NCBI GenBank assembly: GCA_026984835.1 | Contig: JALSRI010000205.1 | Coordinates: 1-36,630, forward strand | DNA length: 36,630 bases | Reading direction: 5' to 3' | Source of the DNA: Thiohalobacter sp. | GTDB taxonomy: Bacteria; Pseudomonadota; Gammaproteobacteria; DSM-19610 | Part shown: positions 1 through 36,630 of the stretch, in pieces | Layout of the letters: the number at the start of each line of letters is the position of its first letter | How positions within the stretch are numbered: position 1 is the first letter of the stretch | Translations under genes and position numbers: made by a program | Notes under the pieces: model-generated | Told to the model about the DNA's origin: nothing | The model's database searches: none | What the model saw: only the letters and a program-made list of their open reading frames with translations

Positions 1-1
1 A

Positions 2-58
2 GAGACGCGCGAGGAACTGCTGGAGAAGTACAAGCGGCTCAGCGGGGAGAATGCGTGA
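2..58 (+). CDS. fdx: C-terminal end of a YfhL-family 4Fe-4S ferredoxin (partial)
   Basis: Only the last 18 codons and the TGA stop lie in the window; the frame runs in from the left edge. The residues read ETREELLEKYKRLSGENA. From memory this closely resembles the tail of P. aeruginosa Fdx1 (YfhL family), which ends in a similar EKYRKITG motif. In that genome fdx1 also sits directly upstream of ggt, so context and sequence agree. The cysteine clusters that bind the two iron-sulfur centres would lie outside the window, so the function cannot be verified here. The stop overlaps the proposed GTG start of ggt in a GTGA arrangement, and a terminator-like hairpin follows about 30 bases later. Confidence 0.7.
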   Translation, partial: ETREELLEKYKRLSGENA

Positions 59-1791
59 GGGCTGCCGGCCGGCACGCGAAGACTCCGGGGCCCCTCATCG
101 GGGCCTTTTTGTTTGCCCTCTCCCTGCTCTGGCTGCCGGCGGCGTCGGCGCTGCAGCCGGCGCCGGCGGCGGTCGCCTCGGCTCATCCGCTGGCGACCGC
201 CGCGGGCGTCGAGATCCTCGAGGTCGGCGGCAACGCCTTCGACGCCGCAGTGGCCGTCAGCGCCGCGCTGGCGGTGGTCGAGCCCTACAGTTCGGGCATC
301 GGGGGCGGCGGCTTCTGGCTGTTGCACCGGGCCGCCGACGGTCGCCAGGTGATGGTGGACGGGCGCGAGCGGGCGCCGCTGGCCGCGCAGCGGGACATGT
401 ACCTGGACGCGGACGGTGAGGTGGTTCCCGGCCTGTCCATGGACGGACCGCTGGCGGCCGGCATCCCCGGCGAGCCGGCGGCGCTGGCGCACATCGCGCG
501 GCACTATGGCCGCCTGCCGCTGGCGCGCAGCCTGGCCCCCGCCATCCGCCTGGCCCGGGATGGCTTCGAGGTCGAGGGCCGCTACCGGCGCATGGCGAAG
601 TTCCGCCACGCGCTGTTGCGGAAGTGGCCCGGCTCGAAGTCGGTGTTTCTCGCCGACGGCCAGGTGCCGGCGGAGGGCTGGCGCCTGAAGCAGCCGGACC
701 TGGCGCGTACCCTGGAAGCGTTGGCCCGCGATGGCCGCGAGGGGTTCTACGCCGGGCCGGTGGCCGGGGCGCTGGTGGCGGGCGTGCGCAAGGCCGGCGG
801 CATCTGGCGCCGCGAGGATCTCGCCGCCTACCGGGTGGTGGAGCGCGAACCGGTGCGCTTCCGTTACCGCGATCTCACCATCGTGTCGGCGGCGCCGCCC
901 TCGTCCGGCGGTATCGCGCTGGCGACGCTGCTGAACATCGTCTCGGCCTGGCCGCTGGACGCGCTCGATGCCGCCACCCGCACCCACCTGGTGGTGGAGG
1001 CCATGCGCCGCGCCTACCGCGACCGCGCCCAGTACCTGGGCGACCCCGACTTCGTCGATATCCCGGTCGCGCGGCTGCTGCATCCCTGGTACGCGGCCGG
1101 CCTGCGCGCTTCGCTGCGCGAGGATCGCGCCACGCCTTCCGACAGCCTGCCGGGCCGGGTGCCGGGGCGCGAGGGCTTCGACACCACCCATCTCTCCATC
1201 ATCGACGCCGAGGGCAATCGCGTCGCCGCCACGCTCAGCATCAACTACCCCTTCGGTTCGGGCTTCGTGGCGCCCGGCACCGGCGTGTTGCTGAACGACG
1301 AGATGGACGATTTCTCGGCCAAGCCGGGCGTGCCCAACGCCTACGGGCTGGTGGGGGCCGAGGCCAACGCCATCGCGCCGGGCAAGCGGCCCTTGTCGAG
1401 CATGAGCCCGACCTTCGTGGAGAGCGAACGCGGGGTGGCGGTGCTGGGCACGCCCGGCGGCAGCCGCATCATCACCATGGTGGCGCTGGCCATCCTCGAT
1501 CTGGCCGCCGGCAACGACCCGGCGCACTGGGTGGCGCTGCCGCGCTTTCATCACCAGTACCTGCCGGACGAGATCCAGTACGAGCCGGGGGCGCTGGCGC
1601 CGGCCGTGGCCGAGGGCCTGCGCCGGCGCGGCCACCGGCTGCACGAGGTGGGGCGCTACGGCAACATGCAGGCGCTGTACCGCGAGCGTGCCTCGGGGCG
1701 CGTCACCGCCGCTTCCGACCCGCGCGGCATCGGCACCGCCACGGTGAAGGTTCTTCCTGCTCGCGACGCGTCCCGGCAAAAACCGGATTGA
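55..1791 (+). CDS. ggt: Gamma-glutamyltransferase precursor
   Basis: Periplasmic N-terminal-nucleophile hydrolase (578 aa) that cleaves gamma-glutamyl bonds of glutathione and transfers the group to water or amino acids. Residues 14-32 form a hydrophobic signal peptide ending in PAASA. The family hallmark is clear: the precursor is expected to self-cleave before the TTH motif, making Thr377 the nucleophile of the small subunit. Downstream are the NDEMDDFSAKPG, PLSSMSPT and GTPGGSRIIT motifs that shape the active site. Length matches the family. The GTG at 55 overlaps the upstream stop and gives the full signal peptide; TTG at 109 is the only plausible later start and leaves a very short signal. 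There is no in-frame ATG before about residue 100. The transcription terminator-like hairpin at 89-114 lies inside the gene. Confidence 0.92.
   Translation: MRAAGRHAKTPGPLIGAFLFALSLLWLPAASALQPAPAAVASAHPLATAAGVEILEVGGNAFDAAVAVSAALAVVEPYSSGIGGGGFWLLHRAADGRQVMVDGRERAPLAAQRDMYLDADGEVVPGLSMDGPLAAGIPGEPAALAHIARHYGRLPLARSLAPAIRLARDGFEVEGRYRRMAKFRHALLRKWPGSKSVFLADGQVPAEGWRLKQPDLARTLEALARDGREGFYAGPVAGALVAGVRKAGGIWRREDLAAYRVVEREPVRFRYRDLTIVSAAPPSSGGIALATLLNIVSAWPLDALDAATRTHLVVEAMRRAYRDRAQYLGDPDFVDIPVARLLHPWYAAGLRASLREDRATPSDSLPGRVPGREGFDTTHLSIIDAEGNRVAATLSINYPFGSGFVAPGTGVLLNDEMDDFSAKPGVPNAYGLVGAEANAIAPGKRPLSSMSPTFVESERGVAVLGTPGGSRIITMVALAILDLAAGNDPAHWVALPRFHHQYLPDEIQYEPGALAPAVAEGLRRRGHRLHEVGRYGNMQALYRERASGRVTAASDPRGIGTATVKVLPARDASRQKPD
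89..114 (+). terminator. Intrinsic-terminator-like hairpin inside the start of ggt
   Basis: GGCCCC (89-94), a five-base loop and GGGGCC (100-105) form a six-pair GC stem, followed immediately by TTTTTGTTT. This is the classic layout of a Rho-independent terminator for the ferredoxin gene that stops at 58. It lies within the reading frame of ggt, where it encodes the start of the signal-peptide core, so ggt transcripts from upstream would have to read through it. Confidence 0.7.
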
Positions 1792-1853
1792 TGCGTTCTC
1801 CGGCCTGGAACCGGGCGGGTTCCTCATCGCGGCGCGGGCCGCCCGTGAAGCCT

Positions 1854-2669
1854 TCAGCGCTGACAGCGGGGGCAATAGAAGGTGGAACGCTGGCCAATGC
1901 GCGTGGCGCGTATCGGCGCGCCGCATTGCATGCAGGGTTCACCGGCGCGGCCGTAGACCCTTAGCGTCTGCTGGAAGTAGCCGGGCCGGCCGTCGCCGCC
2001 GACGAAGTCGCGCAGGGTGGTGCCGCCCCGGGCGATGGCCTGCTGCAGGATGTCACGGACGCTCTTCGCCAGCCGTTCGTACCGTTGCCTGGAAATGCGC
2101 CCGGCCGGGCGCGCCGGATGGATACCGGCCAGGAACAGGGCTTCGTTGGCGTAGATGTTCCCCACCCCGGCCACGGTGTGGCTGTCCATGAGGAAGCTCT
2201 TCACCGCCACTCGTCGGCCGCGGGAGCGCCGGTACAGCCAGGCGCCGTCGAAGGCGGCGTCGAAGGGCTCGGGACCGAGGTCGCGCAGCAGCCGGTGGCG
2301 GGTCGGGTCGGTGCGTGTCCACAACAGGGCGCCGAAGCGGCGCGGGTCGGTCAGCCGCAGGCAGTTGCCGTCGTCGAGCACCAGGTCGACGTGGTCGTGC
2401 GGTCCGGGCGCGCTGTCGGCCGGCACCAGCCGCAGGCTGCCCGACATGCCGAGGTGCACGATGGCGGTGCCGGCGTCGGTCACCAGCAGCAGGTACTTGG
2501 CGCGGCGTTCCACGGCGCGGATGACCTGGCCGGGCAGCGCCCGTTCCAGGGCGCGCGGCACCGGCCAGCGCAGGCGCCGCTGGCGCACCACCACGCCGGT
2601 CACGCGGCGGCCCTTCACATGCGGTTCGATGCCGCGGCGGGTGGTTTCCACTTCGGGTAGTTCGGGCAT
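1854..2669 (-). CDS. mutM: Formamidopyrimidine-DNA glycosylase (Fpg)
   Basis: Base-excision repair enzyme of 271 aa that removes 8-oxoguanine and ring-opened purines and nicks the strand by beta,delta-elimination. The start is fixed by the invariant N-terminus [13 protein letters not shown], whose Pro becomes the catalytic residue after Met removal and whose Glu is catalytic. The open frame extends 22 codons further upstream but those are not part of the family. The C-terminus carries the zinc finger CMQC...CPRC that completes the DNA-binding site. The gene converges with ggt (62 bases between stops, no convincing terminator seen). It lies downstream of the ABC operon on the same strand, separated by a REP pair, so it probably has its own promoter in 2670-2736. 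Confidence 0.95.
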
Positions 2670-2736
2670 GGAGCGCTTCAGCCTGTCGAGAGGGTCCAGC
2701 CCCCAATGATCACCCCGACGCCCCCCTTCTTCCACC

Positions 2737-2833
2737 CACCCCTGTAGGAGCGGGCTCGCCCGCGATTGCAGCGGCCACCGGACCGTCGTCCCGGCTGCGC
2801 CGGATCGCGGGCGAGCCCGCTCCTACAGGGGTG
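2737..2833. repeat. REP/BIME-like element, perfect 30-bp inverted arms
   Basis: Positions 2737-2766 and 2804-2833 are exact reverse complements over 30 bases. Each arm contains GTAGGAGCGGGCTCGCCCGC, which itself folds (GCGGGC-TC-GCCCGC). The 37-base spacer, read on the minus strand, contains CCGGCGCAGCCGGG followed by a CGGTCCGGTGGCCGC stretch. Both reappear in the array at 17859-18060, so this is a dispersed family rather than a chance palindrome. The right arm covers the last codons and stop of the DUF4340 gene. It may also act as a processing or termination structure between that operon and mutM. Confidence 0.85.
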
Positions 2834-3692
2834 CCTGATCGCCGGTGTCGGTGGCCGGTGGAGGCGGGAGTTGCAGCAGGCTGTCGGCCTGGTTGCCCAG
2901 CTGGTACTGGATGCCCAGGTCGGGGCGGGCCAGCACCAGTTCCGGTTCGCGTCGGGTGACGATGAATGTCACGGTCCGCTGCGGCGCGCCCAGCCGCACC
3001 TGGATGCGGTCGCCCCGGGGTTTCTCTTCCATCGGCCGCACGGTCAGGGCGGCCGCGTCCTGCCAGCGTTCCACGAAGCGCTGCACTTCGTCACTCGATA
3101 CGTCCTCGTGGTCTTTCACCGACCAGCCGCCGTCGTTCTTGCGCACCGCCAGCCCCGGCAGCTCGATGGCCTCGATGCGCTGGGCGGGCGCGAACAGCCG
3201 GCGGCGCACAAACCGGGTGTAGTCGGCGTCGATGAGGTGCTGGTAGAGGTCGGGAATGAGGAGGATGCGTTCCCCCACCTTCACGTAGCGCAGGCCGTCC
3301 AGGGGCTCGAGGGTGCCGAAGTCGAGGCGGATGTCGTCGAGGGTCACGCTGGAGGCCGGCGGGTCCAGCTGCAGGGCGGCGGCGTCCAGCTCGGCGGCGG
3401 CGTAGCTGCGCACGGCTTCCTGGCTGGCCAGCCGGGTCAGCGACTTGATCTGGAAGTCGTCGGCGGGCAGCGGCGGCTGGCGCTCGATCACCCAGCCCTG
3501 CGCCGTGCGTTGCAGCTCCAGGGGCGGGCGCAGCCGGCGTTCGATGTGGATGCGCCGGACCTGGTCGGGCTGCAGTGCGGTGAGGGTCACGGGCGCCGGC
3601 TTGCCTTCCTGGCCCGGCTGGTAGTACGCCACCAGCGCCAGCGCGGCGACGGCGCCGAGCAGCAGCAGGTTGAGTATCCAGCGCGAGGTCAC
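2823..3692 (-). CDS. DUF4340 domain protein, membrane-anchored ABC-complex partner
   Basis: A 289-aa protein with one N-terminal transmembrane segment (about residues 5-23, WILNLLLLGAVAALALVAYY) and a large, probably periplasmic, region. The pattern of short beta-rich repeats and the location directly after a GldG-like gene identify it as a DUF4340 protein; this family is found next to GldG-type ABC systems and has no established biochemical function. It is the last gene of the four-gene leftward operon and starts 10 bases after the GldG-like stop. The final codons and TAG stop lie inside one arm of a REP element, so its C-terminus (ending QAPL) was probably set by that insertion. The family call is from pattern and context, without a search. 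Confidence 0.75.
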   Translation of the reverse strand: MTSRWILNLLLLGAVAALALVAYYQPGQEGKPAPVTLTALQPDQVRRIHIERRLRPPLELQRTAQGWVIERQPPLPADDFQIKSLTRLASQEAVRSYAAAELDAAALQLDPPASSVTLDDIRLDFGTLEPLDGLRYVKVGERILLIPDLYQHLIDADYTRFVRRRLFAPAQRIEAIELPGLAVRKNDGGWSVKDHEDVSSDEVQRFVERWQDAAALTVRPMEEKPRGDRIQVRLGAPQRTVTFIVTRREPELVLARPDLGIQYQLGNQADSLLQLPPPPATDTGDQAPL

Positions 3693-3702
3693 GGGCGCGC
3701 TC

Positions 3703-5070
3703 TCAGCGACGGCGGCGCCGCCACCAGATGAACAGGCCGGCGGCCAGCAGCAGGCCGGGCAGTACGAACAGGAAGCCGAAGCCGATGACGGCCTGCGCGG
3801 TCCGGCCCAGCTCCAGCGTGGCGTCGCCGGCGGTGCGCGCCGGGATGGCGACGAAGTCGTCGTCGTGGTCGAGCCAGTTGACCAGGTTCAGGCCCAGCTC
3901 CAGGTTGCCGCCGTTGCCGAGGTAGGTGTTGGACAGGAAGTCGCCGTCGCCGATCACCGCCGCGCGCTGCTCCTTGCTGTCGCCGTCGTCGCCGCCGTCG
4001 CGCTCGCGCACCAGCACGAAGCCGATGTCGAGCGGCCCGGCGCGCTCGTCGCTGTCCTGGTCGAAGCGCAGGGTGTCGGCGTCCAGTGGCCCGATCTCGG
4101 TCCAGGAGCGTTCCAGGGTGGTCAGCAGCGGCTGCGCCTGCCAGCCGTCGGTGGCCTCGACCTCCATGGCGACGGCCTGCGGGAACAGGGTGGTGCTGGC
4201 CAGGTCGCGGGCCACCGGATGCGGCGGGTAGTCCAGGATCAGGGCGAAGGCCGGGTTGCCGATGCCGAACAGGCGGGTGCTGGCGTCGACCACCACGCCG
4301 GGCAGGAAGTCGACGCCCAGCGACTCGGCCAGCGGTCCCAGGCCGGCGTCCTCGCCCGGTTCGGCCAGCCACAGCAGGTTGCCGCCACGCTCCAGGTACT
4401 TGCGCAGGATCTGCACTTCGCCGGGCAGCAGGCGGTTGCGCGGGCTGGCGATCACCAGCAGGCTGACGTCGTCGGGGATCTCCGGCGTGGCGGCCAGGTT
4501 GAGGGTGGTCAGCTCGACGCCGCGCTGTTCCAGCGCTGCGCCGAAGTTGCCCAGGTCGGCGTTGGCGCGGCCGTGCGGATCGCGTTCGCCGTGGCCACTG
4601 AGGAAGGCCACCTTGCGCTTGTTGCGGTGGGCGACGCGCAGCAGGGCATTGGTGATGGCTTCTTCCGACAGCTCGGTGGCCGGTTCGCTGCGGCCCTGAT
4701 AGGCGATGCGCAGCTCACCGTCGCGCTTCACCCCCAGCTCGCGTACCCGCTCGGGTTCCGCGTCCGGGTTGACGAACAGCAGTTCGAGGTCGGGCTTGTA
4801 GCGCTGGTAGCGGCCCACCAGGTCGCGGATGCGGTCGCGCAGCATGGGGTTCTCGCGCGCGAAGGCGGTGATGCGGATTTCGCCCGGCATGCGGTCGAGC
4901 AGCTCCCGGCTGGCCCCGGACAGGCTGTTGCGGCCACCGGCGGTCCAGTCGGCCTCGATGCTGTAGCGGGTGCTGAGCCAGGCGGCCAGCCCCACCAGGG
5001 CCAGCAGCGCCGCCACGAAGACGGCGTTCTGCAACTGCAACTGGCGGCGTGACTTGCGGGTGATCTGCAT
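3703..5070 (-). CDS. GldG-like ABC-transporter auxiliary protein
   Basis: A 455-aa protein of the GldG / ABC_transp_aux family. It has an N-terminal transmembrane helix (about residues 17-36), a long extracytoplasmic part with features typical of the family (an early NSLSGASRELL stretch, then KVAFLSGHGERDP and a glutamine-amidotransferase-like fold), and a C-terminal helix near residues 430-450 ending in basic residues. GldG in Bacteroidetes works with an ATPase (GldA) and permease (GldF) and is needed for gliding; in Proteobacteria the role is unknown. The ATG at 5070 lies 2 bases after the permease stop, and the residues after it (MQITRKSRRQ) look like a cytoplasmic anchor. The open frame continues upstream only because it shadows the permease gene. 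Confidence 0.82.
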   Translation of the reverse strand: MQITRKSRRQLQLQNAVFVAALLALVGLAAWLSTRYSIEADWTAGGRNSLSGASRELLDRMPGEIRITAFARENPMLRDRIRDLVGRYQRYKPDLELLFVNPDAEPERVRELGVKRDGELRIAYQGRSEPATELSEEAITNALLRVAHRNKRKVAFLSGHGERDPHGRANADLGNFGAALEQRGVELTTLNLAATPEIPDDVSLLVIASPRNRLLPGEVQILRKYLERGGNLLWLAEPGEDAGLGPLAESLGVDFLPGVVVDASTRLFGIGNPAFALILDYPPHPVARDLASTTLFPQAVAMEVEATDGWQAQPLLTTLERSWTEIGPLDADTLRFDQDSDERAGPLDIGFVLVRERDGGDDGDSKEQRAAVIGDGDFLSNTYLGNGGNLELGLNLVNWLDHDDDFVAIPARTAGDATLELGRTAQAVIGFGFLFVLPGLLLAAGLFIWWRRRRR

Positions 5071-5072
5071 GG

Positions 5073-5825
5073 TCAGCCGGTCAGTCTCTGTTCGTCGAGG
5101 CGCCGGATCCCCAGCACCAGGAAGGTGAGGGTGAGCAGCAGGTAGTAGGCCAGGTCGGCGCTGCTGAACAGCCCCTTGAGGAAGGACTCCAGGTGGGTCT
5201 GCAGCGACAGGTAGTGGAACAGCCCGGTCACCTCGGCGCGCTCGCCGCCGCTCCAGTCGATGATCCACAGCAGGATCAGCACGCCGAAGGTGCTGACCGC
5301 GGCCACCACCGGCTGTTCGGTGAGCAGCGACATGTAGACGCCGATGGCGGCGAAGGAGGCCAGCAGCAGCGCCAGCCCCAGCAGGCCGGCAGCCAGCTTG
5401 CCGGCGTCCAGCGCGGTGCCGGCATACAGCGACAGCGGCATCAGCGCCAGCATGGCCAGCAGCAGCAGGAAGAAGGCGAACACGCCGAGGAACTTGCCCA
5501 GCACGATGTCGGTCATGGACAGCGGCGACGACAGCAGCAGCGACAGTGTGCCGCTGCGCCGTTCCTCGCTGAACACACGCATGGTGACCGCCGGCGCCAG
5601 CAACAGCAGCAGGAAGCCCGACGTCTGCAGCAGGGGTGCGGCGACGATGTCGGTGACACCGGGCGCGCCCTCCATGCCGGCCAGGCGCGGTTGCAACATC
5701 ATGAAGGTGTCGAGCTGGGACAGGAACAGGTAGGCCATGATGAGCTGGATCACCGCCAGCAGCGTCCAGGCCAGCGGTGACAGGAACAGGGTGCGCAGCT
5801 CGCGGGCGGCGATGGTGAGGATCAT
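5073..5825 (-). CDS. ABC-2 type permease of a GldF-like transporter
   Basis: A 250-aa integral membrane protein with about six hydrophobic segments, starting MILTIAARELRTLFLSPLAW. That opening and the internal motif SEERRSGTLSLLLSSP are typical of ABC-2 permeases of the GldF/NosY type. The start codon overlaps the stop of the upstream ATPase by one base (TGATG), which predicts translational coupling, and the next gene starts 2 bases after its stop. With the ATPase it should form the transport core. The GldG-like and DUF4340 proteins are its extracytoplasmic partners. The substrate cannot be told from sequence. Confidence 0.88.
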   Translation of the reverse strand: MILTIAARELRTLFLSPLAWTLLAVIQLIMAYLFLSQLDTFMMLQPRLAGMEGAPGVTDIVAAPLLQTSGFLLLLLAPAVTMRVFSEERRSGTLSLLLSSPLSMTDIVLGKFLGVFAFFLLLLAMLALMPLSLYAGTALDAGKLAAGLLGLALLLASFAAIGVYMSLLTEQPVVAAVSTFGVLILLWIIDWSGGERAEVTGLFHYLSLQTHLESFLKGLFSSADLAYYLLLTLTFLVLGIRRLDEQRLTG

Positions 5826-6775
5826 CAGGCCACCTCCTCCGCGCCGGCCGGAGGCTCGCTGCAGGTCAGGTCCACGAACACCTGTTCGAGGCTGCGCCGG
5901 TCGAGCGCCAGCTCCCGCAGCCCCCATTGCTTGTCGTGCACCAGGGCGGCCACCCGGTCCGCCGGGTTGTCACCCTCGAACACCAGCCGCAGGCGGTTCG
6001 GTCCGGCGCTCTCCACCGTGGTGATGCCGGGCAGCGTGCGCAGGGCATCGGCATCGGCCGGCTCGCGCGTCTCGAGCAGCAGGGTGTTGCCCGCCAGGCG
6101 CTGCTGCAGCCGGTCCATGGACTCGGCGAACACCAGCCGGCCCTGGTTGATGATCTGCACCCGCGTACAGGTGGCCTGCACTTCCGGCAGGATATGGGTG
6201 GAGAGAATGATGCCGTGGCGCTCGCCCAGCTCCCGGATCAGGCCGCGGATGTCGCGGATCTGGATGGGGTCCAGGCCCACCGTGGGCTCGTCGAGGATGA
6301 CCACGGCCGGGTCGTGCAGGATGGCCTGGGCGATGCCGACCCGCTGCTGGTAGCCCTTGGACAGGGTGCCGATCAGGCGCCGGCCGGCGTCGTCCAGGCC
6401 GCAGCGCTCCTTGGCCCGCGCCACCGCCCGTCCGCGTTCGGCCCGCGCCAGCCGGTGCAGGCGGGCGCAGTAGTGCAGGTATTCGTCGACGGTGAGCTCG
6501 CGGTACAGCGGCGGTTGTTCCGGCAGGTAGCCGATGTCCGCCTTGGCGCGGCGTGGCTGGTCGAGCAGGTCGGTGCCGTTGATGGTGATGCGTCCGCCGC
6601 TGGGCGCCAGGGTGCCGGCGATCATGCGCATGGTGGTGGACTTGCCGGCGCCGTTGGGGCCGAGAAAGCCCAGTACCTCGCCCTGGGCGAGCTGGAAGCT
6701 GACGTCCTGAACGGCGCAGTGGTGGCCGTAGTAGCGGTGCAGGTGTTCGGCACTGATCAGGATTTTTGCATCCAT
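5825..6775 (-). CDS. ABC transporter ATP-binding protein (GldA-like)
   Basis: A 316-aa ATPase with all the standard motifs: Walker A GPNGAGKST at residues 39-47, Q-loop in YLPEQPP, signature LSKGYQQ at 138-144, Walker B VVILDEP at 158-164 and the switch histidine in STHILPE. The roughly 90-residue C-terminal extension is typical of ATPases that pair with ABC-2 permeases. First gene of the leftward operon, transcribed divergently from the globin-coupled cyclase across about 100 bases. MDAKILISAEHL at 6775 is the preferred start by comparison with family length. An in-frame ATG at 6820 is possible, and neither has a good Shine-Dalgarno sequence. Confidence 0.9.
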   Translation of the reverse strand: MDAKILISAEHLHRYYGHHCAVQDVSFQLAQGEVLGFLGPNGAGKSTTMRMIAGTLAPSGGRITINGTDLLDQPRRAKADIGYLPEQPPLYRELTVDEYLHYCARLHRLARAERGRAVARAKERCGLDDAGRRLIGTLSKGYQQRVGIAQAILHDPAVVILDEPTVGLDPIQIRDIRGLIRELGERHGIILSTHILPEVQATCTRVQIINQGRLVFAESMDRLQQRLAGNTLLLETREPADADALRTLPGITTVESAGPNRLRLVFEGDNPADRVAALVHDKQWGLRELALDRRSLEQVFVDLTCSEPPAGAEEVA

Positions 6776-6875
6776 GTGTTCTATGATCTGCCCTGTATCC
6801 GGAAAAGCCAGGAACTCCATTGTTCGAACGGCGCCCAAGAATAACCGAAATGCCGGCTGAATGGGATAGCCCCTG

Positions 6876-7940
6876 ATGGCGGCCGCCGATACCGCCACGA
6901 CCCTGTGCGACCAGTTCGGCCTCGACGCCGCCTGGCGCGCGGCGCAGCTGGCGCTGGTCGACCTCGCGGCGGCGGATCACCCGCGTGTCGAGCTGTTGCA
7001 CGAACGCGTCCTCGGCGGCGACAGCGCCGTTTCCATCATCGACGACTTCTACGTGCACCTGCTCAAGAACGGGCAGGCCGCGCGCCTGCTGGCGAGCTTC
7101 GACATGGACAGGCTCAAAAAGTTGCAGGTCGGCCACCTGCGGACCCTGGGGCGTGACTTCGACAGCGCCGCCTATTTCGAGGCGCGCCTGCGGGTCGGCA
7201 TCGCCCACGCGCGGGTCGGCGTGCCACTGGGCCTGTACCTGGCCGCGTTCGGCTACCTGCAGGTGCTGGTGCTGTACGAGATCGAGGCCGCCGGCCTGGC
7301 GGGCGACGAGCGCCAGGCGCTGGTGGAGCTGGTGGTCAAGCTCAATACCCTGGACGTCACCCTGGCGGCCGAGGTCTATCACCGCACCCGGGTGCAGGAC
7401 CTGCAGCGCTCGGTGCGCCAGCTCGAACACGAGCGCAGGCAGTTGCGCGACCAGTTGCAGCAGGATGCCCTGACCGGGGTGTCCAGCCGGGTCGGCCTGC
7501 TGGAGGAGATCGGCCGGGCGCTGGACGCGGCGCTGCGCACCGGCCAGCCGCTGTGCCTGATCATGGCCGACCTGGACCATTTCAAGCAGGTCAACGACAC
7601 CCACGGCCACGCGGTGGGCGATGCGGTGCTGCGCGAGGTGGCGGGACGCATCAAGGCGGCGCTGCGCGAGTTCGACCTGGTGGGCCGCTACGGCGGCGAG
7701 GAGTTCGTCATCCTGCTGGAGAACACCTCGCTGCACACCGCCCGCCAGGTGGCCGAGCGCGTGCGGCGCCGCATCGCCGACCAGCCGGTCAAGGCGGGCG
7801 GGCACCTGATCGACATCACCCTCAGCCAGGGTCTGGCGCTGGCCAGTCCCGGGGACGATCCGGACAGCCTGCTGGCGCGCGCCGACCAGGCCATGTACCG
7901 GGCCAAGCAGGCCGGTCGCAACTGCATCGCCGAGGCCTGA
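6876..7940 (+). CDS. Globin-coupled diguanylate cyclase (DosC-like)
   Basis: A 354-aa oxygen-sensor cyclase that should make c-di-GMP. Residues about 20-170 form a globin-coupled sensor domain. His111 in GIAHARVG fits the proximal haem ligand, and Tyr59 in DDFYVHLL matches the distal tyrosine of E. coli DosC (YddV). A short helical linker (QDLQRSVRQLEHERRQLRDQ) leads to a GGDEF domain with an intact active site, GGEEF at 273-277. An RxxD inhibitory site (REFD) lies five residues before it, so product inhibition is expected. The gene lacks the middle domain seen in some DosC proteins. Its stop is 3 bases before the GTG of the HyuA-like gene, implying one transcript. It starts about 100 bases from the divergent ABC operon. 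Confidence 0.88.
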   Translation: MAAADTATTLCDQFGLDAAWRAAQLALVDLAAADHPRVELLHERVLGGDSAVSIIDDFYVHLLKNGQAARLLASFDMDRLKKLQVGHLRTLGRDFDSAAYFEARLRVGIAHARVGVPLGLYLAAFGYLQVLVLYEIEAAGLAGDERQALVELVVKLNTLDVTLAAEVYHRTRVQDLQRSVRQLEHERRQLRDQLQQDALTGVSSRVGLLEEIGRALDAALRTGQPLCLIMADLDHFKQVNDTHGHAVGDAVLREVAGRIKAALREFDLVGRYGGEEFVILLENTSLHTARQVAERVRRRIADQPVKAGGHLIDITLSQGLALASPGDDPDSLLARADQAMYRAKQAGRNCIAEA

Positions 7941-7943
7941 GCC

Positions 7944-9902
7944 GTGCTGCTGGGGGTCGACACCGGCGGCACGTTCACCGATTTCGTCTGCATCGACGGC
8001 ACCGGCCTGCGCGTGCACAAGGTGCTGTCCACGCCCGAGGCGCCGGAACGGGCCATCCTGCAGGGTATCGGCGAGCTGGGTCTGGCCGGCGAGGCGTTCC
8101 GGCTGGTGCACGGTTCCACGGTCGCCACCAACGCGGTGCTGGAGCGCAAGGGCGTGCGCACCGTCTACATCACCAACCGCGGCTTCGCCGACACCCTGAC
8201 CATCGGCCGCCAGGCACGCCGTGACCTCTACGACCTGCAGCCGCCGCCGGCGCCGCCGCCGGTTCCCGCCGACCTGTGCCTGGAGACCGGCGGCCGGCTG
8301 GGCGCCGACGGTTCGGTGGTGGAGCCGCTCACCGACGAGGACTGCGCGCGGCTGCTCGCCGCCGTCGCCGAGCTGGAACCGCGCGCGGTGGCCATCAACC
8401 TGCTGTTCTCCTTTCTCGACGACCGCTTGGAACGCCGGATCGAGACCCTCCTGCCCGCCGGGCTGTTCGTGTCGCGGTCTTCCGAGGTGCTGCCCGAGCA
8501 GCGCGAATACGAACGCGGCATCGCAACCTGGCTGAACGCCTGGGTGGGGCCGCTGGTGGAAGGCTACGTGCAGCGCCTGCAGGAGGCGGTGGCGCCGGCG
8601 CCGGTGAGCGTGATGCAGAGTTCCGGCCTGACCCTGGCGGCCCGCCAGGCGGCCCGCCACGCCGTGCGGCTGCTGCTGTCCGGCCCGGCCGGCGGCCTGA
8701 TGGGCGCGCGCCGGGTGGGGCGCGAACTGGGCATCGACCGGCTGCTGACCTTCGACATGGGCGGCACCTCGACCGACGTGGCGCTCATCGACGGCCAGGT
8801 GGGCCTGACTTCCGAGGGCCGTATCGGCGACTGGCCGGTGGCCGTGCCCATGGTCGACATGCACACCATCGGCGCCGGCGGCGGCTCGCTGGCGCGCGTC
8901 GACGCCGGCGGCATGCTGCAGGTGGGACCGGAGTCGGCCGGCGCCGATCCGGGGCCAGCCTGCTACGGTCGCGGCGGCCGCGAGGCCACGGTCACGGATG
9001 CCAACCTGGTGCTGGGCCGGCTGCGGGCCGACGCCTTTCTCGGCGGAGCCATGCGGCTCGACGCGGCGGCGGCGCAGCGGGCCGTGGCGGACCTGGCGGG
9101 CCGCCTCGGCGTCGGCGTGCAGGAAGCGGCCGAGGGCGTGATCACGCTGGCCAACGAGCACATGGCGCAGGCGCTGCGCGTCATCTCCGTGCAGCGCGGC
9201 ATCGACCCGGCCGGCTTCACCCTGACCGCCTTCGGCGGCGCCGGCGGCCTGCACGTGTGCGCGCTGGCGGAGTCGCTGGGCATCCGTCGCGCGCTGGTGC
9301 CGGTGCACGCCGGCGTGCTGTCGGCGCTGGGCATGCTCGCCGCCCCGCGCGGGCGGCAGTTGTCGCATACCGTGCAGGCGCGGCTGGCCGGTCAGCGGGA
9401 AGCCGCGCTTGCGGCGCGTTTCGAGGCGCTGGCTGCCGAGGGCATGGCGGAACTGGAGGCGGAGGGCGTGGCGGCCGCCGACATCCGCGTGCTGCGCAGC
9501 CTGGACCTGCGCTACGCCGGCCAGAGCTACACCCTGAACGTGCCCTACACGGGGCTGGCGCAGGCCGCGGAGGCGTTCCACCGCCTGCACCGGCAGCGCT
9601 TCGGACACCGCCTCGACGGGGAAGTCGAACTGGTCAACCTGCGGGTCGGCCTGAGGGGCGGCGAGCCGCGGGTGCCGCTGCGGGCGGCGGCGGCGGGCGG
9701 CGGCCGGCCCCTGCGCGAGGCCGCACTGGCCGGCGTGAGCGGGCCGGTGCCGGTGTGGCGGCGGGACGATCTGCCGGTCGGGGAAGCCCTGGACGGGCCG
9801 CTGCTGGTCATCGACGCCGTGGCCACCACCTGGGTCGAGGCCGGCTGGCGGCTGGTGCGGCATGCATCGGACTGCCTGCTGCTGGAGCGGTCGCGGGGGT
9901 GA
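7944..9902 (+). CDS. Hydantoinase/oxoprolinase A-type protein without a B partner
   Basis: A 652-aa protein of the HyuA family (ATP-dependent hydantoinase, 5-oxoprolinase and acetone or acetophenone carboxylase large subunits). The N-terminus GVDTGGTFTDFVCID and the central LLTFDMGGTSTDVALIDG are the two phosphate-binding motifs of its actin-like ATPase fold. MHTIGAGGGSLARVDAGG and ADPGPACYGRGG are further family signatures. It starts with GTG 3 bases after the cyclase stop. HyuA enzymes normally act with a HyuB subunit encoded alongside; here the next gene is ppk and no HyuB lies in the window. The substrate is therefore unknown: amide-ring hydrolysis is likely by family, but a partner elsewhere, or action alone, cannot be excluded. 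Confidence 0.85.
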   Translation: MLLGVDTGGTFTDFVCIDGTGLRVHKVLSTPEAPERAILQGIGELGLAGEAFRLVHGSTVATNAVLERKGVRTVYITNRGFADTLTIGRQARRDLYDLQPPPAPPPVPADLCLETGGRLGADGSVVEPLTDEDCARLLAAVAELEPRAVAINLLFSFLDDRLERRIETLLPAGLFVSRSSEVLPEQREYERGIATWLNAWVGPLVEGYVQRLQEAVAPAPVSVMQSSGLTLAARQAARHAVRLLLSGPAGGLMGARRVGRELGIDRLLTFDMGGTSTDVALIDGQVGLTSEGRIGDWPVAVPMVDMHTIGAGGGSLARVDAGGMLQVGPESAGADPGPACYGRGGREATVTDANLVLGRLRADAFLGGAMRLDAAAAQRAVADLAGRLGVGVQEAAEGVITLANEHMAQALRVISVQRGIDPAGFTLTAFGGAGGLHVCALAESLGIRRALVPVHAGVLSALGMLAAPRGRQLSHTVQARLAGQREAALAARFEALAAEGMAELEAEGVAAADIRVLRSLDLRYAGQSYTLNVPYTGLAQAAEAFHRLHRQRFGHRLDGEVELVNLRVGLRGGEPRVPLRAAAAGGGRPLREAALAGVSGPVPVWRRDDLPVGEALDGPLLVIDAVATTWVEAGWRLVRHASDCLLLERSRG

Positions 9903-9999
9903 CGGGGAAACAGCCGGCCGGCGGTGTGGGGCGGGGTGTCTGCCGCGCCGCTCCTGTGCCATCCCGCGTCGGGCGGCCAGGGTAGGACATCGGGTGTTT

Positions 10000-10008
10000 T
10001 GTTATAGT
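10000..10008 (+). promoter_or_regulatory. Extended -10 promoter for ppk
   Basis: TGTTATAGT gives an extended -10 (TGnTATAAT with one mismatch), about 45 bases before the ppk ATG. No convincing -35 or PhoB box was seen in the 150-base gap 9903-10052, which holds nothing else I recognise. Confidence 0.6.
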
Positions 10009-10052
10009 GAAGGCAGCGGTCCACGCGCCGGACCTGTTTGCGAGACGAAGAA

Positions 10053-12125
10053 ATGGATGCCCCCAGCCTCTCCCAGCCCGAGCTCTACATCAACCGCGAA
10101 CTGAGTCTGCTGCAGTTCAACAAGCGCGTGCTGGAGCAGGCCCGCGATACGGATACGCCGCTGCTGGAGCGGCTCAAGTTCCTGTGCATCTCCAGCACCA
10201 ACCTGGACGAGTTCTTCGAGATCCGGGTGGCGGGGCTGAAGCAGAAGATCGCCTCCGGGTCGGTACAGGCCGGTCCCGACAACTTTTCCCCGCAGGAAGT
10301 CATGAGCCAGGTGAGCGTTCAGGCGCACACGCTGGTCGACGACCAGTACCGGGTGCTCAACGAGGAACTGATTCCCGCCCTGGCGGAGGAGAACATCCGT
10401 TTCGTGCGCCGTACCCAGTGGAGCGAGCGGCAGGCGGAGTGGCTGCGCACCTTCTTCAACCAGGAACTGCTGCCGGTGCTCAGCCCGCTGGGCCTGGACC
10501 CGGCCCACCCCTTCCCGCGCATCCTCAACAAGAGCCTCAACTTCATCGTGTCTCTGAAGGGCAAGGACGCCTTCGGGCGTTCCAGCGGCATCGCCATCGT
10601 GCAGGCGCCGCGCTCGCTGCCGCGGCTGGTGCACCTGCCGGACGAATGCAGCGACGGACCCTACGATTTCGTGTTCCTGTCCTCCATCATCCACGAACAC
10701 GTCGGCGACCTGTTCCCCGGCATGGACGTGACCGGCTGCTACCAGTTCCGCGTGACGCGCAACAGCGACCTGTTCGTGGACGAGGAAGAGATCGACGACC
10801 TGCTGCACGCCGTCGAGGGCGAATTGCTGTCGCGCCGCTACGGCGACGTGGTGCGGCTGGAGGTGGCCGACAACTGCCCGCGCGAAATGGCGGATTTCCT
10901 GCTCGCCAAGTTCCATCTCACGGAGGACGACCTGTACCAGGACAACGGCCCGGTCAATCTCAACCGCTTGCTGGCGATCTACGACCTGGTCGACCGGCCG
11001 GACCTGAAATACCCGCCCTTCACGCCGCGGCGGCCGGCCGGCCTGGCGCCGGACCAGAACATTTTCGAGGCCATCCGCGCCGGCGACATCCTGTTGCACC
11101 ATCCCTTCGATTCCTTCCTGCCGGTCATCGACCTGCTGCGCCAGGCGGCCGCCGATCCCGGCGTGCTCGCCATCAAGCAGACCCTGTACCGCACCGGGCC
11201 GGACTCGGCCATCGTCAACGCCCTGGTGGACGCTGCGCGCGCCGGCAAGGAGGTGACGGTGGTGATCGAACTGCGCGCGCGTTTCGACGAGGAGGCCAAC
11301 ATACAGCTCGCCACCCGCCTGCAGGAAGCCGGCGCCCACGTGGTGTACGGCGTGGTGGGATACAAGACCCACGCCAAGATGCTGTTGGTGACGCGCCGCG
11401 AAGCGCGGCGGCTGCGCCATTACGTGCACCTCGGCACTGGAAACTACCACGCACGCACCGCGCGTCTGTACACGGACTACGGCCTGCTGACCTGCAACAC
11501 GGCGCTGGGCCAGGATGCCCAGCGCGTGTTCCAGCTGCTCACCAGTCTCGGCAAGGTCAAGCAGCTTCGCAAGATGATGCAGTCGCCTTTCACCCTGCAC
11601 AAGGGGTTGATCGGCAAGATCGACCGCGAGGCACAGGTGGCGCGCGACGGCGGCAAGGCGCGCATCATCGTCAAGTGCAATGCGCTCATCGAGCCGCAGA
11701 TCATCCGCGCCCTGTACCAGGCCTCGCAGGCGGGTGTGAAGATCGACCTCATCATCCGCGGCATCTGCTGTCTGCGGCCGGGTGTGCCGGGGGTGTCGGA
11801 CAACATCCGCGTGCGTTCCATCGTCGGCCGTTTCCTGGAGCACACCCGCGTGTTCTATTTCCACAATGGCGGCGACCATGAGATCTACCTGTCCAGCGCC
11901 GACTGGATGGACCGCAATTTCTTTCGCCGCGTGGAGATCGCCTTCCCGGTGGAGAACAAGAAACTGCGCCAGCGCATCCTCAGGGAAGGGCTGGAACTGT
12001 ACCTGTCGGACAACTGCGAGGCCTGGGTCCTGCAACGCGACGGCAGCTACAAGCGCCGCCGCCCCGGCCCGCGGCAGAAACCGCGCAGCGCGCAACGCAC
12101 GCTGCTGGAACCGCTGCTGTCCTGA
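10053..12125 (+). CDS. ppk1: Polyphosphate kinase 1
   Basis: Makes inorganic polyphosphate from ATP, reversibly, through a phosphohistidine intermediate. At 690 aa it matches the E. coli enzyme in length. The N-terminus YINRELSLLQFNKRVLEQA is invariant in the family. The phospho-acceptor histidine is His459 in YVHLGTGN, followed by TARLYTDYGLLT. The earlier HHPFDSF, KQTLYRT and ELRARFDEEANI motifs are all intact. ATG at 10053 is chosen because the family begins just before this motif; an in-frame TTG at 10038 would add only five residues. The gene faces ppx, which degrades the same polymer, with a REP pair between the two 3' ends. Confidence 0.96.
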   Translation: MDAPSLSQPELYINRELSLLQFNKRVLEQARDTDTPLLERLKFLCISSTNLDEFFEIRVAGLKQKIASGSVQAGPDNFSPQEVMSQVSVQAHTLVDDQYRVLNEELIPALAEENIRFVRRTQWSERQAEWLRTFFNQELLPVLSPLGLDPAHPFPRILNKSLNFIVSLKGKDAFGRSSGIAIVQAPRSLPRLVHLPDECSDGPYDFVFLSSIIHEHVGDLFPGMDVTGCYQFRVTRNSDLFVDEEEIDDLLHAVEGELLSRRYGDVVRLEVADNCPREMADFLLAKFHLTEDDLYQDNGPVNLNRLLAIYDLVDRPDLKYPPFTPRRPAGLAPDQNIFEAIRAGDILLHHPFDSFLPVIDLLRQAAADPGVLAIKQTLYRTGPDSAIVNALVDAARAGKEVTVVIELRARFDEEANIQLATRLQEAGAHVVYGVVGYKTHAKMLLVTRREARRLRHYVHLGTGNYHARTARLYTDYGLLTCNTALGQDAQRVFQLLTSLGKVKQLRKMMQSPFTLHKGLIGKIDREAQVARDGGKARIIVKCNALIEPQIIRALYQASQAGVKIDLIIRGICCLRPGVPGVSDNIRVRSIVGRFLEHTRVFYFHNGGDHEIYLSSADWMDRNFFRRVEIAFPVENKKLRQRILREGLELYLSDNCEAWVLQRDGSYKRRRPGPRQKPRSAQRTLLEPLLS

Positions 12126-12136
12126 CGACCGCCGTG

Positions 12137-12218
12137 CAGGAGCGGGCTTGCCCGCGATTTGGGGGCACTGGGTGTCTGGGTCTGGTTGTGTCCAAATCGC
12201 GGGCAAGCCCGCTCCTAC
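12137..12218. repeat. REP pair between the ppk and ppx 3' ends
   Basis: Positions 12137-12161 and 12194-12218 are inverted copies over 25 bases with a single mismatch, each with the core AGGAGCGGGCTTGCCCGCGA. The core differs from the copies at 2.7 and 17.9 kb by one base pair (CTTG instead of CTCG), and the 32-base spacer is unrelated. It is the only plausible termination structure between these convergent genes. Confidence 0.85.
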
Positions 12219-12255
12219 AGGGAAGCCGCCGATCCTCCGGGGCCAGCCGGCGCGT

Positions 12256-13755
12256 TCAGCCGTATGACAGCCGGATGCCGACCGCCTTGAGGTATTTCCT
12301 CTCCTGGTCCAGGTCCGCCCGCGTCAGGGCGTGATCGTCCAGCCAGCCGGGCGGGAAGGCGAGGGTGATGCGCTCGTTCTTGCAGCGTACGCGCAGGCCG
12401 CCCAGCTCGTGGGCCGCGCGGTCGCGGTGCAGCAGTACCGCCAGCCGCAGCAGGGTGGCCAGCCGCAGGGTGGTCTGGTGCATGGATTCCGGCAGCAGGT
12501 CCAGCATCGCGCTCTTGAGCTTGCGCCGGTGGGTGCGCACCAGGGTGGCCAACAGGCGCTGGTCGCGCAGCGAGAAGCCGGGCAGGTCGGAGTGTTCGAT
12601 CAGGTAGGCGCCGTGCCGGTGGTACTGGTTGTGGGCGATGACCAGGCCGGTCTCGTGACTGAGCGCCGCCCAGCGCAGCCACTGGCCGGCGTCCCCGCGG
12701 CGCAGCTTCCAGTCGTCCGCCACCTGCTCCAGCAGCAGCATGGCGGTCGACTCGATGCGCCGCGACTGCGCCTCGTCGCACTGGTAGCGGCGGGCCAGCG
12801 AGCGGACGGTCTCCTCGCGGATGTCCTCGTGGTGGATGCGCCCGAGCAGGTCGTAGAGCAGCCCTTCGCGCAGCGCGCCGCTGGAATGCAGCATGCGCTT
12901 GATCCGCAGCGCCTGGAACACGGCGCTGAGGATGGCGACGCCGCCCGGCAGCACCGGCCGGCGGTCGTTGCCCAGGCCTTCGAAGGCGATGCGGTCGGTG
13001 TGGCCCGCCTCGACCAGGCTGGCGCGCAGGCGCTTGAGGGCGTCGGCGGTGATGCCGTTGTCGCTCCAGCCGGTCTCCAGCACGATGTCGCGCACCGCGC
13101 GGATGGTGCCGGAGGAACCGGTGGCCTGGCTCCAGCCGGCCTCGCGGTAGGCGCGTTGCACGGGCTGCAGTTCCAGCCGCGCGGCCAGTATCGCCTCGCG
13201 CATGGCCGCCTTGGTGACGCTGCCGTCGGCGAAGAAGCGCCGGCTCATGCTGACGCAGCCCATGTACAGGCTCTCCAGCATCAGCGGCCGGTAGCCTTCG
13301 CCGATGATGAGTTCGGTGCTGCCGCCGCCGATGTCGACCACCAGCCGGCGGCCGCCGGGGTCGGGCAGGCTGTGGGCCACGCCCAGGTGGATGAGGCGCG
13401 CCTCCTCGATACCGGAGATGATCTCGATGGGGTGGCCCAGCGCCGCCTGGGCCTCGCGCAGGAAACCGCCGCCGGCCTGGGCCTTGCGCAGGGTGTTGGT
13501 GCCGACGGCGCGTACGTTGTGCGGCTGCAGGTCGCGGATGCGCTGCCCGAAGCGCGCCAGGCAGTCGACGGCGCGCCGCGCCACGGCGGGATCCAGGCTG
13601 TGGTCCTCGCGCAGTCCGGCCGCCAGCCGCACCGGTTCGCGCAGCCGGTCCAGAATGCGCAACTGGCCGCCCTGTTCACGGGCCACGATCATGTGGAAGC
13701 TGTTGGAGCCGAGGTCGACGGCGGCCAGGGTGTCGGCGAGTGGCGTTTCGGTCAC
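12256..13755 (-). CDS. ppx: Exopolyphosphatase (Ppx/GppA family)
   Basis: A 499-aa phosphatase that releases phosphate from the ends of polyphosphate and may also hydrolyse pppGpp. It shows the actin-like ATPase-fold motifs of the family: AAVDLGSNSFHMIVA near residues 11-25 with the catalytic region EARLIHLGVAHS, and VVDIGGGSTELIIGEG. The C-terminal half carries an HD-like helical domain (SHETGLVIAHNQYHRHGAYLIEHSD). The start is GTG at 13755 (MTETPLADTLAAVDLG). An extended -10 sits 36 bases upstream. It converges on ppk, the usual arrangement in relatives of Pseudomonas, and together they set polyphosphate level. Confidence 0.95.
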   Translation of the reverse strand: MTETPLADTLAAVDLGSNSFHMIVAREQGGQLRILDRLREPVRLAAGLREDHSLDPAVARRAVDCLARFGQRIRDLQPHNVRAVGTNTLRKAQAGGGFLREAQAALGHPIEIISGIEEARLIHLGVAHSLPDPGGRRLVVDIGGGSTELIIGEGYRPLMLESLYMGCVSMSRRFFADGSVTKAAMREAILAARLELQPVQRAYREAGWSQATGSSGTIRAVRDIVLETGWSDNGITADALKRLRASLVEAGHTDRIAFEGLGNDRRPVLPGGVAILSAVFQALRIKRMLHSSGALREGLLYDLLGRIHHEDIREETVRSLARRYQCDEAQSRRIESTAMLLLEQVADDWKLRRGDAGQWLRWAALSHETGLVIAHNQYHRHGAYLIEHSDLPGFSLRDQRLLATLVRTHRRKLKSAMLDLLPESMHQTTLRLATLLRLAVLLHRDRAAHELGGLRVRCKNERITLAFPPGWLDDHALTRADLDQERKYLKAVGIRLSYG

Positions 13756-13790
13756 GTCTTGCAGCCTTGCGGGTCCGGCGGGTTGCGCGG

Positions 13791-13799
13791 ATCATACCA
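13791..13799 (-). promoter_or_regulatory. Extended -10 promoter for ppx
   Basis: Read on the minus strand the bases are TGGTATGAT, an extended -10 one mismatch from consensus, with a weak TTACGC as -35 at 17 bases. It lies between the small-RNA terminator and the ppx start, so ppx has its own promoter. Predicted transcription start is near 13784. Confidence 0.6.
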
Positions 13800-13828
13800 A
13801 GGCGGTGGCGGAGGCGTAACTCGCCCAT

Positions 13829-13860
13829 AAAAAACCCCGCCCGGATTATCCAGGGCGGGG
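13829..13860 (-). terminator. Intrinsic terminator of the putative small RNA
   Basis: On the minus strand CCCCGCCC (13860-13853), a ten-base loop and GGGCGGGG (13842-13835) form an eight-pair stem followed by six T. It would end leftward transcription from the FNR-box promoter, and from the EAL-HDOD gene. Confidence 0.9.
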
Positions 13861-13955
13861 CAAGGACGGGAAGGGAAGACGGAATGGTGGGGGTACCCGG
13901 AGCAGGGGGCGCTGCTACCCGCCGGTCCTGCTCATCCCCATCACTAGTCCAACCG
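13829..13955 (-). ncRNA. Putative FNR/ANR-activated small RNA (about 127 nt)
   Basis: An unannotated transcript is predicted from about 13955 leftward to the U-run at 13834-13829. Three signals line up. A consensus FNR box (13990-14003) is centred exactly 41.5 bases before the predicted start. A TAACCT hexamer sits at the -12 to -7 position, and a strong intrinsic terminator ends the unit. No reading frame with a ribosome-binding site was found. By eye the RNA folds into a 5' hairpin (GGGG-AU-GAGCAGG pairing with CCTGCTC and CCCC). A purine-poor single-stranded stretch around TTCCGTCTTCCCTTCCCG follows, then the terminator stem. The C/U-rich stretch could pair with Shine-Dalgarno sequences. 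This resembles the plan of FnrS and PhrS, anaerobically induced sRNAs, though no sequence similarity is claimed. Confidence 0.62.
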
Positions 13956-13961
13956 CGGATC

Positions 13962-14003
13962 AGGTTACCCGTGCGGCCGGGGTCATTCCTTGATTTAAAT
14001 CAA
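13962..14003 (-). promoter_or_regulatory. FNR/ANR-type class II promoter
   Basis: TTGATTTAAATCAA at 13990-14003 is a perfect match to the FNR/ANR consensus TTGAT-N4-ATCAA. On the minus strand TAACCT (13967-13962) begins 30 bases after the centre of the box, which is exactly the class II spacing (box at -41.5, hexamer at -12). In the rightward direction the same position is GTTCGC, not a -10. The box lies 8 bases beyond the end of the EAL-HDOD gene. Confidence 0.72.
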
Positions 14004-14011
14004 ACAATGCG

Positions 14012-15232
14012 TCATCCGTGCAGGAGTTCGCGCTGAATCTGCCCGCTCCAGGCCAGCGCTTCCAGGTAGCAGCTCCGGATATCCTTCATAGTCAGCGTGT
14101 TACAGCTTATTTTCTCCCACTCGCCCCGCTCGTAGGCGAGCACGCAGTCGAGGATGCGGCCGTGGATGCCGCTGTGCTCCAGCAGCGCGGCAGCGATGTG
14201 GTCGGCCAGTGGGAGCTGGGTGAGGATCTCCTCCATGCTGTTGTCCATCAGCGCGTCGAGGATGGAGAACAGGCCGACGGTGAAGAAGGATTCCGGCTGC
14301 GGCTGGTCCAGGCGCATGGCCAGGAGCTCCGCCATGCGGCCCCGCACCAGGGCGGTGGTGACGAGTTCGACGGGCTTGTCGTCGAGCTGGGACATGGCCA
14401 GCAGCATGGCCATGTGGCGCACCGTCTGCAGGCCGACATAGACCACCGCTTCGCGGACGGACTCGATCCTGCGCGGCAGGGCGAAGGCTGCCGAATTGAC
14501 GTACTTGAGGATACGGTAGCTGAAGCCGACGTCGCGGCTGATGAGTTCTTCCACCTCGCGCGGGCCGAGTGCCGGGTCCTGCAGGCGCGCCAGCAGCCGC
14601 AGCACGGTGACGCGGTTGTTGGGCAGGCGCTGGCCGCGAATGATCTTGGGCTGGGAGAAGTAGTAGCCCTGGAAGTAGTCGAAGCCCAGTTCCACGCACT
14701 GGTCGAAAGCCTGGCGGGTCTCGACCTTCTCCGCCAGCAGCCGGACCGGGTGGCGGCGCAGTTGCTCGACGTGCGCGCGTATCCCGCCGGCATCCAGCGC
14801 CATGACGTCGATCTTGATGATGTCGGCCAGTTCGACCAGCGGCTGCAGGGCTTCGTTGTAGATGAAGTCATCCAGGGCAATGCGATAGCCCTGCGCGGCC
14901 AGCTTGCGCACGCCGGCGATCACCTCGCTGTCGGGCTCGATGTCCTCCAGCACTTCCAGCACCACGCGGTCCTTTGGCAGGGAGACGGCATAACGGTCGG
15001 TGACGAAGGCGCGCGTGAGGTTGATGAAGGCCAGCCGGTCCCCGACGATGTTGTTGAGGCCGATCTCCATGAAGGTGTTGACGATGACCTGGGAGGTCGC
15101 CTCGTCACCGTCCACGACCTCGGCGATGTTGTGCCTGCCACTGCGGAACAGCAACTCGTAGGCGTAGACGTCGAGCTGCCGGTCGTAGATGGGCTGGCGC
15201 CCGATGTAGATGTCGATATCCCTGTCGTTCAT
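14012..15232 (-). CDS. EAL-HDOD signalling protein, EAL domain degenerate
   Basis: A 406-aa protein of the YuxH/CdgJ type, which combines an N-terminal EAL-like domain (about 1-195) with a C-terminal HDOD domain (about 200-400). The signature position reads ELL at residues 26-28 instead of EAL. Several metal ligands of active phosphodiesterases are missing (ALDDF is retained, but the surrounding catalytic set is not), so it should not hydrolyse c-di-GMP. HDOD features include the SYRILKYVNSAAFALPRRI stretch. Related proteins affect motility and regulatory networks by protein contact. It is divergent from the desaturase gene (164-base gap). Its 3' end abuts the FNR-type promoter, and the next terminator downstream is that of the small RNA. 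No good Shine-Dalgarno sequence was seen before the ATG. Confidence 0.88.
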   Translation of the reverse strand: MNDRDIDIYIGRQPIYDRQLDVYAYELLFRSGRHNIAEVVDGDEATSQVIVNTFMEIGLNNIVGDRLAFINLTRAFVTDRYAVSLPKDRVVLEVLEDIEPDSEVIAGVRKLAAQGYRIALDDFIYNEALQPLVELADIIKIDVMALDAGGIRAHVEQLRRHPVRLLAEKVETRQAFDQCVELGFDYFQGYYFSQPKIIRGQRLPNNRVTVLRLLARLQDPALGPREVEELISRDVGFSYRILKYVNSAAFALPRRIESVREAVVYVGLQTVRHMAMLLAMSQLDDKPVELVTTALVRGRMAELLAMRLDQPQPESFFTVGLFSILDALMDNSMEEILTQLPLADHIAAALLEHSGIHGRILDCVLAYERGEWEKISCNTLTMKDIRSCYLEALAWSGQIQRELLHG

Positions 15233-15358
15233 GGCGTGGCGCTTTGCGGTGTGCCGGGCGAGTTCCTTGTCGCTGTGGCCAACAGGCTGATTCGTTGAAT
15301 GTTTTTCGCGCGAGGCCGGTCTGGTCGCAATGCCGTCGGCGGGCCGGCGGCCCGACTG

Positions 15359-15367
15359 TGGTAGAAT
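15359..15367 (+). promoter_or_regulatory. Extended -10 promoter for the desaturase
   Basis: TGGTAGAAT is an extended -10 with one mismatch, ending 30 bases before the ATG. There is no clear -35. The predicted start near 15374 leaves a leader of about 23 bases holding a GGAG ribosome-binding site. Confidence 0.6.
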
Positions 15368-15396
15368 ACATCAATCCATTGGTATACGGAGTTTTG

Positions 15397-16599
15397 ATGA
15401 ACAACTTTTTTTTCCCGGCATCCTGGTATGAAGGGATGCTGAACCTGCCCTGGTGGGGCTACGTTCTGGTCGCGCTGGGGCTGACGCATGTCACCATCGT
15501 CTCCGTCACCCTGTTCCTGCATCGACACCAGGCGCACCGCGCCCTCGACCTGCATCCCGCCGTGTCCCACTTCTTCCGCTTCTGGCTGTGGCTGACCACC
15601 GGCATGGTGACGCGCGAATGGGTGTCCATCCACCGCAAGCACCACGCCCGCTGCGAGACCCCGGACGACCCGCACAGCCCGCAGACGCGCGGTATCCGTA
15701 CCGTGCTGCTGCGCGGCGCCGAACTGTACCGCGCCGAGGCGGAGAATCCGGAGACCGTGGCGCGCTACGGCCACAACACCCCCGACGACTGGCTGGAGCG
15801 CAGGCTGTATGCGCGTTTCCCCATGCTCGGCGTCTCCCTCATGCTGATCGTCGACTTCCTGTTGTTCGGTTTCGCCGGCGTGGCCATCTGGGGCGTGCAG
15901 ATGCTGTGGATCCCGGTGTGGGCGGCCGGCGTCATCAACGGCCTCGGCCACTGGTGGGGCTACCGCAACTTCGAGACCGCGGACGCCTCGACCAATATCA
16001 GCATGCTGGGCCTGCTGGTCGGCGGCGAGGAGCTGCACAACAACCACCACGCCTTCGCCAGTTCGGCCAGGTTCTCCGTGCGGCCCTGGGAGTTCGACCT
16101 GGGCTGGGGCTATATCCGTGTGCTGCAGGCGCTCGGCCTGGCGCGGGTCAAGAAGGTGGCGCCGGTGCCCTTCCTGGACAGCGGCAAGCAGAGCCTGGAC
16201 ATGGACACGGTAAGGGCGGTGTTCACCAACCGCCTGCACGTCATGACCGACTACGGGCGTTTCGTACTGATGCCGGTGCTGCGCCAGGAGATGTACCGTA
16301 CCAGCCGCTCCTGCCGCAACATACTGCAGCAGACCGGCAAGCTGCTGGTGCGCGACCGGCGTCGCATGGACGCGGATGCCCGCGGCCTGCTGGAATCGGT
16401 GCTGGAGCGTTTTGCCGCCCTGCGCACGGCCTACCAGTACCGCGAGCAGTTGCAGGCCATCTGGGAGAAGTCGGCGGCCAGCCACGAGGCCCTGCTGCAG
16501 GCGCTGCAGGACTGGTGCGCGCGCGCCGAGGCCACCGGCGTGCAGGCGCTGGAGGACTTCTCGCGCCGTCTCAAGGCCTACAGCCTGCAACCCGCCTGA
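15397..16599 (+). CDS. desA: Membrane fatty-acid desaturase (DesA-like)
   Basis: A 400-aa di-iron membrane desaturase expected to put a double bond into acyl chains of phospholipids or acyl-CoA, adjusting membrane fluidity. The three histidine boxes are complete: HRHQAH at 42-47, HRKHH at 79-83 and HNNHH at 214-218. Hydrophobic segments flank them (about 21-41, 58-72, 145-185). The opening WYEGMLNLPWWGYVL and the box contexts resemble P. aeruginosa DesA, the aerobic delta-9 enzyme. About 120 residues after the third box form a helical, charged C-terminal region of unknown role, also seen in DesA-type proteins. ATG at 15397 is preceded by GGAG; the frame is open further upstream, but that part is not protein-like. 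It is followed by a palindromic terminator. Confidence 0.88.
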   Translation: MNNFFFPASWYEGMLNLPWWGYVLVALGLTHVTIVSVTLFLHRHQAHRALDLHPAVSHFFRFWLWLTTGMVTREWVSIHRKHHARCETPDDPHSPQTRGIRTVLLRGAELYRAEAENPETVARYGHNTPDDWLERRLYARFPMLGVSLMLIVDFLLFGFAGVAIWGVQMLWIPVWAAGVINGLGHWWGYRNFETADASTNISMLGLLVGGEELHNNHHAFASSARFSVRPWEFDLGWGYIRVLQALGLARVKKVAPVPFLDSGKQSLDMDTVRAVFTNRLHVMTDYGRFVLMPVLRQEMYRTSRSCRNILQQTGKLLVRDRRRMDADARGLLESVLERFAALRTAYQYREQLQAIWEKSAASHEALLQALQDWCARAEATGVQALEDFSRRLKAYSLQPA

Positions 16600-16603
16600 G
16601 AAG

Positions 16604-16666
16604 GGCCTTGCCCCCGACATGAAAAAGCCCGGCCAGGCCGGGCTTTTTCATGTCGGGGGCAAGGCC
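16604..16666. terminator. Bidirectional terminator: perfect 31-bp arms around one base
   Basis: Every base from 16604 to 16634 pairs with its mirror position in 16636-16666, around A16635. The inner part is AAAAAGCCCGGCC-A-GGCCGGGCTTTTT, a textbook two-way terminator serving the desaturase (rightward) and rpmG (leftward). The perfect symmetry continues for a further 18 bases beyond the U-run on each side, far more than termination needs. Confidence 0.95.
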
Positions 16667-16668
16667 GC

Positions 16669-16824
16669 CTACTTGATCTTGGCTTCCTTGTAGACCACGT
16701 GCTTGCGCACCACCGGGTCGTACTTCTTGAGTTCGAGCTTGTCCGGCATGGTGCGCTTGTTCTTGGTGGTGGTGTAGTAGTGGCCGGTGCCGGCGCTGGA
16801 AACGAGCTTGATCTTGTCACGCAT
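16669..16824 (-). CDS. rpmG: 50S ribosomal protein L33
   Basis: A 51-residue ribosomal protein beginning [20 protein letters not shown] and ending VVYKEAKIK, the full-length proteobacterial L33. It lacks the CxxC zinc-binding cysteines found in some L33 forms, so this is the zinc-independent type. The gene starts 13 bases after the rpmB stop and is the second gene of the rpmB-rpmG operon, the standard order. The stop is 2 bases from the palindromic terminator at 16604-16666. Confidence 0.97.
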
Positions 16825-16837
16825 GGGTCGGTACTCC

Positions 16838-17074
16838 TCAGACCTTTTCGCCGCGGGCGCGCATCTCGGCCAGGACGGTGTCGATGCCCTTCTTGTCGAT
16901 GATGCGCATGCCCTTGGAAGAGACGCGCAGGCGCACCCAGCGGTTCTCGCTCTCCACCCAGAAGCGGTGGCTGTGCAGGTTCGGCAGGAACCGGCGGCGG
17001 GTTTTGTTGTTGGCGTGGGAAACGTTGTTGCCGGTGACCGGCCGCTTGCCCGTGACCTGACAGACTCTGGACAT
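16838..17074 (-). CDS. rpmB: 50S ribosomal protein L28
   Basis: A 78-residue ribosomal protein with the family start [20 protein letters not shown], the [11 protein letters not shown] motif and a basic C-terminal part. Like most proteobacterial L28 it has only one of the cysteines of the zinc form. A strong ribosome-binding site (AGGAAGG) precedes the ATG. The leader contains a small hairpin (TCGCCG/CGGCGA, plus-strand 17102-17120) that may serve regulation by a ribosomal protein, but that is conjecture. Co-transcribed with rpmG from the promoter at 17133-17161. Confidence 0.97.
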
Positions 17075-17132
17075 GGTGCCTTCCTCGAAAAATCCGGTTC
17101 ATCGCCGATGTTCCCGGCGACAGGAACCGCGT

Positions 17133-17161
17133 TTTATACCAGAATCACCGCGCCGCGACAA
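17133..17161 (-). promoter_or_regulatory. Strong sigma70 promoter for rpmB-rpmG
   Basis: On the minus strand TTGTCG (17161-17156), a 17-base spacer and TATAAA (17138-17133), with TGG before the hexamer as an extended -10. This is the best housekeeping promoter in the window, as expected for ribosomal protein genes. Predicted start is about 17126. Confidence 0.85.
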
Positions 17162-17170
17162 GGCGCCTGC

Positions 17171-17845
17171 TCAGATCAGGCCCCGCTCGGCGAACGAGAC
17201 CGCCTCGCCGTCCCCGATCACCAGGTGGTCCAGCACCCGCACGTCGATCAGCGCCAGCGCCTCGCGCAGGCGCTGCGTCAGGCGCCGGTCGGCGGCGCTG
17301 GGCTCGGCGACGCCGGAGGGGTGGTTGTGGGCCAGGATGACGGCGGCGGCGTTGTGCTGCAGGCAACGCCGCAGCACCTCGCGCGGGTGCACGCTGGCGC
17401 CGTCGATGGTGCCGTGGAACAGATCCTCGCAGGCGATCACCCGGTGGCGGCTGTCCAGGAACAGGCAGGTGAACACCTCCCGGGGATGGCCGCGCAGGCG
17501 CGCCGTCAGGTAACGGCGGGTGTCGGCCGGGCTGCTCAGGGCGTCGCCGCGCTGCAGGCCCTCCAGCAGGTGGCGTCGCGCCATCTCCAGCACGGCCTGG
17601 AGCTGGGCGTACTTGGCCGCGCCCAGGCCGTGCTGGCTGCAGAAGCCCTGCCGGTCCGCCTCCAGCAGCCGGCGCAGCCCGCCGAAACGCGCCAGCAGCT
17701 CGCGCGCCAGGTCGACCGCCGAGCGTCCGGCGACGCCGGTGCGCAGAAAGATGGCCAGCAGCTCCGCGTCCGACAGCGCCTGCGCACCCCGTTGCAGCAG
17801 TTTCTCCCGCGGCCGCTCACAGGCCGGCCAGTCCGTTATGGCCAT
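17171..17845 (-). CDS. radC: RadC-family JAB/MPN domain protein
   Basis: A 224-aa protein with an N-terminal helix-hairpin-helix region (about 20-95) and a C-terminal JAB/MPN domain (about 100-224). The metal-binding HNHPSG motif with a downstream aspartate (SAAD) is complete. RadC was once linked to DNA repair, but its real biochemical role is unsettled. The start has an almost perfect ribosome-binding site, AAGGAGGT, at plus-strand 17850-17857, 5 bases from the ATG. The REP array begins one base beyond that site, so the radC promoter must lie inside or beyond the repeats. The gene has its usual neighbours, rpmB on one side and coaBC, divergent, on the other. Confidence 0.94.
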
Positions 17846-17858
17846 GATCTACCTCCTT

Positions 17859-17945
17859 GTAGGAGCGGGCTCGCCCGCGATCCCGGCACAGCCGGGGGGC
17901 GGTTCGGTGGCCGCCACCGTTCGCGGCCGGAGGCCGCTCCTGCAG
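17859..17945. repeat. REP/BIME-like unit 1 upstream of radC
   Basis: Begins with GTAGGAGCGGGCTCGCCCGC and ends with a second, inverted REP type whose minus-strand core is GCAGGAGCGGCCTCCGGCCG. Between them lie CCCGGCACAGCCGGG and GGTTCGGTGGCCGCCACC. It sits directly against the radC ribosome-binding site. The 322-base gap 17846-18167 holds this unit, a second copy and the coaBC promoter; no gene was seen. Confidence 0.85.
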
Positions 17946-17975
17946 GCAGCCACCCCGGCCGGGCATGCCACCCCG

Positions 17976-18060
17976 CAGGAGCGGGCTCGCCCGCGATCCC
18001 GGCGCAGCCGGGGGGGATTCGGTGGTCGCCACCGTTCGCGGCCGGAGGCCGCCCCTGCAG
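17976..18060. repeat. REP/BIME-like unit 2, tandem copy upstream of coaBC
   Basis: A near-identical copy of the preceding unit in the same orientation, offset by 117 bases, differing at a handful of positions. A 30-base unrelated linker (17946-17975) separates the two. Same REP-spacer-REP structure, ending CCCCTGCAG. Confidence 0.85.
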
Positions 18061-18150
18061 GGGTGCGCTAATCATCGACGATAATCGCCCGGGGCGCCAG
18101 CAGATTCGGCGATCTCTGCGTCGCCGGCCGCTACCCGCCTCCCGCCATTC

Positions 18151-18159
18151 TGGTAAACT
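18151..18159 (+). promoter_or_regulatory. Extended -10 promoter for coaBC, start site near the ATG
   Basis: TGGTAAACT is an extended -10. Its predicted start (about 18166) is 2 bases before the coaBC ATG at 18168, and there is no ribosome-binding site between, so the message would be essentially leaderless. Confidence 0.5.
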
Positions 18160-18167
18160 GCCCGGCG

Positions 18168-19403
18168 ATGAATTCCCTGGCGAACAAGCGCATCCTGCTC
18201 GGCGTGACCGGCGGCATCGCCGCCTACAAGAGCGCCGAACTCACGCGCCTGCTGCGCCGCGCCGGCGCCGAGGTGCGGGTGGTCATGACGGCCGCGGCGG
18301 CCGATTTCATCACCCCCCTGACGCTGCAGGCGCTGTCCGGTCAGCCGGTATACAGCCGCTGGGACGAGGCCGGGGCGGCCATGGGGCATATCGAGCTGGC
18401 GCGCTGGGCCGACCGGGTGCTGGTGGCGCCGGCCACCGCCGACACCCTGGCGCGGCTGGCGCAGGGGCGCGCCGACGACCTGTTGTCGGCCCTGTGCCTG
18501 GCGACCACCGCCCCCCTGTACCTGGCGCCGGCCATGAACCAGGCCATGTGGCGGCATGCCGCCACCCGTGACAACGTCGAGACGCTGCGTTCGCGCGGCG
18601 TCCGGCTGCTGGGGCCGGCCGAGGGCGAGCAGGCCTGCGGGGATACGGGGCCGGGGCGCATGCTGGAGCCGGAGGCGCTGCTGGCGGCGTTGTCGGCCTC
18701 TTTCGAGAGCGGGGCGCTGGCCGGGCTGAAGGTCCTGGTGACGGCCGGTCCGACGCGGGAAGCCATCGACCCGGTCAGATTCATGGGCAACCGCAGCTCC
18801 GGCAAGATGGGCTACGCGGTGGCTGCCGCCGCCGCCGAGGCCGGCGCCCGCGTGCAGCTTGTCAGCGGGCCGGTGGCGCTGCCCTGTCCGCCGCGGGTGG
18901 AGCGGGTGATGGTCGAGTCGGCCGCCGAGATGCTCGACGCCGTGCTCGAACGGGTCGCCGACACCGACATCTTCGTGGCCGCCGCCGCGGTCGCGGACTA
19001 CCGTCCGCAGGCGGCCGCCGCCGACAAGATCAAGAAGACCGTCCAGCCCCTGACGCTGCGGCTGGAACCTGCCCCCGACATCCTGGCCACCGTCTCGCGC
19101 CTGCCGCAGCGGCCGTTCTGCGTCGGCTTCGCGGCCGAGACCGCCGACCTGGAGCGGCATGCGCGCAAGAAGCGCCTGGCCAAGTCGCTCGACCTGGTGG
19201 CCGCCAACCGCGTCGGCCGGGGGCTGGGTTTCGAAGCCGACGACAACGAACTGCACCTGTTCTGGGAAGGTGGCGACGCCCGCCTGGCCCGGGCTCCCAA
19301 GCCGCGCCTGGCGCGCTTGCTCATCGAACACATCGCGGCGCGTTACCGCGCCGGTCTGGCCCACCCTCCGCAAGGCGACGACCATGCAGACCATACAGCT
19401 TAA
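18168..19403 (+). CDS. coaBC: Bifunctional CoaBC (phosphopantothenoylcysteine synthetase/decarboxylase)
   Basis: A 411-aa enzyme that joins cysteine to 4'-phosphopantothenate (CoaB, CTP-dependent) and decarboxylates the product (CoaC, FMN-dependent) in coenzyme A synthesis. The CoaC part (about 1-190) has the catalytic His74 in MGHIELA, the PAMN motif and Cys157 in GEQACGDTG. The CoaB part follows from [20 protein letters not shown], with the conserved NRSSGKMG and [11 protein letters not shown] motifs and the KKRLAK region near its end. The last 20 bases overlap the start of dut, a coupling kept in many Gammaproteobacteria. The ATG at 18168 gives the family N-terminus ([20 protein letters not shown]). 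Confidence 0.97.
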
Positions 19404-19839
19404 GATTCTCGACCCCCGCCTTGGCCGCGACTTCCCGCTGCCCGACTACGCCACCGAGGGTTCGGCGGGCATGGACCTGCGCGCCTGCCTGGACGCGCCC
19501 CTGGAACTGGCGCCCGGCGCGACCGAGCTGCTGCCCACCGGCCTGGCCATGCACATCGCCGACCCGGGTCTGGCGGCGGTGCTGCTGCCACGCTCCGGGC
19601 TGGGCCACAAGCACGGCATCGTGCTGGGCAACCTGGTCGGCCTGATCGACTCCGACTACCAGGGCCAGCTCTACGTGTCCTGCTGGAACCGCAGCACGGC
19701 GCCTTTTCGCATCGAGCCGGGCGAGCGCATCGCCCAGATGGTGCTCGTTCCCGTGGTGCGGGCCGGTTTTGAAGTTGTCGAGGAATTTGCCGATACCAGG
19801 CGAGGGACCGGTGGTTTCGGCCATACCGGGCGCGCCTGA
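19384..19839 (+). CDS. dut: dUTP diphosphatase
   Basis: A 151-aa trimeric dUTPase that hydrolyses dUTP to dUMP and keeps uracil out of DNA while supplying the dTMP pathway. The five family motifs are visible: [39 protein letters not shown] and the flexible C-terminal [10 protein letters not shown]. The ATG at 19384 is the family start ([13 protein letters not shown]) and lies 20 bases inside the end of coaBC. The stop is followed 32 bases later by algC. Confidence 0.97.
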
Positions 19840-19871
19840 CAACAAGACGACCCTAAGGACCAGGGACCTAC

Positions 19872-22421
19872 ATGAAATTACCGTTCCGAAGCGGCAAGTC
19901 CGCCAAGTCCGGCAAGCCCGGCAAATCCAGCACGGCCACCGGCAAGACCGCCGGTCGGAGCCAGGCGGCCCCGACCGGCGGGGTGAGCCTGCGCAACCTG
20001 TTCGTGACGCTGGTCGTGGTGGCGCTGTTGCCGGCGCTGCTGCTGGCCGCCTTCCTGTACCTGCAGGCCCGCACCCAGATCGAGGACAGCGAGCACCAGC
20101 GCGCCGAACTGGCCGCCGGGTTGTTCGCCAGCGGCTTGACCCAGTGGGTGCAGCAGCAGGTGACGACGGCGGAAATGGTGGCCAAGGATCCGGTCGTCGC
20201 CGACATACTGGAGCGCGGTGACCGGCGCGAGGCGGAGAAAAAGGCCGCTGCGCTCGGTTACCTGTTTCCGGACGCCATCCGGATCCGGCTGCTGCAGCCG
20301 GGCCTGGACAAGGAAGATCTCTCCGCGTCGCCGCCCATCACGTTCGCTGCGGTGGACATGATCCGCCAGGCCGAGACCAAGGAGACCCCGCCGCCGCTGG
20401 AAGTACACGGCGCGGGTACCCCGCAGCAGCACGTCAACCTGGTGCGCCGGGTGCTGGACCGCTCCGGCAAGCACATCGTCGGCCATCTCATGGTGAGTTT
20501 CTCCATGCAGCCCCTGCACCGGCTGCTGACTGCGCCCGGGGTGCCGGGTTATGCGGAATTGCAGCAGTCCACCCTGGTGGTCGATTCGCGCGGTGACGCC
20601 GCGCTGAAACAGGGCGCGCCGGCGGGTACGGCCAGCATTCCCGGCAGCCGCTGGCGGGTGACCTACTGGCCGCCGGCGGCCGCCGGCGCCGGCAGCCTGC
20701 TGACCGGCACGCTGGCGGCGCTGGGTGCGGCGGTGCTGCTGATCCTGGTGGCGGCATTGCTGCTCTACCGGCGCATCGCCGCGGCGCTGCGCCGCGACCA
20801 GGCTACCCTGCTGGCCATCGTCAAGGACATGCGCGACGGCCGCAAGGGCGAGTACGCGGCCAGACTCGCCGAGTTGCACGACACGGTGGAACTCATGGCC
20901 CGCACGGCGAGCGTCGGCGCCGCCCGCCCGGTGGCGGTACAGGCCGGTGGTGGCGACCGGGAAGCCGCGCCGGTGGTCGACGAGGTCGAGGCCGACCTGC
21001 TGTTCGACCAGGATGCCCTGGATATCGAGAAGGTGCAGGTCGACGAGTCGCGGATCGACCCCGGCATCTTCCGCGCCTACGACATCCGCGGCGTGGTGGA
21101 ACAGAGCCTGACCCCCGAGGTGGTGTTCGAGATCGGCCGCGCCATCGGCAGCGAGGCCTACTACCGCGGTGAGCAGACCGTCGTGGTGGGGCGCGACGGC
21201 CGGCTATCGGGGCCGGACCTGGCCGACGCCCTGATCCGCGGTCTGCGCTCGACCGGCCGCGACGTCAAGGACATCGGCCAGGTGCCGACACCGGTGCTCT
21301 ATTTCGCCGCCCAGTACCTGGGTGCCAATTCCGGGGTCATGGTCACCGGCAGCCACAATCCGCCCGAGTACAACGGCCTGAAGATCGTACTCGGCGGCGA
21401 GACCCTGGCCAGCGACGCCATCCAGGACCTGCACCGGCGCATCGAGGAGGGCGACCTGCTGACCGGCGACGGTTCGGTGGAGACCATCGACGTGCTGCCC
21501 GACTACCTGGAGCGCATCAAGTCCGACGTACAGGTGGCGCGGCCGCTGAAGGTGGTGGTGGACTGCGGCAATGGCGTGGCCGGCGTGGCGGCGCCGCAGC
21601 TGCTCAAGGAACTCGGCTGCGAGGTGGTGGAGCTGTTCTGCGAGGTGGACGGCAACTTTCCCAATCATCACCCGGATCCCAGCAAGCCCGACAACCTGGC
21701 GCCGCTCATCGCCGCGGTGCGCGAGCAGGGCGCCGACCTGGGCCTGGCCTTCGATGGCGACGGTGACCGCCTCGGTGTAGTGACCTCGGAAGGCGAAATC
21801 ATCTGGCCCGACCGCCTGATGATGTTGTTCGCCATGGACGTGCTGTCGCGCAACCCGGGCGCGCAGATCATCTATGACGTGAAATGCTCGCGGCATCTGG
21901 CCGGCATCATTTCCGAGCATGGCGGCGAGCCGCTGATGTGGTGCACAGGCCATTCCCTGGTCAAGGCCAAGATGAAGGAGACCGGCGCCCTGCTGGCCGG
22001 CGAAATGAGCGGCCACATCTTCTTCAAGGAGCGCTGGTACGGCTTCGACGATGCGCTCTATTCGGCGGCGCGCCTGCTGGAGATCCTGGCCAACGACCAC
22101 CGCAGTTCCAGCGAGGTGTTCGCGGAACTGCCGGACAGCATCAACACGCCGGAGCTGAACGTGGCCATGGCCGAGGGCGAACCGGCGGCGTTCATGGAGA
22201 AGCTCCTGAACAGCGCCCACTTCGAGGGCGCCCAGGTGGCGACCATCGACGGCCTGCGGGCGGAGTTCGACCACGGCTGGGGCCTGGTGCGCGCCTCCAA
22301 CACCACCCCCTGCCTGGTGCTGCGCTTCGAGGCCGACGACGAACTGGCGCTGCACCGCATCCAGGAGGAATTCCGTCGCGTGATGCTGCAGGTGAATCCG
22401 GAGCTGGCCCTGCCGTTCTAG
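19872..22421 (+). CDS. algC: AlgC-type phosphomannomutase/phosphoglucomutase with receptor-like N-terminus
   Basis: An 849-aa protein in two parts. The C-terminal part (about 395-849) is a complete alpha-D-phosphohexomutase that should interconvert the 1- and 6-phosphates of mannose and glucose for exopolysaccharide and LPS precursors. Its phosphoserine is Ser494 in TGSHNPP, the metal loop is DGDGDR, and the sugar-binding loop is GEMSGH. The N-terminal part has a Lys/Ser/Gly-rich tail, a membrane helix (about 38-59) and a roughly 215-residue extracytoplasmic domain. A second helix (about 275-298) and a helical linker resembling HAMP follow. The same long form is annotated in Pseudomonas. The dut-algC-argB order is conserved. 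Confidence 0.93.
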   Translation: MKLPFRSGKSAKSGKPGKSSTATGKTAGRSQAAPTGGVSLRNLFVTLVVVALLPALLLAAFLYLQARTQIEDSEHQRAELAAGLFASGLTQWVQQQVTTAEMVAKDPVVADILERGDRREAEKKAAALGYLFPDAIRIRLLQPGLDKEDLSASPPITFAAVDMIRQAETKETPPPLEVHGAGTPQQHVNLVRRVLDRSGKHIVGHLMVSFSMQPLHRLLTAPGVPGYAELQQSTLVVDSRGDAALKQGAPAGTASIPGSRWRVTYWPPAAAGAGSLLTGTLAALGAAVLLILVAALLLYRRIAAALRRDQATLLAIVKDMRDGRKGEYAARLAELHDTVELMARTASVGAARPVAVQAGGGDREAAPVVDEVEADLLFDQDALDIEKVQVDESRIDPGIFRAYDIRGVVEQSLTPEVVFEIGRAIGSEAYYRGEQTVVVGRDGRLSGPDLADALIRGLRSTGRDVKDIGQVPTPVLYFAAQYLGANSGVMVTGSHNPPEYNGLKIVLGGETLASDAIQDLHRRIEEGDLLTGDGSVETIDVLPDYLERIKSDVQVARPLKVVVDCGNGVAGVAAPQLLKELGCEVVELFCEVDGNFPNHHPDPSKPDNLAPLIAAVREQGADLGLAFDGDGDRLGVVTSEGEIIWPDRLMMLFAMDVLSRNPGAQIIYDVKCSRHLAGIISEHGGEPLMWCTGHSLVKAKMKETGALLAGEMSGHIFFKERWYGFDDALYSAARLLEILANDHRSSSEVFAELPDSINTPELNVAMAEGEPAAFMEKLLNSAHFEGAQVATIDGLRAEFDHGWGLVRASNTTPCLVLRFEADDELALHRIQEEFRRVMLQVNPELALPF

Positions 22422-22439
22422 GGAGGGCCTTCCTGGAGG

Positions 22440-22590
22440 GGTTGTTCAAAACCTGGCGCAAAGGCGCGAAGAACGCAGAGGTGCGCGAAGGCCTTCTGTT
22501 TCATTCTTCCTTTTCTCTGTGTTGGATCTTGCGAGAGCTGTCCACCGGCATGTGGCCCGGTGGGGTTCGCTACGCTTCGTTTTTTGGGGA
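22440..22590. repeat. Decayed dispersed-repeat sequence between algC and argB
   Basis: The 213-base gap 22422-22634 has no gene. It contains GGCGCAAAGGCGCGAAGAAC followed by CGCAGAG, the type of intergenic repeat often seen in Gammaproteobacteria, then TTCCTTTTCTCTGTG. Near the end is GGTGGGGTTCGCT (22559-22571), whose reverse complement AGCGAACCCCACC recurs at 28809-28821. I read it as remnants of two repeat families. Confidence 0.45.
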
Positions 22591-22596
22591 CGGGTA

Positions 22597-23528
<932 letters not shown>

Positions 23529-23568
23529 GCCCCGCATCCCACGGGGGGTGTTCGGGGGTGACGGTTCT

Positions 23569-24252
23569 TCAAGGGTTGGCGGCGCGGGCCTTGGCTTCCG
23601 CCTCGGCCCTGGCCTTGGCCTCGGCCTCCTTCAGCTCGCGGAAACGCTTGATGTCCCGTTCGAACTGGTGCCGGATCTGCTCCTGCTCCACCTTCTTGCG
23701 CTCGATGAATGCGAGATTCTGGCTGATCTGCTTGCGCGATTCGTTGATCTGTTTGCGCAGCTTTTCGGGGACCGGCTTGCCGGCACGCTCGATATTGGCA
23801 GCCCGCCGGGTGGCGTTGGCCAGGCGCTGGCGCAGGCTGTCGATGCGGCCGTGGGTAACGCGGATGATGGCTTCTACGGCTTCGATCTTGCCGTCGCGGG
23901 TCATGACCATTTCGTCTTCGTTGGTGAAGGTGTCGAGCAGGATGCGGTCACGGGCGGCCGCTTCCTCCTCGCGGCGCTTCTTCTCGGCGGCCAGCCGCGC
24001 CTGGCGGCGTTCCTCGGCGATCTGCTCGGGTGTCTTGGCGGCTGCCTTGGTCTCGACCACGATGCCGCGCTCGTTCAACCTTTCCCGCTGCTGTTTGGCA
24101 TACTGCGGGGGAATGTGGTCTCCATAGCGTACGTGGCCGTTCTCGTCGACCCACTTGTACAGCTTGCCGCCCAGGGCGGGGGGCTGCGCCGATGCCAGGC
24201 CAAGGGCCAGCATGCAGGGGATCAGTATCTTGGATCGGAATGGGCTTCTCAT
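23569..24252 (-). CDS. DUF4124 domain protein with long coiled coil
   Basis: A 227-aa exported protein. Residues about 8-28 form a signal peptide. A DUF4124 motif follows (KLYKWVDENGHVRYGDHIPP), a small domain of unknown function common in Gammaproteobacteria, where it often sits at the N-terminus of envelope proteins. The rest, from about 70 on, is highly charged and predicted helical (KTPEQIAEERRQARLAAEKK), ending in Ala/Glu/Lys repeats, so a coiled coil is likely. It is divergent from the TauE-like gene (38 bases between starts). Function unknown. Confidence 0.82.
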   Translation of the reverse strand: MRSPFRSKILIPCMLALGLASAQPPALGGKLYKWVDENGHVRYGDHIPPQYAKQQRERLNERGIVVETKAAAKTPEQIAEERRQARLAAEKKRREEEAAARDRILLDTFTNEDEMVMTRDGKIEAVEAIIRVTHGRIDSLRQRLANATRRAANIERAGKPVPEKLRKQINESRKQISQNLAFIERKKVEQEQIRHQFERDIKRFRELKEAEAKARAEAEAKARAANP

Positions 24253-24290
24253 GTGCTACCTGCTGCAACTCGACGGATGACGATTACATC

Positions 24291-25046
24291 ATGAACTATG
24301 TGGAACATCTGGTCCTGTTCCTCATTTCGCTGCTGGCCAACCTGTTTTCGGCCTTTTCCGGGGGCGGCGCCGGGCTCATCCAGTTGCCGGCACTGATCTT
24401 TCTCGGCCTGCCTTTCGCGGTGGCACTGGCCACGCACAAGGTCGCCAGCGTCGCACTGGGTATCGGCGCCACGCTGCGCCACTTGAGAGAGCGCAGCCTG
24501 GATGCTCGCTTCGCCGCGGTCATGCTGGTGGCGGGTGTCCCGGGCGTGGTAGTGGGCGCGCATCTCATCATCGACGTGCCGGGGCGGGCCGCCGAGGTGG
24601 CGCTGGGCCTGCTGACGGCGGGGCTGGGCGTCTATTCCGTCTTCAGGCCGCGGCTGGGGCAACAGGTCACGGCCAGTCATCGCGATACCCGGGGGCTGCT
24701 CACCGGCGCCGGGGTGCTGTTCGGGATCGGGATTCTCAACGGTTCACTGACATCCGGCACCGGCCTGTTCGTAACCCTGTGGCTGGTGCGCTGGTTCGGG
24801 CTCGACTACCGGCGGGCGGTGGCCTACACCCTGATCCTGGTCGGCCTGTTCTGGAATGGTGCCGGTGCCCTCACCCTGGGGCTGCTGTCGGAGATCCGCT
24901 GGAGCTGGCTGCCGGCGCTGCTGCTCGGCTCGTTGCTGGGCGGCTACGCCGGGGCCCATCTGGCGATCCGCCAGGGCAACCGCTGGATCAAGCGCGGTTA
25001 CGAGCTCATCACCCTGCTGGTGGGCGCCGCGCTCATCGTCGGCTGA
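24291..25046 (+). CDS. TauE/SafE-family membrane permease
   Basis: A 251-aa integral membrane protein with about eight hydrophobic segments. It contains the family's repeated motif: FSGGGAGLIQLPALIFLGLP near residues 20-38, and GILNGSLTSGTGLFVTLWLV in the second half. Members export sulfite, sulfoacetate or related anions, or take them up; the substrate cannot be told here. The ATG at 24291 is the first that gives a membrane N-terminus (MNYVEHLVLFLISLLANL). No sulfur-metabolism genes are adjacent. A GC-rich hairpin follows the stop. Confidence 0.87.
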   Translation: MNYVEHLVLFLISLLANLFSAFSGGGAGLIQLPALIFLGLPFAVALATHKVASVALGIGATLRHLRERSLDARFAAVMLVAGVPGVVVGAHLIIDVPGRAAEVALGLLTAGLGVYSVFRPRLGQQVTASHRDTRGLLTGAGVLFGIGILNGSLTSGTGLFVTLWLVRWFGLDYRRAVAYTLILVGLFWNGAGALTLGLLSEIRWSWLPALLLGSLLGGYAGAHLAIRQGNRWIKRGYELITLLVGAALIVG

Positions 25047-25078
25047 CGCGGCGGCCGCTAAAGAAGCCGGCCGCCGCG
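25047..25078 (+). terminator. GC-rich hairpin after the TauE-like gene
   Basis: CGCGGCGGCCG (25047-25057) and CGGCCGCCGCG (25068-25078) form a perfect 11-pair stem with a ten-base loop, starting right after the stop codon. There is no T-run, so it is either a weak terminator or an mRNA-end stabiliser. Confidence 0.45.
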
Positions 25079-25150
25079 CCGCTAGTCCCATGAGGCTCCG
25101 TAGAACCGGGAGGAGTCATACTGTTTGACGGGTTGCTGGGGGGATATCCA

Positions 25151-26053
25151 ATGGGGAAGATCGTCTTGCTGGCGGCCTGGTTGTGCCTGCTGGCCGGCAT
25201 GCCGCCGGCCATGGCCGCGGAGGATTCGGCCGCCGATGCCAAGGCCCTGCGCTGGGTCGGCTGCGGCATTTCCAAGAAAGCCTACCTGACCGCGCTGGCC
25301 AGGGCCTACGAGGCCCGCACCGGTGTCAGGATCGACATCCAGGGCGGCGGGGCCACCCGCGGCATCCGCGAGGTATCCGCCAACACGGCGGATATCGGTG
25401 GCAGCTGCCGGCAGCGCATCTTCGGCATCCCGGAGGAGAAGGCCGCCGTCATGGTGCCGGTGGCCTGGGACGCGCTGGCCGTGATCGTGCACAAGGACAA
25501 TCCCGTGGACGACATCTCGCTGGAGGATCTGCGCCGGTTGTACCTGGGCGAGATCCGCAACTGGCGTGAACTGGGCGGCCCCGACCGGCCGGTCAAGCTG
25601 TTCATACGCAAAGGCAAGATCTCCGGTGTCGGCCGCACCATCCGCAAGCTGGTATTCTCCAACTACGATCAGGACTTCGCTGGCGACCAGGTGTTCGATT
25701 CCTCCGGGCCGCTGGAGAAGGCGGTGGTGGCGGACCCCGATGCCATCGCCATCACCGGCATCAGCAGCGGCCGCAAGCGTGACGTGAAGATTCTCAAGCT
25801 GGAAGGCAGGTCGCCCACCTACGAGAATGTCAAGACCGGCAAGTACCTGCTGTACCGGCCGCTGTACCTGATCTACAACCCGGACGGTCCACACGTCGAC
25901 GAGGTGAAGGATTTCATCAAGTTCGCGGACAGCGACGCGGGCCGCAAGGTGATTCGCAAGAACGGTACCGTGCCCTACCTGGAAGCCATGAACCTGATGC
26001 GCAAGCGGCTCAACGAGTCGCGCACGGCTTACAGGAAGAAGGGCCTGCGCTGA
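25151..26053 (+). CDS. PstS-like periplasmic substrate-binding protein (orphan)
   Basis: A 300-aa exported protein with a signal peptide (about 1-24, ending MPPAMAAED). The IDIQGGGATRGIREVSANTADIGGSCR stretch resembles the part of PstS-type proteins that forms the ligand-binding loop, and VPVAWDALAVIVHKDNPV with DLRRLYLGEIRNW is characteristic of this binding-protein fold. No permease or ATPase genes are nearby, so it may deliver phosphate or another oxyanion to a system elsewhere or act as a sensor. The ATG at 25151 is preceded by GGGGGG; an upstream in-frame ATG would add only six residues. It converges with pyrE (6 bases between stops). Confidence 0.82.
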   Translation: MGKIVLLAAWLCLLAGMPPAMAAEDSAADAKALRWVGCGISKKAYLTALARAYEARTGVRIDIQGGGATRGIREVSANTADIGGSCRQRIFGIPEEKAAVMVPVAWDALAVIVHKDNPVDDISLEDLRRLYLGEIRNWRELGGPDRPVKLFIRKGKISGVGRTIRKLVFSNYDQDFAGDQVFDSSGPLEKAVVADPDAIAITGISSGRKRDVKILKLEGRSPTYENVKTGKYLLYRPLYLIYNPDGPHVDEVKDFIKFADSDAGRKVIRKNGTVPYLEAMNLMRKRLNESRTAYRKKGLR

Positions 26054-26059
26054 ACCCGG

Positions 26060-26701
26060 TCAGACGCCGTAGCGTTCCCGGTATTCCGAAATGGCGGCCA
26101 GGGCCGGCCCCAGTTCCGGGCGGTCCTGCAGGTAGTCCTGAAGGTCGGCCAGGGTGACGATGCTGACCACGCCGATGCCCAGCTCGTCCTCCACTTCCTG
26201 AATGGCGGAACGTTCGCCCCGGCCGCGCTCCTGGCGGTCCAGGGCGATCACCACCCCGGCCGCACGGGCGCCGGCCGCCTCGATGATCTCCAGCGATTCC
26301 CGGATGGCGGTGCCGGCGGTGATGACGTCGTCGACGATCAGCACCCCGCCCGCGAGCGGTGCACCCACCAGGTTGCCACCCTCGCCGTGGTCCTTGGCTT
26401 CCTTGCGGTTGAAGCACCAGGGCAGGTCGCGCCCGTGCCGGTCGTAGAGGGCGATGGCGGCGGCGGTGGCCAGCGGAATGCCCTTGTAGGCGGGGCCGAA
26501 CAGCACGTCGAAGTCGATGTCGGCCGCCTGGATGGCGGCGGCGTAGAAACGCCCCAGCCGGGCCAGGTGGGCGCCGGTGTTGAACAGCCCGGCGTTGAAG
26601 AAGTAGGGGCTGACCCGGCCCGATTTCAGGGTGAACTCGCCGAACCGCAATACCCCCGCCTCGATGGCGAAATCCAGGAACTCGCGCTGATAGTCCTTCA
26701 T
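26060..26701 (-). CDS. pyrE: Orotate phosphoribosyltransferase
   Basis: A 213-aa enzyme that adds the phosphoribosyl group of PRPP to orotate in UMP synthesis. The PRPP-binding motif [13 protein letters not shown] is complete, with the flexible loop [11 protein letters not shown] and the opening [20 protein letters not shown]. The ATG at 26701 is the family start. It is divergent from xth across 64 bases, and the two genes share a symmetrical -10 region. pyrE next to a crc-type gene is also the Pseudomonas order. Confidence 0.97.
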
Positions 26702-26732
26702 GAATGGGCGCCTGCCGGTGTCGAAAGGCCGG

Positions 26733-26739
26733 TATGATA
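26733..26739. promoter_or_regulatory. Shared symmetrical -10 region between pyrE and xth
   Basis: TATGAT (26733-26738) reads as a -10 rightward. The complement of 26734-26739 reads TATCAT leftward with TG before it. The two hexamers overlap by five bases, so polymerase binding in the two directions should be mutually exclusive. The -35 regions are weak on both sides. Confidence 0.45.
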
Positions 26740-26765
26740 CACGGGGCCGGACAGCAGGAGAATCC

Positions 26766-27539
26766 ATGCGTATCGTCACCGTCAACGTCAACGGCATCCG
26801 CTCGGCGGCCCGCAAGGGCTTCTTCGCCTGGATGACACGCCAGCGCGCCGACGTGGTCTGCCTGCAGGAGACCAGGGCCCAGGCCCACCAGCTCACCGAC
26901 CGGATCTTCCACCCGCGCGGCTGGCACGTGTTCTTCCACGATGCCGAGAAAAAGGGTTACAGCGGCGTGGCCATCTACAGCCGCCACCGCCCCGACCGGG
27001 TGGTGGCGGGGCTGGGCTGGCCGGACGTGGACGCCGAGGGCCGCTACCTGGAGGCGCGCTTCGGGCCGCTCAGCGTGGTGTCGCTGTACCTGCATTCGGG
27101 CTCCTCCAGCGAGGCGCGGCAGCAGGTGAAGTTCGACATGATGGCGCGCTTCATGCCCTACCTGAAAGGCTTGCGGCGGCGCCGCCGCGACTACGTGATC
27201 TGCGGCGACTGGAATATCGCCCACCGCCCCATCGATCTGCGCAACTGGCGCGGCAACCAGAAGAATTCGGGTTTCCTTCCGGAGGAGCGGGCGTGGATGG
27301 ACGAGTTGTTCGGCGCGGCCGGTTTCGTCGACGCCTTCCGGCGCGTGGATCCGCGCGAGGGCCAGTACACTTGGTGGTCGAACCGGGGCCAGGCCTGGGC
27401 GAAGAACGTCGGCTGGCGCATCGACTACCAGGTGGTGACGCCGCGGCTGGGCGAGCGGGTGCGCTCGGCGCGCATCTACAAGGACAAGCGGTTTTCGGAT
27501 CATGCGCCGCTGATCATCGATTATGACTACGATCTGTGA
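26766..27539 (+). CDS. xth: Exodeoxyribonuclease III-family protein, orthologous to Crc
   Basis: A 257-aa endonuclease/exonuclease/phosphatase-fold protein. The catalytic residues of AP endonucleases are in place: Glu35 in CLQETRA, Asp148 and Asn150 in CGDWNIAH, and Asp245-His246 in FSDHAPL. The whole sequence, including the DLRNWRGNQ and LGWRFDYQV-type motifs, aligns with P. aeruginosa Crc, the catabolite repression protein, and the pyrE-crc order is the same. Crc has lost these catalytic residues, so this protein looks like the active ancestral form. A strong ribosome-binding site (AGGAGA) precedes the ATG. A repair role is more likely than a Crc role, but both should be considered. Confidence 0.9.
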
Positions 27540-27564
27540 ATGCCCGCCCGGCTCTTGAAATGCG

Positions 27565-28794
27565 ATGGCCTCCGCCATGAATGACACCCTCCGCACCGTC
27601 CTCTCGGGCCGCATGCTGGTCGCTTCGCTCATGGGCTTCTCCTCGGGTCTGCCGCTACTGCTGACCGGGTCGGTGCTGCAGGCCTGGATGAAGAAGGAGG
27701 GGGTGGATCTCGGCACCATCGGGTTGTTTGCACTGGTGGGGCTGCCCTACACGCTGAAATTCCTGTGGGCGCCGCTCACCGACCGTTACGCGCCGCCGCT
27801 GCTGGGGCGGCGGCGGGGCTGGCTGCTGGCGGTGCAGGTGGCCTTGATGGCGGCCATCGCCGGGCTGAGCCTGATGCAGCCGGCGCAGCATCCGGGTCTG
27901 CTGGCGCTGGCGGCGTTGCTGGTGACCTTCTTCTCCGCCAGCCAGGACATCGTCATCGATGCCTACCGCCGCGAGGCGCTGGCCGACCGCGAACTGGGGC
28001 TGGGGGCCTCGCTGTACGTCAACGGCTACCGGGTGGGTATGCTGCTGGCCTCGGGCGGCGGCCTGATCCTGGCGGATTTCCTGCCGTTCCCGGTGGTGTA
28101 CCGCCTTATGGCCGGTTTCATGCTCGCGGGCATCCTGACCACGGTGTTCGCGCCGGAGCCCGAGGTCGCCGAGGGCACGCCCACCAGCCTGCGCGAGGCG
28201 GTGATCCGGCCGTTCGTGGATTATTTCAGCCGCCAGCACGCCGTGCTGGTGCTGCTGTTCATCCTGCTCTACAAGGTGGGCGACACCATGGCCAGCCACA
28301 TGTCGACACCCTTCTACCTGGACATCGGCTTCAGCATGACGGAGATCGGCGCGGTGGTGAAGCTGTTCGGCTTCTGGGCCACCATCGGCGGCAGCGTGCT
28401 GGGCGGCATCCTGATCCTGCGCACCGGCATCTACCGGGCCCTGTGGGGCTTCGGCATCCTGCAGGCCCTGTCCACCGCCGGTTTCGCGCTGCTGGCCTGG
28501 ACCGGCTACAGCCTGCCGCTGCTGGCCGGCGTGATCGCCTTCGAGAACCTGAGCGCCGGCATGGGCACGGCGGCGTTCGTGGCCTTCATGGCCAGCCTCA
28601 CCAACCGCCGCTTCACCGCCACCCAGTACGCGCTGCTGAGCAGCCTGATGGGCATTCCCCGGGTGATCGTGGCGGCACCGACCGGCTACCTGGCCGAGTG
28701 GATGGGCTGGCTCGGCTTCTTCTCCTTCTGCGCGCTGGTGGCGGTGCCGGGCCTGCTGCTGCTGACCAGGTTCCGGGACTGGCTGGAGACGTAG
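27565..28794 (+). CDS. ampG: AmpG-like major-facilitator permease
   Basis: A 409-aa membrane protein with about 12 hydrophobic segments and AmpG-family features. These are the opening GFSSGLPLLLTGSVLQAWMK, GLPYTLKFLWAPLTDRY in the first loop, the FFSASQDIVIDAYRRE motif and GDTMASHMSTPFYLDIGFS in the middle. AmpG imports GlcNAc-anhydro-muropeptides released from the cell wall, feeding recycling and beta-lactamase signalling. The ATG at 27565 is used; the ATG at 27577 (MNDTLRTVLSG) is equally plausible, and neither has a strong ribosome-binding site. It begins 25 bases after xth and is probably co-transcribed. No beta-lactamase or ampD gene is in view. Confidence 0.88.
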   Translation: MASAMNDTLRTVLSGRMLVASLMGFSSGLPLLLTGSVLQAWMKKEGVDLGTIGLFALVGLPYTLKFLWAPLTDRYAPPLLGRRRGWLLAVQVALMAAIAGLSLMQPAQHPGLLALAALLVTFFSASQDIVIDAYRREALADRELGLGASLYVNGYRVGMLLASGGGLILADFLPFPVVYRLMAGFMLAGILTTVFAPEPEVAEGTPTSLREAVIRPFVDYFSRQHAVLVLLFILLYKVGDTMASHMSTPFYLDIGFSMTEIGAVVKLFGFWATIGGSVLGGILILRTGIYRALWGFGILQALSTAGFALLAWTGYSLPLLAGVIAFENLSAGMGTAAFVAFMASLTNRRFTATQYALLSSLMGIPRVIVAAPTGYLAEWMGWLGFFSFCALVAVPGLLLLTRFRDWLET

Positions 28795-28821
28795 GGTGGG
28801 GTGAGCACAGCGAACCCCACC
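28795..28821. repeat. Small inverted repeat after ampG, dispersed type
   Basis: GGTGGGGT (28795-28802) and ACCCCACC (28814-28821) form an eight-pair stem after the ampG stop. The segment AGCGAACCCCACC also occurs inverted at 22559-22571. The 157-base gap 28795-28951 otherwise holds only the leader of the next gene. It is probably a member of a dispersed intergenic repeat family. Confidence 0.55.
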
Positions 28822-28951
28822 AGGGCAGCGCCGCGGTGTTCACCATCGCATGGCCCCGAATCCCTTCGCTCCACCACGTTTGAGCGACGGCCGCCGAACG
28901 GTTATGGTGGCACCCGGTCATCCACCCCACCTGTTGCAGAGGACAATCCGG

Positions 28952-29650
28952 TTGCTGATCGACGTTTCCTTTGTGTCGGCGTTTCTGGTCGGGTTGCTGG
29001 GCGGGGTGCATTGCTTCGGCATGTGCGGTGGCATCGTGGGGGCGCTGACGCTGGGTCTGCCGGAGCGGTCGCGGCGTGGTTCGGCGTTGGCGGGTTACCT
29101 GCTGGCGTACAACGCCGGCCGGCTCACGAGCTATACGCTGGCCGGCGCCCTGATGGGGGGCGTGGGCTGGTTCGCGGCGCACTGGTCCGGGCTGCGGCTG
29201 GCGCAACTGGGGCTGCAGTTGATGGCCGGGCTGTTCATGATCGCGCTGGGGCTGTACCTGGGCGGCTGGTGGCGCGGCCTGGCGCGGATCGAGGCGGCGG
29301 GCGGACGGGTGTGGCAGCGGCTCGAGCCGCTCGGTCGGCGTCTGCTGCCGGTGCGCAGTCATGGCCAGGCCCTGCTGCTCGGCCTGTTGTGGGGCTGGCT
29401 GCCCTGCGGCCTGGTCTACAGCGTGCTGATCTGGTCGGTGTCCACGGCCAGCCCGCTGCAGGGCGGGCTGCTGATGCTGGGGTTCGGTCTCGGCACGCTG
29501 CCGGCGTTGCTGGCCATGGGAGCGGCGGCGGCGCGCCTGTCACACTGGATCCAGGACCGGCGCACCCGCGCCCTGGCGGGTGCGCTGGTGATCCTGTTCG
29601 GCGTCCTGTTCGTGTGGCAGGTGCTCAGCGCGTATAGAACTGCTGCTTGA
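28952..29650 (+). CDS. SafE/UreH-type membrane protein, likely TTG start
   Basis: A 232-aa membrane protein with about six hydrophobic segments. The diagnostic GLLGGVHCFGMCGGIVGAL near residue 13 and LLWGWLPCGLVYSVLIW near 150 mark the UreH/DsbD_2-like TauE/SafE group. Proteins of this type often lie near cbb3 cytochrome oxidase genes and are implicated in copper handling, but no oxidase genes are present here. The frame is open from 28850, but an AGAGGA ribosome-binding site (28938-28943) lies 8 bases before a TTG at 28952. Starting there gives MLIDVSFVSAFLVGLLGG, the normal family N-terminus. The 3' end overlaps the convergent DUF4426 gene by 26 bases. Confidence 0.8.
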   Translation: MLIDVSFVSAFLVGLLGGVHCFGMCGGIVGALTLGLPERSRRGSALAGYLLAYNAGRLTSYTLAGALMGGVGWFAAHWSGLRLAQLGLQLMAGLFMIALGLYLGGWWRGLARIEAAGGRVWQRLEPLGRRLLPVRSHGQALLLGLLWGWLPCGLVYSVLIWSVSTASPLQGGLLMLGFGLGTLPALLAMGAAAARLSHWIQDRRTRALAGALVILFGVLFVWQVLSAYRTAA

Positions 29651-30077
29651 ACTTGACTTCGAAGGTGTCCTTCTCGCCTTCCGGCTGCACGTCGACGGTA
29701 AAGCGCAGCGTTTCCTCGTGGCTGACCGGGAAGGTCCCGATGTAGTAGATGGCCGTCCCCTCGCGTATCTCGCGCAGGCCGATATCACGCTTCTGGCCGG
29801 TCAGGTTGGTGGCCGTGGCCGTTACCTTCGCCGGCACCGGCTTGCCGGTGGTACCCAGCACCTTGCGCAGCACGGCGATATTGATCATGCCCCGGTTCTT
29901 GCTTCGCTTGAGCCCGTACTGCTTGGTCACGCTGGCCGGCAGCATGTCCGTGCTCAGCGCGTTGAAATGCACCACGTAGTCACCGAAATCCTGCGAATTC
30001 TCGGCCTGCGCCAGGGCCGCCAGCATCAGGATGACGAGGCCGGCCAGGGTCGACAGGACATGTTTCTTGTTCGGCAT
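29625..30077 (-). CDS. DUF4426 domain periplasmic protein
   Basis: A 150-aa protein with a clear signal peptide (about 5-25, ending LAQAE) and a small beta-rich domain (YVVHFNALSTDMLPASVTKQYGLKR). That pattern is the DUF4426 family, which has no known function. In Pseudomonas a DUF4426 gene sits near the metX-metW and yggT-proC-pilT genes, and here the latter follow after the dynamin gene. A very strong ribosome-binding site (AAGGAGG on the minus strand, 30090-30084) and a TATAGT -10 precede it. Its end overlaps the SafE-like gene on the other strand. Confidence 0.82.
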   Translation of the reverse strand: MPNKKHVLSTLAGLVILMLAALAQAENSQDFGDYVVHFNALSTDMLPASVTKQYGLKRSKNRGMINIAVLRKVLGTTGKPVPAKVTATATNLTGQKRDIGLREIREGTAIYYIGTFPVSHEETLRFTVDVQPEGEKDTFEVKFKQQFYTR

Positions 30078-30107
30078 GGTGTTCCTCCTTATGCAGCTGT
30101 CAGTTCA

Positions 30108-30113
30108 ACTATA
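30108..30113 (-). promoter_or_regulatory. -10 hexamer for the DUF4426 gene
   Basis: On the minus strand TATAGT, with a predicted start near 30101 and a 24-base leader containing AAGGAGG. No good -35 was found. Confidence 0.5.
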
Positions 30114-30174
30114 GACCAAAACGGCGTCCCGGGGTTCTCACCGGGGCGTGGTTGGAGGAGCAAGGGGGAGGCTG

Positions 30175-32157
30175 TCAGACGACGGCTTCTTCCTGTTCGC
30201 TGCTCTCGCGGGCATTCCGGGTGGACGGCGATGCGCCGGTGAGGGTGTCGCGCATGCCTTCCAGCTTCTCGATCTGCCGGTGCAGTTCGGCGGTGCTGGC
30301 GGTCAGCTCCCGGATGCGGGCTTCCAGCGTGTCGCGTGACTCGCTGATGCGGCGCAGGGTGTCCAGGCGTTTTTCCATGGTCGCCTTGTGATCCTTGATC
30401 TGCTTGACCAGCGGATTCATGACTTCCTTGAGCCAGACGTTGGCGTCCTGGTTGGCCTTGTAGAACAGGCTGCGGGTGTGGCTGACCAGGGTGATGAAGA
30501 ATTTCTTGATGACGAACTTCTGCTCGGTCATGGTGGTGATCGGGCTGCGCCGGAAGGTCTCGGCCTCCTGGTACAGGCGTTCCAGCTCGGCGCTGATGGC
30601 GGCGGTGGAGAACTGCCGCGGCGTGATGGCGGGAAGGCCGTGCTCCTCGTGGAACTTGCGGTAGGTGGCGCGGATCAGCATGCGCGTCTGCTCGGCCTGG
30701 GCGCTGACCTGCTCCATGGTGTCGCGGGCGCCGTCGAAGAAGGTTTCCATGCCGCGTTTCAGGCCGGCCGTGGTCCAGCTGTGGGTCATGTCTTCGCGGG
30801 TCTTGTGGATGAGCCGGTCCAGGGCGTCCATGCTCAGCGCGTCGAGCATGTTGCGTGCCTGCTGCTGCAGCAGCCGACGGCTGGCCTGGAAGCTCTCCAC
30901 GTTGCGCAGGTAGGCCGCTTGCTCCTCGCGCGACTTGGTCATCAGGTGCATGATGACGTCGGCGTTCTTGCCGCGCAGTGAGCGCAGCTCGGCCAGTTGC
31001 CGGGTGCCCTGCACCGCCTTCGACTTGAGGATGCCGATGTGTTCCTCGAGCAGGCCGCCGACCTGGCCGGCCAGGTTCTCCTGCACGATGGCCTGGCGGG
31101 CCGGCAGCACCTCGTCCAGCAGAAAGCGTTCGAGCGAATCGAGTCGGCTGGCGTGCAGCAGGGCGTCGTCGTTGCGCACCCGCGCCAGCAGGCCCTTCTG
31201 GGCGGACACCGGGAACACCTGCTGCACCGGCACGTGCAACTGTTCGGCGCTCGCCTGGCGCTGGGATTCGATGCTGGCCTCGATGGCGGCGGGCTCCTTG
31301 AGCTCGTCCCACAGGGTGTCGATCTTGTTCAGTACCACCAGCAGGCCCTTGCTGTGTTTCTCCCGTGTGGCCCGGACGTGGTGCTCCCAGACGTCGAGGT
31401 CGCTGCGGGTGACGCCGGTGTCGGCGCCCAGTACGAACAGCACGGCCTGGGCCGAGGGCAGCATGCTGATGGTCAGTTCGGGCTCGTTGCCCAGGGCGTT
31501 CAGGCCGGGCGTGTCCAGCACCACCAGCCCCTTGCGCAGCAGCTCGTGGGGGAAGCTGATCAGGGCGTGGCGCCAGTAGGGCACCTCGACCTGCTCCGGC
31601 GGCCGGCCGTGGGCCTTGAACCAGGGGTCCTGGTTCTCGTCGTACAGGCCCAGTTCGCGGGCCTTTTCCACCGGCACCTGCTTGGTTCGGATGACCTCCT
31701 GCAGGGCCTCGGCGACCTGGGCCGGCGAGCCGGTGTCGAGGTCGATGCGGGTCCAGTGGACGGGTTCGTGGCGGAATTCGGCGATGCTGCGGTCCTGCAG
31801 GCGGGACTCGATGGGCAGCAGGCGGATGTAGGCGGCGTCTTCCTCCTGGTCCCAGAACAACTCGGTCGGGCACATGGTGGTGCGTCCGGCGTCCGAGGGC
31901 AGCAGGCGCTGGCCGAAGGTGGCGAAGAACAGGGCGTTGATCAGCTCGGTCTTGCCGCGCGAGAACTCGGCCACGAAGGCGATCTTCAGGTGGTCCTTGC
32001 GCAGCGACTCGATCGCCTCGAACAGACGAAATTCCTGTTCCGCCGTTGCCAGCTCGTTGTCGTCCAGCCAGCTCTGGAATTGCTGGACGGTGGTGGCCAG
32101 TTGCTCGCGCCAGTCCTGGTAGGCCTGCAAGCGCCGATCGAAAGGATCCTGCTGCAT
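30175..32157 (-). CDS. Dynamin-like GTPase
   Basis: A 660-aa large GTPase of the bacterial dynamin-like family. The G-domain motifs are in order: P-loop AEFSRGKT (63-70), G2 threonines at 93-94 (GRTTMCPTE), DTPG (215-218) and NKID (277-280). The first P-loop residue is Ala instead of Gly, a tolerated variant. The remaining 350 residues are charged and helical, with heptad-rich stretches near the end (RIRELTASTAELHRQIEKLE), as expected of a stalk. No transmembrane helix is obvious, only a hydrophobic patch near KKFFITLVSHTRSLFY. The ATG at 32157 has AGGGA eight bases upstream. Role unknown: dynamin-like proteins act in membrane remodelling or surveillance, and no paired dynamin gene is nearby. 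Confidence 0.86.
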   Translation of the reverse strand: MQQDPFDRRLQAYQDWREQLATTVQQFQSWLDDNELATAEQEFRLFEAIESLRKDHLKIAFVAEFSRGKTELINALFFATFGQRLLPSDAGRTTMCPTELFWDQEEDAAYIRLLPIESRLQDRSIAEFRHEPVHWTRIDLDTGSPAQVAEALQEVIRTKQVPVEKARELGLYDENQDPWFKAHGRPPEQVEVPYWRHALISFPHELLRKGLVVLDTPGLNALGNEPELTISMLPSAQAVLFVLGADTGVTRSDLDVWEHHVRATREKHSKGLLVVLNKIDTLWDELKEPAAIEASIESQRQASAEQLHVPVQQVFPVSAQKGLLARVRNDDALLHASRLDSLERFLLDEVLPARQAIVQENLAGQVGGLLEEHIGILKSKAVQGTRQLAELRSLRGKNADVIMHLMTKSREEQAAYLRNVESFQASRRLLQQQARNMLDALSMDALDRLIHKTREDMTHSWTTAGLKRGMETFFDGARDTMEQVSAQAEQTRMLIRATYRKFHEEHGLPAITPRQFSTAAISAELERLYQEAETFRRSPITTMTEQKFVIKKFFITLVSHTRSLFYKANQDANVWLKEVMNPLVKQIKDHKATMEKRLDTLRRISESRDTLEARIRELTASTAELHRQIEKLEGMRDTLTGASPSTRNARESSEQEEAVV

Positions 32158-32321
32158 CTGTTGTTCCCTAATCTGCCGTGATTGTTCGGTTTTATGGCAC
32201 CCCGGGGACCGCGCCGTCCGCATGGCACAGCCCTGCCGGTTCCTAACGGCAGGAACGGCGCTGCCTTTAGCCCTTATTACAGTAGCTTAGGGCAGATCCG
32301 GCTGGCCGGCGGAAGGTCTTG

Positions 32322-32618
32322 TTAGCGATCAGGCGCTTGCACGCCCTCGGGCAGGTTTCGCGGTGATTCGACACGGACCCGCTTGCGGCGCCCGCCGGCG
32401 CCGGCCACCAGCGTCACCCGGGCGCGGGGCACCCCGCACAGCCGCGCCAGGAACGCCACCAGGTGGCGGTTGGCCCGGCCCTCCAGGGGCGGTGCGGTGA
32501 TGCGGATCTTGAGGCGGTCGCCGTGGACGCCGGCCAGCTGGTCGCGGCTGGCGCCGGGTTGCACATGTACGTCCAGCAGCAGGGCATCGCCGTCCCAGCG
32601 GTACCAGGGGGCGGACAT
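32322..32618 (-). CDS. yggU: DUF167 (YggU) family protein
   Basis: A 98-aa protein of the UPF0235/YggU family, with the typical LDVHVQPGASRDQLAGVHGD start, KIRITAPPLEGRANRHLVAFLA core and a basic stretch (GRRKRVRVE). Function is not established. It begins 1 base after the yggT stop and is the third gene of a leftward proC-yggT-yggU operon, the usual order. The dynamin gene starts 164 bases further on; that gap contains a seven-pair hairpin (32232-32253) with no T-run and nothing else I recognise. Confidence 0.93.
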   Translation of the reverse strand: MSAPWYRWDGDALLLDVHVQPGASRDQLAGVHGDRLKIRITAPPLEGRANRHLVAFLARLCGVPRARVTLVAGAGGRRKRVRVESPRNLPEGVQAPDR

Positions 32619-32619
32619 G

Positions 32620-33189
32620 TCAGCCGCCGGCGAGGTGGTGCAGCGGCGGCAGCAGCAGCATCTTCAGCACCTGGATGCCGAGCAGGGCGATGAGGGGAGA
32701 CAGGTCCATGCCGCCGATCGGCGGCAGCAGGCGCCGGCAGGGACGCAGCACCGGTTCGGTCAGGCTGTAGAGGATGGATGCCACCGGGTTGTAGGTGCCG
32801 GGGCTGATCCAGCTCAGGATGACCTGGATGAAGATGGCGAACAGGAAGACGTTGAGCAGCAGGCCCAGCAGCTGTGCCACGGACAGGATGAAAATCGCCA
32901 GCAGCGGCAGGCCGGCGCCGCGCAACAGGGCGATCAGGGTCAGGTCGGCCATCTGCAGGCCCAGCATGAGCACCAGCGAGGCGCTGTCCAGCCGGCCGAC
33001 GCTGGGCAGCATGCGCCGCAGCGGCAGCAGCACCGGGTTGGTGATCCGGACCAGGAACTGGCTGACCGGGTTGTAGAAATCCGCCCGCACCGCGCCCAGC
33101 AGGAAGCGCAGCATGACGGCCAGGATATACAGGCCGATCAGGGTATCGATCAGGAAGGTGACCGGCGTGGTGAGGTAGCTGTCTCCCAT
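32620..33189 (-). CDS. yggT: YggT family membrane protein
   Basis: A 189-aa membrane protein with two YggT repeats, each with two or so hydrophobic segments. The first contains DFYNPVSQFLVRITNPVLLPLRR. The second contains TYNPVASILYSLTEPVLRPCRRLLPP. The family is present in most bacteria, including chloroplast relatives, and has been linked to osmotic tolerance and membrane organisation, with no firm function. The start codon overlaps the proC stop by one base (TGATG), so the two are translationally coupled. Confidence 0.94.
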   Translation of the reverse strand: MGDSYLTTPVTFLIDTLIGLYILAVMLRFLLGAVRADFYNPVSQFLVRITNPVLLPLRRMLPSVGRLDSASLVLMLGLQMADLTLIALLRGAGLPLLAIFILSVAQLLGLLLNVFLFAIFIQVILSWISPGTYNPVASILYSLTEPVLRPCRRLLPPIGGMDLSPLIALLGIQVLKMLLLPPLHHLAGG

Positions 33190-34016
33190 CAGTCGGTTCC
33201 CAGCTGGTCGGCCAGTTCGCGGGAGCGGTCGCGGGCCGCGGCCAGCGCGCGCGCGAACAGGCCGCGCAGGTCGCCATCTTCCAGTACCCGCAGGGCGCGT
33301 TCGGTGGTGCCGCCGGGCGAGGTGACGCGCTGGCGCAGCGTGGCGGCGTCGTCTGGGCTCTCCAGGGCCATTTTCGCCGCGCCGAAGGCGGTCTGCAGCG
33401 CCAGCAGGCGCGCCACGCCGGCCGACAGGCCGAGCTGTTCACCGCCCTCCTGCAGGGCCTCGATGACCAGGAAGAAATAGGCCGGCCCACTGCCGGACAG
33501 GGCGGTGACCGCATCCAGCAGCCCCTCGTCGTCGATCCACAGGGTCAGGCCGACGGCCCGCAGCACTGACTCGGCCAGGTCGCGCCGGGATTCGCTGACG
33601 AAGGGATTGGCATACAGGGCGGTGGCGCCACTCTGCACCAGCGCCGGCGTGTTGGGCATGCAGCGCACGATGGCCGGTTCGTCGCCCAGCCAGCGGCGCA
33701 GGTCGGCCTCGCGGACGCCGGCGGCCACAGACACGACCAGTGGCTGCTGCTCGCGCACCGCCGCGGCCAGGTCGGTGGCGACCGCGTGCATGACCTGCGG
33801 CTTGACGGCCAGCACCAGGACGTCGCTGCCGGCCACGGCCGCCACGCTGTCGGGGGTGGTCTCCACCGGGGCGATGCCGCGCATGGCGTCCAGCGCCACC
33901 GGGTCCGGGTCGGCGACGCGGATGCGGCCCGGGTTCCAGCCGTCCGCCACCAGCCCGCCGACCAGGCTGCGCGCCATGTTGCCGGCGCCGATGAAGCTGA
34001 TCTGGGCATCGTTCAT
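33189..34016 (-). CDS. proC: Pyrroline-5-carboxylate reductase
   Basis: A 275-aa enzyme that reduces pyrroline-5-carboxylate to proline with NAD(P)H, the last step of proline synthesis. The dinucleotide-binding motif FIGAGNMA opens the protein. VLAVKPQVM, RCMPNTPALV and the C-terminal dimer motif SGSGPAYFFLVIEAL with TSPGGTTE are complete. The ATG at 34016 is the family start. The promoter ends within a few bases of it, and there is no ribosome-binding site. Coupled to yggT. yggS, which normally sits between pilT and proC, is absent. Confidence 0.97.
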   Translation of the reverse strand: MNDAQISFIGAGNMARSLVGGLVADGWNPGRIRVADPDPVALDAMRGIAPVETTPDSVAAVAGSDVLVLAVKPQVMHAVATDLAAAVREQQPLVVSVAAGVREADLRRWLGDEPAIVRCMPNTPALVQSGATALYANPFVSESRRDLAESVLRAVGLTLWIDDEGLLDAVTALSGSGPAYFFLVIEALQEGGEQLGLSAGVARLLALQTAFGAAKMALESPDDAATLRQRVTSPGGTTERALRVLEDGDLRGLFARALAAARDRSRELADQLGTD

Positions 34017-34024
34017 GGGGCGTG

Positions 34025-34053
34025 ACCATACCGTTGAAACCGCGTGCTTACAA
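34025..34053 (-). promoter_or_regulatory. Sigma70 promoter for proC, leaderless
   Basis: On the minus strand TTGTAA (34053-34048), a 17-base spacer and TATGGT (34030-34025). The predicted start at about 34018 is 2 bases from the proC ATG. Confidence 0.6.
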
Positions 34054-34091
34054 GCGCTTGCGGCTTCGCGGGCGGGTTCCCCGGGGGGCGC

Positions 34092-34097
34092 TATACT
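34092..34097 (+). promoter_or_regulatory. -10 hexamer for pilT
   Basis: TATACT lies 85 bases before the pilT ATG and is the best candidate promoter in the 165-base gap 34017-34181. No clear -35 or sigma54 motif was seen. Confidence 0.45.
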
Positions 34098-34181
34098 TGG
34101 CCGCGAGGGGGGTCGCCGGTTTCAAGTTCCGACCGCCTCTGTCGATATGGACATCCATAACCAGCATAGATGGGGACAAGC

Positions 34182-35219
34182 ATGGATATTGCTGAACTAC
34201 TTGCCTTCGGCGTCAAGAACAACGCCTCCGACCTGCACCTGTCCGCCGGTCTGCCGCCGATGATCCGCGTCGACGGCGACATCCGTCGCATCAACGTGCC
34301 GGCGCTGGACCACAAGACGGTTCATGGTCTCATCTACGACATCATGAACGACAAGCAGCGCAAGGACTTCGAGGAGTTCCTGGAGACCGACTTCTCCTTC
34401 GAGATCCCGAACCTGGCGCGCTTCCGCGTCAACGCCTTCAACCACAACCGCGGCGCCGGCGGCGTGTTCCGGACCATCCCGTCCACCATCCTGACGCTGG
34501 AGGAGCTGGGGGCGCCGGCCATATTCAAGGATATCTCCGATCAGCCGCGCGGCCTGGTGCTGGTGACCGGGCCGACCGGCTCGGGCAAGTCCACCACCCT
34601 GGCGGCCATGATCGACCACATCAACAACGAGAAGTTCGCGCACATCCTCACCATCGAGGACCCCATCGAGTTCGTGCATGAATCGAAGAAATGCCTGGTG
34701 AACCAGCGCGAGGTGCACCGCGACACCCACGGCTTCAACGAGTCGCTGCGCTCGGCGCTGCGCGAGGACCCGGACATCATCCTGGTCGGCGAAATGCGCG
34801 ACCTGGAGACCATCCGCCTGGCGCTGACCGCGGCCGAGACCGGCCACCTGGTGTTCGGCACCCTGCACACCAGCTCGGCGGCCAAGACCATCGACCGTAT
34901 CATCGACGTGTTCCCGGCGGCCGAGAAGACCATGGTGCGTTCCATGCTGTCGGAGTCGCTGCGCGCGGTCATCGCCCAGACGCTGCTGAAGAAGAACGGC
35001 GGCGGGCGCATCGCCGCGCACGAGATCATGATCGGCACGCCCGCCATCCGCAACCTGATCCGCGAGGACAAGATCGCGCAGATGTATTCGGCCATCCAGA
35101 CCGGCCAGTCGGTGGGCATGCAGACGCTGGACCAGAACCTGCAGGAGCTGGTGCAGCGCGGCCTGGTCAACCGCCTCGATGCGCGCGCCAAGGCCACCAA
35201 CAAGGAGCTGTTCCGGTGA
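34182..35219 (+). CDS. pilT: Type IV pilus retraction ATPase PilT
   Basis: A 345-aa hexameric secretion ATPase at the inner membrane that disassembles type IV pili for twitching motility. It has the family start MDIAELLAFGVKNNASDLHL. Walker A is GPTGSGKST, the Asp box is TIEDPIEFVH, Walker B is DIILVGEMRD, the His box is ETGHLVFGTLHTSSA, and the AIRNLIREDK motif is specific to retraction ATPases. GGGGA upstream is the ribosome-binding site. pilU follows with the two frames overlapping. The pilus structural genes are not in the window. Confidence 0.97.
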   Translation: MDIAELLAFGVKNNASDLHLSAGLPPMIRVDGDIRRINVPALDHKTVHGLIYDIMNDKQRKDFEEFLETDFSFEIPNLARFRVNAFNHNRGAGGVFRTIPSTILTLEELGAPAIFKDISDQPRGLVLVTGPTGSGKSTTLAAMIDHINNEKFAHILTIEDPIEFVHESKKCLVNQREVHRDTHGFNESLRSALREDPDIILVGEMRDLETIRLALTAAETGHLVFGTLHTSSAAKTIDRIIDVFPAAEKTMVRSMLSESLRAVIAQTLLKKNGGGRIAAHEIMIGTPAIRNLIREDKIAQMYSAIQTGQSVGMQTLDQNLQELVQRGLVNRLDARAKATNKELFR

Positions 35220-36346
35220 GTGCGCTCAGCATGGACTTCAACTCGCTGTTGAAGCTGATGGTGCACAAGAGCGCCTCGGACCTGTTCATCACCGCCGGCA
35301 TGCCGCCGAGCATGAAGATCCACGGCCGCATCAAGCCGGTATCGCAGTCGACCCTGACGCCGGAGCAGGCCCGCGAGGTGGTTCTCAGCGTGATGAACGC
35401 CGAGCAGCGGCGGGTGTTCGACACCGAGCACGAATGCAATTTCGCCATCAGCGCGCCGGGCGTGGGGCGCTTCCGCGTCAGCGCTTTCTACCAGCGCAAC
35501 CACTGCGGCATGGTGCTGCGCCGCATCGAGACCAAGATCCCGACCATCGAGTCGCTTAACCTGCCGCCCATCGTCAAGACCCTGGCCATGGCCAAGCGCG
35601 GCCTGATCATCTTCGTCGGCGCCACCGGCACCGGCAAATCGACCTCGCTGGCGTCGCTGATCGGCTACCGCAACCAGAACAGCACCGGCCACATCATCAC
35701 CATCGAGGATCCCATCGAGTACGTGCACCAGCACGCCGGCTGCATCGTCACCCAGCGCGAGGTCGGTATCGATACGGAATCCTTCGAAGTGGCCCTGAAG
35801 AACACCCTGCGCCAGGCGCCGGACGTGATCCTGATCGGCGAGATCCGCACCCGCGAGACCATGGACCACGCCATCGCCTTCGCCGAGACCGGCCATTTAT
35901 GCCTGGCGACGCTGCACGCCAACAACGCCAACCAGGCCATGGACCGCATGATCAACTTCTTCCCCGAGGATCGCCGCGACCAGCTCCTGATGGACCTGTC
36001 GCTGAACCTCAAGGCCATTCTCGCCCAGCAGCTCATCCCGACGCCGGACGGCAAGGGCCGGCGCGTGGCGGTGGAGATCCTGGTCAACACCCCGCTGGCC
36101 GCGGACCTCATTCGCAAGGGCGAGGTGCACAAGCTGAAAGACCTGATGAAGCGTTCCAACCAGCAGGGCATGCGCACCTTCGACCAGGCGCTGTACGAGC
36201 TGTACCGCGACGGCGAGATCACCTACGACGACGCCATCCACTACGCCGATTCGGGCAACGAAGTGCGGCTCATGATCAAGCTGAAAGACGGCGAGGTGGA
36301 CAAGGACTCGGCCCTGGACGGCATTTCGCTGGTGGACACGCCGTAA
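35216..36346 (+). CDS. pilU: Type IV pilus retraction ATPase PilU
   Basis: A 376-aa paralogue of PilT that assists pilus retraction as an accessory ATPase. It carries Walker A GATGTGKST, TIEDPIEYVHQH, DVILIGEIRT and ETGHLCLATLHANNAN, with the PilU-type opening FNSLLKLMVHKSASDLFITA and a longer C-terminal tail (IKLKDGEVDKDSALDG). Two starts are possible. A GTG at 35216 overlaps the pilT stop and has AAGGAG (35202-35207) eight bases upstream. An ATG at 35231 has the family N-terminus but no good ribosome-binding site. I chose the GTG for the ribosome-binding site. No terminator with a T-run was found in the 119-base gap after it. Confidence 0.95.
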   Translation: MSALSMDFNSLLKLMVHKSASDLFITAGMPPSMKIHGRIKPVSQSTLTPEQAREVVLSVMNAEQRRVFDTEHECNFAISAPGVGRFRVSAFYQRNHCGMVLRRIETKIPTIESLNLPPIVKTLAMAKRGLIIFVGATGTGKSTSLASLIGYRNQNSTGHIITIEDPIEYVHQHAGCIVTQREVGIDTESFEVALKNTLRQAPDVILIGEIRTRETMDHAIAFAETGHLCLATLHANNANQAMDRMINFFPEDRRDQLLMDLSLNLKAILAQQLIPTPDGKGRRVAVEILVNTPLAADLIRKGEVHKLKDLMKRSNQQGMRTFDQALYELYRDGEITYDDAIHYADSGNEVRLMIKLKDGEVDKDSALDGISLVDTP

Positions 36347-36465
36347 AACGCACCGGTCTGCCCTTGCAGGCCTCGATCCCCTCGCTCACCCCACCATGAC
36401 GCCGGTCCGGTGGCCAGCGCCATGCGGGTCCGAATCCCCTGGTTCCGGCGGCGGCCGCCGGGCGG

Positions 36466-36630
36466 TCATGACGGGAAGGCCGGTTCCAGATCGAAGACGG
36501 TGCGGGCATCGAACACCGGCCCGTCCACGCACACGCGCTTCATGGCGGGGCCCGATTCGGTCTGCACTTCCACCACGCAGCCGGCGCAGCCGCCCACGGC
36601 GCAGGCCATGTATTCCTCCAGCGACACCTG
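36466..36630 (-). CDS. C-terminal part of a PyrK-like dihydroorotate dehydrogenase electron-transfer subunit (partial)
   Basis: The frame enters from the right edge and 54 residues remain. They include SLEEYMACAVGGCAGCVVEV, then MKRVCVDGPVFDA. The cysteine pattern C-x4-C-x2-C and a fourth cysteine in RVCVDGPVF matches the [2Fe-2S] domain of PyrK, which passes electrons from dihydroorotate dehydrogenase to NAD. The flavin-binding domain lies outside the window. A pyrimidine role would fit neighbouring pyr genes that often follow pilU in Gammaproteobacteria, but this is inference. Confidence 0.78.
   Translation of the reverse strand, partial: QVSLEEYMACAVGGCAGCVVEVQTESGPAMKRVCVDGPVFDARTVFDLEPAFPS

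Follow-up and report, generated by a model that had tools for sequence, protein, structure and literature searches.

A gap on the minus strand between an EAL-HDOD gene and ppx in a Thiohalobacter sp. contig (JALSRI010000205.1) very probably contains a real gene for a small non-coding RNA under FNR control, which would probably be switched on at oxygen depletion. In the window, i.e., the whole 36,630-nucleotide stretch of DNA analysed here, a FNR box, a promoter hexamer and an intrinsic terminator enclose a predicted RNA of 127 nt (13829–13955, minus strand). Read along the minus strand, positions 13829–14003 present in order TTGATTTAAATCAA, 22 nt, TAACCT, 7 nt, GGTTGG and lastly a GC-rich hairpin with six T. 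The EAL-HDOD gene upstream (14012–15232, minus strand; Pfam EAL and HDOD) and ppx downstream (12256–13755, minus strand; Pfam Ppx-GppA) form the context and lie outside the RNA. A covariance model matches the RNA in 13 of 20 same-family genomes, with 19 of 33 base pairs changed on both sides, and a sequence search of its own genome returns one copy. An earlier sequence-only reading had described a box, a hexamer and a terminator around about 127 nt in this gap, and all three signals were found where it had placed them. Its interpretation as a FNR-controlled small RNA holds as far as comparison of DNA can carry it, since promoter, RNA and terminator recur with covarying stems in these 13 genomes.

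The promoter has a fixed and recognizable layout. The FNR box TTGATTTAAATCAA (13990–14003, minus strand) matches the consensus perfectly, as had been noticed from the sequence alone, and it proved to be the sole FNR-type site in the window with at most one mismatch, where 0.14 would be expected by chance. Its centre lies 41.5 bp upstream of the predicted start at 13955, which is the class II position of FNR promoters, and the -10 hexamer TAACCT occupies positions 13962–13967 of the same strand. The class II spacing claimed for this hexamer was constant throughout the homologues: all 13 members have TTGA-N6-TCAA in register, exactly 22 nt, TAnnnT, a further 7 nt (8 in G018) and GGTTGG. FNR-activated small RNAs are expected to have their box at class II distance from the start, and every homologue does so relative to its predicted start. 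FNR itself is encoded in 18 of the 20 same-family genomes, including the window's own, with matches above the curated cut-off. From this promoter we infer activation by FNR at low oxygen.

The predicted RNA, all parts of which lie on the minus strand, begins with a nearly invariant 5' block CGGUUGGACUAGUGA (13941–13955), in which GG and GGAC should form base pairs, by prediction, with GUCUUCCC (13873–13880). The closing helix formed in this way is mostly invariant, with 100% of its pairs kept in all members and one double change in G018. The central hairpin (13889–13940) varies in sequence and is conserved in shape; each of the 14 pairs in its main helix shows double changes. Eleven of the 13 members retain the loop AACUGCUC; G018 and the window copy lack it, and the latter is therefore regarded as a divergent member. 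After GUCUUCCC comes UUCCCGUCCUU (13862–13872), most positions of which are invariant in the 13 members and which has a mean predicted unpaired probability of about 0.8–0.97, making it the likely seed for mRNA pairing. The C/U-rich open stretch of the sequence-only reading thus stands in part: UUCCCGUCCUU is predicted to be unpaired, whereas GUCUUCCC, with which the run begins, is predicted to be paired to the 5' end. The strong intrinsic terminator that had been noted, a GC-rich hairpin followed by six T, was confirmed by a terminator scan at 13861–13829, with one site in the stretch versus 0.2 in shuffles. Every homologue has a U-tailed terminator hairpin, the sequence of which in the relatives differs from that of the window.

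Folded alone, the predicted RNA is only mildly unusual (z = -2.0). In the 13-member alignment, whose fitting to the covariance model somewhat favours the structure, standard pairs make up 93.4% of pair cells, and the covariation score is 0.439 compared with 0.195 in shuffles; none of 500 shuffles reached any of five structure measures, including the 19 doubly changed pairs out of 33. When the partners were slid by 1–3 columns, pairing fell to 43–61%. A plain, unfitted alignment of nine sequences (RNAalifold) gave 13 doubly changed pairs out of 33. What the homologues share is a self-contained predicted non-coding RNA, conserved in structure and ending in a terminator of its own, as is expected of FNR-activated small RNAs. 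In 13 genomes the same six elements are found in register (box, hexamer, 5' block, hairpin, C/U stretch and terminator), which is more than chance would produce.

Twenty same-family genomes (Thiohalobacter/Thiogranum, Gammaproteobacteria) made up the comparison set. A DNA search recovered the region in the own genome and in eight others (G004–G009, G013 and G019); the match in G017 was rejected as an unrelated stretch of 26 nt. The covariance model built from these nine sequences added four members, G003, G011, G012 and G018 (E values from 5e-28 to 3.5e-14), bringing the total to 13, each with one copy of the RNA. Alignment across these relatives bears out the conservation of box, hexamer and terminator together with covarying stems. 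A pattern scan of named genome contigs places carriers in Thiohalobacter, Thiogranum and other Gammaproteobacteria. The same scan also matched records of Bacteroidales, Oscillospiraceae and Blastocatellia; a few chance matches were estimated for the pattern. Under strict filters, which can miss distant members, a search of 369 sampled genomes of the class turned up no additional credible member. One candidate outside the family, in G181 (L026, 133–180), scored 35 bits and was rejected: its terminator is preceded by GUCCUU only and it has no 5' block, and the match may reflect chance or terminator likeness.

The EAL-HDOD gene precedes the RNA wherever the locus extends that far, except in G004, where no match to the gene is seen, and the gene has diverged in G018. 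On the 3' side, ppx follows in most carriers, and G003, G006 and G013 keep the RNA with hyuA directly downstream and ppx elsewhere. A protoglobin-GGDEF gene, the product of which is likely a haem-based oxygen sensor that makes c-di-GMP, lies at 6876–7940 of the window (plus strand), beside hyuA, ppk and ppx, and is found near the RNA in many relatives.

Some relatives lack the RNA although the flanking genes are retained, and these are explained by loss. In G014 and G015 the EAL-HDOD gene adjoins ppx, and the short gap before ppx contains no FNR box; in G016 the EAL-HDOD gene adjoins a ppx paralogue, again without the RNA. Absence in these three genomes is read as loss because they form a well-supported clade beside the carrier G008. 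In G017 (L052), a FNR box just upstream of ppx is followed directly by a terminator-like hairpin without the RNA body, apparently the result of a natural deletion that spared the box and a remnant of the terminator. The EAL-HDOD gene is also present in G002, which lacks the RNA, and G001 and G010 are incomplete genomes in which absence says little. The RNA has been lost in four relatives that keep FNR and is therefore dispensable; loss of FNR was ruled out as the cause, given that the genomes which lost the RNA encode it.

An alternative reading has no independent RNA at all and assigns box and terminator to the flanking genes, either as a ppx leader or attenuator or as the 3' terminus of the EAL-HDOD mRNA. 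The elements do sit between two genes of the same strand, where they might stem from a 3' UTR or from read-through. However, between the box and ppx stands a strong terminator, three genomes (G003, G006 and G013) keep all the elements without ppx downstream, and in all members the fixed-spacing promoter intervenes between the EAL-HDOD gene and the RNA, so that this reading is very unlikely. It can be discounted almost completely that the stretch encodes a small protein. Short frames arise by chance in single members, but their start and length vary from one member to another, and a 19-aa TTG frame shared by most of them is absent from the window copy. The homologues have no conserved reading frame, which bears out the lack of protein-coding signal noted earlier.

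If the product is an RNA activated by FNR, it might still act on a protein instead of on mRNAs. The sequence-only reading had offered binding to CsrA/RsmA as an alternative, pointing to four GGA trinucleotides in the window copy. Sponges of this type would be expected to show GGA conserved at several places, each in a loop or a single-stranded region. Here the positions of the four are not conserved, the one GGA common to 12 of the 13 members is buried in a predicted helix, and G018 has a single GGA elsewhere; the alternative is not supported, and a CsrA/RsmA-type sponge is highly improbable. Somewhat less remote, and still unlikely, is that the functional parts are the conserved 5' block and the loop AACUGCUC and not the C/U stretch, for example by binding a protein or through short imperfect seeds. 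The 5' block is conserved as much as the C/U stretch, and the loop is open wherever it is kept. Against this, the 5' block is mostly paired and the window copy does without the loop. In addition, the genomes contain hardly any perfect 11-nt complement to the 5' block: outside the RNA gene itself there is one site, in G015, which argues against long perfect pairing as the block's mode of action.

The account preferred here, which we consider likely, is that the gap encodes a small RNA of the Hfq type that is activated by FNR at a class II promoter of its own and acts in trans. At low oxygen, FNR would bind at 13990–14003 and recruit polymerase, and transcription would begin near 13955 and end at the terminator (13829). 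The transcript would fold into the long covarying hairpin and the short closing helix between its 5' end and GUCUUCCC, followed by the open UUCCCGUCCUU and the U-tailed terminator. It would then work with Hfq, the open stretch pairing with mRNA leaders or ribosome-binding regions, and its targets would be mRNAs for products that are unwanted without oxygen. Blocking translation would be the simplest mode because the complement of UUCCCGUCCUU, AAGGACGGGAA, is similar to a ribosome-binding site. The idea that UUCCCGUCCUU mediates pairing in trans is reasonably well favoured because this segment is conserved and accessible, the terminator is U-tailed and a Hfq gene is present in G003. A U-tailed terminator and an open, conserved putative seed are the marks of Hfq-dependent trans-acting small RNAs, and the RNA described here has both.

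Prediction of targets from the C/U-rich stretch, as proposed in the sequence-only reading, yielded no signal or a weak one in every test. A search covering 86% of the G003 genome found no excess of duplex energies over shuffled segments and no enrichment of seed words at ribosome sites. Across the 20 genomes, AGGACGGGA occurs before ATG at 55 sites, three of which are the RNA gene itself, versus 52 for the reversed control. The best recurrent candidate, a TlpA-like gene whose start is preceded by AGGACGGG in G003, G004 and G009, was rejected: the site is missing from other carriers and present in G016, which has no copy of the RNA. A YeeE-like gene (named by eye) for a 143-aa membrane protein has AGGACGGGAAAAATG, a complement of the RNA's open stretch, at its start in G003, G011 and G013 (L260, L261 and L262); a close orthologue is missing in most carriers.

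Genes of flagellar or chemotaxis appearance (G003:C1, 2.095–2.162 Mb, L196–L200) were overrepresented in the lists of seed matches, an excess noticed after the fact. It is strong only with the 5'-end form of G003 (0 of 60 shuffles, top 22) and is absent with the family-consensus 5' end; it is thus a weak lead and not a result. A broader proposal, which draws on the EAL-HDOD and protoglobin-GGDEF genes found around the RNA in relatives, is that the RNA links oxygen to c-di-GMP and motility by repressing flagellar and chemotaxis mRNAs at low oxygen. We hold this to be quite doubtful.

Among the closest known systems is FnrS, a FNR-dependent small RNA of E. coli and relatives that is described as repressing functions not needed without oxygen (PMC5703892). 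Both are short intergenic RNAs with a C/U-rich stretch (UUGUCUUACUUCC in FnrS) and a U-tailed terminator, and both have a FNR-type box at the same distance, measured for FnrS as 42.5 to the first base of the model. The two differ in that there is no sequence or structure match either way: six homologous loci searched with the FnrS model (RF01796) yielded nothing up to E = 10, and the model built here (R1) does not find FnrS. Furthermore, FnrS is flanked by zntB and ynaL whereas the new RNA has the EAL-HDOD gene on one side and ppx or hyuA on the other, and a long covarying central hairpin sets the new RNA apart. The Rfam comparison suggested earlier was carried out at both gathering and relaxed thresholds and returned no credible family match to the new RNA; E. 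coli FnrS, with a query sequence confirmed by its Rfam match, was found at 134.8 bits as the positive control. The new RNA therefore probably resembles FnrS in the way it works, without belonging to the FnrS family.

Expression of PhrS of Pseudomonas aeruginosa is described as depending on the FNR homologue ANR (PMC5703892), and in this respect PhrS, compared by description only, resembles what is predicted for the new RNA; on the side of sequence and structure the comparison went through Rfam, no family of which matched the new RNA. PaiI of the same species is an anaerobically induced, NarL-dependent small RNA (PMC5703892), alike in anaerobic induction, which is predicted for the new RNA, and different in relying on NarL rather than on a FNR box. 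Sponges of the CsrB and RsmY/Z type share GGA trinucleotides with the window copy; the new RNA departs from them in that its GGA motifs are not conserved and the one common to most members lies in a predicted helix. The RNA represents a new family of a known functional kind.

A search of an open-access library found no small-RNA work on Thiohalobacter or Thiogranum. With the present analysis, these sulfur-oxidising bacteria gain a probable FNR-controlled small RNA that comes with a ready covariance model and with genomes in which the RNA appears to have been deleted naturally. Taken together with FnrS and PhrS, the finding suggests that separate gammaproteobacterial lineages may each have acquired a FNR-controlled small RNA of their own.
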